Source: Halorussus salinus (GTDB taxonomy: Archaea; Halobacteriota; Halobacteria; Halobacteriales; Haladaptataceae). From it: 64,000 nt of DNA. The stretch is taken from the NCBI RefSeq assembly GCF_004765815.2, contig NZ_ML974127.1, positions 722,927 through 786,926 on the forward strand. Reading direction: 5' to 3'. Shown in pieces: positions 1 to 64,000 of this stretch (position 1 is the stretch's first letter; the number at the start of each line of letters is the position of its first letter). A program made the translations under genes and the position numbers. The notes under the pieces were generated by a model, which saw only the letters and a list, made by a program, of their open reading frames with translations, was not told the origin of the DNA and did no database searches.

Positions 1-372
1 GAAGTAAGCGGGGACCGTGATGACCGCCTTCTCCACGTCGTCGCCGAGGTACTCCTCGGCGTCGCGCTTGATTTTCTGGAGAATCATCGCCGAAATCTGC
101 TCGGGCGTGTACTCCTCGCCGTCGATTTCGACGGTGTAGTCCTCCTCGCCCATGTGGCGCTTGATGGACTGAATCGTGCGCTCGGGGTTCTGAACCGCCT
201 GATTCTTGGCGGGTTTCCCGACGAGTCGTTCGCCGTCGTCGAAGGCGACGACCGAGGGCGTGGTTCGCTCGCCCTCGCTGTTGACGATGATCTCCGGGTC
301 GCCGCCCTCCATGACCGCGAACGCGCTGTTCGTGGTGCCGAGGTCGATGCCCAGAATCTTGTTGCTCGCCAT
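1..372 (-). CDS. dnaK: Chaperone DnaK (Hsp70), N-terminal part only
   Basis: The first 124 residues of Hsp70, an ATP-dependent cytosolic chaperone working with GrpE and DnaJ. The frame starts at an ATG complementary to 370-372 and stays open to the window edge, so the rest of the ATPase domain and the substrate-binding domain lie outside. The N-terminus [20 protein letters not shown] carries the Hsp70 phosphate-1 signature (DLGTTNS), and the VITVPAYF motif follows near residue 115. grpE lies directly upstream on the same strand, the usual haloarchaeal order. A 208 bp gap with its own TATA box suggests dnaK can be transcribed separately. Confidence 0.97.
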
Positions 373-492
373 CTTGTTCGATACGTTGCGGGTTCTTCCG
401 TTTAAGCCTTGCTAGTCTGGCTGTACGGGGTCGTCGCTCTATCCCGTCCCCCTCTTGCGGTTTTTGAATCTCACTGTGCCCGTGAATGACAT

Positions 493-502
493 ACTTATAT
501 AT
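493..502 (-). promoter_or_regulatory. TATA box, probable dnaK promoter
   Basis: On the minus strand the gap between grpE and dnaK reads ATATATAAGT here, about 120 bases before the dnaK start. It is the best TATA match in the gap and would leave a leader of about 95 bases, long for a haloarchaeon. Heat-shock control is plausible for dnaK, but I see no defined regulator site. Confidence 0.55.
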
Positions 503-580
503 CGGACCGCAATTCTACTCGTCGGCGAACGCGGTATTCGAAGAACGAAGTGATTCGAAGACCGGCTCCGCGCGGGTCGA

Positions 581-1234
581 TTACTCGTCGTCGCTGACCG
601 TCACCTGCGCGGCCCGCAGGACCTTCTCGCCCATCTCGTAGCCCGGTTGGTACACGTCGGCGACGGTGCCCTCCGGCTGGTCGCTCTCGACCTGCATCAT
701 CACTTCGTGGCGCTGTGGGTCGGTCTCGGTGCCGGGTTCGGGCGCTATCTCTTCGACCTCCTCGTCTTCGAACACGCGGTCGAGTTCCTTCAGCGTCATC
801 TCGACGCCCTCCTTCAGGCTCTCGACGTTCTCGTGGTCGTCCTCGGCGGCGCGTTTCAGGTTGTCGCGCACGTCCAGCAGGTTCTCCACGAGGTCCTCGG
901 TCGCCCGGTCTTTCATCTGCTCTTGGCGCTTCTTCGCGCGCTTCTTGTAGTTCTGGAAGTCCGCGCGGTTGCGCTTGAGCTTGGATTCGAGGTCGTCGGC
1001 GCGCTCCTCGGCGTCCTTCCTCTCGGCTTCGAGTTGCGCGAGATGGCCTTCGAGGTCGGTGGCGAGTTCGGCGTCTCGGGCGGCGACCTCCTCGACGAGT
1101 TCGGTACTCTCCGGCCCGAGGAGGTCCGCCTCGGCCTGCTCGTCGGCCTCGGCCTCGTCGGCGTCGGCGCTCTCGGTGGCGTCGGTCTCGTCGGCCTGCT
1201 CGCGCACCTGCTCGGTGGTCTCCTCGTCGGTCAT
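581..1234 (-). CDS. grpE: Nucleotide exchange factor GrpE
   Basis: GrpE (217 residues) releases ADP from DnaK. About 60 acidic, low-complexity N-terminal residues (Asp/Glu/Ala/Thr) precede a long coiled coil (about 60-120, with YKKRAKKRQEQ) and the C-terminal beta domain ending VLRAAQVTVSDDE. The central segment with ENLLDVRDNLKRA is the conserved GrpE dimerisation region. The acidic extension is typical of haloarchaeal GrpE. The gene lies immediately upstream of dnaK on the same strand, which fits one chaperone locus. Confidence 0.95.
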   Translation of the reverse strand: MTDEETTEQVREQADETDATESADADEAEADEQAEADLLGPESTELVEEVAARDAELATDLEGHLAQLEAERKDAEERADDLESKLKRNRADFQNYKKRAKKRQEQMKDRATEDLVENLLDVRDNLKRAAEDDHENVESLKEGVEMTLKELDRVFEDEEVEEIAPEPGTETDPQRHEVMMQVESDQPEGTVADVYQPGYEMGEKVLRAAQVTVSDDE

Positions 1235-1314
1235 ACGGGATACAAACGGTTGGGCGCGTTTAAGGATTCAGAAACCGGGCCGGGGTACCGACTTCGCGGG
1301 ACGAGACGCGCATC

Positions 1315-1773
1315 TCAGGTCTCTATCACGCCCCTGCGCTCGAACGCCGCCCGGACCTCTTCGCTGATGTCCAACTCTTCCAGTTCCTCGGCCACGTCTA
1401 TCTCCGCGAACATCTCCTCGCCCTTCGGCGTCTTCTTCAGGTTGTTCACGTGGTAGAGGTACGAGAGTCGTAACAGCCAGATGGCCTGCTCCACGTCGTC
1501 GTCGTCCTCCACGTAGCGCGTCGTCCACCCCGATTCGGGGACGACGTGATGCTCCTCGGTCTCGCCCTCCTCGACGAGGGTCTCGCGCAGACGCTTGGTG
1601 AACGGCACGTCCACGATGCCCCACCGGTGGACGTGGCCGACTTCCCGCGGCCCGAGGGTGAACTCCCGGCCCTCGAACCGGTGTTCGTTGGTGTTGACGT
1701 GGGGCCACGCGGCGACCTCCTCGATGATTCGGTCCACGAGTCGCGCCGCCTGACGCTTGTCTCGGTCCCCCAT
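1315..1773 (-). CDS. DUF5519 / luciferase-family protein
   Basis: A 152-residue soluble protein, starting at the second ATG (MGDRDKRQAARLVDR) because the ten residues before it look like leader. It has the pattern I associate with the haloarchaeal luciferase-family (DUF5519) proteins: a segment with REFTLGPREVGHVH, a conserved VDVPFTKRLRE, then WLLRLSYLYH near residue 115. The function of the family is unknown. It follows XPB divergently (166 bases between starts) and lies upstream of grpE on the same strand with 80 bases between. Confidence 0.6.
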   Translation of the reverse strand: MGDRDKRQAARLVDRIIEEVAAWPHVNTNEHRFEGREFTLGPREVGHVHRWGIVDVPFTKRLRETLVEEGETEEHHVVPESGWTTRYVEDDDDVEQAIWLLRLSYLYHVNNLKKTPKGEEMFAEIDVAEELEELDISEEVRAAFERRGVIET

Positions 1774-1938
1774 AGTCTCGCTCGAAGTAACGCCGTCTGG
1801 CAACTTAATCTACCCGCCCATCTATCGTAGAACGTATGCGAACGGTCTCGCGGAGTGTCGCCGCGGTTCGATACCGGTTTCGACCGCCGACCGACGGCGC
1901 GTCGCTTATGTCGCGTCGGAACCGAGAGTCAGCCAATC

Positions 1939-3282
1939 GTGGCCGACGCGACGCTCACCTTCGAGGAGGGAACCATCCGAATCGAGGCCGACCCCGACCT
2001 CGACCTCCCCCACGCCGAGACCGACGCCCGGTCGAAGACTTCGAGAGCGCCGGGGTTCCGGTACGCCGCGCTCCGCGACGTGCTGGACCGGCGCGGCGTC
2101 GCCTACGACGATTCGGTCCTCGACGCCCCCGACCTGCCCGACGTGGCCTCGACCTACGAACTCCGGGCGTACCAGCGCGACGCGCTCGCGGCGTGGCAGG
2201 ACGCCGACCGACGCGGAGTCCTCGAACTCCCGACCGGGAGCGGGAAGACCGTCATCGGGCTGAAAGCAATCGAAGACCTCCAGACCGCGACGCTCGTCGT
2301 CGTGCCGACCATCGACCTGCTGGAGCAGTGGCGCAGCGAGTTAGAATCGGAGTTCGGCGTCCCGGTCGGCCAGTTGGGCGGCGGCGAGCAGACCGTCGAA
2401 CCGCTGACGGTCTCGACCTACGACTCGGCGTACCTCCGGGCCGACGAGTTGGGCGACCGGTTCGGCCTCGCAATCTTCGACGAGGTTCACCACCTCGGCG
2501 GCGAGGGGTACCGGGACATCGCGCGACTGCTGGCCGCGCCCGCCCGGATGGGCCTGACCGCGACGTTCGAGCGCCCGGACGGCGCACACGAGGTCGTCGC
2601 CGAGTTGGTCGGCGAGCGCGTCTACGCCATCGACCCCGACGAACTCGCGGGCGACCACCTCGCGCCCTACGACATCAAGCGCCTCGAAGTCGAGTTGACT
2701 CCCGAGGAGCGCCAGCGGTACGACGAGGCCAACGAGGTGTTCACGAACTATCTCGCAACCTCGAACATCCGGATGCAGAGCGGGAGCGACTATCAGGAGT
2801 TGGTCAAGCGGTCCGGGTCGGACCCCCGAGCGCGCGAGGCCCTGCTGGCCAAACAGCGCGCCCGCGAGGTGATGATGAACAGCGAGGGGAAAGTCCAAGC
2901 TCTCGAAGAAATCTTCGCTGACCACCGCGACGACCGCGTCATCGTCTTCACTGCGCACAACGACCTCGTGTACCGCCTCTCGGAGCGGTTTCTCCTGCCC
3001 GCCATCACCCACCAGACCGGCGCGGCCGAGCGCCGCGAGATTCTGAGCCGGTTCCGCGAGGGCGACTACTCGCGGGTCGTCACCTCGAACGTGTTAGACG
3101 AGGGCGTAGACGTGCCCGACGCGAACGTGGCCGTCCTCCTCTCGGGGAGCGGAAGCGAACGCGAGTTCACCCAGCGCCTCGGCCGCATCCTCCGACCGAA
3201 CGACGACGGCCGACCGGCACTCCTCTACGAGGTCGTCAGCGCCGAGACCGCCGAGGAGCGCGTCGCCGAACGGCGGAGATGA
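1939..3282 (+). CDS. XPB/Rad25-type DNA helicase
   Basis: A superfamily 2 DNA helicase of about 447 residues. I chose the GTG at 1939 because the residues upstream are basic and unlike the protein; the first domain then begins VADATLTFEEGTIRIEA. An N-terminal damage-recognition-like domain precedes Walker A LPTGSGKT, the DEVHHL box (motif II), LTATFERPDG (motif III), and motif VI QRLGRILRP near the C-terminus. Archaeal XPB unwinds DNA in repair with the nuclease Bax1, encoded just downstream at 3777. Between them lies a lipoprotein gene on the opposite strand, which breaks the usual direct pairing. Confidence 0.9.
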   Translation: MADATLTFEEGTIRIEADPDLDLPHAETDARSKTSRAPGFRYAALRDVLDRRGVAYDDSVLDAPDLPDVASTYELRAYQRDALAAWQDADRRGVLELPTGSGKTVIGLKAIEDLQTATLVVVPTIDLLEQWRSELESEFGVPVGQLGGGEQTVEPLTVSTYDSAYLRADELGDRFGLAIFDEVHHLGGEGYRDIARLLAAPARMGLTATFERPDGAHEVVAELVGERVYAIDPDELAGDHLAPYDIKRLEVELTPEERQRYDEANEVFTNYLATSNIRMQSGSDYQELVKRSGSDPRAREALLAKQRAREVMMNSEGKVQALEEIFADHRDDRVIVFTAHNDLVYRLSERFLLPAITHQTGAAERREILSRFREGDYSRVVTSNVLDEGVDVPDANVAVLLSGSGSEREFTQRLGRILRPNDDGRPALLYEVVSAETAEERVAERRR

Positions 3283-3285
3283 GTG

Positions 3286-3699
3286 TTACGAGTCGAAGGT
3301 CCGGATGTCCGAGTTGATGGAGCCTTCGCGGAGGAACTGGTCGTAGGTGAACACGAACTCGACGGTGACGGTCTCCGATTCGCCAGCGCCGAGCGTCACC
3401 TCGACCTTCTCGCGGGTCGCGTCCGTGGCGACGCTCCCGTCGTCTGCGGTCTCGTTGCCCGAGGCGGATTCGGCCGCGGTGACGGTCAGGTAGAGGGTCC
3501 CGGTCCCCTCCGCGTCGCCTCGATTCTCGACCGTGGCGTCCACGACCAGCGCGCCCTCCTCGCCCTCGCGGAACTCGGTGTTCGTCACCGTCAAGTCGGG
3601 ACTCGGTCCGTCGTCACCGCCCGCGCATCCCGCCAGCGAGGAGAGACCGCCGGTCGCACCGACGAGCGCGCAGTGCCGTAGCGTCTCGCGCCTTCGCAT
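3286..3699 (-). CDS. Predicted Tat lipoprotein with CARDB-like domain
   Basis: A 137-residue exported protein. The N-terminus MRRRETLRHC has the twin-arginine pattern, followed by a hydrophobic stretch and the lipobox LAGC, so Cys24 would be lipidated. Residues 35-130 form a beta-rich domain (DLTVTNTEFREGEEGALVV, then VEVTLGAGESETVTVEF) resembling haloarchaeal CARDB/FxLYD-like surface lipoproteins; this is inferred from pattern. It is convergent with XPB (stops four bases apart) and sits between the XPB and Bax1 genes. No specific function can be assigned. Confidence 0.75.
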   Translation of the reverse strand: MRRRETLRHCALVGATGGLSSLAGCAGGDDGPSPDLTVTNTEFREGEEGALVVDATVENRGDAEGTGTLYLTVTAAESASGNETADDGSVATDATREKVEVTLGAGESETVTVEFVFTYDQFLREGSINSDIRTFDS

Positions 3700-3776
3700 A
3701 GCCGGGAGTCCCAGTCCAACGGAATGAGTCTTCTGTTGTCCGACCGTTTTTGTACGCCCCGGCCCTCTCTCCCGGT

Positions 3777-5327
3777 ATGCTGACCAAGGACCTGCTTCGC
3801 GTCTCCAGAGCGGGCGGGGGCTACCATCCCCAATTCGCCGGGCGAGAACACCGGCCGCTGGCCGCGCGGGTCCTCGGCACGTTTCAGGGCCACGTCGGCG
3901 AGGAGCGGAGCGCCCTCGATTCCGCGCTCGCGGACCTCGAAGGCGAGGCCGACCACTTCAAGCTGGTCCGGGGGTTCGCCAAACTCCTCGACCGCGAGGC
4001 CGTCTTCGAGACCCGCGCCGCGGTGCCGCCCGAGCGCGCCCGCAGAGCCGCCTTCGAGGCCGCCGAGGAGGTCGGCGTCGTCTCCGAAGCCGAGCGCGGC
4101 GACGCCCTTCGGCGCGCTGGCGACCGCCTCGCGGCGTCTCCCGACCCCCAACAAATCGCCGACTCGCTGTACGCCGACTTGGACGAGCGGCAACTCCTCG
4201 CTAACTTCGACGCGCGTTGGGACCCCGACCAACTGCTTGCGCAGTACAACCTCTCGCTGGCCCAGACCGCGCTGTTCGACGCGACCGAGTTGCGAGTCCG
4301 CACGTCGGACCCGAAGGCGCTCGTCTCGGCGGTCAAGCGCCTGCGACTGATGTACGAGATTCGGAAGGGGGAGGGCGAGCGGGACCGCGACCGGGAGACG
4401 CCACTCTCGGACCGCGAGGTCGTCGTCACCGGTCCGGACGCCCTCTTCCGCTCGACGCGGCGCTACGGGACGAGGTTCGCGCGACTCCTCCGGACCGTCG
4501 CCAAGGCCGACTCGTGGACCCTCTCGGCGACCATCGACGACAAGGGCACCGAGCGCACGCTCTCGCTGTCGGACGCCGACCCGGTTCGCGTGCCGGGCGT
4601 CGAACCGGTCGCGGACGTGAGCTTCGACAGCGGCGTCGAGGCCGACTTCGCCGCGCGATTCGAGTCGCTGGACTCGGACTGGGACCTCACCAGAGAGCCG
4701 GAACCGCTCGAAACCGGCGCGCGGGTGATGATTCCGGACTTCGCGTTCGATTATCGACACGCCGACTTCCGGGTCTTCTTCGAGATTATGGGGTTCTGGA
4801 CGCCCGAGTACGTCGAGAAGAAGCTGAGTCAGCTCGAAACAGTCGAGGAGGTCGAGCTACTGGTCGCGGTGGACGAGAGTCTTGGCGTCGGCGAGGAGAT
4901 AGCCGCCCGCGACCACCGCGCGATACCCTACTCCGGGACGATTCGGCTCAAGGACGTGCGCGACGCGCTCCGGCGCTACGAAGACCAGTTGGTCGCCGAG
5001 AGCGTTGCCGACCTGCCCGACGAACTCGCCCCGGCGGCCGACGCGATTTCGCTCGAAGCCCTCGCCGACGAGCGCGGCGTCAGCGAGGAGGCAGTCGAGG
5101 AGAAGACGTTCCCGGACCACGAGCGCGTCGGGCGGACGCTCGTCCGGCCCGCACTCCTCGATTCGCTCGGCGCCGACATCGAGGCCGGGATGGCGTTCTC
5201 GGAGGCCGAGGAGTTGCTGGCCGAGCAGGGAATCGAGGACGCGAGCGCGCTCCTCTCCGAACTTGGCTTCGCCGTCGAGTGGGAGGGACTGAGCGGCGGG
5301 ACGCTCAGAGAAAAGGAAAGCGCATAG
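3777..5327 (+). CDS. bax1: Bax1-type nuclease (DUF790), XPB partner
   Basis: A 516-residue DUF790 protein. Archaeal members are known as Bax1 (binds archaeal XPB), a structure-specific nuclease acting with XPB. The ATG at 3777 gives MLTKDLLRVSRAGGGYHP, the expected family start; an upstream TTG at 3750 is less likely. Residues 1-110 are helical and the mid part binds XPB in studied members. A PD-(D/E)XK-like nuclease core lies at about 310-400: MIPDFAFDY supplies the Asp, and FEIMGFW with EYVEKKL supply Glu and Lys. The C-terminus is a variable helical tail. XPB is 0.5 kb upstream on the same strand. Confidence 0.88.
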   Translation: MLTKDLLRVSRAGGGYHPQFAGREHRPLAARVLGTFQGHVGEERSALDSALADLEGEADHFKLVRGFAKLLDREAVFETRAAVPPERARRAAFEAAEEVGVVSEAERGDALRRAGDRLAASPDPQQIADSLYADLDERQLLANFDARWDPDQLLAQYNLSLAQTALFDATELRVRTSDPKALVSAVKRLRLMYEIRKGEGERDRDRETPLSDREVVVTGPDALFRSTRRYGTRFARLLRTVAKADSWTLSATIDDKGTERTLSLSDADPVRVPGVEPVADVSFDSGVEADFAARFESLDSDWDLTREPEPLETGARVMIPDFAFDYRHADFRVFFEIMGFWTPEYVEKKLSQLETVEEVELLVAVDESLGVGEEIAARDHRAIPYSGTIRLKDVRDALRRYEDQLVAESVADLPDELAPAADAISLEALADERGVSEEAVEEKTFPDHERVGRTLVRPALLDSLGADIEAGMAFSEAEELLAEQGIEDASALLSELGFAVEWEGLSGGTLREKESA

Positions 5328-5368
5328 CGGACCAGTCGAATCGAGTGGCGGCGGCCGCGGAACCCGAT

Positions 5369-5908
5369 TCAGAGGTCGCGCTGACGACCCTTCGGCACCA
5401 GACTCTTGAGTTCGCCGTGGACGAACAGGCCGACGCCGAGGGGTTCGCGCTCGCCAGCGAGGTCGTGGGTGGCGACCAGATACCCCCAGTCGCCGTCCCA
5501 GTCTAGCTCTTGGTCCTCGCCGCGGACGAACCGCCGGGCCTCCTCGCGGGTGAGTTCGACCACGTTCTTGGTCGCCTCGCGGCCGAATCGCTGGACCGCG
5601 TTGGTCGTCGGCTTCCAGTGTTCTTGCCGGGTGCGGAGGAACTTCATCCCGAGGGCTTCGATGCGAATCGGCGACGAGACCTCGCCGTGGAGAATCCAAA
5701 TCTTGCCCTTGCCCTTCTCCCAGAAACTGTACTCCTCGAAGGTCTCGGGCCGGATGGCGAACCGCTGGTCCCACCAGTCCAGCACCTCCTCGCGGGTCGC
5801 ACGCCCCTCGACCTCGCGGTCGTCGGCCGTCGCGGGCAGGCGGTCGAACTGCTGGCCGTCGTTGGTCGGCGCGTCGCCGGTCGGTCCGCCGTTGGATTGC
5901 TCGGTCAT
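5369..5908 (-). CDS. PUA-like partner of the RNA m5C methyltransferase
   Basis: A 179-residue protein starting four bases inside the end of the upstream methyltransferase (ATGA overlap), so translation is probably coupled. After a 30-residue disordered lead, the body carries FAIRPETFEEYSFWEKGKGK, WILHGEV and LVPKGRQRDL, resembling the C-terminal RNA-binding domain found in RsmF/NSUN-type methyltransferases. In haloarchaea this domain often occurs as a separate gene next to the catalytic subunit. I infer that it delivers rRNA or tRNA to that enzyme; the exact target is unknown. Confidence 0.75.
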   Translation of the reverse strand: MTEQSNGGPTGDAPTNDGQQFDRLPATADDREVEGRATREEVLDWWDQRFAIRPETFEEYSFWEKGKGKIWILHGEVSSPIRIEALGMKFLRTRQEHWKPTTNAVQRFGREATKNVVELTREEARRFVRGEDQELDWDGDWGYLVATHDLAGEREPLGVGLFVHGELKSLVPKGRQRDL

Positions 5909-6813
5909 CCCGTCACCTCCAGTTTCGCGCAGAAGAACCCGCCGGTGTCGTTGTGGTGGGGGTAGAACCGCTTCGCCTTCCGGACGCTCTCGTCGTAGCT
6001 CTCGTCCTCGAACTCGGTGACGCCGGGCCGCGAGTCCAGCGGGAAGTCGAACTCCACGAGTCGGCAGTCCTCCGCGTCGAGCGCGTAGTCGAGGACCGCC
6101 TCGTTCTCCTCGGGCGCGAACGTGCAGGTCGAGTAGACGACGGTGCCGCCCTCCTTGGTCGCCTGAATCGCGCGAGTGAGGATGCCCTTCTGGACTCCGG
6201 CGACGCTCCGGACGTGGTTTAGCGACCAGTCGTCCAGCGTGGTCGGGTTCTTCCGGATGGTTCCCTCACACGAGCAGGGCACGTCCACGAGCGCCTTGTC
6301 GAACGAATCGAAGTCGAACGGTTTGAGCGAGAAGTTCCGCGAGTCGGTGTTCGTGACTGCGGTGTTGGTCACGCCCAGACGCTCGGTGTTGAACCGCAAC
6401 GCCGAGAGTCGCCCGAGGTTGTTGTCGTTGGCGACGACCAGTCCCTCGTCGTCCATCAACGCGGCGAGTTGGGTCGTCTTACTCCCCGGCGCGGCGCAGG
6501 CATCCCAGACGCGCTCGCCGGGTTCCGGCGCGAGAACTTCCGCGGGAATCGCCGAGACCTCCTCTTGGCCGTGAATCCAGCCGTGGTACGACGCCCACGT
6601 GCTTCCGGGGTTGTCGGTGTCCAACTCCAGCACGGCGTCGGACCACTCGCGGCCGGTCCAGCCGACGCCCTCGTCGTCCAACGCCGCCCTCGCTCGCTCC
6701 GGCGTGGCCTTGATGGTGTTGACCCTGACCACCGAGGGGAGCGGGCGCTGGCACGCGTCGAGGAAAGCGTCGAACTCCTCGACCAACGGTTCGTAACGCT
6801 CCAGTTTCTCCAT
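5905..6813 (-). CDS. RNA (cytosine-5-)-methyltransferase, NOL1/NOP2/Sun family
   Basis: A 302-residue SAM-dependent enzyme methylating C5 of cytosine in rRNA or tRNA. The start MEKLERYEPLVEEF at 6813 fits the family; about 50 residues of upstream extension look non-coding. Visible motifs are the N-terminal VVRVNTIKAT, the SAM loop DACAAPGSKTTQLA, motif IV with the DVPCSCEGT cysteine, and motif VI YSTCTFAPEENE with the second catalytic cysteine. Both catalytic cysteines are therefore present. It overlaps the PUA-like gene by four bases. Confidence 0.93.
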   Translation of the reverse strand: MEKLERYEPLVEEFDAFLDACQRPLPSVVRVNTIKATPERARAALDDEGVGWTGREWSDAVLELDTDNPGSTWASYHGWIHGQEEVSAIPAEVLAPEPGERVWDACAAPGSKTTQLAALMDDEGLVVANDNNLGRLSALRFNTERLGVTNTAVTNTDSRNFSLKPFDFDSFDKALVDVPCSCEGTIRKNPTTLDDWSLNHVRSVAGVQKGILTRAIQATKEGGTVVYSTCTFAPEENEAVLDYALDAEDCRLVEFDFPLDSRPGVTEFEDESYDESVRKAKRFYPHHNDTGGFFCAKLEVTG

Positions 6814-6913
6814 TGCCAGCCGATTGGCGCGAACGGCGTTTGTGGGTTTCGGAAAGAACTGTGGGACTCGCGCGGCCGTAGCCGTTACCCGTCTTTCCCT
6901 CGTCATCCGTCGT

Positions 6914-7192
6914 ATGGCAAACGCGAACGCGCCCGACGATGTGGACTGGGACGACGCCGCGCGCATGGAACTCGAACCCGACGCAATACACGAGAGCGAC
7001 AGCGGGTACTACTTCGACTGCCCGGAGTGTGGCTCCCCGGCGACCGTCGAGAACATCATCGAGGAGGGCCGGTGCAACGGCTATCTGAACGAGCAGGTCG
7101 AGGGCATCGACTTCGACGTGGAGAACATCTCCTGTTCGGCCCGCCTCCAACTCGAACTGGCCTACACCTCGGACCCCGAGTCCGAGGCGTAG
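6914..7192 (+). CDS. Small haloarchaeal zinc-binding protein
   Basis: A 92-residue acidic protein. The start MANANAPDD at 6914 is preferred over in-frame sequence upstream. A CPEC pair (about residue 36) and two later cysteines (GRCNGY and ISCSAR) could form one zinc site with wide spacing. It resembles a conserved haloarchaeal small-protein family that I believe is catalogued as a DUF (DUF5795-like), but I cannot confirm the number. It is divergent from the methyltransferase, with 100 bases between starts. Function unknown. Confidence 0.75.
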   Translation: MANANAPDDVDWDDAARMELEPDAIHESDSGYYFDCPECGSPATVENIIEEGRCNGYLNEQVEGIDFDVENISCSARLQLELAYTSDPESEA

Positions 7193-7285
7193 CACGGACT
7201 GCTCGATTTCCGAGAGATAGCCCGCTAGACACGACGACGCGGGAGATTAGCAACTATTTTGAATGCGAATCGTCTCGGGTTGGCC

Positions 7286-7669
7286 ATGAACTCTCCGGGT
7301 GACCGACGCGGGATGGCGCGACAGGTGGCTCGCGGGGTCGGACTCCTCGCCGTCGTCGTAGGAATGCTGACCGTCGGGACGCTCGGTCCCGAGGCGTTCA
7401 CGCTCGAAGCCGTCGCCGCCGCGGCGGAAAAGCTCGTGGACGCGAGTCGGTCGGCGTCGCCAGCGCCCTTCGTCGCGGCCGGACTGTTCGTCGTCGGGGT
7501 CCTCGTCGCGGTCCGCGTCGAGTACGGTCCCTTCGGAACCATCGAGGCCGCACAGCGACGGTCAGCAACCTGTCGTATCTGCGAGCATCGCATCGGTGGG
7601 TCACGGACCAAATGCCCGTACTGTAACACAGCAGACCCCGTCGAGTCCGACGCCACCGAATCGCAATAA
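7286..7669 (+). CDS. Two-helix membrane protein with C-terminal zinc ribbon
   Basis: A 127-residue protein with two membrane segments (about residues 16-36 and 61-80) and a cytoplasmic-looking tail holding CRIC and CPYC, a classical four-cysteine zinc ribbon. The upstream reading frame contains extra starts; I chose 7286 (MNSPGDRRG), although MARQVARG nine residues later is equally possible. Haloarchaea encode many such membrane-anchored zinc-ribbon proteins of unknown function. It stands alone between two unrelated genes. Confidence 0.72.
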   Translation: MNSPGDRRGMARQVARGVGLLAVVVGMLTVGTLGPEAFTLEAVAAAAEKLVDASRSASPAPFVAAGLFVVGVLVAVRVEYGPFGTIEAAQRRSATCRICEHRIGGSRTKCPYCNTADPVESDATESQ

Positions 7670-7766
7670 GCAACGGCGATTTCCGCGATACAGTAACGCG
7701 AATCGAACAGTGGCGGAAGCTACACTTGCCCGGACCTTTATGCGGTCACTGCCACATTGCCTTCAC

Positions 7767-8513
7767 ATGGCATCCGTCACTGTCGTCGCCGAGGACGTGT
7801 CGCTCGACGAACCGACGCTGGTCGAGGGGCTACCGGGCGTCGGACTGGTCGGCAAGATAGCGACCGACCACCTCGTGGAGACGTTCGACATGACCTACTA
7901 CGCCAGCATCGACTGCGACGGTCTCCCCCAAATCTCGGTCTACGAGGAGTCCGGCCGCGACCTCCGGCCGCCGGTCCGGCTCTACGCCGACGAGGAGCGG
8001 GACCTCGTGGCCCTCCAGAGCGACGTGCCGGTGTCGGCCTCGGCCTCCTCGGACTTCGCCTCGTGCATCAGCGACTGGCTCGAAGACCACGACGCGACGG
8101 CCATCTACATGAGTGGACTCCCGAACCAGAAGGAGGCCGACGAGATTCCGTCGCTCTACGGCGTCGCGAGCGGCGACGCGGGCGACCGACTGGACGAGCA
8201 GGACATCGACCTGCCGACCGAGCGCGGCGCGGTCAGCGGTCCCACGGGCGCGCTCCTCCACGAGGCGGGGGCGCGCGACCTCGACGCGCTCGGTCTCATC
8301 GTGGAGAGCGACCCCCAGTTCCCCGACCCGGAGGCCGCCCGCATCCTCGTCGAACACGGTATCGCACCGCTGACGGGCATCGACGTGGGCACCGACGACC
8401 TCGTGGACCGCGCCGAGGAGATAAGCGAGCAGAAAGAGCAACTCGCCCAGCGCATGCAGGAGGCCGAGACCGACGAGAGTTCCCAAGCCCAGCCGCTCAG
8501 GATGTTCCAATGA
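7767..8513 (+). CDS. PAC2 family protein (proteasome assembly chaperone-like)
   Basis: A 248-residue protein of the PAC2/ATP-grasp-associated family. The start MASVTVVAEDVSLDEPTLVE at 7767 is where similarity begins. Hallmarks are EGLPGVGLVGKIATDHLV, a central YMSGLPNQ and GVASGDAG loop, and SGPTGALLHEAGARDLDALG, consistent with the PAC2 Rossmann-like fold. The last 35 residues are a polar coiled coil. Family members are proposed proteasome assembly chaperones in archaea, but this is poorly tested. A dispersed repeat element begins at its stop codon. Confidence 0.85.
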   Translation: MASVTVVAEDVSLDEPTLVEGLPGVGLVGKIATDHLVETFDMTYYASIDCDGLPQISVYEESGRDLRPPVRLYADEERDLVALQSDVPVSASASSDFASCISDWLEDHDATAIYMSGLPNQKEADEIPSLYGVASGDAGDRLDEQDIDLPTERGAVSGPTGALLHEAGARDLDALGLIVESDPQFPDPEAARILVEHGIAPLTGIDVGTDDLVDRAEEISEQKEQLAQRMQEAETDESSQAQPLRMFQ

Positions 8514-8660
8514 AACTTTTACTGCGCTCGTAGATTCGCCTCCGGCGAATCTCCTCGCTGGTAAAACTTTCATGAAAAACACGGCGTCACCCTCTCAGTC
8601 TCCCCTCGCTTCGCTCGGTGAGGCTTCGAGGGATTCCTTGGTCCGCTCGCTTCGCTCGCG
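8502..8660 (+). repeat. Dispersed stem-loop element, copy A
   Basis: Starting at the PAC2 stop codon, TGAAACTTTTAC (8511-8522) can pair with GTAAAACTTTCA (8561-8572) with one mismatch. An inner hairpin GATTCGCC/GGCGAATC lies between the arms. The element continues with AAAAACACGGCG, then a second imperfect inverted repeat and the motif TTGGTCCGCTCGCTTCGCTC. The same architecture recurs three more times in this window (34.6, 46.9 and 9.0 kb). It could act as a transcription terminator or RNA-stability element; no coding potential is seen. Confidence 0.6.
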
Positions 8661-8741
8661 GTCGGACTGCTGGTGTCAAACCGCACCGCAGGGTACGGTC
8701 TCCTTCCAGTCGCTCGCTGTAACGTGCGAAAAGCGGACTCG

Positions 8742-8894
8742 CTACTCCGGATTGGCCTGTTCTCGTAGCTCCTCGACGTGAGCCTCGATTCGGCTGAGGG
8801 CGGCGTCGGCGTCCATGTAGCCCTTGTCGTACTCGTCGTACACCGTGTCTGCTTCGCTCAGGAACTCGGAAACTGCGTCTTCGAGGTCGCTCAT
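8742..8894 (-). CDS. Small acidic helical protein (50 residues)
   Basis: A 50-codon ORF from the ATG complementary to 8892-8894 to a TAG at 8742. The product starts MSDLEDAVSEFLSEADTVYD and ends REQANPE. It is acidic, predicted to be two amphipathic helices, and uses normal haloarchaeal codons, all of which support a real gene. It stands between two repeat elements. It lacks recognisable catalytic or metal-binding residues. The function is unknown; it may be a small partner protein. Confidence 0.7.
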   Translation of the reverse strand: MSDLEDAVSEFLSEADTVYDEYDKGYMDADAALSRIEAHVEELREQANPE

Positions 8895-8961
8895 ACCACG
8901 TCGAACGCGGGGCATCGAGAAAGGTGTGATGAAATCGTGCGAGTTCGACGGTCGATGTACC

Positions 8962-9077
8962 CACCGACACCCGCACGAGCGAAGCGAGCGGCGGAACGAC
9001 TGCCGTGTTTTTGGTCGAGCTTTTGCAAGGGAGGGAATTCGCCGCAGGCGAATTGCCGACCGCTGGAAAAGGTCGTC
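8962..9077 (-). repeat. Dispersed stem-loop element, copy D (inverted)
   Basis: Read on the minus strand this holds CGACCTTTTCC, an inner palindrome AATTCGCC/GGCGAATT, then TTGCAAAAGCTCGACCAAA followed by AACACGGC and CCGCTCGCTTCGCTCG. This is the same order of parts as copies A and B. It ends two bases from the geranylgeranyl reductase stop codon, so reading with that gene it lies immediately downstream, just as copy A lies immediately downstream of PAC2. That placement favours a role at transcript 3' ends. Confidence 0.55.
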
Positions 9078-9078
9078 T

Positions 9079-10449
9079 TTAGTATTTCGGGTCCGCGCCG
9101 GTCGTCTCGTAGATGTCCTCCATCAGCGAGTCGCGCTTCTGTTGCCACGTTTCCAGACCCTGCGGGCGACTCGGGTACTTCTCGTAGTGGTCGATGAGGT
9201 CGTCGGCGAGGTTCTTCGTCTCGTAGAGGTCGTAGACGAGGTCCCAGTGGCCGAACGACTTGATGGCCATCTGAATCTTGAGCCACCAGCCGATGTTGGC
9301 CGACCCCGAGTAGAGGGCTTCCGCGAGTTTCGTGGCGGGGAGCGCGCCCAGCAGGCCCATCAGGTCGTCTACGTCCACCGCGGTCGAGAAGATGTTGTAC
9401 ACGTCGAGTCCGGCGTAGCGCGCGCCGAAGTGGTCCATCACGTGTTGGTTGTACTCCCAGAGGTTCGCCTCGCTCACGTCGCCCTCCTCGATGGCGTCCA
9501 TCGCGGCCTCGGCGGCGTACTTGCCCGCGTAGGCCGCGCCAGCGATGCCGCCGCCCGTGGTCGGGTTGACGTGGCCCGCCGCGTCGCCGACCGCCATGAA
9601 GCCCGGCGCAGTCGCCGAGTCGTAGGGGCGGCGCGTCGGGAGCGCCGCGCCGAGTTTGTCCTCCACCGTCGCGTTCTGGAACTCCGGCCGGTTCTGGAGG
9701 TCCTTGCGCAGGTCGTCCACGAGGTGCATCGGCTCCTCGGTCATCTGGAAGCCCAGTCCCGCGTTGATTTCGGTGTCGGTCCGCGGGAAGTACCAGAGGT
9801 AGCCCGCCGCGCGCTCGGTCGGCTTGAACACCAAGGCGTCGTCCCACGGCACCGGCTCCTCGACCTCCACGATTTCGCGGTACGCCGAACAGAACTGCGA
9901 GTAGGTGACGTTCGTGTCGAACGTCGGGTCTTCGAGGTCGGCCTTGTCCTGCAGAATCGACAGCGACCCCGCGGCGTCGATGACGATGTCGGCGTCGTAC
10001 CGCTGGATGTCGCCCTTCTTCTTGCCGCGGACGCCGGTGACACGACCGTCCTCGCGCTGAGTTACGTCCTTGACCACGGTGTCGTAGTGGAACTCGACGC
10101 CCGCGCGCTCTGCTCCCTCGATGATGCGGCGGCCGTACTCCCAGCGGTCGATGACCGCCAACTCGCCGGGCACCGGGATTTCGAGGACCGTGTTCTCTTG
10201 GGGAATCTCGAACCGGCCGTGGTCTACGTCCGTATTCGTAAAGGATGGCTCCAACTGGGACTTCGGGATGGCCTCGGGGAAGGCGTCTGCACCCTTCAGG
10301 GCGTCGCCGCAGGCGATGTGACCAGCTTCCTCCTCGTCCTTGCGCTCGACGATGACGACATCGTAGCCTTCGCGTGCCGCGGTCGCGGCGGCGTAGCAAC
10401 CCGCCGTCCCCGCTCCGACGACGACGATGTCGCACTCGTGGGTAGTCAT
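9079..10449 (-). CDS. Geranylgeranyl reductase family flavoprotein
   Basis: A 456-residue FAD enzyme of the geranylgeranyl reductase family, which saturates the isoprenoid chains of archaeal membrane lipids. The N-terminus MTTHECDIVVVGAGTAGCYA has the GxGxxG dinucleotide fold. The family segments are ACGDALKGAD (about residue 48), YLWYFPR (about 220) and the second FAD motif GDAAGHVNPTTGGGI (about 290). The C-terminal third is helical. A 2Fe-2S ferredoxin gene begins 141 bases away on the opposite strand, a plausible electron donor. Which lipid double bonds it reduces cannot be read from sequence. Confidence 0.9.
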   Translation of the reverse strand: MTTHECDIVVVGAGTAGCYAAATAAREGYDVVIVERKDEEEAGHIACGDALKGADAFPEAIPKSQLEPSFTNTDVDHGRFEIPQENTVLEIPVPGELAVIDRWEYGRRIIEGAERAGVEFHYDTVVKDVTQREDGRVTGVRGKKKGDIQRYDADIVIDAAGSLSILQDKADLEDPTFDTNVTYSQFCSAYREIVEVEEPVPWDDALVFKPTERAAGYLWYFPRTDTEINAGLGFQMTEEPMHLVDDLRKDLQNRPEFQNATVEDKLGAALPTRRPYDSATAPGFMAVGDAAGHVNPTTGGGIAGAAYAGKYAAEAAMDAIEEGDVSEANLWEYNQHVMDHFGARYAGLDVYNIFSTAVDVDDLMGLLGALPATKLAEALYSGSANIGWWLKIQMAIKSFGHWDLVYDLYETKNLADDLIDHYEKYPSRPQGLETWQQKRDSLMEDIYETTGADPKY

Positions 10450-10590
10450 GCCTTCGGCTACGTGACGGAGGGGGCAAAACTCTTTATGAGCGAATCGACG
10501 TTCTGTCGCTTCGACGCCGACACTCCCGGTAATCTACGGGGCGCGACCCGGCGATAAAGAGTAAAGTAACGGAGTTTCGTACCACGAAGT

Positions 10591-10926
10591 ATGACCGAGT
10601 ACACCGTCGAGTTCGTCGGCACGGGCGAGAGTATCGAAGTCTCGGACAAAGAGACCATCCTCAGCAAGTGCATCGAGGAGGGTATCGCCCAAGAGTACTC
10701 CTGTCGCGTGGGGATGTGTCTGGCCTGCTCGGCGGAAATTCTGGAGGGCGACGTGACCCAGCCCGCGGCCCGCGGCCTCACCGACGAGGAGGCCGAGGAC
10801 TACGCGCTGACGTGCATGGCGCGCCCCGACAGCGACCTGAAGTTGGACCGCGGGAAGTACCCGCCGAGCATCGAGGCCGACGCGGAGGCGCTGGAGAGCG
10901 AACCTGCCGCGGCCGACGACGACTGA
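10591..10926 (+). CDS. 2Fe-2S ferredoxin
   Basis: A 111-residue plant-type [2Fe-2S] ferredoxin. The cluster loop SCRVGMCLACSA (about residues 37-48) gives CxxxxCxxC, and the fourth ligand lies in LTCMARP about 30 residues later. It lacks the large acidic N-terminal insertion of the main haloarchaeal ferredoxin, so it is a smaller paralogue. The last 25 residues are acidic and disordered. It is divergent from the geranylgeranyl reductase gene, which suggests electron delivery to it; this is inference. Confidence 0.92.
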   Translation: MTEYTVEFVGTGESIEVSDKETILSKCIEEGIAQEYSCRVGMCLACSAEILEGDVTQPAARGLTDEEAEDYALTCMARPDSDLKLDRGKYPPSIEADAEALESEPAAADDD

Positions 10927-10963
10927 TTATCGGTCCGTACGAGTCAAAGAAGTAGGAGACGGG

Positions 10964-11128
10964 CTATTTTCCGATAATCGTAGAGAGAAGGTCACGGAAG
11001 CTCTGGGAGTCGGTCATCTCGGAGATGTCTTCTTCGGTGACCGTGTACAGTTCACGCTTCTCTTGCTCGCTGTATTCGACAGTTGTGCATCCGTCAGCGT
11101 CGTCGGAGCCGGATTCGAGTTTGGGCAT
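10964..11128 (-). CDS. Small hypothetical protein, second gene of a tiny pair
   Basis: A 54-residue acidic ORF starting MPKLESGSDDADGCTTVEYS and ending FRDLLSTIIGK. It follows another 50-codon ORF on the same strand with a 12-base gap, so the two could be cotranscribed. Codons are richer in A/T at third positions than in neighbouring genes. One cysteine, no membrane segment and no known motif are seen. I do not recognise it. It could be a small regulator or an accessory-element product. Confidence 0.5.
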   Translation of the reverse strand: MPKLESGSDDADGCTTVEYSEQEKRELYTVTEEDISEMTDSQSFRDLLSTIIGK

Positions 11129-11140
11129 AGATTGGTCACC

Positions 11141-11293
11141 TCAGCTTACTACGTCACCAACGGCACCGGCGTATTTCATAGTAAGCCTTCGTGCTGGTTC
11201 TTCATCAAGTTTTGTCTCACTTATATTTTCGGGACTGTCAATACTTAAGACACCGATTAGTCGCCTCGAAGAATCCAACGCTTCATATTTCAT
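11141..11293 (-). CDS. Small hypothetical protein, first gene of a tiny pair
   Basis: A 50-codon ORF from the ATG complementary to 11291-11293 (MKYEALDSSRR) to a TGA at 11141, ending YAGAVGDVVS. An in-frame stop lies just before the ATG, so this start is the only reasonable one. The sequence is distinctly AT-richer than the surroundings (for example AATATAAGT), suggesting recent acquisition. It may be translated with the 54-codon ORF that follows. Function not recognised. Confidence 0.4.
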   Translation of the reverse strand: MKYEALDSSRRLIGVLSIDSPENISETKLDEEPARRLTMKYAGAVGDVVS

Positions 11294-11379
11294 GTCTCAA
11301 ACAGTACGTTGGTAAAATAGTACCGAAATTCCATACGTGTGACGATACGAGAACGTCCAAGTCCCCCAACTGCCCCCGG

Positions 11380-12192
11380 CTACGCCCGATTCTTCTCGAA
11401 CCAGTCGGCGGCGTAGTCCACCGCGGCCCGCTGAGAGACGAGTTTCGCGTCCGCGGGGCCGACCGCGCCTTCCGTCACCGCTTCGGGGTGGGCCTCCTCG
11501 AAGTCCGACCCTGCCTCCGCGAAGTCGTCGGCGTCGTACGAGAGGTGTTCGAGCGTGATTCGCTCCGGCTCGCCGTCGTCGCCGACGACGGTCGTCTCGT
11601 GGGTCGAGATTTCTTGGTCGCGGTCCGCGCGATGCTCCGCGAGGTGGAACGAGGTGTTGGTGTCGAATTGGGTCCCGAGCATCAGAATCGCCCCGTCGCG
11701 GTCGTAGACTTCCGCGAGCGGCGACTTCTCGCCCAGTCCGTTCCGGTAGGCGTGGTCGGCGACGACCTCCTCGGCGTCGGCACCCCACGCCGCGAAGGAG
11801 TAGGTCGGGTGGCGACTCCGGTGGACCTCGGGGTAGGACCGAAAACACTCCGGAATCGCGCCAACGTTCCACGTCGGCGTCACGTCGGGGCGGTAGGGCG
11901 GGCGCTCGGTTCGAATGGTCTCCTCCCAGTCGTCGGGGACTGCCGGGTTCTGCCAGCCCTCCGGGTCGCTGTACTGGGTCGAGTGGGTCGGCATCACGAG
12001 CGTCCCTCCGGGCGTGACCGCCTCCATCAGCGCGTCCACGACCGCGGGTTCGCCGCCCGTGACCCAGCCGAGCGAGGAGAGCGACGAGTGGACCAGCAGG
12101 GTGTCGCCCGCCTCGACGCCGAGGTCGGCGAGGTCGCTGGCGATTCTATCGGGCGTTACGGGTTCGTCGGTGCGTTCGATGCGTTCGTCCAT
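11380..12192 (-). CDS. AAC(3)-type N-acetyltransferase family protein
   Basis: A 270-residue protein of the aminoglycoside 3-N-acetyltransferase (antibiotic_NAT/YokD) family. The start MDERIERTDEPVTP at 12192 is chosen over upstream codons. Family motifs are LLVHSSLSSLGWV (about residue 35), GGTLVMPTHSTQYSDP (about 65) and the histidine segment SRHPTYSFAAWG (about 125), followed by GTQFDTNTSFHLAEHR. Archaeal members probably acetylate a physiological amine rather than antibiotics; the substrate is unknown. Confidence 0.88.
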   Translation of the reverse strand: MDERIERTDEPVTPDRIASDLADLGVEAGDTLLVHSSLSSLGWVTGGEPAVVDALMEAVTPGGTLVMPTHSTQYSDPEGWQNPAVPDDWEETIRTERPPYRPDVTPTWNVGAIPECFRSYPEVHRSRHPTYSFAAWGADAEEVVADHAYRNGLGEKSPLAEVYDRDGAILMLGTQFDTNTSFHLAEHRADRDQEISTHETTVVGDDGEPERITLEHLSYDADDFAEAGSDFEEAHPEAVTEGAVGPADAKLVSQRAAVDYAADWFEKNRA

Positions 12193-12297
12193 GTTTGAGA
12201 GGCAAGGGGTCGCTTCGCAGTCGTTCACTCCGAGCAACCGGTCCCGCCGGTAAAACCTTTGTCGGGGTGTGAGCCGTGGTTTCACGACTCTCGGAGC

Positions 12298-12385
12298 GGA
12301 CCGGCGGACAGACGGACCGGCAGACCGGCGAACCAGCGGACAGACGGACCGACAGACCGGAGGACCGACAGACCGGCGGACCGGC
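12298..12385. repeat. 8-bp tandem repeat, 11 units
   Basis: Exactly eleven consecutive 8-base units close to GGACCGGC (variants GGACAGAC, AGACCGGC, GGACCGAC and similar) fill the gap between the acetyltransferase start and the flavin reductase stop. The period is not a multiple of three and no gene uses it. It looks like a slippage-type microsatellite and might vary in length between strains. Confidence 0.85.
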
Positions 12386-12394
12386 GGAGGCGCT

Positions 12395-12988
12395 TCAGGG
12401 CGGACGTTCCATCGAGAATCGCTCGTCGGTCGTCGCGTAGAGACTGCCCGAGAGTCGGCCCACGGCGTCCAACTTCTCCACGTCCAACTTCGCGTCGGTC
12501 GTCACGTCGTCGTCCAGATGGACCCACTCGACCTCGCCGAGGACCATCGTGGAGTCGCCCACGTCAACCATGTCGTAGCGCGAACACTCGAAGGCGACCG
12601 GGGATTCGGCGACGCGCGGCGGCGCGACGAGGTGCGAGTCGGCGCGGGTCACGTCGGCGTGGTCGAACTCGCTCTCGCCCGCGGGCAGGGTCGCGCTGGT
12701 CTCGTTCATCGCTTCGGCGACCGACTCGGTGACGACGTTGACGACGAACTCGCCGGTCTCGCGGATGTTTCGGGGCGTGTCTTTCAGGCCGCCGGGCGCG
12801 CCGTCGTCGTCCACCGGCGCGAACATCACGACCGGCGGGTCCACCGCGACCACGTTGAAGAAACTGTAGGGCGCGAGGTTGTCCACTCCCTCGGGGCCGG
12901 TCGTGCTGACCCACGCGATTGGCCGGGGCACGACCGCGCCCGCGAGGGTCCGGTACAGCGAGGACTCCTCGTCGGGGTCGATTTCCAT
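12395..12988 (-). CDS. Flavin reductase family protein (FMN-binding split barrel)
   Basis: A 197-residue flavoprotein. The start MEIDPDEESSLYRTL at 12988 begins the domain; a longer frame upstream is basic and unlikely. PRPIAWVSTTGPEG (about residue 22), NLAPYSFFN and PPVVMFAP form the FMN-binding split-barrel signature, and DTPRNIRETGEFVVN is the typical following segment. Members bind FMN and reduce flavin with NAD(P)H or act as flavoredoxins. It stands alone after the 8-bp repeat and has no obvious monooxygenase partner next to it. Confidence 0.9.
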   Translation of the reverse strand: MEIDPDEESSLYRTLAGAVVPRPIAWVSTTGPEGVDNLAPYSFFNVVAVDPPVVMFAPVDDDGAPGGLKDTPRNIRETGEFVVNVVTESVAEAMNETSATLPAGESEFDHADVTRADSHLVAPPRVAESPVAFECSRYDMVDVGDSTMVLGEVEWVHLDDDVTTDAKLDVEKLDAVGRLSGSLYATTDERFSMERPP

Positions 12989-13155
12989 ACCGAGAGATGG
13001 GAGTTCGGCGTGGAATGGTTTGCGCTTCCGGCGAGCGACGGGTCTCCTCGGAGTGCGCTCGGCGGCGCGACTCACCGACGAACGCTCCGAGACTCAAGCC
13101 ACGGGCGAACGCCCTGTTATCAAACCCACTAGCACGCTCGGCCACGCAGACCGCT

Positions 13156-13300
13156 CGTTTGGGTGGACTGAAAGGGGCCGCCCGGTCGCGGGTCGGAGAC
13201 CCGTGGTCGCCTCTGTGGGCCACTATCCACGACGAGTCGAGCGAAGCGAAGACGAGTCGGGGATATCCCGCAGAGCGACCGCGACCGGGCGGGGGCTTTC
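13156..13300 (+). ncRNA. Structured RNA-like element, copy 1
   Basis: A 145-base element in a 378-base gene-free gap. It begins CGTTTGGGTGGACTGAAAG and ends GGGGGCTTTC. GAAAG (13170-13174) pairs with CTTTC (13296-13300). A perfect 14-bp helix joins 13178-13191 to 13279-13292, and CTCTGTGGG (13211-13219) pairs with CCCGCAGAG (13267-13275). Copy 2 at 17955 has the same layout with compensatory base changes in the helices, which supports selection on RNA structure. Strand is inferred from motif order. No known RNA class is recognised. Confidence 0.65.
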
Positions 13301-13366
13301 GAAATCGTCGTCGCCCACTCTCGCCAGTCGTTCCGACGGGACTTTCGACGTTCCAACTCGAACGTC

Positions 13367-14617
13367 TCAATCCATCGCCGCGACCGCGCAGTTGTTCGGC
13401 TCGAGTTCCACCTCGAAGGCCGTCTCGTCGTCCAGCGATTCGCGGCCGAGATTCGCCGGGATGATCTCGCCGTAGTTGGCAGGCCGAGGAGGGAGCGACT
13501 CCAGAACCCGGTCCACGAACACCCCTTTCTCGTCGGGAATTCGGAGTCGGTCGGCCACCGCGTCGAGTCGCGCGGCGAAGGTGTCGTTCTCGCCGGGGTT
13601 CGGCACGGCATCGGGCGTCCGGTGGCCGGGCGCGACCAGCGTCTCATCGGGGAGCGCGAGGAGGTCTTCGGTCAGCGTGTCGTACAGCGTCCCGGCGAGG
13701 TCGCGCGCGCCCTCGTCGCCGCGTTCGAGGTCCGGGCGGCCGAAGCTGTCGGTGAAGAGCGCGTCGCCCGAGAAGAGAATACTATCGCTTGGAGAGTCGC
13801 CACCAAGTCGGAGCGCGGTCAACTCGGTCGTGTGCCCCGGCGCGTGGAGCGCGGTCAGGGTCGCGTCGCCGACGCGAATCTCGTCGCCGTCTTCGACGAG
13901 CCTCGCGTCGAGGGCGTCCGCGAGGCCGCGCTCCCGTGCGCCCGCGGGCAGGACTGCTTGCGCGCCCTCCTCGTCGGCGAGTCGGCGGACGCCCGACACG
14001 TGGTCGGCGTGGACGTGCGTGTCGATGGCGTAGCGGAGTTCGGCACCGAACTCCTCGGCGTCGGCGACGTACCGGTCGGCGAACGCACGCAGAGGGTCGA
14101 TGACCGCGGCCTCGTGGCCGGAGACGACCAGATAGGCCAGACAGCCGCTTGCGGGCCGGTCGTACTGGAGGACGGTCGCGTCGGTCTCCTCGGAAGGGAG
14201 TTCGCGCGCCACGTACACCCGCGCCCAGCCCTCCATGCCGGAGTCGAGGTTTCGCGCGTCGACGCCCTCCTCGCGGAGGAGTTCGGCGACCGTCGCGCTG
14301 ACCTCCCCGCGGGGACAGACCGCCACGACCGGCTCGCGGAGGTCGAGGTCCGCGACGAACTCGCCGACCTCGCCGCGGGCCTTCGCCGCCGCGAACTCGG
14401 CGTACGTGACTTGGGTCGCCTCGACGTTCTCGCCGGTGATGCGCCACGCCTCGACCTCGTCGCGGTTGCGCACGTCGAGGAGGTGGACCGCCTCGCCGCG
14501 CCGGATTCGGTCGTGTAACTCGTCGGGCGACAGCGACGGGGCATCCACGTCCTCGGCAGATTGGTCGGTGGCGTCGGTGGATTGCTCGTCGTCGGTCGAA
14601 CGGTTCTCTTCGGTCAT
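13367..14617 (-). CDS. Rhodanese-metallo-beta-lactamase fusion (persulfide dioxygenase-like)
   Basis: A 416-residue two-domain protein. After a 25-residue polar lead, residues 28-125 form a rhodanese domain (LLDVRNRDEVEAW) with the active-site loop VCPRGEVS containing the cysteine. Residues 140-370 are a metallo-beta-lactamase fold with the metal motif THVHADHVSG, GHTTELTA and FSGDALFTDSFGRPDL, as in ETHE1-type persulfide dioxygenases. In that family the order is usually MBL first, so the N-terminal rhodanese is notable. A role in persulfide or sulfide detoxification is inferred. The start MTEENRSTD at 14617 excludes a long upstream extension. Confidence 0.88.
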   Translation of the reverse strand: MTEENRSTDDEQSTDATDQSAEDVDAPSLSPDELHDRIRRGEAVHLLDVRNRDEVEAWRITGENVEATQVTYAEFAAAKARGEVGEFVADLDLREPVVAVCPRGEVSATVAELLREEGVDARNLDSGMEGWARVYVARELPSEETDATVLQYDRPASGCLAYLVVSGHEAAVIDPLRAFADRYVADAEEFGAELRYAIDTHVHADHVSGVRRLADEEGAQAVLPAGARERGLADALDARLVEDGDEIRVGDATLTALHAPGHTTELTALRLGGDSPSDSILFSGDALFTDSFGRPDLERGDEGARDLAGTLYDTLTEDLLALPDETLVAPGHRTPDAVPNPGENDTFAARLDAVADRLRIPDEKGVFVDRVLESLPPRPANYGEIIPANLGRESLDDETAFEVELEPNNCAVAAMD

Positions 14618-15111
14618 GGGAGATGCTACGACCTGCGGAGAAAAAACGATGCGTGGCGTTGCCTCCGAAGACCACCCGGCGCGCGGGAACGACGAGCGAA
14701 GCGAGTGAGTGGCTCGCGCGAGGGACGAGCGAGCGACGCGAGCAAGGAGGTTGGGGAGGACGAGGTGCCGTGCGGGCGGGGCGGGAAACTCCCCGTTCGC
14801 GCCGATAGTGCGGTTCGCGGCCGCGGTGCGGTCCACGGCCCGGTGCCATGCGGCGGACTCCTCGTTGTCGGCTCCAGTGCGGTCTGCCGTCGCAGTCTCG
14901 GCGATGTCGGCACTTGCGTCTTCACAACCCGGAGAGTCACCTCCCCAACGCCACCGCTCGCCAGCGACCGCAGTATCTCCTCGGCGACACAAAAATGAAA
15001 ATAGCCCCAAAACCATCTACACATTGCTCAAAGAAATACGAAGACGCTCGAATCTCGGCCCCGACCGAGTCCCCACGAACCTTCAAGCGCGCCGACGCCG
15101 AACACGGAGGC
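14618..15111. other. Gene-free stretch upstream of the ferritin-like gene
   Basis: 494 bases without a convincing gene. The left part (about 14680-14780) is GC-rich, with GAGCGAAGCGAG-type palindromes and GGTTGGGGAGGACGAGGTGC. It resembles the left flank of RNA element copy 2 (GCGCGAGGGACGA shared), so it may be a decayed partial copy of a composite repeat. The right part (14985-15060) is AT-rich and probably holds promoters for the neighbouring genes. Confidence 0.5.
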
Positions 15112-15771
15112 ATGGACGCCGACGCATTCCCGGACGCGGTTCGAGACGCCAAAGCAACCGAACTCGACCGCCTCGGCTCCCAGCAGGCGCTCGTCGCGCT
15201 CACGGACGCCGACCTCGGCGTCGAACAGGTCCTCCGGGCCGCCGCCCAGAGCGAACACACCGCCAGCGAGACGTTCACGGCGTGGGCCGAGTCCGCCGCG
15301 GAAGCGAGCGAAGCCGCCGACGCCGACGCGACCGACGCCGCCGAGGAGTTCGCCGCGCTGGCCGACGACGAGCGCGACCACTACGACCGCGTGGTGGCGC
15401 AACTCGACGGCGAGTTCACCCCCGCCGACGCGGTGGACCCGATGCACGAGTACCTGCGGGGTCTCGACGCCACCGTCGAGCGCGCGGCGGGACTGGTCGG
15501 CCGGTCGCTCGCCAGCGACCGCACCCAGTTGCAGGTCGTGAACTTCTTCGTCAACGAGGCCGACGAGCGCCGGGCCGACCTCTTTCGGGACCTGCGCTCG
15601 GACACGCAGGCGGGCGTCGAGACCGGTACCGACCTGCTGGCGGCCCACTGTCAGCGCGACGACGACTGGGAGCGCGCCCGCGAAGTCGCCGCGGAGACCG
15701 TCCAAATCGCCTACGACGACTACGCCGAGACGTTACAGGGGATGGGACTGGACCCGAAGCCCATCTGCTGA
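15112..15771 (+). CDS. Ferritin-like/rubrerythrin-related helical protein
   Basis: A 219-residue, highly acidic, fully helical protein beginning MDADAFPDAVRDAKATELDR. Repeated helices carry Glu and His residues (SEHTASETFTAWAE, DDERDHYDRVVAQLDG, NEADERRADLF), which suggests a four-helix ferritin-like fold. It matches a haloarchaeal family often annotated as rubrerythrin-like. A canonical ExxH metal site is not clear, so metal binding is uncertain. Promoter-like AT-rich DNA precedes it and the Sco gene follows 88 bases downstream on the same strand. Confidence 0.65.
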   Translation: MDADAFPDAVRDAKATELDRLGSQQALVALTDADLGVEQVLRAAAQSEHTASETFTAWAESAAEASEAADADATDAAEEFAALADDERDHYDRVVAQLDGEFTPADAVDPMHEYLRGLDATVERAAGLVGRSLASDRTQLQVVNFFVNEADERRADLFRDLRSDTQAGVETGTDLLAAHCQRDDDWERAREVAAETVQIAYDDYAETLQGMGLDPKPIC

Positions 15772-15859
15772 GCGTTCTGCTGGCGTCCGACCACCGGCAC
15801 CGCAATCTTTCGAGAGGCGTACCAGATTACCTTTAGCCCGCCGACGGTAAGGGCCGACC

Positions 15860-16534
15860 ATGAATCGGCGCGACTACCTACGGACTGCGACAGCGGTGGG
15901 AATCGCGGGGGCCGCGGGATGTACGGGGATGCTCGACTCCGACGCGAACCCGAACGTGACGTTGGGCAAACCCGACCGGGACGCCGACATCACGAGCGAG
16001 GACCTGCCGTACCCGGCATGGGGCCAGAAAGTCCCGGCCGTCTCCCTCCCGGCACCGCTGGACGACCGGACCGTAGACCTCCGGAGCGTCGGGAAACCGA
16101 GCCTGCTGACCTTCTTCTACAGCCACTGCCAGACCGTCTGTCCGGTCCTCGTCTCGGCGATGCGGAACGTCCAGACTCACTCGCTGAACGAGGAGTACGC
16201 CGACGACGTTGCCTTCTTCCCGACGACGTTCGACCCGGCGCGCGACGACGCCGAGCGGTTCCGAGCCTACGCCGACAAGATGAACGTCGATACCGACGCC
16301 GGAAACTGGCACTTCCTGCGCCCCGAGTCGAAAGACCGCGCGAAGTCGGTCGTCCAAGAGGAGTTCGGCGTGCGCTTCGACCGCACGGAACCGGACGACA
16401 TGGACAGGTACATGTTCGCCCACAGCGCGCTCACGTTCCTCGTGAACGCCGACGGCTACGTCGAACGCGCCTATCGCTCGAAGTCACCGAATGCCGACAC
16501 GATTATCTCGGACCTCGAAGAAGTCAGAGCATGA
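15860..16534 (+). CDS. SCO1/SenC family copper-binding thioredoxin-like lipoprotein
   Basis: A 224-residue exported lipoprotein. MNRRDYLRTATAVG is a twin-arginine signal and AAGC at about residue 20 is the lipobox. The thioredoxin-like domain holds FYSHCQTVCPV with the CxxxC copper/thiol motif (about residues 90-94), and a histidine lies in MFAHSALTFLVNADG near residue 187. Sco proteins load copper into the CuA site of cytochrome oxidase or reduce its thiols. It overlaps the downstream TlpA-like gene by four bases (ATGA) and heads a three-gene thiol-redox operon. Confidence 0.92.
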   Translation: MNRRDYLRTATAVGIAGAAGCTGMLDSDANPNVTLGKPDRDADITSEDLPYPAWGQKVPAVSLPAPLDDRTVDLRSVGKPSLLTFFYSHCQTVCPVLVSAMRNVQTHSLNEEYADDVAFFPTTFDPARDDAERFRAYADKMNVDTDAGNWHFLRPESKDRAKSVVQEEFGVRFDRTEPDDMDRYMFAHSALTFLVNADGYVERAYRSKSPNADTIISDLEEVRA

Positions 16535-17058
16535 ACCGACGCCGCGCCCTCGTCGCACTCGGCGGTCTCGGCCTGACCGGGACGAGCGCGTGGGTCCTCC
16601 AAAGCGACGTGGGCGAGAGCGACGACGCGCTCCCGATGCGCGTCGAGACGCTGGACGCGCCGGGGTCGTCCGCCGGAGGAGTCCGTGTCCCGCCCGAGAA
16701 CGCCGTCACCGTCCTCGACCTGTTCGCCACGTGGTGTGCGCCATGCGAGAAGCAGATGGACGCGCTCACCGCGGTCCGCGAGAGCTACGGCGACGAGGTG
16801 GCGATGCTCTCGGTCACGAACGAACGCCTCGGCGGGTCGCTAACGAAGGGGGACCTCCGCGAGTGGTGGCGCGACCACGACGGCGCGTGGACGCTCGGTC
16901 TCGACCCGGCCAGCGACCTGATGACCGCGCTCGGCGCGGGGTCCATTCCCCACCTCGCAATCTTCGACGCCTCGGGGGAGGTCCGCTGGCAGGAGGGCGG
17001 TCTCACCGACGAGGAGACCCTCCGAACCGAAATCGACCGCGCGCTCCGAGAGGCGTGA
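16531..17058 (+). CDS. TlpA-like membrane-anchored thioredoxin
   Basis: A 175-residue exported thiol-disulfide oxidoreductase. The N-terminus MNRRRALVALGGLGLTG is a Tat-type signal without a lipobox, so it may be cleaved or remain as an anchor. The thioredoxin domain contains LFATWCAPCEKQMDAL with WCxPC (about residue 75) and the cis-proline loop SIPHLAIFDASG (about 140). It overlaps the Sco gene and is followed after 19 bases by ccdA, which would pass it electrons. Likely role: reduction of apocytochrome or Sco thiols outside the cell. Confidence 0.92.
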   Translation: MNRRRALVALGGLGLTGTSAWVLQSDVGESDDALPMRVETLDAPGSSAGGVRVPPENAVTVLDLFATWCAPCEKQMDALTAVRESYGDEVAMLSVTNERLGGSLTKGDLREWWRDHDGAWTLGLDPASDLMTALGAGSIPHLAIFDASGEVRWQEGGLTDEETLRTEIDRALREA

Positions 17059-17077
17059 CCGGCCCGGTGATTCAGGT

Positions 17078-17734
17078 ATGACGGCCACCGAGTTCGCCGG
17101 GGCGCTCGCGTTCGCGGCCAGCACGGGCGTCACGACGTTCTTCGCGCCCTGCGCGTTCCCGCTCCTGCCGGGCTACGTCGGCTACTACGTCGAGCGCGGC
17201 GACGACTCGTCGGGGGTCGCCTCCGCGCTGGCGGCCGCCGGGGGCGCGCTGGTCGCGCTCGGAGCCGTCGCCCTCCTCGCGTTCGCGCTCGGGCAGACGC
17301 TCACGTCCGTCCTGCCGTTTTTCGAACCGCTAGTCGGCGTCGGGTTGGTCGCGTTCGGCGCGCTGGCGCTGACCGGCCGCGCGCCCGACCTCCGGGTCGC
17401 GCTCCCCGAGCGCCCCCAGTCGGTCGTCGGCTTCGGCGTCTTCGGCGGAGTGTACGCCGTCGCAGCCGCGGGGTGTGTCGCACCGTTACTCCTCGGCGTC
17501 GTCACCCAAGCCCTCGCGTTCTCGCCCGCCCGAGGAGTCGCCGTCGTCGGCGTCTACGCCGCCGGGGTCGCGGCCCCGCTCGTCGGCGTCACCCTGCTGG
17601 CCAGCGCGGGCGTCGAGACGTGGCGGGACCTTGGCCACTACGCCGGGTCGCTGGAGCGGGCGGCCGCGGTCGTGATGATTCTGGCGGGCCTCGGACAGCT
17701 CTACCTCTCGGTCGTGGTGCTGGACGTTCTCTGA
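17078..17734 (+). CDS. ccdA: CcdA/DsbD-type transmembrane electron transporter
   Basis: A 218-residue membrane protein with six predicted helices. The first helix has TTFFAPCAFPLLPGYVGYY and the fourth AAAGCVAPLLLGV; these supply the two conserved cysteines that move reducing power across the membrane. It is the minimal CcdA form without extra thioredoxin domains, matching the separate TlpA-like gene 19 bases upstream. Together with Sco they form a compact extracytoplasmic thiol-reduction system for respiratory cytochromes. Confidence 0.93.
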   Translation: MTATEFAGALAFAASTGVTTFFAPCAFPLLPGYVGYYVERGDDSSGVASALAAAGGALVALGAVALLAFALGQTLTSVLPFFEPLVGVGLVAFGALALTGRAPDLRVALPERPQSVVGFGVFGGVYAVAAAGCVAPLLLGVVTQALAFSPARGVAVVGVYAAGVAAPLVGVTLLASAGVETWRDLGHYAGSLERAAAVVMILAGLGQLYLSVVVLDVL

Positions 17735-17954
17735 ATCCGTGCAGTGAATCGAGGTCTGTCGGGTGCGCCATCCGATTCTAATTTTTCCGGCGCGTGCGAG
17801 CGTCTGCGCGAACGGTGCGCGGCGGGAACGCGCCGCGCCCATCCGCGCGAGGGACGAACGACCGAGTAAAACGAGGGAGTGAGGAAGTTAGGGGGTTCGA
17901 GGCTCGCGCTCGGCCCAATACTCTACCGACGGACGCTCAATCGGCCAACCGAAC

Positions 17955-18088
17955 CGTTTGGGTGGACTGAAAGGGGCCGCCCGCTCGCGTTCATCTTGGT
18001 CGTCTGAGCAGGCTACTATTCGATGCGCCGAACGTCAGTGAGGCGCGAGAATATCCTGCTCAGCGACCGCGAGCGGGCGGGGGCTTTC
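17955..18088 (+). ncRNA. Structured RNA-like element, copy 2
   Basis: A 134-base element between ccdA and msrA. It shares CGTTTGGGTGGACTGAAAG at the start and GGGGGCTTTC at the end with copy 1. Helices: GAAAG/CTTTC; a perfect 13-bp helix 17977-17989 with 18068-18080; TGAGCAGG (18005-18012) with CCTGCTCA (18055-18062); and GCGCC (18025-18029) with GGCGC (18042-18046). Relative to copy 1 the long helix has a G-to-C change matched by C-to-G opposite, and the second helix differs in sequence but still pairs. The left flank 17735-17954 has no gene. Confidence 0.65.
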
Positions 18089-18195
18089 TACGACTTCTCT
18101 GCGGTATTTCAGTCGGCCACTCCATTCATCACAGAAACGTCGAGTCCTAGCCGGTTCCCGCAAACCTAACCGTCTCGACCACCTACGGACGAGTA

Positions 18196-18735
18196 ATGAC
18201 GACGAACAGTGCGACCCTCGGCGGCGGGTGTTTCTGGTGTACCGAAGCGGCGTTCAAGGAACTCGACGGCGTGACCGCGGTCACGTCGGGCTACGCTGGC
18301 GGACACGTCGCAGACCCGACCTACGAGGAGGTCTGTTCGGGCGACACCGGCCACGCCGAGGTCGTGCGGGTCGAGTTCGACCCCGAGGTGCTGAGCTACG
18401 AGGACGTGCTGAAGGTCTTCTTCACGGTCCACGACCCGACGCAACTCAACCGGCAAGGACCCGACGTGGGCACCCAGTATCGGTCGGCCATATTCTACCA
18501 CGACGACGACCAGCGCGAGGTCGCCGAGCGGTTCATCGACGAGTTGGAGGCCGAAGGGGCCTACGACGAGGACGACATCGTGACCGAGGTCGAACCCCTC
18601 GATACCTTCTACGAAGCCGAGGAGTACCACCAAGACTACTACGAGAAGAACCCCAACGACCAGTACTGCTCGATTCAGGCCGAACCGAAGGTTCAGAAGG
18701 TCCGCGAGAAGTTCGCCGACAAACTCAAACAGTAG
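18196..18735 (+). CDS. msrA: Peptide methionine sulfoxide reductase MsrA
   Basis: A 179-residue repair enzyme reducing methionine-S-sulfoxide in proteins. The active-site motif GGCFWCTEAAF is at residues 10-20, with the catalytic cysteine at 12. TSGYAGGHVADPTYEEVCSG and HAEVVRVEFDP are the following family blocks, and TQYRSAIFYHDD is also diagnostic. A C-terminal cysteine (DQYCSIQAEP) could resolve the sulfenic acid with thioredoxin. It is monocistronic, in a region rich in thiol-redox genes. Confidence 0.96.
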   Translation: MTTNSATLGGGCFWCTEAAFKELDGVTAVTSGYAGGHVADPTYEEVCSGDTGHAEVVRVEFDPEVLSYEDVLKVFFTVHDPTQLNRQGPDVGTQYRSAIFYHDDDQREVAERFIDELEAEGAYDEDDIVTEVEPLDTFYEAEEYHQDYYEKNPNDQYCSIQAEPKVQKVREKFADKLKQ

Positions 18736-18795
18736 GTCCGTCGTCGCCTCGCGCGGAGAGTTACGACCCCGCGCTCACCGGACCGAGGAGACCGG

Positions 18796-20142
18796 CTATC
18801 TCGGCGTCGGCACCATCGTAACGTCCGTGTCGGGTCGCAACGAGATGGAGGGCTTGAACTCGATTTTCTCCAGCGTCGTCTCCAACTCCCAGTTCCGGAG
18901 CATCGTGGCCAGAATCGCCTTCACCTCGAACTTCGCGAACCGCGAGGCGATACAGCGGCGCGGGCCGCCGCCGAACGGGAAGTAGGCGAACCCCGGCAGG
19001 CGCTCCTCGAACTCGTCGGTCCAGCGTTCGGGGCGGTAGCTCAACGGGTCGTCGTAGAACGTCGAGTCGCGGTGGATGGCCCACTGCTGACACGAGACGG
19101 TCGTGCCCTCGGGGATGGCGTAGCCCGCGAGCGTCGTGTCGGCTTTGGTCTCTCGGAGCATCGAGTAGACCGGCGGATAGAGCCGTAGCGACTCGGTGAG
19201 CGCCTTGTCGAGGTACGTGAGTCGCGGTATGTCGGCGAACGTGGGCGCGTCGCCGTCCAGCACGTCGTCCAGTTCGGCGTGGACCTTCTCCATCGCGTAG
19301 GGGTTCTTGGCGAGCAACTGGAGGGTGTAGGTCGCCGACAGCGTGGTGTTCTCGTGGGCCGCCAGCAGGAGCGTGAACACCTCGTCGCGTATCTGCTGGC
19401 GCGAGAGCGGGTCGTCCTTGTCCAGCAGGAGGTCGATGACCGTCTGTTGGTCCGAGTCGCTGGCCTTCGCCTCGTCGATGATGGTGTAGGCCGTCTCGTC
19501 TATCAGCGCGAGCGCCTCCCGGTACTCGCGCTTGCCGGGCATGGGCATCCACTCAGGGACTTCGACCGGCCGCCAGAGTCGCCGCGCCACGTAGTCCCGG
19601 ACCGTCTCCATCGCGGCGGGGATGTCGCCGTCCAGCGGTCGCACGTCGAAGTCGAACAGCACCTTCCCGGCGATTTCGAGGGTGGTGTACATCAGGTCCT
19701 CGTAGACGCTTCGCTCCTCGCCGGAGGTCCAGCGGTCCATCCGGCGCTGAGTGTAGTCGGTCATCACCTGACAGTGGCGACTCAGCGTCTCGGGGTCGAA
19801 CGCGGGTTCGAGGGTCTCGCGCTGGGACTGCCAGAAGTCGCCCTCCGCGAGCAACACGCCGTTCCCGCAGATGGGTCCCATCAGGTCGTCGAACTGCTGG
19901 CCCTTGACGTACTCGTCGTCGTTGTTGACCAACACGTCCTTGACGTACTCGGGGGAACTCACCGTCACGAAATCGTTGCCGCCGAGGGTGAAGTACGCGA
20001 CCGGGCCATACTCGTCGGCGGTCTCGGTGTAAAACTGGAGCGGGTCCTCGAAGAACTCTTTCAGACTTCCGACGAGCGGCAGTTCGTCTGGTCCGGGGGG
20101 TTTCGTTGCTACTTCGACATCGTTCGCTGTGGTTTCGGCCAT
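18796..20142 (-). CDS. Cytochrome P450
   Basis: A 448-residue soluble class-I-like P450. Visible motifs are the I-helix LLLAAHENTTLSATY (a variant of the usual oxygen-activating AGxxT), the K-helix ESLRLYPP, PERW, and the heme loop FPFGGGPRRCIASRFA with the cysteine ligand near residue 395. It resembles the CYP102/CYP109-like fatty-acid and terpenoid hydroxylases found in haloarchaea, but the substrate is unknown. It is divergent from a UbiA prenyltransferase across a 335-base AT-rich gap, and may belong with the prenyl/oxidase cluster there. Confidence 0.93.
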   Translation of the reverse strand: MAETTANDVEVATKPPGPDELPLVGSLKEFFEDPLQFYTETADEYGPVAYFTLGGNDFVTVSSPEYVKDVLVNNDDEYVKGQQFDDLMGPICGNGVLLAEGDFWQSQRETLEPAFDPETLSRHCQVMTDYTQRRMDRWTSGEERSVYEDLMYTTLEIAGKVLFDFDVRPLDGDIPAAMETVRDYVARRLWRPVEVPEWMPMPGKREYREALALIDETAYTIIDEAKASDSDQQTVIDLLLDKDDPLSRQQIRDEVFTLLLAAHENTTLSATYTLQLLAKNPYAMEKVHAELDDVLDGDAPTFADIPRLTYLDKALTESLRLYPPVYSMLRETKADTTLAGYAIPEGTTVSCQQWAIHRDSTFYDDPLSYRPERWTDEFEERLPGFAYFPFGGGPRRCIASRFAKFEVKAILATMLRNWELETTLEKIEFKPSISLRPDTDVTMVPTPR

Positions 20143-20477
20143 GGGTTGTCTCCTCGTACGTGAGAACCGTCGCGAGTACGTCCCCGGACCGACCGCCGTC
20201 GAGTCACCGTCGGGGATTCATACCGGACGACTGTTATATTACTGTAAATTTATTTCTAGATTTAAGTAATTTTGGTATCTACCGAACTTCACGAGGAGAA
20301 CCGTAATCGAATCGGAAGCGACTCTCTTTTCCGCGGACGGCGGCCGAGAGACGAGGAGCCCCGACGTTCGACGCGGCAAGTCGGTCGTCGCTCGACGGGA
20401 GGGCGAGCCTGACAGACGTTATGTATATCAAAACTATTAATTAACCCTATATCAATACTCTGTTCGTGAGTGAATTA
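20143..20477. promoter_or_regulatory. Divergent AT-rich intergenic region, P450/UbiA
   Basis: This gap contains a sharply AT-rich block at 20230-20290 (for example GTAAATTTATTTCTAGATTT) and another at 20420-20460 with CTATATCAATAC. The second is a TATA-like box about 25 bases before the UbiA ATG at 20478, so that transcript may be leaderless. The first block likely carries the P450 promoter. No gene or stable repeat is seen. Confidence 0.5.
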
Positions 20478-21440
20478 ATGGCGGGAAAACAGAATAATAA
20501 AGTTTCCCGCACCCCTTTGGGCGTCGTCAAAAAGATAGTCGTTCTCGGCCGACCGCGGACGTGGTTCTTCTCGTACTTCGCGTGTCTGGCGGGACTCGCG
20601 ATGGGGAGTCAGACGCCCTCGCTGTTCGTCACGGTCGTCGCCCTCGCGCTGTTCTCGGTCACGACCGCCGCGACGAACCAACTCAACGCCTACACCGACA
20701 GGGACGAGGACGAAGCCAACCTCCCCGGCAGGGTGTCGATGGTCGATTACGTCGGCCCGACCCGACTGCGGAACGTCGCGCTCGGCAGTTTCATGGCCGT
20801 CGTCTTCGTCGCTTTCTGGGTCGATATCGTGTTCGGCGTCGTCATGACTGTCGCCGCGCTCGACTGCATCTTCTACTCGATGCCGCCCCTGCGACTCAAG
20901 GCGCGACCGCTCGCGAGTCTCGTGGCGTTCTCCGGCGCGTTCGGCTTCCCGCTCGTGGCCGGATACCTGCTGACCTCACCGACCGTCTCGCTCCCGCCCA
21001 TCGTGGCGATAATGACTTTCTGGTTCTTCACCTACGGCGCGGTCAAGAACCTCCCCGACTACCACGGCGACAAGGAGGCGGGCCTCCGGACCCCGGCGAC
21101 GATATTCGACACGCGACGCGACGCCGTGGTCTTCGCCGCCGCGTTGCTCCTGACTCCGTTCCCGCTCATCGTCGGTGCCGCCTTGAGCGGTCTCATCGCG
21201 ACGAAGTACCTCCTGTTGCTCGTGTTCCTGCTGTTCTTGGTCTACCTGCTGAAGAAGACCTTCGACAGCGACACGGCGAAGGAACTGGAAATCGCTCACA
21301 CCGACGGGTTCTTCTACGCCGTCTCGGTGTCCGCGGTGTTCTTCCTGCTCCAAACCCAGTCGGTTCGGGCGCTCGCGCTCGCCGCTGCGCCGTTCGCCCT
21401 CCTCGGCGTCATCGAGAAGGCCGAGTTCGACTCCCGGTAG
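20478..21440 (+). CDS. UbiA family prenyltransferase
   Basis: A 320-residue integral membrane protein with about eight helices. It has both Asp-rich motifs of UbiA enzymes: NAYTDRDED (NxxxDxxxD, about residue 70) and DYHGD (DxxxD, about residue 193), which bind Mg-prenyl diphosphate. UbiA enzymes attach prenyl chains to aromatic or polar acceptors (quinones, hemes, lipids). A GTG start four codons earlier (20466) is possible. Unlike housekeeping paralogues, it is followed by a cupin and an FAD monooxygenase and divergent from a P450, suggesting a specialised prenylated product. Confidence 0.88.
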   Translation: MAGKQNNKVSRTPLGVVKKIVVLGRPRTWFFSYFACLAGLAMGSQTPSLFVTVVALALFSVTTAATNQLNAYTDRDEDEANLPGRVSMVDYVGPTRLRNVALGSFMAVVFVAFWVDIVFGVVMTVAALDCIFYSMPPLRLKARPLASLVAFSGAFGFPLVAGYLLTSPTVSLPPIVAIMTFWFFTYGAVKNLPDYHGDKEAGLRTPATIFDTRRDAVVFAAALLLTPFPLIVGAALSGLIATKYLLLLVFLLFLVYLLKKTFDSDTAKELEIAHTDGFFYAVSVSAVFFLLQTQSVRALALAAAPFALLGVIEKAEFDSR

Positions 21441-21532
21441 ACCTGAGACGGCGACGCTCGTCCAACTATCGGCGAGCCGACGCCCGAAATCAATCCACAG
21501 GTGTTATACCCTTTCTCTCATAGACGTTCGTC

Positions 21533-22231
21533 ATGGGAACAATTACGACCGGTCGCCCGTTGGACGAGAACGGCGACTTCCGCGACGGTCCGGCGCTCGA
21601 ACTCGACCCGGACGGACCCGCGGCCGAGATGCTGGCGGACTCGCCGTACCCGCTCGCGTCCGGCCCGGCCGCCGACACGTGGTCCGCGATAACGCAACTC
21701 CCCGAGCGCGACGGCTCGTCGGAGCCCGCGATGGTCGTGTGGCTCGGCCCCGACGCGACCGAACTGCCGCCACACGTCCACCGTCACGACTCGGAGTACT
21801 TCCGCGCGCTGACCGGGGAAGTGACCTTCGTCGTGGACGACGAACCCCACCGACTCGGCCGCGGCGAGGAGATAACCGTCGAACCCGGCCAAAAGCACTA
21901 CTTCCGGAACGACACGGACGAACACGTCGCGTTCTACGCCGAGGTGCCGTGGACCAAGACCATCGAGACCCAGATGACCACCTTCGGGATGGACCACGAG
22001 GGGAAGTTCGGGAGCGACGGGTCGTTCGGCGACCCCGACGCGATACAGGGACTCCTGCTGTCGGAGTACATCAGCGACGGGACGCGAATCACCGCGGCAC
22101 CGTTCGCGGTCCAGCGGCTCATGTGGGCGACGGTCGGCCGCGTCGCCAAGCTGATGGGCCGGGAGGCGACCGACGACAAGTACATGCGAGACGAGTTCTG
22201 GGAGCGTCACGTCGAGCAACCGGAGCTGTAG
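21533..22231 (+). CDS. Cupin-domain protein
   Basis: A 232-residue protein with a cupin barrel in residues 50-145. Motif 1, LPPHVHRHDSEYFRALTGEV, supplies two His and a Glu; motif 2, EPGQKHYFRND, supplies the last His, so a metal site is likely. About 85 residues follow, including YISDGTRITAAPFAVQR, which might contact a membrane. It precedes the FAD monooxygenase with a four-base gap and is probably cotranscribed. A role as a small oxygenase or isomerase in the same pathway is inferred. Confidence 0.85.
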   Translation: MGTITTGRPLDENGDFRDGPALELDPDGPAAEMLADSPYPLASGPAADTWSAITQLPERDGSSEPAMVVWLGPDATELPPHVHRHDSEYFRALTGEVTFVVDDEPHRLGRGEEITVEPGQKHYFRNDTDEHVAFYAEVPWTKTIETQMTTFGMDHEGKFGSDGSFGDPDAIQGLLLSEYISDGTRITAAPFAVQRLMWATVGRVAKLMGREATDDKYMRDEFWERHVEQPEL

Positions 22232-22235
22232 GGAC

Positions 22236-23603
22236 GTGAGTCTGTCAACCGTAGCGCGATACGACGATGGTCGGCTCGCTCGGACTGACGACGAGGTCGT
22301 CGTCGTCGGGGCGAGCATGGCCGGACTCCTCGCCGGGCGCGTCCTCGCCGACTACGCACGGGAGGTCACGATTCTGGACAAGGACCCGCTTCCCGACGAG
22401 TCGGTCGCGCGCCGAGGAGTCCGGCAGGCCGAACACGTCCACGTCATGCTGGAGGCCGGACGCGCCACGCTCGAAGACCTCTTTCCGGGGTTCAGCGAGG
22501 AGTTGCTCTCGGCGGGCGGTCTCGTCGTGGACGGCGCGAGGGACGTGCGCCAGCATCAGGAAGGCGACTTCCTCGCCGACGGGCGGTCGCGGTTTCCGCT
22601 GTACTGTGCGAGTCGGCCGCTGTTCGAGCGGGTCGTCCGTCGCCGGGTCGCCGAGCGACCGAACGTCACGCTCCGGCCCAACTGCACGTTCACCGGCTAT
22701 CGCCACGACGAGGAGGCCCGGCGGGTCACCGGCGCGACGGTCGCGGACGAGGGCGGGGAGACGACCGCGCTCGACGCCGACCTCGTGGTGGACGCCACCG
22801 GTCGGACCTCCCGGACGCCCGACTGGCTCGCGGCCAACGGGTACGAGTCGCCCGCGGCCGAGGAGGTGACCGTCGATTTGGCTTACAGCACGGTCGCCGT
22901 CGAGCGTCCGCCGGACGACCGCCGGGCGTTGCTCGTCTCGCCGTCGCCGCCCGTCACCCGCGGCGGAACCGCGGTTCCGGTCGAGGACGACCGCTGGATA
23001 GTGACGCTGTTCGGACTCCACGGCGACCACCCGCCCGCCGACCCCGGGGGCGTCGAAACGTTCGCCGAAGGACTCCCGACGCCGGAACTGGCCGCCCTGC
23101 TGGCCGACCACGAGTGGGTCTCCGACGAGGTCCACCAGTATCCGTTCCCCGCGAGCGTCCGGCGTCGCTACGACGAGGTGGGCGCGTTTCCCGACGGTCT
23201 CGTCGTGTTGGGCGACGCGATAGCGAGCTTCAACCCCATCTACGGGCAGGGGATGTCGGTGGCCGCCCTCGAAGCGGTGCAACTGCACCACGCGCTCGCG
23301 GAGGGCGGACGGGCCGACCTCGCACCGCGATTCTTCGAGAAGGCCGACGCCGTGGTCGATTCCGCGTGGAAAATCGCCGCCGGAGCGGACTTCGACTTCC
23401 CGCAGACCGAGGGCCCCGAACCCGCCGGAGCCGGGCTACTCAATCGCTACGTCTCGCGGTTGGTCCGGACCGCCCACGACGACCCGAAGGTGGCCGAGCG
23501 GTTCGGCCGCGTCATCCGCTTGGAGCGGTCGCCGACGGCGCTGGTGGCCCCGGACGTTCTCCTCCGGGTCCTCGCTCCCGCGTCGGTCAGGCGGTTCTTC
23601 TGA
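22236..23603 (+). CDS. FAD-dependent monooxygenase/epoxidase-like protein
   Basis: A 455-residue single-component flavoprotein starting at a GTG four bases after the cupin stop. It has the FAD fold VVVVGASMAGLLAGRVL (about residues 21-37), the RRGVRQAEHVHVMLEAGR block, the SRPLFERVVRRRV segment and the second FAD motif LGDAIASFNPIYGQGM (about 325). This pattern resembles bacterial LasC/XiaO-type epoxidases acting on polyene or terpenoid natural products rather than housekeeping geranylgeranyl reductase. Together with UbiA it suggests oxidation of a prenyl chain; the actual substrate is unknown. Confidence 0.82.
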   Translation: MSLSTVARYDDGRLARTDDEVVVVGASMAGLLAGRVLADYAREVTILDKDPLPDESVARRGVRQAEHVHVMLEAGRATLEDLFPGFSEELLSAGGLVVDGARDVRQHQEGDFLADGRSRFPLYCASRPLFERVVRRRVAERPNVTLRPNCTFTGYRHDEEARRVTGATVADEGGETTALDADLVVDATGRTSRTPDWLAANGYESPAAEEVTVDLAYSTVAVERPPDDRRALLVSPSPPVTRGGTAVPVEDDRWIVTLFGLHGDHPPADPGGVETFAEGLPTPELAALLADHEWVSDEVHQYPFPASVRRRYDEVGAFPDGLVVLGDAIASFNPIYGQGMSVAALEAVQLHHALAEGGRADLAPRFFEKADAVVDSAWKIAAGADFDFPQTEGPEPAGAGLLNRYVSRLVRTAHDDPKVAERFGRVIRLERSPTALVAPDVLLRVLAPASVRRFF

Positions 23604-23735
23604 GCGGGACTCATCTCTCTCGAACTTCGTCGTTCTCCTCGAATCCGCACTCGTTACTCTAGAATCGAGTGTAAATCTATGCCGTACCGGCAGAGTTATA
23701 ATAAATCGTTCGTGATGGATTGGTGATACAGTCGC

Positions 23736-24494
23736 ATGTCCGACCTCCTCCCGTTTCTCCTCGACCCGCCGCCCGAGTCGATAGCCGAGTACTACACCTA
23801 CGCCGCGGAGTACGTCGTCGGCGTGACCGACGGTATGGGCTTCGACCACGACGGCATCGAATCGACGGTCGAACGCGGTGCCGACGCCCTCGCGTCGGAG
23901 ACTCGGGAGGTCGAACCCGCGACAGCCCGGTCCATCGCGTCGGTCCTGCTGGACGACGCGGCGTGGTACACCGCCTACGCCGAGTGGCGACCGCTCCCGA
24001 CTCAACTGGCGTTCAAGTTCCGGTTCTTTCCGCTGATTCGCGCGCTCCGCGACGTGGCCGAACCGTACGCCCGCCGCGTCGGGTCGGTCTCGCACCCGCC
24101 GTTCAGTCGGCCCGCGGACGTGACCGTCGCCGGGCGACCGGTTTCGAACTTCATCGACGACGCCGAGCGACAGTTCCTCCTCGGGGCCGCCATCCTACAG
24201 ACCGAGTGGTACGTCGACGCCGCGACCCACCACGGCGTCTCGGTTCCGGACGGTCTCCTCGAACGCTCGACCGAGGAGTTCGCCGCCTACTTCGCGGGCA
24301 AGCGAGACTCCTTCTCGCCGCAAGTGCGCAAATTCCAGTCCGAACTGTTCCGCGAGAGCGTCCGGTGGGTCACCCGGTTCGAGCGACGCTTCGGCCGGGC
24401 GTCGTTGCTGGACGCGGAGGGAATCAGCGACACGGCCAAGCAGAACATCGACCTGATGGAGACGTTCTTGGAATCGGAACTGCGCGCACAGTGA
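23736..24494 (+). CDS. Unknown helical protein downstream of the FAD monooxygenase
   Basis: A 252-residue, mostly helical, soluble protein (MSDLLPFLLDPPPESIAEYY). Conserved-looking patches are SVLLDDAAWYTAYAEWRPLP, FKFRFFPLIRALR and FIDDAERQFLLGAAILQTEW, rich in aromatic and acidic residues. I do not recognise the family. A TATA-like GTTATAATAAAT about 30 bases before the ATG suggests its own promoter. Its position next to UbiA, cupin and FAD genes makes a biosynthetic role possible (for example a cyclase or hydroxylase), but no canonical DDxxD is present. Confidence 0.7.
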   Translation: MSDLLPFLLDPPPESIAEYYTYAAEYVVGVTDGMGFDHDGIESTVERGADALASETREVEPATARSIASVLLDDAAWYTAYAEWRPLPTQLAFKFRFFPLIRALRDVAEPYARRVGSVSHPPFSRPADVTVAGRPVSNFIDDAERQFLLGAAILQTEWYVDAATHHGVSVPDGLLERSTEEFAAYFAGKRDSFSPQVRKFQSELFRESVRWVTRFERRFGRASLLDAEGISDTAKQNIDLMETFLESELRAQ

Positions 24495-24618
24495 GTGAGG
24501 CTCGGCTGTCGGAAGCGACGGAGGTGAACCCGGTGCGCGTCCGGATCGTGGCCCAGTATGCTAGGGGAATCGTATTACTTCCCTCATTCTCTATATGGTT
24601 TCATCGGTTGATTCTACC

Positions 24619-24894
24619 ATGAGTACGGAGAGAAACAGCAATTCGTCCCGGTCACTGACCCGCATCTTAGCCGAGGAGATCGCGGACCAGAGCGACTACG
24701 ACCTCGGCAACTCCGAGTTCTGCCTCTACGACGAGACCGACGCCGAAGCGTTAGAGACCTTCGTGGAGAACACCGATGGCCCCCTGAGAACCGAAATCCG
24801 ACTCTTCGAGATGACCGTCACCATCAGAAAGACCCGTGACGGAGCGACCACGGTGTCAATCGAACCGGTAGACGAACCGACGGCCTGCGACTGA
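24619..24894 (+). CDS. HalOD1 output-domain protein
   Basis: A 91-residue acidic protein matching the haloarchaeal HalOD1 domain, a small output domain found alone or fused to response regulators. The pattern is LTRILAEEIADQSDYDLGN, LYDETDAEALETFVEN, then the strand pair EIRLFEMTVTIRK and DGATTVSIE. The start at 24619 follows a Ser/Asn-rich lead and is preferred over 24595. It is thought to act in signalling or transcription control, but its targets are unknown. Confidence 0.7.
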   Translation: MSTERNSNSSRSLTRILAEEIADQSDYDLGNSEFCLYDETDAEALETFVENTDGPLRTEIRLFEMTVTIRKTRDGATTVSIEPVDEPTACD

Positions 24895-24990
24895 AGCGAC
24901 CGGAAGCGGGCGACCGACGGCGTAGTTCCTGACCGGGTAGAGGTCTCCGAGTGTCTACTTCCCGTTAATTCGGACCGTTCGGAAAACGAG

Positions 24991-25065
24991 TGGGCGCTAC
25001 AGGATTTGAACCCGTGGCAGCTTGGTCCGAAGCCAAGTACTCTGTCCAGACTGAGCTAAGCGCCC
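24991..25065 (-). tRNA. tRNA-Arg (anticodon TCG)
   Basis: A 75-base cloverleaf on the minus strand. The acceptor GGGCGCT pairs with AGCGCCC and is followed by discriminator A. The D arm is GCTCAGTCTGGACAGAGTA-like, the anticodon arm CTTGG-CTTCGGA-CCAAG with TCG at 25030-25028, and the T arm holds GGTTCAAAT. It decodes CGA arginine codons. No intron is seen and CCA is not encoded. Confidence 0.96.
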
Positions 25066-25136
25066 TCATCCAATCGTAATGCCTCGCTTGTTTTAAACAC
25101 AGTGGTTTCGACCGGCCGTGGGCTGGCGTACCGAAC

Positions 25137-25304
25137 TCAGTCGGTGACGACGCCGTCCCAGTCGATGCGGTCGATGACGCAACCGTCGCAGTCGGGGCAG
25201 GTCTGACGGTCGAGCGAGAACGTCGCGCCGCAGTTCTTGCACTCGTAGCTCTCGTCGGAATCGGTCTGGCAGACCACGCGTGCAAGTTTCTCGGCGAGAC
25301 TCAT
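25137..25304 (-). CDS. Small zinc-ribbon protein
   Basis: A 55-residue protein starting MSLAEKLARVVCQ, with a rubredoxin-like zinc ribbon: CKNC at about residue 22 and CPDC at about 37. Such one-domain proteins are common in haloarchaea and are thought to bind nucleic acid or partner proteins. The ATG complementary to 25302-25304 is chosen because residues before it are out of character. It lies beside tRNA-Arg(TCG) on the same strand. Confidence 0.8.
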   Translation of the reverse strand: MSLAEKLARVVCQTDSDESYECKNCGATFSLDRQTCPDCDGCVIDRIDWDGVVTD

Positions 25305-25439
25305 GCTGCTACGACCACCTGTTTCTACGAACTGCGTTAAGACAGTTTTCATTTGTCGCGCCGAGAACAGCCAATAGAGTGGCTGAAATAGTATTTTACG
25401 GGGCGCTCTAGAGTGCTGTGAAACGGGTGTTGAGTGATG

Positions 25440-26747
25440 CTACGGCGGCAGTGTCAGCGCGAGGTGGGTCGTGACCGCCTCGTCGGCGCTCGGCCGGGAC
25501 CCGTCCGCGCGGCGTTCGGCACAGTCGGAATCGAGGCGTTCGCCGTCTCTCGCGAGCGCGGCGAGGTTGCGCCGGACCAGCGCGGCGTCGGACTCGGCGA
25601 GGCCATCGAATAGGCCGGGACCGAGCGCGCGCCGGAGGTCGTCGCCAGCGAACCGGTCCCCGCGCTCGCCGTCGCTCGCCTCCGCGTCGGCGCGCAGTCG
25701 AATCCATGTCCGGACCGTCGCGGTCAGATATCGGCGAGCGAGTCGTTCGGGGTCGGGCGCGCCGGGAATCGTCGCGAGGTAGGCCGCCGCGTTCGAGTCC
25801 GCGACGGCGACGTTCTCGCCGACCCACTCGCGGACCGCCACGGTGGACGCGTCCGGGTCGAGGGCGTCGGCCGCACGCTCGCAGAGTTCCCGCTCCTCGT
25901 CGGCGACGCGGTGGAAGGCGTCGCCGACGACCACGGTGTCCGCGCCCGCGGCGAGCATCTCCTCGGCGCGCTCCCGCGAGTCGATGCCGCCGCCGTACCA
26001 GAGCCGCGACCACGTCAGTCCGTCCGCGATGGCGTCGAGGGTCCGGACGGCTTCGTCCCCGCCGTACGTCCCCGAGTATTCGAGGTAGACGAGTTCGCTT
26101 TCGAGGTGGCGCTCGGCCGCCATCGAACGCTGTTTGGCCTCCCGAGGAGCCAGCAGGTCCGCCTCGCCCACGTTGGCCTCGCGGGCGGCGGCGCTGTCTG
26201 GGTTCTGGATGACGTAGGCCTCGAACACCGCGTCCGCGAGGAGCCACGACGTGGCGAAGTCCGCAAGCGCGTCCGCGACGAATCCGGGGCACCACGGCAG
26301 TTTCTCGTCCAGCATCTCGGGGACCATCTCGTCGCGCATGTACTCGGCACCCTCGCCCAACTGGCCGACCAGCGACTCCGAGTCGCCGTTCAGTACCTCG
26401 GGGATGGCCAGCATGTCGGCCTGCTCGCGGGTCCGAGGCGTGACGTGGCGCGGGCCGCTCGGTTCGTGGAACACCGGGACCGAGGAGGGCGCGAGCAACT
26501 CGAAGGTCTCCTCGGTGTTGGTCGCGGTCACGTCGGCCGACCCGCCGACCGACACCGCGCTGGTGTGGCGGAGATAGAGGGGATAGAGGAGTGGCAGTTT
26601 CTTGTCGTCCTCGGGGTCTACCTTGGTGACGTGGGTCCAGTCGCCGGGGACCGGGTTGGTATCGACCGGCAGGGCGGTCCGGGCGGCCAGCGAGGCCCCG
26701 CGGCCGAGGCGGCCGAGCAGTCGCGCGGTGCCGTCGAGACTCGTCAT
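25440..26747 (-). CDS. Enlarged geranylgeranylglyceryl phosphate synthase-like protein
   Basis: A 435-residue protein whose first 290 residues follow the PcrB/GGGPS TIM barrel: WTHVTKVDPEDDKK (phosphate/Mg site), SVGGSADVTATN, VFHEPSG, the signature YLEYSGTYGG (about residue 223), LWYGGGIDSRE and GADTVVVGDAFH. GGGPS forms the first ether bond of archaeal lipids from glycerol-1-phosphate and a prenyl diphosphate. This copy differs from the usual enzyme of about 230 residues by an insertion before YLEYSG and an extra C-terminal domain of about 145 acidic residues. I think it is a paralogue with a different acceptor or donor. Confidence 0.75.
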   Translation of the reverse strand: MTSLDGTARLLGRLGRGASLAARTALPVDTNPVPGDWTHVTKVDPEDDKKLPLLYPLYLRHTSAVSVGGSADVTATNTEETFELLAPSSVPVFHEPSGPRHVTPRTREQADMLAIPEVLNGDSESLVGQLGEGAEYMRDEMVPEMLDEKLPWCPGFVADALADFATSWLLADAVFEAYVIQNPDSAAAREANVGEADLLAPREAKQRSMAAERHLESELVYLEYSGTYGGDEAVRTLDAIADGLTWSRLWYGGGIDSRERAEEMLAAGADTVVVGDAFHRVADEERELCERAADALDPDASTVAVREWVGENVAVADSNAAAYLATIPGAPDPERLARRYLTATVRTWIRLRADAEASDGERGDRFAGDDLRRALGPGLFDGLAESDAALVRRNLAALARDGERLDSDCAERRADGSRPSADEAVTTHLALTLPP

Positions 26748-26875
26748 ACAGGCTACGACCCGGCGAGAACGTGATAAATAGCTCGCTTCCGCGAGCGGGG
26801 CGGAGACTCCTCGGCGTTTCCCGCCGACCGGGATAACACAACCCTGAAATACCGCGGCGGGCGACTCTCGTCCAC

Positions 26876-27988
26876 ATGGGTAGCGTTCGGTCCCGAATCC
26901 CGGCGACTGCGCGGGCGCTCGTTGGCCACCTCGCGGAGTCGCGGGACCCGCGGGTCGCGACGATGGTGTTGCTCCGGAACGAGGTCGACTCCGAGATAGC
27001 GTCGATGACCGAACGCCTGTTTCTGAGCGTCGAGCGCGACCTCCAGCGGGCGCGCGAGGAGGGCGAGCTAGAGCCCACTCGCGGCGCGGCCGACGAGCAA
27101 GCCCGGTTCGACTACGACACGCGGCTCGTGTTGCCCGCGATGTTGACGCTCGGTCGGATTCACGTCGAGGCGGGCGACGTGCCGCTGGCCCGCCTCGGCC
27201 GGGACGTGGACCACGAACTCGTCGCTCGCGGGCGCGAGACGACTCGAAACGTGGTGCGTGCGCTGTTGGACGGGGACATGCGCGACGCCATCAACGACGA
27301 CGAGTACGAGGACTTCGAGACGAACCTCCGGCCGCGCGAGCGCGTCGCCGAGTTGGCCCAATCGAGCCTGCAATCGGGCGTCGAGGAGTGGTTCGCCCGC
27401 GACGAGACCCCCGAGGAGGTCCGGGCGGCCTACGAGCGGGCGGTCGCCCTCTCCGAGCGCCACCAAGACGAAGACGAGGCGTTCCGCGAGTTGCTCGACC
27501 GGTTCAACGATTCGCCCCCGAACTCCGACGAGCGCGCGGCCGCCGCCGAGGCCATCCGCGACGAGTACAAGTTCGCCGAGAGCGACGGTGCGGACCTCTT
27601 CGAGGCGGCGACCGACCTGCCGTACTTCGCGACCCAGTACGCCCGCGTCGGCGTCCTCTACGAGGACATGCTCAACATGTACGAGGCCGACCTCGGGATG
27701 TCGCTGGGCGAGGGGTTCAAGCGCGCCATCGTGTTGATGGTCGTCGGCGCGCAGGTCGGACTGGACGACACCGACGACTACCCCGAAGACAAGGGGAGCC
27801 AACTCACGCCAGTCACTGCCGAGTTGAACCTCGCCGACAGTCGGGCGGCGGGCAGAGAGCGCGTCCGGAAGATTACGAACGCCTACCTCGACCGGGCCGA
27901 CGACTGCGCCGACGACGGCGACCACCTCACGCGAATCGCCATCGAGTACATCCGCCAGCAGTCGCTCGACCGCATCGAACGGTTGTAA
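26876..27988 (+). CDS. Unknown helical protein divergent from the GGGPS-like gene
   Basis: A 370-residue acidic, all-helical protein starting MGSVRSRIPATARALVGHLA. The C-terminal half has LPYFATQYARVGVLYEDMLN, FKRAIVLMVVGAQVGLDDTD and EYIRQQSLDRIERL. The DDTDDYPED segment (about residue 300) fits the DDxxD pattern of class I isoprenoid synthases, but in such an acidic protein this may be chance. Its start lies 129 bases from that of the GGGPS-like gene on the other strand, so shared control is likely. Function unknown. Confidence 0.75.
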   Translation: MGSVRSRIPATARALVGHLAESRDPRVATMVLLRNEVDSEIASMTERLFLSVERDLQRAREEGELEPTRGAADEQARFDYDTRLVLPAMLTLGRIHVEAGDVPLARLGRDVDHELVARGRETTRNVVRALLDGDMRDAINDDEYEDFETNLRPRERVAELAQSSLQSGVEEWFARDETPEEVRAAYERAVALSERHQDEDEAFRELLDRFNDSPPNSDERAAAAEAIRDEYKFAESDGADLFEAATDLPYFATQYARVGVLYEDMLNMYEADLGMSLGEGFKRAIVLMVVGAQVGLDDTDDYPEDKGSQLTPVTAELNLADSRAAGRERVRKITNAYLDRADDCADDGDHLTRIAIEYIRQQSLDRIERL

Positions 27989-27993
27989 CTGTG

Positions 27994-28026
27994 GTCTCTC
28001 CGGGGGCGTGGTTACACGGGAGAGAC
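27994..28026 (+). terminator. Hairpin after the unknown helical gene
   Basis: GTCTCTCC (27994-28001) can pair with GGGAGAGAC (28018-28026) across a 16-base loop, six bases after the stop codon of the upstream gene. No long T tract follows on the plus strand, so intrinsic termination is uncertain; it may mark the 3' end or stabilise the transcript. Confidence 0.4.
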
Positions 28027-28135
28027 AGTAATCAAAAAGAATATAAGCGGGAGAGAATATTTTACTGCCAGACGACGCCGGGGACGGGACTGGCCGCGGC
28101 CCCGTCCCGGTCGCGACTCTACCCGAGAAACTGCC

Positions 28136-28792
28136 ATGTACGGATTGGGAGAGGTCTGTCCGGGGGTCGAGGTCGAACCGGGGACGAACCTCCTGGTGGC
28201 CGGGCCGCCGATGACGGGCAAACGAACTCTCGCTCTGGAGATTCTCGCGCACGGCAACCGTCGCGGGGACGGAACCATCGTCGTCACGACGAAAGACGGC
28301 GGCGAGGACGTGCGTGAGGACCTCCGTGAGAGACTCGGCCGCGACGAAAACGCACCAATCGGTATCGTGGACTGTGTCTCCAAGCAACAAGGCATGAACC
28401 CCGCCCAGAGCGAAGACATCGCCTACGCCTCCTCACCCAAGGACATGACCGGTATCGGGATTCAGCTCTCGGAGTTCTTGCAGGGCTTCTACAAGGACCG
28501 CAACGTCCAGCGCAACCGCATCCTCCTCCACTCGCTCTCGACGCTGTTGATGTACTCGAACCTCCAGACCGTGTTCCGGTTCCTCCACGTGTTCACGGGC
28601 CGAGTCCAGAGTGCCGACGCGCTGGGCATCTTCGTCATCGACTCGACGGCCCACGACCAGCAGACGATGAGTACGCTCCAGCAGTTGTTCGACGGCCAAA
28701 TCGAGGTCCGCGAGGGCGAGGACAACCGGTCGGAACTCCGGGTGAAGGGCGTCGGCGAGAACACCGACTGGCGGCCGGTGCCGGAGTTCTGA
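28136..28792 (+). CDS. RAD55/KaiC-family RecA-like ATPase
   Basis: A 218-residue single-domain RecA-superfamily protein of the haloarchaeal RAD55 type. Walker A is AGPPMTGKRT (residues 22-31). A Walker-B-like strand GIFVIDSTAHDQQTM lies near residue 165, with VTTKDGG and RILLHSLSTLLMY between. The typical Walker lysine is present. These proteins are linked to signalling and circadian-like KaiC relatives, but most have no known role. It is preceded by an AT-rich ATATAAG promoter-like site. Confidence 0.82.
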   Translation: MYGLGEVCPGVEVEPGTNLLVAGPPMTGKRTLALEILAHGNRRGDGTIVVTTKDGGEDVREDLRERLGRDENAPIGIVDCVSKQQGMNPAQSEDIAYASSPKDMTGIGIQLSEFLQGFYKDRNVQRNRILLHSLSTLLMYSNLQTVFRFLHVFTGRVQSADALGIFVIDSTAHDQQTMSTLQQLFDGQIEVREGEDNRSELRVKGVGENTDWRPVPEF

Positions 28793-28864
28793 AGCCCGCG
28801 GTCCGGTGGGTCTCGACGTTCCCCTACCTCAACCCTTTTGCACGCAGGCGGCGTCACGTCAGGT

Positions 28865-29275
28865 ATGCCCGTAGAGAGCGACGCCGAACTGCGCGAAATC
28901 CTCGGGATGACCCGCGTCGCAGTGGTCGGGTGCTCCTCGACGCCCGGTAAGGACGCCCACGAGATTCCGAAGTACCTACTGGAAAACGGTTACGAGGTGA
29001 TTCCGGTCAACCCGACCGCCGACGAGATATTCGGGCGGACGGCCTACGACTCGCTCGCCGAGGTCGAGGAGAACGTCGAAATCGTGGACGTGTTCCGGCC
29101 CAGCGACGAGGTGGCGGGCATCGTGGACGAGGCGCTGGCCCGCGACGACGTGGCGGTCGTCTGGACGCAACTGAACGTCGCCGACAGCGAGGCCGCCGCG
29201 CGGGCCGAGGAGGCCGGACTGCGCGTCGTACAGGACAAGTGCATCAAGGTCGAACACCAGCGGCTGGTGTCCTGA
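28865..29275 (+). CDS. CoA-binding domain protein (YccU-like)
   Basis: A 136-residue Rossmann-fold protein of the CoA-binding family. VAVVGCSSTPGKDAHEIPKY (about residues 17-36) is the nucleotide loop, followed by GYEVIPVNPTADEIFGRTAY and VVWTQLNVADSEAAARAEEA. Small stand-alone members bind CoA; their role is unclear. The start MPVESDAELREIL at 28865 matches family length. Confidence 0.9.
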   Translation: MPVESDAELREILGMTRVAVVGCSSTPGKDAHEIPKYLLENGYEVIPVNPTADEIFGRTAYDSLAEVEENVEIVDVFRPSDEVAGIVDEALARDDVAVVWTQLNVADSEAAARAEEAGLRVVQDKCIKVEHQRLVS

Positions 29276-29299
29276 AGAGCGGTCTGCGCGCTCGCGGTG

Positions 29300-29494
29300 T
29301 TACCGGAACCGTCGGACCAGTCGCAGGAACAGCGACACGGCGGTCCCGAGACCGGGCACGCGCGACGAGAGCGCCGCGGCCCCGACGAGCAGGAGGCCGC
29401 TCTTCTTGCGACCGCGGGCGAACGCCATCGCGGCGTCCACCAGCGTCGAGACGATGCTGAGCGTGTTCATCGAGTTGGAGTTGAAGTTCGCCAT
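29300..29494 (-). CDS. Small basic membrane-associated protein
   Basis: A 64-residue protein (MANFNSNSMNTLSIVSTLVD) with two hydrophobic segments around residues 10-25 and 33-48 and a basic end RLVRRFR. Basic charge is unusual among haloarchaeal proteins and fits membrane attachment. It is convergent with the CoA-binding gene, with 24 bases between stops. No known domain. Confidence 0.6.
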   Translation of the reverse strand: MANFNSNSMNTLSIVSTLVDAAMAFARGRKKSGLLLVGAAALSSRVPGLGTAVSLFLRLVRRFR

Positions 29495-29606
29495 CGGAGG
29501 CAAACGTACGACCTCCAGACGTAAATAGACCCCCTGCCGGTCCGCGCTCGGAGCGACGACTCGCCGCTACGGAGGCGTTTTGTCCGTGCGGCGCGTATCG
29601 CTCGCA

Positions 29607-30278
29607 ATGAGTTCCCCGGACACCTCCACCGTCTTTCTGGACTTGGACGAGACCATCTGCGAGCATCCCCGCTCGACCGCCGACCGACTCGCCGACGCGT
29701 TCGACGCGGCGGGCGTCGAACCGTTCTTCGACGTGCCGGACTTCCGGCGGTGGCTGGCGCGAGTGACGGCCGACTCCACGGTCGAACTCCGCGAGGAGTG
29801 CTTCACCGGCATCGCCGACGAACAGGGCCGCGATCCTGCGGACGCGCTCGCGGTCGCCCGCGCCTACGAGGACCCGGACCCGACCGCCGTCGAGTTCCTG
29901 CCCGGCGCGGAGTCGGCGCTGGACGCGCTCGCGGCGAGCCACGACCTCGCGCTCGTGACCAACGGCGACCGGGAGACCCAGCGGGCGAAACTCGACGCGC
30001 TCGGCATCGCCGACCGCTTCGCCGCGCGGACGTACGCGGGTTCGACGGGCGTGGTCAAGCCCGACCCCGAGCCGTTCCACCGGACGCTCTCGGCGCTCGA
30101 CATCGAGGCGAGCGAGGCGGTCCACATCGGCAACTCCCTGCGGTCGGACGTGGCGGGCGCGCAGGCTGCCGGGCTGGCGGCGGTGTGGCTCGCGCGAGTC
30201 GAGGAGGACGGCGACCACGTGCCGGAGTACCGCATCGACTCGATGCACGACCTGCGGACTCCTCCGTGGACGAATTGA
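29607..30278 (+). CDS. HAD-superfamily hydrolase
   Basis: A 223-residue phosphatase-like HAD protein. Motif I is FLDLDETICEH (Asp nucleophile near residue 11), motif II ALVTNGDRETQRAKL (about 117), motif III lysine in STGVVKPDPEPF (about 150) and motif IV HIGNSLRSDVAGAQAAG (about 173). A C1 helical cap spans residues 20-95. The substrate is unknown; relatives include phosphoglycolate phosphatase-like enzymes. The start at 29607 removes nine out-of-family residues. Confidence 0.92.
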   Translation: MSSPDTSTVFLDLDETICEHPRSTADRLADAFDAAGVEPFFDVPDFRRWLARVTADSTVELREECFTGIADEQGRDPADALAVARAYEDPDPTAVEFLPGAESALDALAASHDLALVTNGDRETQRAKLDALGIADRFAARTYAGSTGVVKPDPEPFHRTLSALDIEASEAVHIGNSLRSDVAGAQAAGLAAVWLARVEEDGDHVPEYRIDSMHDLRTPPWTN

Positions 30279-30302
30279 CGCCCTAGTGGAATATCGGTAA
30301 AT

Positions 30303-30310
30303 CTTATACC
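30303..30310 (+). promoter_or_regulatory. TATA box of the ART-like two-gene unit
   Basis: CTTATACC lies 28-35 bases before the ATG at 30338, placing transcription start at or next to the start codon. The transcript is therefore probably leaderless, the common haloarchaeal arrangement. Confidence 0.6.
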
Positions 30311-30337
30311 TCTAGGCGTGACAAGAACGTTCAACGG

Positions 30338-31303
30338 ATGTCCGACGATATCTCGCTAGCACCACTCCGAATCTCCCCGGCGCCGTACGCTCCGGGGAAC
30401 TCGGGTGAGATTCGAAGTAAACACTCGTACAGTCGCCTCAGTCTTCCCGACAGACTCGAACTCCACTCCCGACTCGTGGACAAACACGGAATCGAAGAAG
30501 TACAACGGCTACTGGACCTGCTCGAATGCTGGAAGCAAACGAGCAAACCGCGAAAGGAGACCCAAGACTACGAACGGTTAGTACGCGAAACGCTCGCTCA
30601 CCCGGTCAAAATTAGGACACTCCCGGAGCAACGAGACCGGAGTGAAACACCCTCAACTCCGATGAAGACCCTATACGGGAAGTACCACGAGCTGAGTCGG
30701 GAGTTCTTCGAGCAACAGGACAAGACGACGGTTCGAGTTCACCGCGCCGTCCGAAAGGGTGCAGTCGCCGAACTCTTCGCTCAAGCACTCGACGACCCCG
30801 AACGTGACGAGTTCTTCTTCAAAACGACGGTGGTATCTAACCACAGCACGGTCAAGCAAATCGGTGCGGATTATTCGGACGGCGTGGTTCTCCGGTGGGA
30901 CGCGACGCTCGGCGAGATCGCAACTGCGGTCGATTTTCTCCGTCCGGGCAACGTCCCGAGCGAAGCGGAACTCCACCTCCTCGGCGGAACGAGAACACTC
31001 CCCGCTTCCAGCGTTCTCCACACGGGGACTGAGAGCCAGTTCGAAGTCCCGTTGACCGAGACGACGGATCGAATAGGGTCGCCTTCGCAGATGGAACTGG
31101 TTGACCATCGAGACGTGGCGAACGCTCTCAAACACATGGTCGAAAGAGAGACGCGCGTCGCGACCGAGGCGGGGTCTCGACGCTTGCGGTCGTGGTGGAC
31201 GACCGCCGAGCATTCGGGGGCGTTCGACGGGGCTGCGAGCGAACGAGTCGAAAAGATGGTCTCGTACGCGAGCGCGGTCGACCCCGACGCGTACTGGGTG
31301 TAG
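30338..31303 (+). CDS. Accessory protein with ADP-ribosyltransferase-like C-terminal half
   Basis: A 321-residue protein of lower GC than its neighbours. Residues 1-110 are helical and unrecognised. Residues 125-230 show the order of an R-S-E ADP-ribosyltransferase: TTVRVHRAVRKG (Arg133 or Arg136), SNHST (167-171), VLRWDATLG, then SEAELHLLGGTRT with an ExE pair (Glu209, Glu211). In that family Arg and Ser bind NAD+ and the Glu pair is catalytic. The match is by eye and distant. A 79-residue acidic ORF follows after 36 bases. A toxin, phage-defence or modification role is inferred, not shown. Confidence 0.6.
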   Translation: MSDDISLAPLRISPAPYAPGNSGEIRSKHSYSRLSLPDRLELHSRLVDKHGIEEVQRLLDLLECWKQTSKPRKETQDYERLVRETLAHPVKIRTLPEQRDRSETPSTPMKTLYGKYHELSREFFEQQDKTTVRVHRAVRKGAVAELFAQALDDPERDEFFFKTTVVSNHSTVKQIGADYSDGVVLRWDATLGEIATAVDFLRPGNVPSEAELHLLGGTRTLPASSVLHTGTESQFEVPLTETTDRIGSPSQMELVDHRDVANALKHMVERETRVATEAGSRRLRSWWTTAEHSGAFDGAASERVEKMVSYASAVDPDAYWV

Positions 31304-31339
31304 AAGTATTTTTATGGGCAGGTCACAAAGAGATACATA

Positions 31340-31579
31340 ATGACTCACTCCGACCTCGGTGACGAGGAGCCCTCTCGCAACGACCGAGAGTGGCCGGGAT
31401 GTCTACTCCCGCCAGCGGACGTTCCCGAGGACGCCCCTGTCGTTGACCTCACCGACGAAGCCAACGCCAAGTGGCTCGACGAGCCGGGGCCGTCCTCGAC
31501 GCCCTTTACCGAGTTGTCCGGAGACGAACTCGACGAATTCGACGAGTTGCTCGAAGAACGCCTCGAAGACATCGAGTGA
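31340..31579 (+). CDS. Small acidic protein paired with the ART-like gene
   Basis: A 79-residue very acidic protein (MTHSDLGDEEPSRNDREWPG) with a proline-rich middle and a glutamate-rich helix at the end (LDEFDELLEERLEDIE). It shares the somewhat lower-GC composition of the gene before it and is on the same strand, suggesting an operon. Its size and charge fit an antitoxin, immunity or adaptor protein, but nothing in the sequence proves this. It is convergent with cysteine synthase, 15 bases between stops. Confidence 0.65.
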   Translation: MTHSDLGDEEPSRNDREWPGCLLPPADVPEDAPVVDLTDEANAKWLDEPGPSSTPFTELSGDELDEFDELLEERLEDIE

Positions 31580-31594
31580 CGCTGGCGACTTCTG

Positions 31595-32575
31595 CTATCC
31601 TTCCCACTCCTCGAACGACCGATAGATGCCCTTCGAGAGGTAGCGCTCGCTGGAGTCGGGGAACACCGTCACTACTGAATCGTGTGGCGCGTCGAGTTCG
31701 CCGTCGCGGATGCGCTCGGCGACGTGGCGGGCGGCCGCGCTGGCCGCGCCCGCGCTCGACGCGACGAGGTGGCCTTCCTCCTCGGCGAGACGCTTGAGTT
31801 CCTCGTGGGCGCGCCGGTCGGGGACCTGTAGCACCTCGTCCACGAGGTCCGGGTCGAACAGTTCGTTGGTCGCGGGGTCGTGCGTGCCGATGCCCTCGAT
31901 TTTGTACTCGGCTTCTTCGACCTCCTCGCCCTTCGTCTCCGAGTAGAGCGACCCCTCGGGTTCGACCGCGGTGACGTGGGTGTCGGGGTCCCGTTCGAGC
32001 GCGTACTCCGCGATGCCCATCAGCGTGCCCGCGGTGCCACAGCCAGCGACGACCGCGCCGACCTCGCCGTCCAGCGCCTCGAAGATTTCCGGCCCGGTGG
32101 TCTCGTAGTGGGCCTCGACGTTGAGGGGGTTCGAGAACTGCTGTGGGACCACGGCGTTCTCCATCTCGTCGGCGAGTTGGTGTGCGCGGTCGATGGCTCC
32201 GCCCATGCCCTCCTCGGTCGGGGTGTTGATGACCTCCGCGCCGAGCGCGTCCATCAGTTGCTGTTTCTCGACGCTGAACCGCTCGGGCACGACGAAGACG
32301 GCGTTCACGTCGAGTTGCCCCGCCGCGATGGCGAACCCGATGCCGGTGTTCCCGGCGGTCGGTTCGATGACGGTGCCGCCGGGTTCCAACTCGCCCCGGT
32401 CGAGCATCTGTTCGACCATGTACTTCCCGATGCGGTCCTTGATGCTCGCGCCGGGGTTGAACGACTCGACTTTGGCGTACACCGGCACTTCCTCGGGCGA
32501 CGCCTGCACCCGGACGAGCGGCGTCTCGCCGACCGTCTCCAAGACGGAATCGAGCGGCGTCTCGTAGGTCGTCAT
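31595..32575 (-). CDS. cysK: Cysteine synthase (PLP-dependent)
   Basis: A 326-residue fold-type II PLP enzyme making cysteine from O-acetylserine (or a related serine ester) and sulfide. NPGASIKDRIGKYMVEQ holds the PLP lysine (about residue 46). EPTAGNTGIGFAIAAG is the substrate loop, GCGTAGTLMG the phosphate-binding glycine loop (about 180), and SSAGAASAAARHV follows near the C-terminus. It could instead be a cystathionine beta-synthase-like relative, but no regulatory domain is present. The start MTTYETPLD at 32575 is clear. Confidence 0.92.
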   Translation of the reverse strand: MTTYETPLDSVLETVGETPLVRVQASPEEVPVYAKVESFNPGASIKDRIGKYMVEQMLDRGELEPGGTVIEPTAGNTGIGFAIAAGQLDVNAVFVVPERFSVEKQQLMDALGAEVINTPTEEGMGGAIDRAHQLADEMENAVVPQQFSNPLNVEAHYETTGPEIFEALDGEVGAVVAGCGTAGTLMGIAEYALERDPDTHVTAVEPEGSLYSETKGEEVEEAEYKIEGIGTHDPATNELFDPDLVDEVLQVPDRRAHEELKRLAEEEGHLVASSAGAASAAARHVAERIRDGELDAPHDSVVTVFPDSSERYLSKGIYRSFEEWEG

Positions 32576-32675
32576 TGGGTAGGCAAAAGTTGGGAAGGCG
32601 GTTAACCTTTTTTGTGTGGCCGTCGCGCCGCTCGCGAAATCCCCGCACTCGTCTCTCGGACGGCAGTTCCGGCGG

Positions 32676-32942
32676 CTACGCCTCGGCGGCCTGCTCGTCG
32701 TCGGACGCGACCGGTTCGGACTCGATGTCGTCCACGTCGATGCCTCGCTCCTCGGCGAGGGCTTCCAGCAGGGCGCGCTGGTGGGCGTTCTCCCGCTCCA
32801 GCCGCTCGACGCGCTCGCTGGTCGAATCCAGTTTCTCGCGCATCTCGGCGACCTGCTCGCGGAGTTCGTTGAGTTTGCTGTACAGCTTCTCGGCGGTGTC
32901 GGCGAGCTTCTGGACCTTCTTGGCCGTGCTTCCGAATCCCAT
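32676..32942 (-). CDS. Small coiled-coil protein (DUF5798-like)
   Basis: An 88-residue protein (MGFGSTAKKVQKLADTAEK) that is nearly one continuous coiled coil with heptad-spaced Leu/Val (LRLREQVAEM-type repeats through residue 65) and an acidic tail. It resembles a conserved haloarchaeal family that I believe is DUF5798; function unknown, with a possible scaffold or structural role. The start is at 32942, with a strong frame shift in composition upstream. Confidence 0.75.
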   Translation of the reverse strand: MGFGSTAKKVQKLADTAEKLYSKLNELREQVAEMREKLDSTSERVERLERENAHQRALLEALAEERGIDVDDIESEPVASDDEQAAEA

Positions 32943-33023
32943 GCCGTACAGTCGTATCGCCTGATACGTGACTTTTCCGACTCGACCGCTGGCCTTTTGC
33001 TCCCGCCACGAAAAGCGTCGGGC

Positions 33024-33443
33024 ATGTCGCAGGAACGGTTGCCCGAGACGCCAGCGCCGACCGTCGGCGTCGTCGCCGCGCTCGCGGTTCTTGCCGCCGT
33101 CGTCGCACCGTACTTCCTCATCGACGCCACCGCGGCCGGGGTCTACTACAGCCAACCGACGTTCGTGCCGGTCCACCTCGTCGTCGGCCTGTTCGCCACC
33201 GTCTCCATCGTCGTCTTCGCGGCGGGACGCAACGGCCGGACCGACCCGCCGACCGCGGCGGGCGCGGCGGTCGTCCTCGGCGGATTCATGGCCCTCCTCG
33301 TCCTCTGGTGGGCTATCGCGGTCGGCGGTCTCGTCGGCAGTCTCACGACGAACGCGACGTTCGACTACCACCGCTGGCTCCTGTTCGCCGCGACGCTCGC
33401 GGTCGCGGCCAGCGCCGGATGGTTCGCCCGCGAAGTGCTGTAG
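33024..33443 (+). CDS. Four-helix membrane protein
   Basis: A 139-residue integral membrane protein with four predicted helices (about 15-35, 48-66, 76-100, 115-133). MSQERLPETPAPTVGVVAAL begins at the ATG at 33024. The tail ends ASAGWFAREVL. It resembles conserved haloarchaeal DUF membrane proteins; no catalytic residues are visible. It is divergent from the coiled-coil gene by 81 bases. Function unknown. Confidence 0.78.
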   Translation: MSQERLPETPAPTVGVVAALAVLAAVVAPYFLIDATAAGVYYSQPTFVPVHLVVGLFATVSIVVFAAGRNGRTDPPTAAGAAVVLGGFMALLVLWWAIAVGGLVGSLTTNATFDYHRWLLFAATLAVAASAGWFAREVL

Positions 33444-33565
33444 CGAGCGGAACCATCCCGATAGGTCGCTTTTCGGCAGTAGCGACCGGTTACTCCGCCA
33501 CAGGCCGACTGTGAATAGTTGTCAGCCGACGCATAACAAAGCCCCGAGAGACGGTATCCTGCCGC

Positions 33566-34090
33566 GTGTCCGAGAACGACGCCGGTATCGACGCGTCTCC
33601 CGACGGCGGACGAATCGACGCGGCCGGGGGCGGGAGACTTCCCGACGCCCCGACCGAGGAGACCGACGGTCTCGGGGACCTCGCCGACGACCCGGAGGCC
33701 CGCGAGAAGTGGATGCTCCGGGACGACGAGTTTCTCCTCGACGAGGACCGCGAGTACGTCCTCCGCGACGAGGGCCGGTCGTGGTGGGGCTACGTCTCGC
33801 CGCTCCTGTTCGGCGCGGTCCTCGCCGTGATGGTCGGCGACGTGATCACGACCGGCGTCGGACTGGCGATGGGACTGGACGAGGCCAACCCGGTCGCCGC
33901 CGCGGTCATCGCCGAGGCGGGGCTGGGTGGGTTGGTCCTACTGAAGACTGCGGCCGCGATGGTCCTCCTGTTGCTGCCCGGCATCACCAGCGACGCCCGC
34001 CAGACGTTCCGGGCCGGGAGCGCGGTCTACCTCCTCGTGGGGCTGGCGGTCGTCGCGGGGAACGCGTGGGCGCTCCTCGCCGCTACGTGA
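33566..34090 (+). CDS. Acidic-tailed membrane protein (DUF5658-like)
   Basis: A 174-residue protein starting at GTG 33566. Residues 1-70 are acidic and disordered-looking; residues 75-170 carry three to four hydrophobic helices with GDVITTGVGLAMGLDEANPV, a segment typical of haloarchaeal DUF5658-type membrane proteins. The role is unknown. It precedes the SRP RNA gene by 150 bases on the same strand. Confidence 0.72.
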   Translation: MSENDAGIDASPDGGRIDAAGGGRLPDAPTEETDGLGDLADDPEAREKWMLRDDEFLLDEDREYVLRDEGRSWWGYVSPLLFGAVLAVMVGDVITTGVGLAMGLDEANPVAAAVIAEAGLGGLVLLKTAAAMVLLLLPGITSDARQTFRAGSAVYLLVGLAVVAGNAWALLAAT

Positions 34091-34240
34091 TTCGGTCGGG
34101 TTCTCGGCCAGAAATAGTCGGCTCCTCGGCCAGAGGTAATCAGTTTCTCGGTCAGGAGTAGTCACCCGTCGTCGTGGAGCGATACCCCGCAGTCGAGCGA
34201 TTAGCGAAAGGCCCTTAAGTCCGTACCTGCTTACTTCGAG

Positions 34241-34552
34241 ATGGACTAGGTCGGGCAGTTAGGCCCTGCTCGTCACCCGCACTATGGCCTTTAGCGGGGA
34301 CCGAACCCCGGAGGCGTCCGGTCAGACCGTGCCGGGCCCCGGAAGCCGACTTCGAAGCCTCGTCCTGCGGGGACAGCGGTCTCCGGCGGGCACTCGCAGG
34401 AGTGCCGCAGTCGGAGTTAGCCGATGGTAATCCGTCAGGCGCGGAAGCGAGCAGCGGGCCATTGGACATCTGTCGCTCGTAGGGTTGCGGGGTGGAGGAC
34501 GCGACCGGGATTCCCCGGCACGGAACGCCGGGCAAATCCGGGCGTCCAACCA
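34241..34552 (+). ncRNA. ffs: 7S/SRP RNA
   Basis: The RNA scaffold of the signal recognition particle. The Alu-domain start GGTCGGGCAGTTAGGCCC lies at 34249-34266. The S-domain helix-8 motif holds GTCAGG (34434-34439) and GGAAGCGAGCAGC just after. Ends pair as TGGAC (34242-34246) with GTCCA (34544-34548). TATA-like CCTTAAG at about 34213 is 27-30 bases upstream, fitting the proposed 5' end. The length of about 310 bases matches haloarchaeal 7S RNA. Exact ends are estimated. Confidence 0.88.
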
Positions 34553-34559
34553 TTCATAC

Positions 34560-34780
34560 GCGACAACCTTTTACTGCACTCAGTCCTTTGGAAGCCGAAG
34601 GCTTCCGAACTCCTTCGCTGGCAAAAGGTTGATCAAAAACACCGTCAGAGGCAAGCTCTGACGAGCCGTCGATCACTTCGTTCCCGGCGACACGGCGTCA
34701 CCGCCTCAGAAGCGCCTGCGGCGCTTCTTCGACGGCTCCTTGGTCCGCTCGCTTCGCTCGCGGTGCAGATGTACTCTACA
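34560..34780 (+). repeat. Dispersed stem-loop element, copy B
   Basis: Just after the SRP RNA, CAACCTTTT (34563-34571) pairs perfectly with AAAAGGTTG around 34623-34631. Between the arms sits GGAAGCC/GGCTTCC. It then continues AAAAACACCG, a further hairpin AGAAGCGC/GCGCTTCT, and TTGGTCCGCTCGCTTCGCTC exactly as in copy A. Its position immediately after a transcription unit again suggests a 3'-end function. The remaining bases up to 34842 hold nothing recognisable. Confidence 0.62.
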
Positions 34781-34842
34781 GCACCGCCGTCGCTTGTACT
34801 CCACAGCACCCAGTCGAGTGATAATTTAGAATCGAGTCGGTA

Positions 34843-35724
34843 TCAGTCGTCCGCGGCCTCGACCGTCCCCTCGACGTTCGTCAGTTCGAGACCACCTTCG
34901 AGGGTCCGGTTCGGGTACGGGATGTCGATGCCCTCGGCGTCGAATCGCTCTTTCACGCCGGTTACGTACTCGCCGCGGGTCTTCACGTAGTCGCCCCGCG
35001 AGGGGTTCGAAATCCAGATGCGGGACTGAAGCCCGACCGAGGAGTCCCCGAGTTCGGTCAGTCGGACCGACGGGGCGGGGTCGTCCATGATGTCGGGGTG
35101 GGCCTCGGCCTCCTCGACGATGATTTCGGTCGCCTCGTCGATGTCGTCGTCGTAGCCGATGCCGAACAGGAACTTGAGGCGGAGTCGGTCGCCCTCGACG
35201 GGGTTCTTGATGACGCCGTCGGTCAGTTGGGAGTTGGGTACAGTGAGCAGTTCGTTGTCGAACGTTCGGACTCGCGTCACGCGCAGGCCGATGTCTTCCA
35301 CGACGCCCGAGTAACTGCCGCCGTCCCACTCCACCCAGTCGCCGATTTTGAAGGGTTTGTCCGTGTAGATGAACACGCCAGCGACGAAGTTGGCGATAAC
35401 GTCCTGCATCGCGAACCCGATGGCGAGGGTGGCCGCCGCGGCGATGGTCGCCAGCGAGGTCAGGAAGTTGCCGTAGTCGGCGGCCCCGAACGCGACCGAG
35501 ATGGCGACGAACACGACGGCGAACTTCGTGATTTTGAGCAGCGGTTTCTTGGCGTGGCTGTCGAGGTTCCGCCGGTCGAGGAATCTGCTGACTATCGGGA
35601 TGACCGTCAGCCGACCGACGACGTAGATAGCGACGAACGCGACGACGAAGTATATCGCTTGCGTGATTGCCGTCGCGTATCCCGTGTCGATAACGCGGTC
35701 GAGAAACGGAAGCGGATCGACCAT
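34843..35724 (-). CDS. MscS-type mechanosensitive channel
   Basis: A 293-residue small-conductance mechanosensitive channel. Three N-terminal membrane helices (about 15-40, 65-90, 95-125) are followed by the beta domain (YTDKPFKIGDWVEWDGGSYS) and the alpha/beta C-terminal domain with IWISNPSRGDYVKTRGEY. The pore helix holds AAAATLAIGFAMQDVIANFV. It opens on hypo-osmotic shock to release solutes, important in high-salt habitats. The stop overlaps the yhbY gene region: its ATG shares a base with the yhbY stop. Confidence 0.93.
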   Translation of the reverse strand: MVDPLPFLDRVIDTGYATAITQAIYFVVAFVAIYVVGRLTVIPIVSRFLDRRNLDSHAKKPLLKITKFAVVFVAISVAFGAADYGNFLTSLATIAAAATLAIGFAMQDVIANFVAGVFIYTDKPFKIGDWVEWDGGSYSGVVEDIGLRVTRVRTFDNELLTVPNSQLTDGVIKNPVEGDRLRLKFLFGIGYDDDIDEATEIIVEEAEAHPDIMDDPAPSVRLTELGDSSVGLQSRIWISNPSRGDYVKTRGEYVTGVKERFDAEGIDIPYPNRTLEGGLELTNVEGTVEAADD

Positions 35725-35969
35725 CAGTGCAACACCGCGGTGTTCCCCCGCGTCTCCACGAGGTCGGCGTCCACGCGCTCGGCCAACTCCTCGGCGAGTT
35801 CGTCGGTCGTGGTGCCGCCGCGGGCCGCCCGGAGGAACTTGACTTTCACGAGCTTTCGGTCACGGAGTTGGTCGCCGAGTTCGTCGGTCACGGAGTCGAT
35901 TCCGGCCTTGCCGACCCAGACGGTCACGTCGAGGTCGTGGGCCTCTTTGCGTAGGTCTTCGTCTGTCAT
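35724..35969 (-). CDS. YhbY/CRM-domain RNA-binding protein
   Basis: An 81-residue single CRM (YhbY) domain, MTDEDLRKEAHDLDVTVWVG. The GKAG loop and KFLRAARGGTT are the family's RNA-contact positions. Bacterial YhbY binds pre-50S ribosomes; archaeal copies are thought to act in rRNA processing. In many archaea it is a neighbour of RNase P component 4; here rnp4 (38830) lies 2.9 kb away with orc1 and the putative origin in between. It overlaps mscS by one base. Confidence 0.88.
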   Translation of the reverse strand: MTDEDLRKEAHDLDVTVWVGKAGIDSVTDELGDQLRDRKLVKVKFLRAARGGTTTDELAEELAERVDADLVETRGNTAVLH

Positions 35970-36069
35970 ACCTCCGACTGAGGAGCGAACGGTGATAAAA
36001 GGCTTGCACCGGCCCGGTCGGCGGACTTTTCGGATGGTTGGGGTTCGATGCCCGTCCGCGAGGTGAGGT

Positions 36070-37665
36070 TCAGTTCCCGTTCGAGAGCTGTGCGCGCACC
36101 ACCGCCGTCACCTCGTCGCTCGACAGGTCCCCGAGTCGGGAGTCCTCGCCGAGCGTCTCCATGATGGTCTCGGGTTGCTCGTTGAAGGTGAACTCGATGA
36201 ACATCCCCGAGGAGGGACCGTGGCTCTTGCGCTCGGACTCCACGATGGAGTAGGTCGTCAGTTCTTTCATCTTGTTGACGTAGGTCTCTTGGTGGTACTG
36301 GTCGGCGTCGAGGGCGTCCGTGAGAAAGCGGTAGACCTGATAGCCGGTCGTACTCCGGGCGGAGCTGTTCCCGGCCTCGTCGGCGACCGCGGCCGTGGCG
36401 TAGAGACAGAGTTTCTTCTGGGTGCTGATGCCTCGCGTCACTTCGAGGACGCGGTTGCGTTCCACCTTGTCCTGCGCTTTCCGGACGTGCTGTTCGCCCA
36501 CCCGGTCGGCACCCTCGCGCTCGGCGAGGTCGCCCGCGACGCGCATCAGGTCGATTGCCTTCCGGGCGTCGCCGTGGTTCTGGGCGGCGAACGCCGCCGC
36601 GAGCGGAATCACGTCGTCCTGCAACACGTCGTCGTGGAAGGCGTCTTCCCGGTGGCGGAGGATGGCGCGCAACTGGTTGGCGTCGTAGTCGTCGAAGTGA
36701 ACGTCCTCGGGCGTGAACGAACTCAGCGCGCGACTGCCGACCGATTCGAGCATCTTCGTGTCGTTCGTGATGGCGGCGATGGAGACCTGCGCGGTGATGT
36801 CGTTGCTCGACCCCGCCCGCGAGAGTTGATAGAGGAGTCGCGAGAACGCTGGCTGGTCCTTGTCGCGTCGCCCGACGAGCATGTCGAGTTCGTCGAGGAC
36901 GAAGACCACGGTGTCGTAGTTCTCGTTGACGAGTCGGTAGAGTTCCCGCCACTTCTCCTTGGTCGAGACGCCGTGCTGTGGCACTTCGACCGAGACGCCC
37001 GCCTCGTCGGCGACCTTCATCGCGAGTTCGTAGACGGCCGACCCGAGCGTCCCGATGTCTTGGCAGTTCATCTCGATGACGCCGAACCGAATCCCGCGGC
37101 TGTCACAGAGACGACCGATGTTCTCGCAGACCGCGTTGATGATGAGCGACTTCCCGGTTCCCGAAGGGCCGTAGAGAAAGAGGTTCGGCGGGCGGTTGTC
37201 GCCGATGGCGACCCGGAGCATCTTCGTGACCTGCGTCAACTGCTCGTCGCGGCCGACGATGCGCTCCTCTTCGACCACCTCGTTGGGGTTGAGTAGCGAC
37301 CGATTCCGGATGAGCGACTGCTGTTCGTCGAAGTCGAGTAGCATCTCCTCGATGGACTTCGACTCGTCTTCGGGCGTGACCGGGTCGTCGGGTTCGAGCG
37401 TTTCCCCCGGTTCCGTCAGCGTTTCCTGCTCGCCCGTGGCCTCCGACTCGACCAACGTTTCTCGGTCTGCCGCCGTCCTCGACTCGCCCTCGTCTCCGGA
37501 TTCGGCGGTTCCGTTCGACTCGACCGCATCTCCTCGATTGCCGGAGTTCTCGGGGGCGTCGGCGTCTATCACCGCGGCCTGCGAGTCCGTAGAGCGCGAA
37601 CCGTCGTCGTCGCGAAGAGAAGCGTCCTCCTCGTCAGCATCTGCAACCGAGGCGTCGGAATCCAT
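36070..37665 (-). CDS. orc1: Orc1/Cdc6 family replication initiator
   Basis: A 531-residue AAA+ initiator. Residues 1-125 are an acidic Ser/Glu/Asp-rich extension, unusually long for this family. Walker A is LYGPSGTGKS (about residue 172), Walker B VFVLDELDML (about 250) and sensor 1 SIAAITNDTKML (about 290). A winged-helix DNA-binding domain lies at 430-525 (YQVYRFLTDAL, SIVESERKSHGPSSG). Its start faces a repeat-rich, gene-free region, and it is transcribed away from it, the usual arrangement of a haloarchaeal initiator and its cognate origin. Confidence 0.95.
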   Translation of the reverse strand: MDSDASVADADEEDASLRDDDGSRSTDSQAAVIDADAPENSGNRGDAVESNGTAESGDEGESRTAADRETLVESEATGEQETLTEPGETLEPDDPVTPEDESKSIEEMLLDFDEQQSLIRNRSLLNPNEVVEEERIVGRDEQLTQVTKMLRVAIGDNRPPNLFLYGPSGTGKSLIINAVCENIGRLCDSRGIRFGVIEMNCQDIGTLGSAVYELAMKVADEAGVSVEVPQHGVSTKEKWRELYRLVNENYDTVVFVLDELDMLVGRRDKDQPAFSRLLYQLSRAGSSNDITAQVSIAAITNDTKMLESVGSRALSSFTPEDVHFDDYDANQLRAILRHREDAFHDDVLQDDVIPLAAAFAAQNHGDARKAIDLMRVAGDLAEREGADRVGEQHVRKAQDKVERNRVLEVTRGISTQKKLCLYATAAVADEAGNSSARSTTGYQVYRFLTDALDADQYHQETYVNKMKELTTYSIVESERKSHGPSSGMFIEFTFNEQPETIMETLGEDSRLGDLSSDEVTAVVRAQLSNGN

Positions 37666-37701
37666 GCCTCGGGCGTCTCGTTCCTCCCATTAAACGTTGC
37701 C

Positions 37702-38666
37702 GTTATCGATGTGTATTCGCTCCGTAGGTTCCACTACGATACCGGATTTGGAAGTATCGGTGCTACAGTCGCGACGGTTCGGGGAGTGCCGACGAAGTGT
37801 TCGGAAGTGTGCCGACGAGATGACGGCGGAAGCCCGACGACAGAGACACACCTCTATCGAAGTGTTCTGGGCGGAGACGAGGGAGGGTGGGTGGTCGGGT
37901 TATCGGCGATGTCGCATCCGGGGCGGCATCATCGAGAATTACACCCGTTTCCCGCGCTCGGGAGGTCTGTATAGTCGTGCGTACTCCTCTCTAGAGAGAA
38001 CTCCCACCCACCTCTATCGAAGTGTTCGATGTGTTTCCTACGACTGTCCTCCTAGCTGAGATTGAAAGAAGAGATAGAGGAACGGGAAGCGGAGGCAACG
38101 AAAGCCGAGGAGTAGACGCGGGAAGACAGAAAGGCGAGATAGAGAGACGAAAAGAGGGCACAGAGGGACAGGAAAACGAGATAGAGCGAAAGAAAAGAAA
38201 CGGAAAGACGAGAAGACGGACGGAGGAGCAGGAGGACGAGAAGACGGACGAAGTAACGGGCGAACGCGAGGTCGAACACGAACTGACTGACGACACCGGA
38301 CTCCTGCGAGGATTAGACAACTCCTCCGATAACGAAACAGCTCCTCCGACAATGAAACAGCTTCTCCGACAATGAAACAGCTTCTCCGACAATGAAACAG
38401 CTTCTCCTACTAACGAAACAGTTTCTCCAACATCAAAACAGCCCCTCCGACGACGAGACAGTTCCTCCAACACCGAAACACCTCTTCCGACGATACACTT
38501 CGATAGAGGTGTCTCTCCCTCCACCTTCTCGTCCCGCCACACTTCGATAGACGTGTCCGCCCGCCCGAACCCGCCGAACCCCACCTACCGAAATTCCGAT
38601 AGAACACTTCGATAGAGGTGTGACACTCCGTCACTTCCGATACCGACAACAAATCGATAGAGGTGT
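37702..38666. other. Putative replication origin with opposed 18-20 bp boxes
   Basis: Copies of ACACCTCTATCGAAGTGTTC lie at 37848-37867 and 38008-38027, with a weaker GTTATCGATGTGTATTC at 37702-37718. On the right, inverted copies (ACACTTCGATAGAGGTGT) lie at 38495-38512, 38539-38556 (one change), 38603-38621 and 38651-38666 (partial). The boxes point toward each other across a strongly purine-rich tract (38055-38280) and a 20-bp tandem array. Boxes of opposite orientation flanking a possible unwinding region next to orc1 is the layout of archaeal origins. The box differs from the classical ORB I know, suggesting a cognate, non-standard initiator-origin pair. Confidence 0.75.
38321..38489. repeat. 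20-bp tandem repeat inside the origin region
   Basis: About eight units close to CTTCTCCGACAATGAAACAG (one unit is 21 bases). Central units are identical and outer ones diverge, as expected from slippage. The array abuts the first inverted origin box. There are no spacers, so it is not CRISPR. Confidence 0.9.
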
Positions 38667-38720
38667 CTCCTCGGTTCGAGTCGCCGGAATAGAGGCATCG
38701 TCGGAACGCGAGGGTCACCG

Positions 38721-38788
38721 AAATGGAGAAGCCAGCGAAACGGAGAAGCCAGCAAAACGGAGAAGCCAGCAAAACGGAGAAATCAGCG
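38721..38788. repeat. 17-bp tandem repeat, four units
   Basis: Four units of AAACGGAGAAGCCAGCA with slight changes lie between the last origin box and rnp4. They are purine-rich on the plus strand, like the tract within the origin. Confidence 0.88.
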
Positions 38789-38829
38789 AACGCGGCGGAG
38801 TCGACGGAACGCGAACACCGGTCCGGCGC

Positions 38830-39105
38830 TCACTCGTAGGGGTACCGCGCTTGCTCGCCGCAGTCGCAGGTGACGACGACGTGACCGTCTTGCAATCTGA
38901 CACGGGCGTTCTTTCCCGGTCGAAGGTAGGTGTCGCAGGCGTCGCAGGTAAAGCGTTTGAACTCCTTCGGGAGCGGGATTCTGTTGCGCTCGGCCAGCCT
39001 GCGCGCGAGACGGACGTACTCTCTGGCGCGGTCGTCGTGACACTCCGCGGCGGCGTCGCGGGCGAGCGAGGCGAGACGCTCGATGCGCTCTTCGGCTATC
39101 GTCAT
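38830..39105 (-). CDS. rnp4: RNase P protein component 4 (Rpr2/Rpp21)
   Basis: A 91-residue RNase P subunit acting with the catalytic RNA to mature tRNA 5' ends. Residues 1-45 form two helices (MTIAEERIERLASLARDAAA, YVRLARRLAERN). The zinc ribbon has CDACDTYLRPG and TCDCGEQARYPY, giving the four cysteines. The gene reads toward the origin region. Its usual neighbour yhbY is on the far side of orc1. Confidence 0.9.
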   Translation of the reverse strand: MTIAEERIERLASLARDAAAECHDDRAREYVRLARRLAERNRIPLPKEFKRFTCDACDTYLRPGKNARVRLQDGHVVVTCDCGEQARYPYE

Positions 39106-39272
39106 GAAGTATGGGAATGGGGGGTGGGGGTTTCCGGGGCGAGACAGGACAAGGATAGAAGGTTCCTGTGTTGCCCCAAAGGGGTGATTCTCGGTACAGA
39201 TAATATAGTTTTTGGTTTCGGACGGCTGGAACCGACTGCGTATTGACGTATCGACCCATTCGCCGCCGAGAC

Positions 39273-39382
39273 GCGGTCGCGTTTCGATAGGGAGGTCGCC
39301 GCGTTCCGGTGTAGTAGTTACCACATTTCGGTAGGGCAGTCGTCGTGTTCCGGTGGAGTAGTCGCCGTGTTCCGGTAGGGTT
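39273..39382. repeat. 22-bp tandem repeat, five units
   Basis: Five exact-length units near GTCGCCGTGTTCCGGTAGGG plus two bases, in the gap between rnp4 and the first glycosyltransferase. The first unit contains TTCGATAGGG, reminiscent of the origin box. The 450-base gap 39106-39556 holds no gene; it also has an AT-rich ATAATATAG patch near 39207 that may be a promoter. Confidence 0.85.
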
Positions 39383-39462
39383 TTGTCGCGGCCGACGCAT
39401 CGCTCGGACAGTGACACGGCTGTACGGCCCCGAAAACGACGCTTTCGAAGCGAGGAGCGACC

Positions 39463-39516
39463 GACGAGAAAGAAACGGCCGACGGGAAAGAAACGGCCAA
39501 GGAGACGGAAATGGCC
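39463..39516. repeat. 18-bp tandem repeat, three units
   Basis: Three units near GACGAGAAAGAAACGGCC just before the glycosyltransferase start. This is the fourth distinct tandem repeat within 1.2 kb. Confidence 0.8.
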
Positions 39517-39556
39517 GACGAGAGACGAGCGACTGCCGAGGAGTTCCGCCACGACG

Positions 39557-40585
39557 ATGAAGGTGAGCCACTACTTCGAGTGGGAGGAGTACATCACGGG
39601 CGGGCACGCCCAGTCGGTGGACAACCAGCGCACGATTATGGACCGCGCTGGCATCGAGTACACCCCGAAACCGACCCTCGACGCCGACCTCCTCCACCTC
39701 AACAACATGGGGCCGAAGTCGCTGTACTACGCAAAACAGGCCCAGCGCGCCGACGTGCCGGTCCTCGTCCACACCCACCAGACCGCCGAGGACTTCGAGG
39801 AGAGCTTCGCGTTCTCGAACCTCCTCGCCAAGCCGATGAAGCCCTACCTTCGCTACGCCTACTCGCTGGCCGACCACCTCGTCTGTCCCTCCGACCACAA
39901 CCGCCGGGTCATCGAGGAGTACGCCGACGCGCCCAAGACCGTCGTCAGCAACGGGTTCGACCCCGAGAAGGTCGCGGGGTACGACGACGAGTCGCTCCGC
40001 GAAACGTACCTCGACCGCTACGACCTCGACCCGCCCGTCGTTTTCAACGTCGGTCACGTCATCAAGCGCAAGGGACTCGAAGCGTTCGTGGAGACCGCCC
40101 GCGAGATGCCCGACCTCGATTTCGTCTGGTTCGGCTACCTCAACCCCGCCGGTGGAGAACTCGACCGATTCCTCAAGAGCAGAGACACCAAGCGACTCGT
40201 CGAGAGCGCGCCCGACAACTGCCAGTTCACGGGTTACGTCGAAGACATCGAAGGCGCGTTCGCGGCCGGAGACGTGTTCTTCTGGCCGAGCAAGAACGAG
40301 AACGAGGGCATCGCCCTGCTGGAAGCGATGTCCTGTGGCAAGCCGCTGGTCATCCGCGACATCCCGACGTACGACTGGCTCGAAGACGGCACTCACTGCC
40401 TGAAAGCCAGCGACGAGTCGGCCGACGCCGCGACGGCCGCCGCCGAGTTCGCGGACGAACTCGACCGCCTCCGCGACTCCGACCTGCGCGAGGAGCTAGG
40501 AGCCAGCGCCGCCGACAAGAGCGAGGAGTTCGAACTCGACGCCGTCGGCGAGGACCTCGTGTCGCTGTACCAACGGTTGGCGTGA
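39557..40585 (+). CDS. Glycosyltransferase family 4 protein
   Basis: A 342-residue GT-B fold enzyme, MKVSHYFEWEEYITGGHAQS. The sugar-nucleotide domain has the strand HVIKRKGLEAFVETAREMPD near residue 185 and the family motif NEGIALLEAMSCGKPLVIRD (about 250). It is followed after 87 bases by a second GT4 gene on the same strand. In archaea such pairs are tied to glycolipid synthesis (sugar transfer to archaeol-type lipids). The specific sugar is not visible. Confidence 0.88.
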   Translation: MKVSHYFEWEEYITGGHAQSVDNQRTIMDRAGIEYTPKPTLDADLLHLNNMGPKSLYYAKQAQRADVPVLVHTHQTAEDFEESFAFSNLLAKPMKPYLRYAYSLADHLVCPSDHNRRVIEEYADAPKTVVSNGFDPEKVAGYDDESLRETYLDRYDLDPPVVFNVGHVIKRKGLEAFVETAREMPDLDFVWFGYLNPAGGELDRFLKSRDTKRLVESAPDNCQFTGYVEDIEGAFAAGDVFFWPSKNENEGIALLEAMSCGKPLVIRDIPTYDWLEDGTHCLKASDESADAATAAAEFADELDRLRDSDLREELGASAADKSEEFELDAVGEDLVSLYQRLA

Positions 40586-40672
40586 CGCCCCGCTTTCGAC
40601 CGCTCACCCCGGACGCTCGTCCGTGAGCGAACTTCAAAAGGACTTAACTACCGGTTGCCAAAGGGGCCAACA

Positions 40673-41776
40673 ATGGAACGGGTCGCCGCGTTCACCGACA
40701 CCTACCTGCCGACGGTCAACGGCGTGACGTACACCATCGCGTCGTGGCGCGAGCGGTGGGAACGGGCGGGCGGTCGGATGGACGTGGTCTACCCCAACGC
40801 CGACGGCCACCGGCCGAACGACGGCGAACATCCCGTCGGGAGTCTTCCGCTCCCCTTCTACGACGGGTTCCACGTCGGCACGCCGAAGGTGCCGAAAGCC
40901 GTCCGAGACGCCGAGGTCGTCCACGCGCACACGCCGTTCAACATCGGCGTCGGCGGTCTGCGCCTCGCCCGGAAGAAGGACGTGCCACTCGTCGCCTCGT
41001 ATCACACTCCCACCAGCGAGTACGCAGAATACGTCTCCCCGACCGACTCCATCGCGTCGCTGGTCGGCCGGGTCTCCGAGGCCTACGAGCGATGGTTCTA
41101 CGGCCGAGCGGACGCGGTGCTGGCACCCTCCGAGGCGACCCGCGACCACCTGAAGTCGGCGGTCGGCGTGGACACGCCGGTCGAAGTCGTGCCCAACGGC
41201 ATCGACACCGAGCGGTTCCGGCCCGTCGAGACCGACGAGTTCCTCGCGCGCCACGACCTCCGAGGAGAACGCCCGCTGATAGGCTACACCGGACGCCACG
41301 GGTACGAGAAGCGCCTCTCGGAACTCGTCGCGGCCGCGGCCGACATGGACGTGACGGTCGTCTTCGGCGGCGACGGACCGGCCCGCGAGGACTTAGAGGA
41401 ACAGGCCGAAAGTCTCGGCGCTGACGCCCGATTTCTCGGCTTTCTCGACCGCGAGGAGATGCCCGCGTTTTACTCGGCGCTCGACGCCTTCGCGTTCCCG
41501 AGTCCGGTCGAGACGCAGGGGTTGGTCGCGCTGGAGGCCAACGCCTGCGGGACCCCCGTCGTGGGCGCGAACGCGGGCGCGCTGGCCGACACCATCGACC
41601 ACGGCGAGACCGGGTATCACTACGAGAGCGGCAACATCGACGACTTCCGCGACGCAGTTCACCGGACGCTGGCCGACCGCGACGACCTCCGGGAGCGGTG
41701 TCTCGCCCGGCGCGACGAGGTGAGCGTCGAACACGCCGTCGAGAAGTTGCACGACGTGTACGACCGGATGCGATGA
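40673..41776 (+). CDS. Glycosyltransferase family 4 protein (glycolipid-type)
   Basis: A 367-residue GT4 enzyme, MERVAAFTDTYLPTVNGVTY, whose N-terminus resembles diacylglycerol glucosyl- or mannosyltransferases. HAHTPFNIGVGGLRLARKK and PNGIDTERFRP are typical. The donor-binding motif is SPVETQGLVALEANACGTPV (about residue 290). TATA-like CTTAACTA lies upstream at about 40642. Together with the preceding GT4 it probably builds a two-sugar glycolipid head group; this is inference. Confidence 0.9.
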   Translation: MERVAAFTDTYLPTVNGVTYTIASWRERWERAGGRMDVVYPNADGHRPNDGEHPVGSLPLPFYDGFHVGTPKVPKAVRDAEVVHAHTPFNIGVGGLRLARKKDVPLVASYHTPTSEYAEYVSPTDSIASLVGRVSEAYERWFYGRADAVLAPSEATRDHLKSAVGVDTPVEVVPNGIDTERFRPVETDEFLARHDLRGERPLIGYTGRHGYEKRLSELVAAAADMDVTVVFGGDGPAREDLEEQAESLGADARFLGFLDREEMPAFYSALDAFAFPSPVETQGLVALEANACGTPVVGANAGALADTIDHGETGYHYESGNIDDFRDAVHRTLADRDDLRERCLARRDEVSVEHAVEKLHDVYDRMR

Positions 41777-41860
41777 TAGCACGGCCGCATCCGGTGAAAC
41801 CCCGTTCTCAGCGTTGAGACACACCGCTTTTTATAAGTTCCACGAGTGCTAGTTAGAAGC

Positions 41861-43093
41861 GTGACTATTTCGGACGCCGCCCTCAGCGCGGGATTCGACG
41901 CGCTTCCGGGTCAAGCCGCGGTACTGAACCGGTCGGGTCGAATCCTCGCCACTAATCGAGCGTGGCGCGAGTTCGCGGCGGCGGGTAGCGGCGACGCCGA
42001 CCACATCGGCGTGAACTACTTGCGGGTCTGTGACGAGAGCGACGACGAGCAGGCGGCCCGGACCGGCGTGGCCATCCGGTCGCTGGTCGAGGAGGACCGC
42101 GGGAAAGTCTCCGTCGAGTACCCCTGTCACACGCCCGACCGGGAGCGGTGGTTCACGATGCGGGCGCTCCGATTCGCCCACGAGGGCGAGACGTACGTAC
42201 TGGTCCACCACCACGAGATTACCGAGCGAAAGCGGGCGGAGTTGGACCTCCGCGCGCAGAACGACCGACTCGAAACGGTCGCGGGCGTCCTCAGCCACGA
42301 CCTCCGCAACCCCCTGAACGTGGCGCTGGGACGCACCGAACTCCTCGACGCCGAGCGCGATACCGACGCCGGGACCGATGCCGACGCCGACGGCGAAAGT
42401 GCCGACGAGTCCGACCACCTCGCGGCGCTGACTCGCTCGCTCGAACGCATGGAAGCCATCGTGGAGAACGCGCTGGTGCTGGCGGCCGACGAGGAGGTCA
42501 CCGACACCCGGCGGGTCGAACTGGACGAGCAGGCCGACGAGGCGTGGCGACAGGTCGAGACCGGCGACGCCACGCTCGTCGTCGCCGAATCGGTCGCGTT
42601 CCGGGCCGACCCGGACCTACTGGCCCACGTCTTCGAGAACCTGTTCCGGAACGCGGTCGAACACGGTGCGACCACGGTGACGGTCGGCGGAGACGAGGGC
42701 GTCGGCACGGGCGACGGGAACCAGAACGGTAGCACGGGCGAGAGCGGCGACGAGACTACCGGTGTGCCGGGCTTCTACGTCGCCGACGACGGGCCGGGTA
42801 TCCCGCCGGAAGCCCGCGACCGAGTGTTCGACGCGAACTACTCGACGGCCGCAGACGGGACGGGTCTCGGTCTGGCCATCGTCCGGCAGGTCGTCGAAGC
42901 CCACGGCTGGTCGGTCGGCGTCACCGAAAGTGCCGCTGGCGATGTCGGCGTCGCCGAGAGCGCCGCTGGCGGGGTCGGTGGCTCCCGAGAAGTGAAATCG
43001 GACGGCGGCCCGGAGGTCCGTGACGACGGCACGGGAATCCCGGACGAAGCGTCCGGGGCGAATCACGGCGCGCGCTTCGAGATATCGTTTTAG
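41861..43093 (+). CDS. PAS-domain histidine kinase
   Basis: A 410-residue cytoplasmic sensor kinase. I chose GTG at 41861 because the TATA-like TTTTTATAAG at about 41829 would start a leaderless message there; GTG at 41846 is the alternative. A PAS domain spans residues 8-115 (AVLNRSGRILATNRAWREF). The phospho-acceptor is GVLSHDLRNPLNVALGR. The ATPase has ENLFRNAVEHG, DDGPGIP and GTGLGLAIVRQ. A low-complexity insertion of about 45 residues (ESAAGDVGVAESAAGGVGG and an acidic part) splits the last strand from the ATPase body. No response regulator is adjacent. Confidence 0.9.
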   Translation: MTISDAALSAGFDALPGQAAVLNRSGRILATNRAWREFAAAGSGDADHIGVNYLRVCDESDDEQAARTGVAIRSLVEEDRGKVSVEYPCHTPDRERWFTMRALRFAHEGETYVLVHHHEITERKRAELDLRAQNDRLETVAGVLSHDLRNPLNVALGRTELLDAERDTDAGTDADADGESADESDHLAALTRSLERMEAIVENALVLAADEEVTDTRRVELDEQADEAWRQVETGDATLVVAESVAFRADPDLLAHVFENLFRNAVEHGATTVTVGGDEGVGTGDGNQNGSTGESGDETTGVPGFYVADDGPGIPPEARDRVFDANYSTAADGTGLGLAIVRQVVEAHGWSVGVTESAAGDVGVAESAAGGVGGSREVKSDGGPEVRDDGTGIPDEASGANHGARFEISF

Positions 43094-43103
43094 CTTTAAT
43101 CGA

Positions 43104-43457
43104 GGGCGCTAAGCCCCGTTCCTCAGCGAGCGAAGCGAGCAGGGAGGGGATACAGCGCCCACACGGTTCGCATACACGTTCTCCGCCACGCTTACTATCC
43201 CTGCGGTCAAACGAGGTAGTACGATGCTCGCCACGTCTCCGACGGTGTTCAAGCGCGACAACAAGCGCGCACCGTCGATTGTGGCCGAGTGTCCATCTGG
43301 TAGGAGTGGGACACTCCAAACCGCCTGTAAAGGGAAGTCGCCTGCGGAGTCTGGAACCGCTGTGTCCACGTCGGATACAAGTGCCGACGCAGAAACAGGA
43401 AACCCCACCCTCAACAAGCGAGGGGCGAGTAGCCCCGAGCGCGGTAGGGTGGGGTAG
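43104..43457 (+). mobile_element. IS200/IS605 (TnpB-type) remnant
   Basis: A 43104-43160 hairpin, GGGCGCT...AGCGCCC with inner CCCC/GGGG, opens the element. After it an ORF without a full transposase runs to 43457; its tail (ESGTAVSTSDTSADAETGNP, then TLNKRG) resembles the C-terminal tail of haloarchaeal TnpB. The right end is CCCCACCCT/AGGGTGGGG (43403-43454) followed by GTAGTTCAC, as in haloarchaeal IS1341-type ends. Almost all of tnpB is missing, so it is a deleted relic that might still carry the guide-RNA-like right end. Confidence 0.6.
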
Positions 43458-43495
43458 TTCACGTTCGACGCGTTCTCCTCAGCGTTCGACGCGTC

Positions 43496-44323
43496 TTACA
43501 GTTCGACGCGTTCCACGAGGTTGTTGTCGCCGTCGCGGATGTTGACCGCGACGATGCGGATGTCGTCTTCCAATCCGGAATCCCGGAGCTTCGCCTTCAG
43601 CAGATTGTCTATCTGATAGACGCCCGCGGCGTTCAGCATCTCTATCTCCACGAGGACCGGCACGGTGTCGCCCTGTCGGAGCGAGACGCGCTGGATGGCC
43701 TGACTCGACACGGTGTCGATTCCCCGGCCGCCCTTCTCGTAGGGCATCCGCGAACGGCCCTCCTCCATGTCGAGGGCGTCGGCGACCCGGACGACGCCCG
43801 CCTCGGTCGTCAGGGGGTCTTCTTCGGTGTGGTGACAGAGGATGGCGTGGAGGACTTCGCCCTTGACCCGGACGACCTCCTCGGTGCCGTAGAAGTCGAA
43901 CTGCGGGAGAATGCGGTCGAGGACATCCGCGGCGAGGGGAATAGACCAGTAGGCGTGTTCGTCGCGGTGGACGACGTGGCCGATGTCGTGGATGGTCGCC
44001 GCCAGCGCGACGATGACGCTCTCGTCGGCTTCGTCTAAGCCCTGTTGGGACGCGCCGTTGAACTCGACGCCGCCCTTCTTGAGAAGGTTATACAGGCCGA
44101 GCGCGCGGTTCCGAACGATGGAGATGTGCTTGCTCCCGTGGTCGTTGTACCCCTTCCGGACGACGGGATTGACGTTCTGGGCGTCGAGGTACGTCTGAAT
44201 CTCGGGGTCGTTCTGCACGAACTCCAGCACCTCGTTGAGACGTTCGTCGGGGAAGGCGTGGTCGGCGTCGGGGTCGTAGGTACGACTCTCGTCGTCTGAC
44301 TGCTCGGTCTCAGGTTCGCTCAT
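43496..44323 (-). CDS. HD-domain phosphohydrolase
   Basis: A 275-residue HD-superfamily protein, MSEPETEQSDDESRTYDPDA. The metal motif is DHGSKHISIVRNRAL with ATIHDIGHVVHRDEHAYW (about 120), and a later HAILCHHTEEDP, giving the H...HD...H...H pattern. Such proteins hydrolyse nucleotides or cyclic nucleotides; the substrate is unknown. About 20 disordered residues lead. The 3' end shows short direct repeats (GTTCGACGCGTT) running past the stop into the IS remnant. Confidence 0.85.
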   Translation of the reverse strand: MSEPETEQSDDESRTYDPDADHAFPDERLNEVLEFVQNDPEIQTYLDAQNVNPVVRKGYNDHGSKHISIVRNRALGLYNLLKKGGVEFNGASQQGLDEADESVIVALAATIHDIGHVVHRDEHAYWSIPLAADVLDRILPQFDFYGTEEVVRVKGEVLHAILCHHTEEDPLTTEAGVVRVADALDMEEGRSRMPYEKGGRGIDTVSSQAIQRVSLRQGDTVPVLVEIEMLNAAGVYQIDNLLKAKLRDSGLEDDIRIVAVNIRDGDNNLVERVEL

Positions 44324-44429
44324 ACCGGATAGTCGTTCTCTAGGGGAAAAAGGTCCCGGCCCGAGGGTTTCCGTCGCCACTATCCGGTCGGGTCGCCTCC
44401 GAGAAAAGCACCGACGAGAGCGGTTCGCC

Positions 44430-44912
44430 TTACTCGGCCGCCGCCTCCGCGGCGTTCGCGGCGTCGGCGACTTCGTCGTAGTCGGGTTCGACGCCGGGGT
44501 CGTCGCTGACCCACTCGTAGACGACCTCGCCGTCGCCGTCTATCACGAAGACGGCGCGCTTGGCGACGCCGTAGTACCCCATGTCGGCGAAGTCCATCTC
44601 GACGCCGTAGTCGTCGATTATCTCCTTGTTGGAGTCGCTAACGAGGCCGAAACTCAGGTCCTGCTGGTCGCGGAACTCGTTGAGCGAGAACGGCGCGTCC
44701 ACGCTGACGCCGTAGACGGTCGCCTCCTCGAAGTCGTCGAGGTTCTCCTCGAAGGTGGCCATCTCGGTAGTGCAGACCCCGGTGAACGCGCCGGGGAAGA
44801 ACGCGAGGATGACGGGCGCGTCGTCCAAGTTCTCCGAGAGGGTGAACTCCTCTACGTCGCCGTTTGCGAGCGGTGCAGTGAAATCCGGTGCGGCGTCTCC
44901 GACTTCGACCAT
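44430..44912 (-). CDS. Peroxiredoxin (1-Cys, AhpC/TSA family)
   Basis: A 160-residue thiol peroxidase, MVEVGDAAPDFTAP. The peroxidatic cysteine is in PGAFTGVCTTEM (about residue 45), and DFADMGYYGVAKRAVFVID follows. It is the only cysteine, so a 1-Cys mechanism with an external reductant is likely. It reduces hydroperoxides. The start at 44912 removes 71 unrelated upstream residues. Confidence 0.93.
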   Translation of the reverse strand: MVEVGDAAPDFTAPLANGDVEEFTLSENLDDAPVILAFFPGAFTGVCTTEMATFEENLDDFEEATVYGVSVDAPFSLNEFRDQQDLSFGLVSDSNKEIIDDYGVEMDFADMGYYGVAKRAVFVIDGDGEVVYEWVSDDPGVEPDYDEVADAANAAEAAAE

Positions 44913-45170
44913 GTGCGTCCGAGTTTTGGTGGGTCGGCGAAAAGACAGTTCCGAATCCCGCATCGGCTGTCGAACGCGCCGCCACCTGTCAGGGCCGGGT
45001 CTGGTCGGTCGGCTCCGAGTCGGACCCCGGTCGCTCGTCGGTCGCTGCTCTCCGCCGAAATCCAACCTAAAATCCCATTTATCGGGCGCTACGGACGTGT
45101 TCGCCCGGTTCTCGGCGTCGCGCAACGAGCAAAAAGCCTATAGTTCAGAATCGGTTACCCTCAGGTAGAG

Positions 45171-45455
45171 ATGGTACAGATGATTCCACTGTTCGGACCC
45201 GTGCCCGGCGGGATGGAGATGATGGTCATCCTCCTCATCGCCGTCCTGCTGTTCGGCGCGAACAAGATTCCGAAGCTCGCCCGCTCGACCGGTGAAGCGA
45301 TGGGCGAATTCAAGAAAGGGCGTCAAGAAGTCGAAGAAGAGCTCCAAGAGATGCAGGAAGGCACTACCGAGTCGCTGAACACCGACAGCGAACCGGTGAC
45401 CGAGACCGACACCAGCACCAACACCAACACCGGCAGCGACGCTGGTAGCGAATAA
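45171..45455 (+). CDS. tatA: Twin-arginine translocase subunit TatA
   Basis: A 94-residue TatA/E protein. One membrane helix (MVILLIAVLLFGANKIPKLA, about residues 18-37), then an amphipathic helix GEAMGEFKKGRQEVEEEL and a Thr/Asp/Glu-rich tail. FGANKIPKL is the family motif. Haloarchaea export most secreted proteins by Tat, including the Tat-signal proteins in this window. It lies 15 bases before tRNA-Arg(CCT). Confidence 0.94.
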   Translation: MVQMIPLFGPVPGGMEMMVILLIAVLLFGANKIPKLARSTGEAMGEFKKGRQEVEEELQEMQEGTTESLNTDSEPVTETDTSTNTNTGSDAGSE

Positions 45456-45470
45456 GTCTCCTCTTTTGCG

Positions 45471-45544
45471 GGGCGTGTGGCCTAGTGGATTAGGGCAGGA
45501 GGTTCCTAACCTTCTGACCGCGGGTTCGAATCCCGTCACGCCCG
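45471..45544 (+). tRNA. tRNA-Arg (anticodon CCT)
   Basis: A 74-base cloverleaf. GGGCGTG pairs with CACGCCC, discriminator G. The anticodon arm is GGAGG-TTCCTAA-CCTTC with CCT at 45505-45507, and the T arm has GGGTTCGAATCCC. It decodes AGG. Its 3' half is repeated in the following 400 bases, as expected where integrases have used it as an attachment site. Confidence 0.96.
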
Positions 45545-45930
45545 CTCGACTTCACTTCGTTCAGTCTCGCGGGCGTGACGACCCTCGCAAACAAACCGCG
45601 TTTGCTCGGTCCCGTCACGCCCGCTCTCGTGTCGAGCAACGCGAGACCGAGAAGGAAGCCGTACGGGTTCGAACCCTGCAAGTCGCAGTCCGCGCAGGGA
45701 GCGAAGCGACCGAACAGAACCGTCTTGCTCCGGTTCGAATCCCGTCACGCCCGCTCGGCTTCACTTCGTTCAGCCTCGCGGGCGTGACGACCCTCGCAAA
45801 CAAACCGCGTTTGCTCGGTCCCGTCACGCCCGCTCTCGTGTCGAGTGACACGGGACCGAGAACGAAGCACCCGGTTCGAACCTTACGAGTCGCACGCCCG
45901 GAACGTCTTGCTCTGGTTCTTCCTCGTCAC
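45523..45930 (+). repeat. Degenerate tandem copies of the tRNA-Arg 3' end
   Basis: The tRNA 3' end GGTTCGAATCCCGTCACGCC recurs at 45732 (period 209). The copies share more than 110 nearly identical bases downstream, including the perfect inverted repeat GCGGGCGTGACG/CGTCACGCCCGC, which encloses GCAAAC/GTTTGC. A weaker third copy starts near 45910 (GTCTTGCTCTGGTTC). No integrase gene is present. It looks like repeated integration and excision scars, or duplication of an attachment site. Confidence 0.75.
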
Positions 45931-46132
45931 GCTCGCTCTCGTGACGACCGACGCCCTGCGCGCCCGTACTGTCTGGTATCGAGCGCCCGCGGACCACGAC
46001 ACCACGTCTCAGCGCTAGTTATCGAACCCCTCCTCGCTGGCGGGTCGTATGAATATACGGACCAGCGTTACACCGACGACCGCGCTACGAAGTAGTGATG
46101 ACCGTGACTCTCCAACCGAAAGAGGTGGTATC

Positions 46133-46423
46133 GTGATCTGGCAAGACCTCGTCTTCCTCGCCGGGAGCGTCTTCTCCATCGTCTTCCTCGCGCCGACGCT
46201 CACCGACCACACCGCGCGCGTCCCGCTCGGCACGAGTCTGCCGTCGGCCGCGCTCGGCGTCGTCTACGGCGCGAGTTTCTACAGCATGGGCATGGCGTTC
46301 TCGGCGTCCGGGTCGTTTCTGACCGGCCTCCTCTGGGCGGGCATCGCCGTGTTGCGCTCGCCGTCGGTGACGACCGGCCTCCGCGACCGCATCTCGGCGC
46401 TCGAGTCGTCGCGCTCGGAGTGA
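46133..46423 (+). CDS. Small three-helix membrane protein
   Basis: A 96-residue membrane protein starting at GTG 46133 (coded Met, then IWQDLVFLAGSVFSIVFLAP). Helices at about 6-25, 40-58 and 62-78 are followed by a short polar tail. Family not recognised, though such proteins are widespread in haloarchaea. An upstream in-frame codon at 46049 would add 28 polar residues and is less likely. Confidence 0.7.
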   Translation: MIWQDLVFLAGSVFSIVFLAPTLTDHTARVPLGTSLPSAALGVVYGASFYSMGMAFSASGSFLTGLLWAGIAVLRSPSVTTGLRDRISALESSRSE

Positions 46424-47012
46424 CTCCTCGGCGGACGGGTCTCCTCGTCGCTCTCACGTACTTCGTCGCTCGAAAAATCGACTGTTATCTCTCCGTCCTT
46501 CGAAACGCGTCGAATCGTCGCCGACTACAGGAACGCGAACTGCGTGTCGCGTCGACGGACTCGACCGCGCTTCACGTCGGAGGCTGTGCGTCCAGTTCGA
46601 GTCTGAGATACTACGAACATCGTAATTCCTCAAACTGGCCGGGCGAATATTAATCTACTCGGATAATCACACACATACACATACGAGAGGAGTTCTCACC
46701 TATCGAACACACGAGAACGCCGCTCTCGTGGCGTCGTCACCGTGCAGTCTAGCGGTCTTCGAATCGGTTGGCCGTCGAGCCCCGAACTGCCGGTCGTGAA
46801 CGTTCGACAGGCCTGCCAGTTCGTACCAAAACCCGTAGTCAGAATCTCGGCACGGAATGAGACCGGAACACCTGTCGCCGTGTTCGTTGGTGACGACTTC
46901 GCCGTCCTGCACGTCCACGTTGACGACAGTACGGCGACTCCTCCTGTCCGAGCGCCGCTGGCGCTCGCTTGCAAAACGTCGATGAAAAAACGGTTCGGTT
47001 CGCCAGTCGCCG
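46424..47012. other. Gene-free stretch between the membrane protein and hpt
   Basis: 589 bases without a convincing gene. An AT-rich patch at 46640-46690 may hold a promoter. 46876-46923 duplicates the hpt 3' end, and 46940-46990 is element copy C: hairpin GAGCGCC/GGCGCTC, then CTTGCAAAACGTCGATGAAA. Otherwise nothing is recognised. Confidence 0.6.
46876..46923 (-). pseudogene. Duplicated 3' scrap of hpt
   Basis: 48 bases nearly identical to 47021-47071 inside hpt (a three-base deletion and one or two changes). On the minus strand it encodes [16 protein letters not shown] against [19 protein letters not shown] in the intact gene. No start or stop belongs to it. It probably arose when DNA including repeat copy C was inserted or duplicated at the gene end. 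Confidence 0.75.
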
Positions 47013-47579
47013 CTATCCGTCGCCGTGTTCGTCGGTGATGACGACTTCGCCGTCCTGCACGTCCACGTTGATGAGCGTCTTCACGTCGTAGTCGGTGTCG
47101 TCCAGTTCGTTCGGTCCTTCCTTTTTGATGACCGCGACCACGTCGGCTACGTCCGCGCCGATGTGTTCGAGCGCCTCCGTGATGGCCTTCATCGTGCCGC
47201 CGGTACTGAGAACGTCGTCCAGCAACAGTACGCGGTCGCCCTCGTGGACGTTGTTGACGTACATCTCGTTCTCGCTGTAGCCGGTCTGCTGGGAGAGCGC
47301 GACCTCGCCGTCCAGTCCGTACTCGCGCTTGCGGATGACGACCAGCGGGATGTCGGTCATCAGCGAGACCGCGGTCGAGATGTGGATGCCCATCGCCGCG
47401 GGCGTGACGATCTTGTCTACGTCTTCCAGTTCGGCCTTGCGGATGATCTGGATGACGATTTCACGGAGGAGTCCCGGTTCGAGGACCGGAATCCCGTCGC
47501 TGATGGGGTGGACGAAGTAGTGATAGCCGTCTTTCTCGATGATCGGCGCGTCGAGCAGAGACTGCTTCAGCTTATCCAT
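47013..47579 (-). CDS. hpt: Hypoxanthine/guanine phosphoribosyltransferase (archaeal)
   Basis: A 188-residue purine salvage enzyme of the archaeal APRT-like group, [18 protein letters not shown]. The PRPP loop is [20 protein letters not shown] (about residues 120-140). The conserved [11 protein letters not shown] and the C-terminal [14 protein letters not shown] follow. It converts hypoxanthine or guanine and PRPP to nucleotides. Its last 17 codons recur as a fragment 145 bases downstream. Confidence 0.9.
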
Positions 47580-47752
47580 GTCGGGGGTACTCGACACGGC
47601 AATAAAAGGTGACGGTATCTCTCGGCGCTGTGCGGATGATTCTCGATGTACTGTAAGCGTATTTGATATCGTGAGCGTGTTTGAATGCGGAGCCGTTCCT
47701 TCCCGACCCCGATTTGAGAACTGTTAAGTCCGGTCCGAAGTCACTCTCGGGT

Positions 47753-50134
47753 GTGCAACCGACACCGGACCCGGCAGCGTCGGCGGTCCTCGCCGTCGTG
47801 TTCCTGCCGTTCGTAGCCGCGGCGTTCGTGCCGCTCGTCTACCGCGCGCTGGGCGAGCGCACCGCGTACTACGCGGCCGCGGTCGCGCTGGCCTGCTTCG
47901 GACTCGTGGCCAGCCAGTACGGCACCCACGGCACCGTGAGCTTCCCGTGGATACCCTCGCTCGGGGTCTCGGTGAGCTTCTACGTCGATGGCCTCTCGCT
48001 ACTGATCGGCTTTCTGGCCAGCGGCGTCGGCGTGCTCATCCTGACCTACTCGGGCGGGTACATGCACGGCGAACCGGGCCAGCCCAAGTACTACGCGGCG
48101 CTGCTCGCGTTCATGGGGTCGATGCTCGGCGTGGCGTTCGCCGCCGACCTCATCGCACTGTTCGTGTTCTGGGAACTGACCAGCCTGTCGTCGTTCATCC
48201 TCATCGGTCACTACCAGCGCCAGAAGAGTTCGCAGTACGCCGCCCGCAAGTCGATGCTCATCACCGTCTCGGGCGGTCTGTTCATGCTCGTTGGCTTCCT
48301 GTTGCTCCACGCGGTCACGGGCGAGTTCAGCATCGTCTACATGCTGGAGAACCCCGAGTTCGTACAGGAGCAACTTCGGGCAGAAGGACTGTTCTTACCC
48401 GTCCTCGGTCTCGTCGGGGTCGGCGCGGCCGCCAAGTCCGCGCAGGTCCCGCTCCACATCTGGTTGCCGAACGCGATGGAGGCACCCACGCCGGTCTCGG
48501 CGTTCCTCCACTCGGCGACGATGGTCAAGGCGGGCGTCTACCTGCTGGGGCGCTTCCGCCCCGTGCTGGTCAGCCACGAGTGGGAACTCGCGTTCGCCAT
48601 CTTGGGCCTGACGACGATGACCGTCGCCGCAATCTTGGCGGTCGGCGCGACAGATATCAAGGAACTGCTGGCGTACTCGACGGCCAGCCACCTCGGTCTC
48701 ATCGTGGCCGGGTTCGGTTTCGTCTCGGAGTTGGGCGGCGAGACCGGCGCGTTCCACATCATCAACCACGCGACGTTCAAGGCCGCGCTGTTCCTCGTCG
48801 CCGGTATCGTCGCTCACGAGGCCGGAACGCGGAAGATAGACAACTTGGGCGGGCTGAAAGACGACCTGCCCATCACCGCCGGAATCGCGGTCGTCGCGTC
48901 GCTCGGGATGGCAGGGGTGCCGCCGTTCAACGGCTTCTACTCCAAGGAATTGCTGTTCGAGGCGGCGTGGGAGGCCGCGCACGCGGCCGGAGGAGGACTC
49001 GCCTACCTCTACCCCGCGGTCGCGGTCTTCGGGAGCGTCTTCACGTTCCTCTACTCCATCAAGTTCCTGATGCTGTTCTTCGGCGAGAAGCCCACGGGCC
49101 TCCACAAGGTCCACTCGCCGCCGAAGGCGATGCTCGCGCCGCCGCTCCTGCTCGGGGTGCTGGCGGGACTGGTCAGTATCGGCGGTCTCCTCGGCACGTT
49201 CGATATTCACTTCGCGCCGTTCGACGACTTCGTGACCGAAGTCTGGGCCGCCACTGTCCCGCCGGGAGCGGACCTCCACGGCGGGTTCAGCTACTACATC
49301 CCGGACCACGTTACCCCCGCACTGGCGATGAGCGCCGTGACCATCGCCCTCGGTGCGGCGGCCTACCCGTTCTACGACCGGCTCCATCGCGGTGTGAACG
49401 CGATTACGGACGTGAACTTCCTCCGCGCGAACTGGTACTACGACTCGACGGTCTTCGGCGTGAACGACTTCAGCGACACGACCGCCGCGACCGTCCAGAA
49501 CGGTCTCCTCCGGACGTACGCGACGTGGGCAATGGCCTCGGTCGCGGCGCTCGCGCTCGCCGGATACGTCGCCTCGGGGGTCGCGCTCCCCGACTTCTCC
49601 GGGTTCGCCGTCACGATACCCCTCGCGCTCGTGTTGGGGGTCGCCATCGTCGGCGCGGTCGCGGTGTCCATCGCGCCCTCTCACATCTCGGGCGTGCTGA
49701 CCCTCTCGATTCTCGGGTTCATGGTCGCGGTGTTCTACGTCCTCGCGTCGGCCCCGGACCTCGCGCTGACTCAGTTGGTCGTCGAGACGCTGCTGCTGGT
49801 CATCTTCCTGCTGGTGTTGGACAAGCTTCCGGCGTTCTACGGGAACGCGGGCCGCGGCAAGATGATTCGCGACGGCGTGCTGTCGGCGGTGGTCGGGGCG
49901 ACGGTGTTCGTCACCGTGCTGGTCTCGACGGCCGCGACGCCCGACGCCCCTCTCGCGGACTACTTCAGAGACCCCGCGTTGACGGTTGACCAAGCGGGCG
50001 GTCACAACATCGTCAACGTCATCCTCGTGGACTTCCGGGCGTTCGACACGATGGGCGAAATCGCGGTGGTCGCGATGGCCGCCCTCTCGGTGCTGACGCT
50101 GGTCGCCATGCGCGAACGAGGTGAGACCCAATGA
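47753..50134 (+). CDS. mrpA: Na+/H+ antiporter subunit MrpA (MnhA)
   Basis: A 793-residue membrane protein starting at GTG 47753. About 20 helices: an NADH-dehydrogenase subunit-5-like antiporter part (FWELTSLSSFILIGHY, HSATMVKAGVYLLGR, TASHLGLIVAGFG and HATFKAALFLVAG) and a C-terminal MbhD/MbhE-like part (SAPDLALTQLVVETLLLV, FDTMGEIAVVAMAAL). Mrp complexes exchange Na+ for H+ at the membrane. It overlaps mrpB by four bases and leads the seven-gene operon. Confidence 0.94.
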   Translation: MQPTPDPAASAVLAVVFLPFVAAAFVPLVYRALGERTAYYAAAVALACFGLVASQYGTHGTVSFPWIPSLGVSVSFYVDGLSLLIGFLASGVGVLILTYSGGYMHGEPGQPKYYAALLAFMGSMLGVAFAADLIALFVFWELTSLSSFILIGHYQRQKSSQYAARKSMLITVSGGLFMLVGFLLLHAVTGEFSIVYMLENPEFVQEQLRAEGLFLPVLGLVGVGAAAKSAQVPLHIWLPNAMEAPTPVSAFLHSATMVKAGVYLLGRFRPVLVSHEWELAFAILGLTTMTVAAILAVGATDIKELLAYSTASHLGLIVAGFGFVSELGGETGAFHIINHATFKAALFLVAGIVAHEAGTRKIDNLGGLKDDLPITAGIAVVASLGMAGVPPFNGFYSKELLFEAAWEAAHAAGGGLAYLYPAVAVFGSVFTFLYSIKFLMLFFGEKPTGLHKVHSPPKAMLAPPLLLGVLAGLVSIGGLLGTFDIHFAPFDDFVTEVWAATVPPGADLHGGFSYYIPDHVTPALAMSAVTIALGAAAYPFYDRLHRGVNAITDVNFLRANWYYDSTVFGVNDFSDTTAATVQNGLLRTYATWAMASVAALALAGYVASGVALPDFSGFAVTIPLALVLGVAIVGAVAVSIAPSHISGVLTLSILGFMVAVFYVLASAPDLALTQLVVETLLLVIFLLVLDKLPAFYGNAGRGKMIRDGVLSAVVGATVFVTVLVSTAATPDAPLADYFRDPALTVDQAGGHNIVNVILVDFRAFDTMGEIAVVAMAALSVLTLVAMRERGETQ

Positions 50135-50595
50135 GTACAGTCATCGCACGAACGGTCACGCGCACAGTCGTACCGATAATCCTCGTGACCGCCGTCGCCC
50201 TGCTGTTGCAGGGTCACAACCTCCCCGGTGGCGGCTTCATCGGCGGAGTCCTGACCGTGACGGCGTTCGCGCTGATATACATCATCTACGGACTCGACTA
50301 CCTCGAAGAGGAGCTACTCCACCAGAACCGCGAGACCATCATCGAGTCCCTCCAGCACGGCATCGTGGAGAACTACCAGATAGCCTTCGGCGTCGGACTC
50401 GCGGTCGCCGCGGTCTCGGGACTGGTACCGCTCCTGTTCGGCGGGAACTTCCTGTTGCAGGACCACTGGTACACTCCCGCGCTTCCCGTCTACGGGGAAC
50501 TACACGTCGCGAGTGCCCTCGCCTTCGACCTCGGCGTCTACTTCGTCGTGGTCGGGTCGCTCCTCACTATCCTCGCGGTGGTGGGAAGCGAATGA
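50131..50595 (+). CDS. mrpB: Mrp antiporter subunit B
   Basis: A 154-residue membrane protein with about four helices. HNLPGGGFIGGVLTVTAFA is the conserved MnhB sequence. It overlaps mrpA and mrpC at ATGA junctions, so translation is coupled. It forms the core with A and C. Confidence 0.93.
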   Translation: MSTVIARTVTRTVVPIILVTAVALLLQGHNLPGGGFIGGVLTVTAFALIYIIYGLDYLEEELLHQNRETIIESLQHGIVENYQIAFGVGLAVAAVSGLVPLLFGGNFLLQDHWYTPALPVYGELHVASALAFDLGVYFVVVGSLLTILAVVGSE

Positions 50596-50936
50596 CGCAG
50601 TTCGTCCTCGCGGGCGTGCTGGGCGTCCTGTTCGCACTGGGAACCTTCCTCGTCCTGCGCCGCGACGTGGTGCGGGTCGTCTGGGGCGTCACCATCATCA
50701 GCCAGTCGGCGAACGTCTACCTCGTCACGATGGGCGGCCTCTCGGGGAGCGTCCCCATCCTCGGTGGTCACGGCGGCGGCCACGGCGCGGGCGTCACCGA
50801 CCCGCTGGTGCAGGCGCTCGTGTTGACCGCCATCGTCATCGGCTTCGGGACGACTGCGTTCGCGCTCGTGTTGACCTACAGAGTCTACGAAGAACACGGA
50901 ACCATCGACCTGCTGGAACTGGGTGATAAAGCATGA
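50592..50936 (+). CDS. mrpC: Mrp antiporter subunit C
   Basis: A 114-residue NuoK-like subunit with three helices: LRRDVVRVVWGVTIISQSAN (motif with conserved Ser/Asn), then a Gly/His-rich loop (GGHGGGHGAG) unusual in its His content, and DPLVQALVLTAIVIGFGTTA. It overlaps mrpB and mrpD by four bases. Confidence 0.93.
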   Translation: MTQFVLAGVLGVLFALGTFLVLRRDVVRVVWGVTIISQSANVYLVTMGGLSGSVPILGGHGGGHGAGVTDPLVQALVLTAIVIGFGTTAFALVLTYRVYEEHGTIDLLELGDKA

Positions 50937-52564
50937 GCGGACAGTTCGTCATCGCGCCGCTGTTGGTCGCGCTCGTCACCGCGATAGCGACCCTGCTGAC
51001 TCGTCGGTTCAATCGAGTGCAGACGACGCTGAGTCTCCTCGGCGGGGTGGGCTACCTCGGGGCGGTCGCGTGGCTGGTCTCGAAAGTGGACCCGCTCGGC
51101 GCGACGAACGTCTTCAGCTACCAGCTGTCGGGCTGGCAGGCACCGTTCGGCATCACGCTGGTCGCCGACTCGCTGTCGGCGTTCATGCTGGCGTTCTCGG
51201 CGGTCATCGCGCTCGCCGCGCTGGTGTTCTCGTCGGCCTACGTCGATACGTTCGGCCAGCGCGTCTCGTACCACCCCCTCTATCACTTCATGATGGTCGG
51301 GGTCACGGGGTCGTTCCTCACGGGCGACATCTTCAACCTCTTCGTCTGGTTCGAGGTGATGCTCATGTCGAGCTACGTCCTCGTGGTGTTCTACAGCGGT
51401 CCGGAACACACTCGCGCGGCGCTCCAGTACGTCGTATTGAATCTCGTCGGGAGCGCGGTCATGCTGTTGGCAATCGGTGGGCTGTACTCGACCACCGGGA
51501 CGCTCAACATGGCCGACCTCTCCCGGCGCGTGGCGAATCCCGCCGCGTACGGCGACTTCGCCGTCGCCCCGGTCCTCGGTCTCTCGGCGCTGTTGTTCGC
51601 GGTGTTCGCGCTGAAGGCCGGACTCGCGCCGTTCCAGTTCTGGGTGCCCGCGGCGTACCGGGCGGCCCCGGCACCGGTGTCGGCGATGCTCGCAGGCGTC
51701 GTCAAGAAGGTCGGCGTCTACGCCATCATTCGCGTCTACTTCACCGTGTTCGGCGCGGCCGCGCTCGGCGGCCTCTCGTTCCCCGGTCTCTCGGTCCCCG
51801 ACGGCGGGAGCGCACTGCTCGCGTTCTACGGGCCGATTCTGTTCGTGATGGCCGCGGCGAGCATTATCGTCGGCGGTCTCGGCGCGGTCGGCCGCGACGA
51901 CATCGACGGCCTGCTGGCGTACTCCTCGATCGGACAGGTCGGGTTCATCGTCCTGCCGCTGGCCATCGCCGCGACGACGACCGACGAGTCGATTCGCGTG
52001 CTGGGTGTCTCGGCCGCGCTGGTCTACGCACTGAACCACGGCTTCGCCAAGGGCCTGCTGTTCATGGCCAGCGGCGCGGTGTACGACGCGGTCGGCACCG
52101 AGGAGTTCCCGGACCTCGGCGGTCTCTCCGAGACCGCGCCGTGGCTCTCGGGCGGCTTTTTCGTCGGTGCGCTCGCGCTCATCGGCATCCCGCCGCTGTC
52201 GGGCTTCTTCGGGAAGCTCCTCGTCTTCGACGCGGCGGGGCAGGCCAGTTCGACGGCGGGACTCGCGGTCGCGCTGTTCGGCGCGATACTCACTATCGCG
52301 TACTTCTCGCGGGCGTGGAACCGCGGCTTCTGGGGCGAGCCATCACTGCTCGTCCAGCACGGCGAGACGAGGTTCACGCTAGTCGCCGTCGTGGTCGCGA
52401 TGGCCCTCGCTATCGCCCTCCTCGGCGTCGGCTTCGACGTGGTGATGCGGGCCGCCGAGGCTGGCGCGGAGGCCGCGCTCGACCGGCAGGAGTACGTCGA
52501 GACCGTCCTCGGAGGCGGTAGCGGTGCCGAAGCCGCTGGCGGTGGCGGAGGTGGTCACTCGTGA
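50933..52564 (+). CDS. mrpD: Mrp antiporter subunit D
   Basis: A 543-residue NuoN/M-like antiporter subunit with about 14 helices. FEVMLMSSYVLVVFYSG, AFQFWVPAAYRAAPAPVSAM-like KxGLAPFQFW and YSSIGQVGFIVLPL are the family segments, with the conserved Glu and Lys for ion transfer. The C-terminal tail is Gly-rich (GGGSGAEAAGGGGGGHS). It overlaps mrpC and mrpE. Confidence 0.93.
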   Translation: MSGQFVIAPLLVALVTAIATLLTRRFNRVQTTLSLLGGVGYLGAVAWLVSKVDPLGATNVFSYQLSGWQAPFGITLVADSLSAFMLAFSAVIALAALVFSSAYVDTFGQRVSYHPLYHFMMVGVTGSFLTGDIFNLFVWFEVMLMSSYVLVVFYSGPEHTRAALQYVVLNLVGSAVMLLAIGGLYSTTGTLNMADLSRRVANPAAYGDFAVAPVLGLSALLFAVFALKAGLAPFQFWVPAAYRAAPAPVSAMLAGVVKKVGVYAIIRVYFTVFGAAALGGLSFPGLSVPDGGSALLAFYGPILFVMAAASIIVGGLGAVGRDDIDGLLAYSSIGQVGFIVLPLAIAATTTDESIRVLGVSAALVYALNHGFAKGLLFMASGAVYDAVGTEEFPDLGGLSETAPWLSGGFFVGALALIGIPPLSGFFGKLLVFDAAGQASSTAGLAVALFGAILTIAYFSRAWNRGFWGEPSLLVQHGETRFTLVAVVVAMALAIALLGVGFDVVMRAAEAGAEAALDRQEYVETVLGGGSGAEAAGGGGGGHS

Positions 52565-53178
52565 GACCCCGCAAGTGGCCGGTCGTCGGCGTCCTACTGG
52601 CGGTGCTGTGGCTGTTCGTCCGCGGCGTGGCGCTCGACCCGGCCTCGATTCTGGGCGAGTTCCTCATCGGTCTCGCCTTCGGTCTCCCGGTGGCGTTCGC
52701 CTTCCGGCGGTTCTACACCGAGCGGACCGAACTCGGCCGCAACCTCCGGGCGCTTCCCTACGCGGGCGTCTACGTCGCGCTGTTCCTCAAGGAACTGCTG
52801 ACCGCGAACATCGACGTGGCCTACCGCGTCCTCGCGCCCAGCATGCCTCTCGAACCCGGCGTGGTGGTCGTGCCGCTCCGCGTCGAGACCGACGCCGCCA
52901 TCACGACGATTGCCAACTCCATCACGCTGACACCCGGAACGCTCACCATGGATTACGACGAGGAGACCAACGCGCTGTACGTCCACGGCATCACCGGTCG
53001 GAACCGAGAGGCGGTCGTCGAACCCATCCGCGCGTGGGAGGACTACGCGCTGGTCATCTTCGACGAGGAGCGAAAGCCCGGCGACCCCGTGCCGGAGGTC
53101 CCCGGTGCGCCCCGCGTCGGCGAGCGCGCCGACGGCGGGCCGGACGTGACCGAGGGAGGTGAGGCCGATGGCGAGTGA
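52561..53178 (+). CDS. mrpE: Mrp antiporter subunit E
   Basis: A 205-residue subunit starting with GTG inside the mrpD end. Two N-terminal helices and a cytoplasmic domain with NSITLTPGTLTMDYDEETNA, the MnhE signature, then an acidic tail. It overlaps mrpF by 11 bases. It is needed for complex assembly in studied species. Confidence 0.92.
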   Translation: MRPRKWPVVGVLLAVLWLFVRGVALDPASILGEFLIGLAFGLPVAFAFRRFYTERTELGRNLRALPYAGVYVALFLKELLTANIDVAYRVLAPSMPLEPGVVVVPLRVETDAAITTIANSITLTPGTLTMDYDEETNALYVHGITGRNREAVVEPIRAWEDYALVIFDEERKPGDPVPEVPGAPRVGERADGGPDVTEGGEADGE

Positions 53179-53455
53179 AGCGTCGCTCCTCGAACCGGTC
53201 GTGAACGCGACCCTGATACTCGCGGCCGCGCTCACCCTGCTCGCTGGCTACCGGGTCATCAAGGGGCCGACGGTGCCCGACCGAGTGGTCGCGCTCGACA
53301 CCATCGCCACGAACGTCGTCGCCATCGCGGCGCTGTTCGCGCTCGTGACCGGGGAAGGCCTGTTCGTCACGGTGAGCCTCGTCCTCGCCATCATCGGGTT
53401 CATCAGCACCATCGCAGTCAGCCAGTACGTCGTCGAAGGAGACATCATCGAATAA
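53168..53455 (+). CDS. mrpF: Mrp antiporter subunit F
   Basis: A 95-residue three-helix subunit; KGPTVPDRVVALDTIATNVV is the MnhF motif. The ATG at 53168 is preferred over a GTG at 53159. The TAA ends at the first base of mrpG. Confidence 0.92.
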   Translation: MASEASLLEPVVNATLILAAALTLLAGYRVIKGPTVPDRVVALDTIATNVVAIAALFALVTGEGLFVTVSLVLAIIGFISTIAVSQYVVEGDIIE

Positions 53456-53802
53456 TGAACACGATTCACCAACTCGTCGTCGCGGCGCTCGTCGTCGTCG
53501 GGGGCTTCTTCCTGCTGGTCGGCACGGTCGGCCTGATTCGGTTCCCCGACGTGTACAACCGGATGCACGCCAGCAGTAAGGCGGCCACGCTCGGGGCCTC
53601 CTCGATACTGCTGGCGGGGTTCGTCTACTACGGTCCGCAGGGCGCGGGCCTGACCTCGCTGGTCGGCATCGTCTTCCTGTTCCTGACCGCGCCGACCGGC
53701 GCGCACCTCATCTCGCGGTCGGCCCAGAAGATGGGCGTGCCGTTCTTCGGTGACGAGGCGCGCTGGCCGCGGGAAGAGGCGGAAGAGTCGCGCTCGGACT
53801 GA
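53455..53802 (+). CDS. mrpG: Mrp antiporter subunit G
   Basis: A 115-residue three-helix subunit; VGLIRFPDVYNRMHASSKAA is the MnhG motif. It ends the operon; all seven subunits (A-G) are present and in the order A-B-C-D-E-F-G. The acidic tail follows halophilic habit. Confidence 0.92.
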   Translation: MNTIHQLVVAALVVVGGFFLLVGTVGLIRFPDVYNRMHASSKAATLGASSILLAGFVYYGPQGAGLTSLVGIVFLFLTAPTGAHLISRSAQKMGVPFFGDEARWPREEAEESRSD

Positions 53803-54128
53803 CTTGGACGTAGGTTTCTTCGTCATCGGTGTGGCGGTGTAAGAGCTGTCTTTTGATTTTTCGTTGATTCCGGCGGTCCATCTCGTGGTCGCAGGACTAA
53901 GAGACGGTAGACGAAAACGAGCGACTGCCGACGCCAATCGTACCGCACCGCAACCGCACGGTACCCAGTCCTCCCCGACCGATTGCGCGGTCGGCGCGTC
54001 ACAGGGCACCGTCGGACGCGGTTCGTCCGACGAGCAGTCGTTCGCATCCGCTCACGACAACCGCGCCAGCGCGCGCCGGGCGACGAGAGAGCAGTTCAGC
54101 GCGCGCTGACGTTCGAGACTCGACCGCG
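53803..54128. other. Gene-free stretch between mrpG and coaBC
   Basis: 326 bases with no credible gene. An AT-rich GTCTTTTGATTTTTCG near 53848 could be a termination site for the convergent operons. GGCGCGTCACAGGGCACC and GCGCGCCGG-like palindromes are seen but no repeat family. Confidence 0.5.
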
Positions 54129-55283
54129 CTACAGCTCGTCGGCCAACTGCTCGGCGACCTGCCACCCCAACTCGCCTTTCGTCCCCTCGTACTTGCGCGT
54201 GCTGTTCTCGCGGACGAACAGCGTCCGGGTCAGGTCGTCGCCCATCACGCTGGCGTCGTTGGCGACGACGAACGAGAGGGCCGCCCGGCGGAGCGTCTCG
54301 CGGGCCTGCGCGACCATCTCCTCGTCGTCGCCGGAGGTTTCGGCCTTGAACCCGACGACGGGGAGGTCTCCGGCCTCGCGCACGCGGTCGATGAGCTTCG
54401 TGGTCGGCGTCAGTTCGAGCGTGAGGTCCCGTCCGGACCGAATCTTCTCGTCGGCGGCCTCGACGGTGTAGTCCGAGATGGCCGCGGCCGAGACCACGGC
54501 GTCGGCGGCCCCGCCCTCCACGCGGTCGAGGACTTTGTCGGTCATCTCCGCGGCCGTCTCGACCTCGGCGACTTCGGCGTAGGGCACGTCCGGGCCGTCG
54601 TGGACCAGCGTCACGTCCGCGCCGAGCGCGTAGCACGCCCGCGCGACCGCACGGCCGGTCTTGCCCGAGGAGCGATTCGAGAGGAGACGAACCGGGTCGA
54701 TGGGTTCGCTGGTCGCGCCGCTCGTGACGACGACGTTCGCGCCCGCGAACCCGTCGGGCGAACAGGCCCGCGCCACGTCGAGCGCGATGGCCTCCTCGGT
54801 GGCTATCTTGGCCTTGCCCTCCTCGATTCGAGGCTCGACGAACTCGACGCCCCACGACTCCACGCGGTCGATGGCGTCCAGCACGCCCGGATGGTCGTAC
54901 ATCGGTTCGTGCATCGCCGGCGCGACGACGACCGGCACGTCCGCGCCGAGCGCGGTCGTCGCGCAGGTGGTCACGGGCGAGTCGTCTATCGCGCCCGCCA
55001 TCTTCCCGACCGTGTTGGCGGTCGCAGGCGCGACGAGGAGTACGTCGGCCCACCCGTCCCGACCGCACAGTTCGACGTGTTCGACCTGTCCGGTAATCTC
55101 GGTGACGACCGAGCGGTCCGTGGCGAACTCGACCGCCCACGGGTGGACGATACCCTGCGCGCTGTCGGTCATCACCGCGCGGACCGACGCGCCGCGACGA
55201 CGGAGTTCGTGGGCCAACTCGACTACCTTGACCGCCGCGATGCTACCGGTCACCCCGAGCGCGACGTTGACTCCCGCGAGCAT
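54129..55283 (-). CDS. coaBC: Bifunctional phosphopantothenoylcysteine decarboxylase / phosphopantothenate-cysteine ligase
   Basis: A 384-residue coenzyme A biosynthesis enzyme. The N-terminal flavin decarboxylase domain (residues 1-175) has ALGVTGSIAAVKVVELAHEL, VAPATANTVGKMAGAIDD and PAMHEPMYDHP. The C-terminal ligase (185-380) has TSGATSEPIDPVRLLSNRSS, SAAISDYTVEAADEKIRSG and LPVVGFKAETS. It joins cysteine to phosphopantothenate, then decarboxylates. Monocistronic and minus strand. Confidence 0.95.
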   Translation of the reverse strand: MLAGVNVALGVTGSIAAVKVVELAHELRRRGASVRAVMTDSAQGIVHPWAVEFATDRSVVTEITGQVEHVELCGRDGWADVLLVAPATANTVGKMAGAIDDSPVTTCATTALGADVPVVVAPAMHEPMYDHPGVLDAIDRVESWGVEFVEPRIEEGKAKIATEEAIALDVARACSPDGFAGANVVVTSGATSEPIDPVRLLSNRSSGKTGRAVARACYALGADVTLVHDGPDVPYAEVAEVETAAEMTDKVLDRVEGGAADAVVSAAAISDYTVEAADEKIRSGRDLTLELTPTTKLIDRVREAGDLPVVGFKAETSGDDEEMVAQARETLRRAALSFVVANDASVMGDDLTRTLFVRENSTRKYEGTKGELGWQVAEQLADEL

Positions 55284-55476
55284 TACCTGACGTTCGGTCC
55301 CTGATAGGTTAAAGCAGTACGGGTTCTCCTCGCGGGGGCGTCGCGGCCGGTTTCGGAGCCTATATTAAAAGATATAGAGATTACATTGAAACAGTTGCAA
55401 CGGTCGGAACGCACGCGTCGAAACCGACGGGACCGACGCCCCCGTTAATGTACCCTTGGGACCACGACTTTCTCGT

Positions 55477-55863
55477 ATGACGGAGCAACCCGGAACCGAA
55501 CCCAACGACGTAAGTGCGGCTTTCGACCTCCTCCGCGACGCCCGACGCCGGGGAGTCATCTACACGGTAAAGCGCAACGGCCGAACCAGCGTCTCCGAAC
55601 TCGCCCGGCGAATCGCGGCGTGGCAGTCGGCCGACGGCGACGACGCGCCCGACCGTACGTCCGTCGAAACGTCGCTCGTCCACGCCCACCTGCCGAAACT
55701 GGCCGCCGCGGGCGTCGTGGAGTACGACCGCGAGGCGGGCACCGTCGAACTTGACGGCGCGACGCGGGACCTCGACCCGCTGCTGGAGCGGACCCGTGAC
55801 CGCGAACCGACGCTGGTGCGGGCCGCCCGGACGACCAACCTCGAACGCGCCCTCGAAACCTGA
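55477..55863 (+). CDS. Haloarchaeal winged-helix protein (DUF7344-like)
   Basis: A 128-residue predicted DNA-binding protein, MTEQPGTEPNDVSAAFDLLR. The helix-turn-helix runs RRGVIYTVKRNGRTSVSELA (about residues 24-43), followed by LVHAHLPKLAAAGVVEYDRE, the recognition and wing region. Haloarchaea have dozens of these regulators of unknown target. It is divergent from coaBC by 193 bases. Confidence 0.78.
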   Translation: MTEQPGTEPNDVSAAFDLLRDARRRGVIYTVKRNGRTSVSELARRIAAWQSADGDDAPDRTSVETSLVHAHLPKLAAAGVVEYDREAGTVELDGATRDLDPLLERTRDREPTLVRAARTTNLERALET

Positions 55864-55979
55864 GTTGCGGTCGGTCCGTCACGGCGGGTCTCCTCGTCGG
55901 GAAGTCGGGTCATCGCGGCGAACAGCCCGATGGCTATCGGCCGTCGGGAAGCAGGAAGTGAGAAGAACTGCGTCGGGGT

Positions 55980-56468
55980 CTACGCCGCCGCCTCGTCCAC
56001 TAGCACGTCGTCGTACTCGCCAGCGTCCACCTTCTGCTTGAACTCGCGGGCGTCGTCGCCCTCGATGGTGACGCCGAGCGAGGCGCAGGTACCGACGATT
56101 TCCTTCGCGGCGTTCTTGGTGTCGTAGGCGAGCAGGTCCGGGGACTTCTGCTCGGCTATCTTCCGAACTTGGTCGATGGAGAGGTCCGCGACGAAGTCTT
56201 CTTGGGGTTCGCCGCTACCGGTGTCGAACCCGGCTTCGTCTTTGATGAGCGCCGCCGTCGGCGGGACGCCCACTTCGATTTCGAAGCCGCCGTCGTCCTC
56301 GACCGTGATCGTCACGGGGACTTCGGTGCCGTCGAATGCCTCCGTCTGGTCGTTGATCTCGTTGACGACCTCCTGTACGTTGACCGGCGTCGGTCCGAGT
56401 TCGGGACCGAGAGGCGGACCGGGGTCCGCCTGCCCGCCGGGGACGAGTACTTCTATCGTCTCAGCCAT
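55980..56468 (-). CDS. rpl11: 50S ribosomal protein uL11
   Basis: A 162-residue uL11, binding 23S rRNA in the GTPase-associated centre. PGPPLGPELGPTPVNVQEVV (about residues 16-35) is the N-terminal signature; DLSIDQVRKIAEQKSPDLLA and IVGTCASLGVTIEG form the RNA-binding C-domain. It is alone here; uL1/uL10 are not next to it. Confidence 0.97.
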   Translation of the reverse strand: MAETIEVLVPGGQADPGPPLGPELGPTPVNVQEVVNEINDQTEAFDGTEVPVTITVEDDGGFEIEVGVPPTAALIKDEAGFDTGSGEPQEDFVADLSIDQVRKIAEQKSPDLLAYDTKNAAKEIVGTCASLGVTIEGDDAREFKQKVDAGEYDDVLVDEAAA

Positions 56469-56660
56469 ACCTAAACGAACACTCCGGAGCGGTTTTAAGA
56501 CTTGCTAAGTCAGTCGTGGGCGGGTCGGCGGTGCGGGACCGCGAATCGCCACGCCGAGCGAGGAGGTCAGCGCCCGGACGCGGGGACCGCGAGTCGGTCC
56601 GTAGGCGACGACTGTGAAGAAAGAAAGGGTTTTTCGGCGCGCGCGGCCGACTCACTCCTA

Positions 56661-57770
56661 ATGGGACTGGAGGAAGAAATCGAGAACCTCCGCGAGGAGA
56701 TCGCCGAGACGCCGTACAACAAGTCTACGGAGAGCCACATCGGACGGCTGAAGGCCAAACTCGCGGAGAAGAAAGAGAAACTCGAAAACCAGTCCTCCGC
56801 CGGTGGCGGCGAAGGATACCACGTCGAGAAGCACGGCGACGCGACCGTCGCGTTCGTCGGATTCCCGAGCGTCGGCAAGTCCACCCTGCTCAACTCGCTG
56901 ACGGCGGCCGAGAGCGAGACGGGCGACTACGAGTTCACGACGCTCGACGTGAACCCCGGCATGCTCCAGTACAACGGCGCGAACATCCAACTGCTCGACG
57001 TGCCGGGTCTCATCGAGGGCGCGGCCCACGGACGCGGGGGCGGCCAAGAGGTACTGTCCGTCGTGCGCGCGGCCGACCTCGTCGTCTTCGTCCTCTCGGT
57101 GTTCGAAATCGACCAGTACGAACGCCTGCGGAAGGAACTCTACGAGAACAAAATTCGACTCGACCAAGAGCCGCCGAGCGTCAAGATAGCCAAGAAGGGC
57201 AAGGGCGGCATTCGGGTCACGTCGAGCGTCGAGTTGGACCTCTCGGAGGACGTGGTGAAAGAGGTTCTCCGGGAGTACGGCTACGTCAACGCCGACGTGA
57301 CCATCCGCGAGCAACTGGACGTGGACCGTCTCGTGGACGGCGTGATGGACAACCGCGAGTACATCCCCTCCATCGTGACCGTCAACAAGGTGGACCTCAT
57401 CGAACCCGACTACATCGACACCGTCAACGAGGACCTGCGCGAGTACGGTATCGACCCCGACGAGGCCATCTTCATCTCCGCCGAGGAGGAGAAGGGACTG
57501 GACTCGCTCAAAGACACTATCTGGCGGGAACTCGGGCTAATGAGAATCTACATGGACAAGCCCGGCCGCGGCGTGGACAAAGAAGAACCGCTGGTCCTGA
57601 AAAAGGGCTCGACCGTCGGCGACGCCGCCCGGAAGATCGGCGGGAACATGGACGAGCGGTTCCGGTTCGCCCGCGTCAGCGGCCCGAGCGCCAAGCACGA
57701 CGAGCAACAGGTCGGCAAGGAACACGAACTCGCCGACGAAGACATCCTCCGACTCGTCGTCAGGAAGTGA
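56661..57770 (+). CDS. drg: Drg-type GTPase (Obg/DRG family)
   Basis: A 369-residue developmentally regulated GTP-binding protein, a translation-associated GTPase. A helical lead with basic coiled-coil residues 20-45, then G1 VGFPSVGKST, G3 DVPGLIEGAAHGRGGGQE, NKVD (about residue 250), and a C-terminal TGS domain (MRIYMDKPGRGVDKEEPLVL, GSTVGDAA). The start at 56661 follows a long upstream in-frame stretch that looks non-coding. Confidence 0.95.
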   Translation: MGLEEEIENLREEIAETPYNKSTESHIGRLKAKLAEKKEKLENQSSAGGGEGYHVEKHGDATVAFVGFPSVGKSTLLNSLTAAESETGDYEFTTLDVNPGMLQYNGANIQLLDVPGLIEGAAHGRGGGQEVLSVVRAADLVVFVLSVFEIDQYERLRKELYENKIRLDQEPPSVKIAKKGKGGIRVTSSVELDLSEDVVKEVLREYGYVNADVTIREQLDVDRLVDGVMDNREYIPSIVTVNKVDLIEPDYIDTVNEDLREYGIDPDEAIFISAEEEKGLDSLKDTIWRELGLMRIYMDKPGRGVDKEEPLVLKKGSTVGDAARKIGGNMDERFRFARVSGPSAKHDEQQVGKEHELADEDILRLVVRK

Positions 57771-58201
57771 TGGAAGACCGCGACTGGCGGCGACCGCTGA
57801 CGCTCCTCGCGCTCGCCGCTCTCCCGTGGACCGTTCTCACGTCCGGCGATTTGGTTTTCGCGTGGGGACTGGTCACGACCGACCCGATTCACCTCACGAC
57901 ACTTTCCGACTACCTGCTGGTCTACACCCGCGGTCTTCCGAATCGACTGCTCGCGTGGCCCGTCGCCGTCCTGCTCTACGCGCTGGCGGTCGGCAACGCG
58001 ACGCTCGGAACGGTCGCCCCCGAGTTGGAGGACCGACGCGTGACGGGGGGTCTCCTCGGGCTGGCGGGCGTCAGCGACCTCTGGTTCGCGCTCGGCCTGC
58101 GGACGCCGGGCCTGCTGGCGGTGCCGGTCGGGACCGTCATGCTGTGGACCGCGGCGTGGTGGTTCCACTGGCCGGACCTGCGGACCGCGCTGTGGCGATA
58201 A
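57770..58201 (+). CDS. TIGR04206-like membrane protein
   Basis: A 143-residue protein with four predicted helices, MEDRDWRRPLTLLALAALPW. It resembles the haloarchaeal TIGR04206 family of unknown role. It overlaps the Drg stop by one base, so it may be cotranscribed with it. Confidence 0.72.
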   Translation: MEDRDWRRPLTLLALAALPWTVLTSGDLVFAWGLVTTDPIHLTTLSDYLLVYTRGLPNRLLAWPVAVLLYALAVGNATLGTVAPELEDRRVTGGLLGLAGVSDLWFALGLRTPGLLAVPVGTVMLWTAAWWFHWPDLRTALWR

Positions 58202-58295
58202 TCCGGGTTCCTTCGTGCGTGCGCGGGTCTCCTCTCTTTCTATTTCTTCCGCGAGCGGTACCCTTTTGCGCCGGACCCACCACGTTCGAACCGTC

Positions 58296-59057
58296 ATGAA
58301 CGCCACGCTCGACCATGTGATGATGCGCGTCGAAGACTTAGAGGAGACCCTCGACTGGTACGGAACCCACCTCGACTACGAGGAGAAGGGCCGCTGGGAG
58401 GCCGACACGTTCACCAACGTCTACCTCGGTCCCGAGGAGGTCCACGACGAGGGGGCACTCCTCGAAATCACGTACAACCACGACGACCGGAGCTACGAGA
58501 TGGGCGACGGCTGGGGACACATCGCCGTGCGCGTAGACGACGTGTACGACGCCTACGAGGGTCTGATAGACGAGGGCGTCGAGGACTACCGCGACCCCGA
58601 CTCCTGTGGCGGTTCGTACGCGTTCGTCAAAGACCCCGACGGCCACGAGATCGAAATCGTCGAGCGCGACCACGGCGCGCGCTGGAGCCTCGACCACACC
58701 ATGATTCGCGTCGAGGACGCCGACGAGGCGCTGGGCTGGTACACCCGAAAGCTGGAGTACGAACACACCGGCCGCTGGGAATCGGACACCTTCGCCAACT
58801 ACTTCATGAAGCCCGCAGGCGCGGCCGACGAGGCGATGGCGGTCGAACTCACGTACAACTACGACGGGCGCACGTACGACCTCGGCGACGCGTGGGGCCA
58901 CCTCGCTGTTCGCGCCGACGACTTGCAGGACGACTGGGCGACGCTGATGGAGCGCGACGCGGAGGACTACCGCGACCCCGAGTCCTGCGACAACCGCTAC
59001 GCCTTCACCAAGGACCAAGACGGCCACGAAATCGAAGTCATCGAGCGCGACGAGTAA
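58296..59057 (+). CDS. Tandem VOC (glyoxalase-like) protein
   Basis: A 253-residue protein of two homologous VOC/glyoxalase domains. LDHVMMRVEDLEETLDWYGT (domain 1) matches LDHTMIRVEDADEALGWYTR (domain 2), and each ends KDPDGHEIEIVERD-like, so it arose by internal duplication. His and Glu metal ligands of glyoxalase I are placed in both (LDH, EIT/ELT, GHIAVR, HEIE). It may detoxify methylglyoxal or another small substrate. Confidence 0.88.
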   Translation: MNATLDHVMMRVEDLEETLDWYGTHLDYEEKGRWEADTFTNVYLGPEEVHDEGALLEITYNHDDRSYEMGDGWGHIAVRVDDVYDAYEGLIDEGVEDYRDPDSCGGSYAFVKDPDGHEIEIVERDHGARWSLDHTMIRVEDADEALGWYTRKLEYEHTGRWESDTFANYFMKPAGAADEAMAVELTYNYDGRTYDLGDAWGHLAVRADDLQDDWATLMERDAEDYRDPESCDNRYAFTKDQDGHEIEVIERDE

Positions 59058-59179
59058 TCGACCCGTTAGTCGCCGCGGACTGGTCGTCACGTGACCTGCT
59101 GATGACTAATTTTCCTCCGAGTAAAAATCCGGACGTGCGTCGCGCTATCTCCTCCGAGCGCGGGAAACGGGCGATTTCT

Positions 59180-59186
59180 TTATAAG
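59180..59186 (+). promoter_or_regulatory. Upstream TATA box of the S-layer gene
   Basis: TTATAAG about 250 bases before the S-layer ATG. It may be a distal promoter or belong to an unseen short transcript. The 381-base gap holds no gene. Confidence 0.4.
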
Positions 59187-59289
59187 GAACTCTCAGGGTG
59201 TCCGAGTAATCTCGCGTTGCTGAACCGCCTAGAATGGCCGCTCGCGGCCGTGAGAAGGTTTGACGGACCATGGGCCAGACCACAAAGCA

Positions 59290-59296
59290 CTTATAA
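59290..59296 (+). promoter_or_regulatory. Proximal TATA box of the S-layer gene
   Basis: CTTATAA lies 143 bases before the ATG at 59439. Transcription would start near 59318 and give a 120-base leader, like the long leader known for Haloferax S-layer mRNA. Such a leader probably stabilises this very abundant message. A self-complementary GTGTCGGGTTCCCCCGACGG lies in it (about 59370). Confidence 0.6.
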
Positions 59297-59438
59297 CCGG
59301 CGCTTAACTTTTCATGCGTACCCCTACCCATGGTGGCAGTAGCGAGTACAGGTTGCCCACGCCCGGTGCGGTGTCGGGTTCCCCCGACGGGCAGCGGAAA
59401 GATGCTGTCGCCGACCGAATAACCAACCCAAACCAAAC

Positions 59439-61439
59439 ATGACAACGACAAACGACAAACTCCGCAGCGTACTTCTGGCTGCGATGCTGGTCACGTCGGT
59501 CTTCGCCGGCACGGCCGCGTTCGCAGGTACAGTCGCTGCAAATCACGATACGTCTGGTACTCAGGACATCTCGAGCACGGATGTCGTCTTCCAGGGCCAG
59601 ACCGCGGCTGCGACCGGCTACGCTAACGATGCAAGTGTAACGCTCTACGACGACGACGGAAACTACGAAGACCAGTACAGTGCTGACGGCTCTGGTCACG
59701 TCACCTTCGCTACGAATGGTCTGGAAGGCCAGTACACGCTCGGCGGTACCAACAGCTCGAGCAGCAACGTGTACGACTTCCAGGTCGTTCAACAGACGGT
59801 TGCGCTGAACAAGTCGAACGTCTCCGTCTCGACTAACGTTGACGGCGTTCACTTCAACATTGACGACAGCAACCGTGCTGGTGACTTCGACTTCACGGTG
59901 AACTCGACAGACAGCGACTTCAACAACCAGACGTTCAACGCTGGTGAAAGTGACTCCTTCAACGTGAGTACTGTCGACCTCGGTGCTGGCAACTACACGC
60001 TCACCATGGCGGTTAACGACACCACGACTACTGAGGAAATCCAGCTTACGGTCACCGAAGCTGCAGACCTTGACGCGACGTTCGACCAGAACGTGTTCGG
60101 CCAGCAGCGCGGTGACGTCGCTAATATCACCGTCGACCTGACGAGTACGTCGGTCGCCGACGTCTTCGTCGGTTCCTCTGAGGTCAACTACCTGCAGAAA
60201 ATCGACATTCAGGACAAGAACGACGACGGTAAGGTCCACATCCACTTCAACAGCTACTACACGAACGAGTCTGGCTACGAGTACGTCACGGCGGAAGGAG
60301 ATGACACTGCCAACATCGACGACAGTTTCGGCGGCCAGACTAACGTTGAGAACGCTCCCGTCGCGTCGGGTAACTACCCCCTGAACGTCACGGAGAACAA
60401 CAACAAAGACAACGAACTTGACGTCGCTACACTCAACCTCGGCCAGCGTTCGACCGACGCTGCCCAGTCTTGGGTCGCTCCGAGTAACTCCCTCAGTGGG
60501 AACAACCTCAACCCGAGCGATGTCACCGACGTTGTCTCCCAGAGTAACACGGTTGCTTCGGGCGACTACGCGGTCGTGCAGGTCAAGGCCTCCGGACTCT
60601 ACGGTTCATTCAACGACTCGAACACGAACTGGAACCGCAGCGGTCTCGATCTCACGATCCAGCAGGAGGACGCTGGCGTCAACGCCAACCCGATTAGCTT
60701 CAACGCATCTAACGAGAGCGTGCGGACGGTTGTTGACAGCCAGAACAACACGTTCTTCGCTCTCGTCCCGACCAACCAGATTGACTACGACGATACTCGG
60801 GGCGACACCGAGTCGCTCCCGACCGGCGAGTGGAATGCTACGTTCACCGTTGAGGAACCGTTCGCCGTCGCTAGCGACACCGAGCAAGTCTCTACGACGT
60901 TCACCGTCGAAGAGAAGTCGGTTACGCTGAACGAGGGCAACGACATCACCGTCGGCCAGCGCATGACCAACGTCTCCGGTCAGAGCAACCTCGCGCCCGG
61001 TACGACGCTGACCGTCGAGGCTCGCTCCAGCGGCCAGTTCCTCAAGACCACGCAGGTCGAAGTCGGCTCCGAAGGGATGTTCACTGCGTCCTTCGACTTC
61101 AGTGATGTCTCGAACGGGACCGAGTTCTCGGTCGCGACTCGGAACAACTTCCCCGGCAGCAGTGACGAAATCAGCGGCGTCGTGAACGTCAACGCGGTCG
61201 ACGAGACCGAGACCACGGAAGGTACCTCGACGACCACGACGACGACCACGACGACGACCACGACCACGACCGAGGAGACCACCACCGAGGAGACCACCAC
61301 CGAGGAGACCACCACCGAGGCAGGTACCACGGAGACCACCACTGACGGTGGCGACGGTGGCATCCCCGGCTTCGGTGTTAGCGTGGCCCTCGTCGCGCTC
61401 GTCGCTGCCGCGCTGCTGGCTCTCCGCCGCAGCAACTAA
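59439..61439 (+). CDS. S-layer glycoprotein (PGF-CTERM)
   Basis: A 666-residue cell-surface protein forming the crystalline envelope. Signal peptide MTTTNDKLRSVLLAAMLVTS with AFAGTVAAN cleavage. Repeated Ig-like beta domains with many N-x-S/T sites (for example NSSSSN and NGTE) follow. A Thr-rich linker (about residues 595-635, EETTTEETTT repeats) spans the wall, and the C-terminal tripartite signal is GGIPGFGVSVALVALVAAAL then RRSN: PGF-CTERM for archaeosortase A, whose gene is next. Codons are less GC-biased than in neighbours, as in highly expressed genes. Long leader and TATA box precede it. Confidence 0.93.
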   Translation: MTTTNDKLRSVLLAAMLVTSVFAGTAAFAGTVAANHDTSGTQDISSTDVVFQGQTAAATGYANDASVTLYDDDGNYEDQYSADGSGHVTFATNGLEGQYTLGGTNSSSSNVYDFQVVQQTVALNKSNVSVSTNVDGVHFNIDDSNRAGDFDFTVNSTDSDFNNQTFNAGESDSFNVSTVDLGAGNYTLTMAVNDTTTTEEIQLTVTEAADLDATFDQNVFGQQRGDVANITVDLTSTSVADVFVGSSEVNYLQKIDIQDKNDDGKVHIHFNSYYTNESGYEYVTAEGDDTANIDDSFGGQTNVENAPVASGNYPLNVTENNNKDNELDVATLNLGQRSTDAAQSWVAPSNSLSGNNLNPSDVTDVVSQSNTVASGDYAVVQVKASGLYGSFNDSNTNWNRSGLDLTIQQEDAGVNANPISFNASNESVRTVVDSQNNTFFALVPTNQIDYDDTRGDTESLPTGEWNATFTVEEPFAVASDTEQVSTTFTVEEKSVTLNEGNDITVGQRMTNVSGQSNLAPGTTLTVEARSSGQFLKTTQVEVGSEGMFTASFDFSDVSNGTEFSVATRNNFPGSSDEISGVVNVNAVDETETTEGTSTTTTTTTTTTTTTTEETTTEETTTEETTTEAGTTETTTDGGDGGIPGFGVSVALVALVAAALLALRRSN

Positions 61440-61608
61440 GCGTAGCTAACTAACCACCGGAGTTCCCGGTTTCGCGGTTTCCATTTTTTCGCGCACTCGA
61501 CCCGGTAGCGACGGCGCTGTCCGGCGACGAAACGCGTCGTTTCCGTACCCGTAAGCCGACCGTACTTCGAGACGGCTGGAGCCGTCAACTCTTTATTCGG
61601 GGACCGCT

Positions 61609-62550
61609 TTGACACGCTTAACAGTGACTTCTGCGTTGACAGACGGACTCGCGTGGCTCGCAGTCGGGTTGTTCGCCGCGGCGGCCGCGCTCGACTGGTA
61701 CGACGACGGCCACGGACGTGGCCGGGCGCGCTATCTCGGGTCGGCCGCGTGGGTCGTCTTCGGCGTCTTCTGGCTCGCGCTGTTCCCGCACTTCGCGTTC
61801 GAGCAGAAGAGCTTCATCGAGGGCGCGCTCAGTCTCGCGGCGCTTCCCGCCTGTCTCTACGCGGCGTACTTGCTGGTGCAGGGCCGAGAGACGCTGTTCT
61901 TGCTCTCGCGGGCCGTCGCGTTCATGGGGCTCATCTACATGCCGTTCACGATGATTCCGCCCGCGAAGACGTGGCTCATCGAGACCGTCGCGTGGCAGGG
62001 CGGCTTCGTGATGGAGCAGTTGGGCTACGAGTTCCAGATTGTCCAGCACGGCAGAGGTCTCGACGGGACGTACCGATTCGACAACCCCGTCCACGGCGTG
62101 TTCACCGTCAACGTCCTGCTGGCGTGTACCGGCATCGGGAGCATGGCCATCTTCGGTGGTCTCATCGCCGCGGTGCGGGCGCCGCTCCGTCGGAAACTCA
62201 AGGGCTTCGCCATCGCCATCCCCGTCATCTGGGCGTTGAACCTCGTCCGCGTCGTGTTCATCACGCTCGCGTTCAGCCAGCAGTGGCTCCAGATATTCGT
62301 TGATCCGACAGTCGCGCTGCTAGGATACGAGAATCCCAACATGGTGTCGTACTTCATCTCCGACCGCGTACTCGCCCAGAGCCTCTCGGTGGTCGCGCTG
62401 GTCGGAATCGCGTGGGCGGTCGCCCGCGAGGTGCCGGAACTACTGACCGTCGGCGAGGACGTACTCTACATCGTCACCGGCGACGAGTACGACCTCCACG
62501 AGGCGGTCGGCACCGAGCGTACGCTGGCTACCGACGGCAAAGGCCAGTAG
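61609..62550 (+). CDS. artA: Archaeosortase A
   Basis: A 313-residue multi-helix membrane transpeptidase-like enzyme that cleaves PGF-CTERM tails and attaches proteins to archaeal lipid. In the frame from TTG 61609 the catalytic cysteine (LLACTGIGSMAIFGG) is residue 173, LNLVRVVFI has Arg214 and SDRVLAQ has Arg253, the same three positions described for Haloferax ArtA. The first of these starts is a TTG; a GTG at 61624 is the alternative. It lies 169 bases after the S-layer gene, its main substrate. Confidence 0.93.
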   Translation: MTRLTVTSALTDGLAWLAVGLFAAAAALDWYDDGHGRGRARYLGSAAWVVFGVFWLALFPHFAFEQKSFIEGALSLAALPACLYAAYLLVQGRETLFLLSRAVAFMGLIYMPFTMIPPAKTWLIETVAWQGGFVMEQLGYEFQIVQHGRGLDGTYRFDNPVHGVFTVNVLLACTGIGSMAIFGGLIAAVRAPLRRKLKGFAIAIPVIWALNLVRVVFITLAFSQQWLQIFVDPTVALLGYENPNMVSYFISDRVLAQSLSVVALVGIAWAVAREVPELLTVGEDVLYIVTGDEYDLHEAVGTERTLATDGKGQ

Positions 62551-62583
62551 AAAGACCGAAGTGCGTTTCTCGGTAACTTCGAC

Positions 62584-63357
62584 TTATTCTACCTCGAGGA
62601 GGTCCGCCGGAGCGTCCGCGAGTTCGCGGAGCGCGTCGGCCTCGATGTGATGGAGGTCGCCCGGAACGACGAGGAGGTGGAGCGGGTCGCCGAAGTCCCG
62701 CGTAGCGAGCGCGGAGAGTCGGCCCGCGGTCACGAGCGGATCCGGACTCCCGGCGCGCGCGACCACGACCGCGAGCAGGTCGGGGTACTCGTCGGCGAGT
62801 ACGTCCGCGGCGTGGTCGGCGGTCATGTACTCGTCGTTGCGCGCCTTGATGTCGAGGTAGACCAGCGTGTGCAGGCCGCGCTCGCGGTTCTCGTCGATGG
62901 CGTCGGTGACGCTCGCCGGGACGCCGTCCGCGCCGTGGGCGTACTCGAAGGGGAGCGTCGTCGCCTTGCCGAACCGGTAGTTTTGGAGACCAGTGAGTCC
63001 GCTAGCGGCCGACTCGGCGGTCGGCGCGTGGACGACGCGGGTGTCGATACCGCGCTCCGTGGCCCGGAGTCGCAAATCGACGTGCGTGGTCGAAATCATT
63101 GTGTCGCCCGCCGTGAGGAAGACCACGTCGCCCTCCTCGGCCGCACGGAGGATGGCCTCGGGGTCCTGCTCGACGCCCGCGCGGTCCCGAACCTCGATGT
63201 CGGTGTCGTGGTACGCTTCGAGGTCCTCGACGGTCGCTCCGAGGAGCTTGCTGGTGTAGAACTCGGCGAAGACGCGGTCGGCGTCGCGGACGGCCTCGCG
63301 GCCCTCGACGGTTATCGAGCGCTCGTCGTAGAGACCGAGTCCGACGAATGTGAGCAT
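62584..63357 (-). CDS. dph5: Diphthine synthase
   Basis: A 257-residue SAM-dependent methyltransferase of diphthamide synthesis on elongation factor 2. MLTFVGLGLYDERSITVEGR is the N-terminus. GDVVFLTAGDTMISTTHVDL, SGLTGLQNYRFGKATTLPFE and DIKARNDEYMTADHAADVL are the family blocks. Convergent with artA. Confidence 0.95.
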   Translation of the reverse strand: MLTFVGLGLYDERSITVEGREAVRDADRVFAEFYTSKLLGATVEDLEAYHDTDIEVRDRAGVEQDPEAILRAAEEGDVVFLTAGDTMISTTHVDLRLRATERGIDTRVVHAPTAESAASGLTGLQNYRFGKATTLPFEYAHGADGVPASVTDAIDENRERGLHTLVYLDIKARNDEYMTADHAADVLADEYPDLLAVVVARAGSPDPLVTAGRLSALATRDFGDPLHLLVVPGDLHHIEADALRELADAPADLLEVE

Positions 63358-63437
63358 ACCTGCCTATAGGCGGCCGCTGTGGCTATAGCCTTTCGAGTGT
63401 AGCTGGCGGCGCTCACGAAAAAGAACGGCGTCGGGAG

Positions 63438-64000
63438 TCAGTACTGCTGAAGGCTCCCGCCCTGCTGGCCGAACTGCTGGGGCTGGCTCTGCTGACCGAA
63501 CTGCTGTTGGCCCTGCTGGCCGTGTTGCTGGGACTGCTGGCCCTGTTGTTGCTGCTGGCGCTGCTGGGCGAGCTGCTGGACCGTGTTCAGACTCTGGTCG
63601 AGCGTCTGGACCGACTCGCGGACCTGCTGGACTGCCTCCTGCACTTCCGGCTGCTGGGCGTACTGCTGGAGTTCCTGCACGTTCTGCTGGAACGTCTGCT
63701 TGACCGCCTCGCCGATGGGTCGGGCGTACGGCGACTGGCGGATGACGAGCTTCTTCTCCAAGTGCGCGATGTCCTGCAGGTCGTCGAAGGCGCGCACGGC
63801 TTGGGGCATCTGGTGCTGTGAGACCTTGGTCTTCGCCCATTCGGAGACCGACTCGATTCGGTCGAGCGTCTCGATGGTCTGCTGGACATCCTGCGGGACG
63901 CTCCGGTCGAACTGTTGGCCGATCTTCTGGCCGAGCTGGGAGATCTGTCCCATCTGGCCTTGCTGGCCGATTTGGGACTGCTGGCTCGTCTGCGGTTGCT
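63438..64000 (-). CDS. Gln-rich coiled protein, 5' end outside the window
   Basis: At least 187 residues with no start seen; the frame stays open to the window edge. The C-terminal 55 residues are mostly Gln with Gly/Ser (QQRQQQQQGQQSQQHGQQGQ), and a second Gln-rich part precedes the edge. Between lies a helical domain (VSEWAKTKVSQHQMPQAVRA, DIAHLEKKLVIRQSPYARPI). I do not recognise it. Such polyglutamine tails are rare in haloarchaea, where proteins favour Asp and Glu. An ATG at 63953 is a possible internal start. Confidence 0.75.
   Translation of the reverse strand, partial: QPQTSQQSQIGQQGQMGQISQLGQKIGQQFDRSVPQDVQQTIETLDRIESVSEWAKTKVSQHQMPQAVRAFDDLQDIAHLEKKLVIRQSPYARPIGEAVKQTFQQNVQELQQYAQQPEVQEAVQQVRESVQTLDQSLNTVQQLAQQRQQQQQGQQSQQHGQQGQQQFGQQSQPQQFGQQGGSLQQY

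Follow-up and report, generated by a model that had tools for sequence, protein, structure and literature searches.

Seven boxes of one kind lie upstream of an orc1/cdc6 gene

We analysed a 64-kb stretch of the Halorussus salinus genome, referred to here as the window. It contains an orc1/cdc6 gene located between yhbY and rnp4, with an array of repeated boxes in the intergenic region upstream of orc (Table 1). The orc product matches the Pfam families Cdc6_lid (E 2e-24), AAA_16 (E 2e-14) and Cdc6_C (E 1e-13) and is related to the PDB entries 2V1U (E 6e-47) and 2QBY (E 2e-45). It is a complete Orc1/Cdc6 protein with AAA+ core, Cdc6 lid and C-terminal winged helix, which is the make-up of an initiator. 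Within the clade that carries the module at the yhbY-rnp4 site, dN/dS of orc is about 0.1-0.2, indicating purifying selection.

Table 1. Genes, boxes and spacer of the orc-ori module and its neighbours (positions in the window)
Feature	Position	Strand	Evidence or remark
yhbY (CRM-domain RNA-binding protein), left neighbour	35724..35969	-	CRS1_YhbY E 1e-19
orc1/cdc6 initiator gene, 531 aa (P0001)	36070..37665	-	Pfam, PDB relatives, dN/dS
Leftmost box, degenerate (TTATCGATGTGT)	37695..37714	+	Core scan; weak copy at orc promoter
Half-box GACGAAGTGTT	37791..37801	+	37791-37800 invariant in 6 Halorussus species
Left box 2	37846..37865	+	Genome scan, core scan, conservation
Left inner box (38006-38025) and adjoining half-box TTCGATGTGT (38026-38035)	38006..38035	+	
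Spacer between inner boxes, candidate unwinding region	38028..38494	.	467 bp, 48% A+T vs 35% in window
Right inner box	38495..38514	-	Core scan, conservation
Right box 2	38539..38558	-	Core scan, conservation
Right box 3	38604..38623	-	Core scan, conservation
Right outermost box	38649..38668	-	ATTTGT variant, the form of most Haladaptatus boxes
rnp4 (RNase P Rpr2/Rpp21 subunit), right neighbour	38833..39105	-	Rpr2 E 1e-14; synteny

The box is a near-palindrome of 18-20 bp that has a polarity. When one mismatch was allowed, its 12-base core CTATCGAWGTGT had exactly seven matches in the whole window, all within 37703-38660: three on the plus strand (37703, 37854 and 38014) followed by four on the minus strand (38495, 38539, 38604 and 38649). 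Dinucleotide shuffles gave an expectation of 0.18 matches and 0/100 shuffles reached seven; a 17-mer with three mismatches allowed found six sites where 0.14 were expected. Throughout the 4.75-Mb genome, of which contig C1 was read end to end, CACCTCTATCGAAGTGT with up to one mismatch occurs five times, each time (5/5) at the orc-adjacent locus. A preliminary description of this DNA had reported seven boxes in two opposed groups, three left and four right. Number and layout are borne out, and these are the sole core matches in the window, but the copy farthest left (37703) is weak and the half-sites at 37791-37801 and 38026-38035 had been overlooked. An orc-adjacent intergenic region with inverted box repeats is among the marks by which PMC3528665 recognises an origin, and the three plus four opposed boxes at 37695-38668 form such a region.

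The boxes are strongly conserved. Four Halorussus species share the location of the module; between them, identical letters occupy 95% of box positions and 19% of the other intergenic positions. Seven invariant runs of at least 10 letters are common to six Halorussus species and all of them fall inside boxes or half-boxes, among them TTGCCGTTATCGA in the leftmost box (37697-37709) and TATCGAAGTGTTCGATGTGTT in the left inner box and its half-box (38015-38035). Another reading, in which the array arises by chance or from intergenic low-complexity sequence, can draw on the purine-rich and tandem repeats of the spacer. It is already refuted by the excess of boxes over the shuffles and by their conservation across families of Halobacteria, and we give it practically no credence.

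The leftmost box is situated directly upstream of the TATA-like TTTAAT of orc, which precedes the ATG by about 30 nt. As this box sits right beside the orc promoter and varies little among six species, the boxes could be thought of solely as operators through which Orc or another regulator acts (autoregulation), with no origin involved. However, six more boxes reach as far as 1 kb upstream and form two opposed groups with an A+T-richer spacer between them, which is much more than an operator comprises, and 19 of 40 listed plasmids have this module as their sole Orc system (see below). We regard a pure operator function as very unlikely.

The spacer of H. salinus is the longest measured. In relatives, spacers span 120-311 bp (median 178 bp) and have a median A+T content of 52% compared to 43% for the locus (53 named loci). 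In 60-bp windows the H. salinus spacer reaches up to 60% A+T, and none of its parts is conspicuous as a strongly A+T-rich unwinding element. Both elements that had been described between the boxes exist: a tract of 84% purine at 38059-38260 and, at 38317-38491, a tandem array with 8.7 copies of a 20-bp unit. When looked for in relatives they were not common to them; they are unconserved and peculiar to H. salinus, and having no counterpart in relatives they were rejected as functional parts. Between the last box and rnp4 lies a second tandem array (38719-38790) with 4.2 copies of the 17-bp unit CGAAACGGAGAAGCCAG. The sequence CGGAGAAGC is found in this array and, on the opposite strand, in the 20-bp repeats.

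The box resembles a divergent ORB and the Orc differs from that of oriC1

We derived a family consensus, ACACMCCTCTATCGAWGTGTTC (ACACATCGATAGAGGGGTGT on the reverse strand), from 447 sites. Approximately 62% of them carry a GGGG G-string at the outer end, pointing outward on both sides of the origin; in Halorussus the G-string is mostly GGTG and therefore weak. Because the consensus has the outer GGGG in ORB polarity, the box is, by this comparison, more aptly described as an ORB, divergent and with a short G-string, than as a non-ORB element. The earlier view that it does not resemble the ORB was thus too strong. In the open-access literature the exact box sequence occurs in 19 papers, none of which, judged by title, deals with archaeal replication.

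The same genome encodes an oriC1-type Orc (L001), which is 32% identical to the window Orc. Cdc6-1 of S. solfataricus shares 47% identity with L001 versus 32% with the window Orc. On these identities the window Orc is placed outside the conserved Orc1/Cdc6-1 lineage of oriC1, and the oriC1 role falls to L001. In its plan, the module is similar to haloarchaeal oriC1, where inverted boxes surround a spacer beside orc with the G-string outward (PMC3936714; for H. hispanica we read this orientation from the C and G stretches mutated in that study), but both the Orc lineage and the box are different. The closest other Orc in the window's genome (L008, G000:C9:117028) is 51% identical to the window Orc and is accompanied by different repeats. 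It is encoded on a small contig and flanked on both sides by its own repeated motif, TCATCTCGCACACGGGG, with which it apparently forms another initiator-box pair.

Box and initiator are linked across haloarchaea

The preliminary description had proposed a search for the same box beside orthologues of the window Orc, and the outcome was positive. We used one reference genome per species, giving 53 named loci. In 51 of these, plus boxes are followed by minus boxes (read along orc) upstream of orc, arranged around a spacer and without interleaving. Altogether, the 53 loci contain 441 boxes, whereas the same sequences read backwards contain 2. In an order-wide sample the box was present in 90 of 392 genomes and 29 of 95 genera, spread across families of Halobacteria, and the reversed control pattern appeared in a single genome. 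We read 29 of the box loci: 21 encode the Orc family of the window, seven are without any Orc and have one box each, and one is an exception. In this last locus (L081) the boxes lie near an Orc of 30% identity, on a contig equally long as that of L134, which encodes an Orc of the window's family (69% identity). The concern that the boxes might be widespread away from orc genes is therefore not borne out.

Box and Orc also vary together. Haladaptatus halobius and two genomes of another genus of the family encode Orcs that are 72-74% identical to the window Orc, and in these genomes nearly all of the 9-10 boxes are changed alike, from ATGTGT to ATTTGT or ACTTGT. This is the trace to be expected if binder and site had diverged together. 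Linkage and co-divergence point to a predicted Orc-box pair in which the initiator would recognise the boxes.

A near-palindromic box clustered near an origin, with single copies over the chromosome, could alternatively serve as a partition (centromere-like) site. The box is indeed an 18-bp near-palindrome, and a few single two-mismatch copies are found within about 260 kb, some of them reappearing in sister species. The boxes, however, track the Orc gene, and the two best single copies were rejected as titration or partition sites: 848735 falls within coding sequence (HTAIEEF), and at 849878 the copy is a promoter element of a conserved gene, half of the element being present also in species without the module. 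We consider a partition site even more improbable than a pure operator. Two further single boxes with two mismatches, at G000:C1:569166 and 663793, are intergenic and located about 97-192 kb from the origin; they recur letter for letter in the module-bearing sister G014, and one of them also in G020.

The module belongs to a family of plasmid replicons

The Orc family of the window is the only Orc match in 19 of the best 40 plasmid records. It is therefore probably the replicator of those 19 plasmids, an assignment that leaves room for initiators of other types. One plasmid relative is pL131 of Natronomonas pharaonis, which carries an orthologous orc with perfect boxes, ACACCCCTCTATCGATGTGT. 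Table 1 of PMC3528665 (2012) lists one Cdc6 and one predicted origin for pL131, implying that, through this entry, the Orc/ORB family of the window is already within published predictions. The Orcs of pL131, pHLAC01 (Halorubrum lacusprofundi) and pHTIA (Halorhabdus tiamatea) are 76-78% identical to the window Orc, and the three plasmids have the same box in the same opposed arrays upstream of orc. The preliminary description had suggested a distinct initiator-origin pair. Judged by these relationships, the pair is apart from the oriC1 pair of its own genome, yet within a widespread and already known family of haloarchaeal plasmid replicons that includes pL131.

Unlike the chromosomal Halorussus copies, the three plasmids add an array of 3-4 boxes downstream of orc. 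A downstream array is present at most orthologous loci and in all complete plasmids inspected, nearly always in one orientation, and was not found in the window copy or in the other Halorussus copies. In Haladaptatus-type modules (L261, L035 and L036) it is reversed relative to other plasmid modules. No relatives of the module were found in viral contigs.

Halorussus carries the module at different chromosomal sites

In Halorussus relatives without the module at the yhbY-rnp4 site, yhbY lies beside rnp4. In six such species only yhbY is located between mscS and rnp4 (309-434 nt), and in five further ones a transporter-like gene (named by eye) is there too. The module occupies the position between yhbY and rnp4 in the window's genome (G000), G014, G017 and G020, which a tree built from six neighbouring proteins groups as a single clade (100/100). 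In G012, G022 and G026 it is found between acs and mutS, two genes that are 135 bp apart in the window's genome. G024 carries it at a third place. Genes there are ordered differently from those in the window's genome, which leaves no clean empty site for comparison. The acs cluster by the acs-mutS site (L252 3297-5441) includes a gene that, by eye, resembles a fusion of a tyrosine-recombinase-type domain with a helix-turn-helix region. In three contigs of chromosome size the module is separated from the oriC1-type orc by about 28% of the contig span; in G012 the separation is 48%.

A quick tree, in which duplicate fetches of the same genomes are counted, places the Halorussus Orcs in a single clade (SH-aLRT 96). 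Among the listed plasmids with close relatives none is from Halorussus, although the records closest to the window's genome may be absent from this list. The simplest reading of these sequences is one acquisition followed by relocation within Halorussus; the alternative is repeated acquisition from an unsampled pool of Halorussus plasmids.

A close orthologue of the window Orc is missing from about half of the same-genus genomes. In H. aquaticus (G012; L089/L253) orc contains an in-frame stop, and in G026 (L255) it is frameshifted at another position; the boxes are intact in both. Unless these lesions are assembly errors, the two species seem able to do without the module. What is new, as far as these genomes tell, is a module that is chromosomal in Halorussus, sits at two to three sites, is without the downstream array and has a broken orc in two species. 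Whether it is in fact a moving chromosomal origin, with one monophyletic initiator lineage at two to three sites, without the downstream array and decaying in one lineage, is a question on which we are evenly divided.

A probable secondary origin that may be active or dormant

Taken as a whole, the locus is very probably a plasmid-type Orc1/Cdc6 replicator module (orc plus origin) that resides in the Halorussus chromosome as a secondary origin. The candidate replication origin beside orc1 put forward previously is supported by the box array, its conservation and its linkage to one Orc family. From the arrangement of the boxes we infer how it would work. Orc would bind the left and the right box groups, with the G-rich ends outward, and the bound groups would open the relatively A+T-rich spacer between them, where MCM would then be loaded. 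The degenerate box at the orc promoter may allow Orc to repress its own gene.

We see about even odds that the module fires in normal growth. It may be weakly active or dormant, since the same genomes possess an oriC1-type orc and since orc is broken in two sisters. A relic or dormant origin, at which Orc sites are kept as a passenger or backup, as reported for oriC4-cdc6H, while the chromosome fires from oriC1, has in our estimate slightly less than an even chance; being a sub-case of the secondary origin, it shares part of the confidence placed in that reading. Each of the six Halorussus chromosomes searched, whether it carries the module or not, has the oriC1-type Orc at 92-99% conservation. 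The distribution of the module is patchy, and no turning point at the locus (~761 kb) is seen in the G+C, A-T, purine or keto skew along the 1.585-Mb contig. Published dormant origins, moreover, are recently acquired and lie beside inverted ORBs (PMC4595724). Against dormancy, orc and every box are strongly conserved in the window's clade, which argues that some function has been kept.

The secondary origin has two described counterparts. As in Haloferax mediterranei oriC4-cdc6H (PMC4595724), a patchy, recently acquired orc-ori pair with inverted ORBs is present on the chromosome. Dormancy and activation have been shown for oriC4-cdc6H, whereas the Halorussus module is a possibly dormant origin, and unlike oriC4-cdc6H it is found at different sites in different species. 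Haloarcula hispanica oriC2-cdc6E (PMC3936714) is likewise a secondary chromosomal origin beside its own cdc6. Its ORB-rich downstream array (oriC2D), which resembles that of the plasmid relatives, restrains initiation, likely by titration (PMC3936714). The Halorussus module is without such an array, and any kinship of its Orc with Cdc6E is putative.

With over 400 boxes in alignment, the family is a clean example of an initiator and its box. Box and Orc come in two matched variants, one in Halorussus and the plasmids and one in Haladaptatus, and sister species include both occupied and empty sites. Three questions thereby become testable: how archaeal Orc proteins alter their box specificity, by what route a plasmid origin enters a chromosome, and whether copy control is relaxed once the downstream box array, presumably a titrating one, is lost. 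If the module is indeed a moving origin, Halorussus would show in nature how an origin is captured, relocated and lost.
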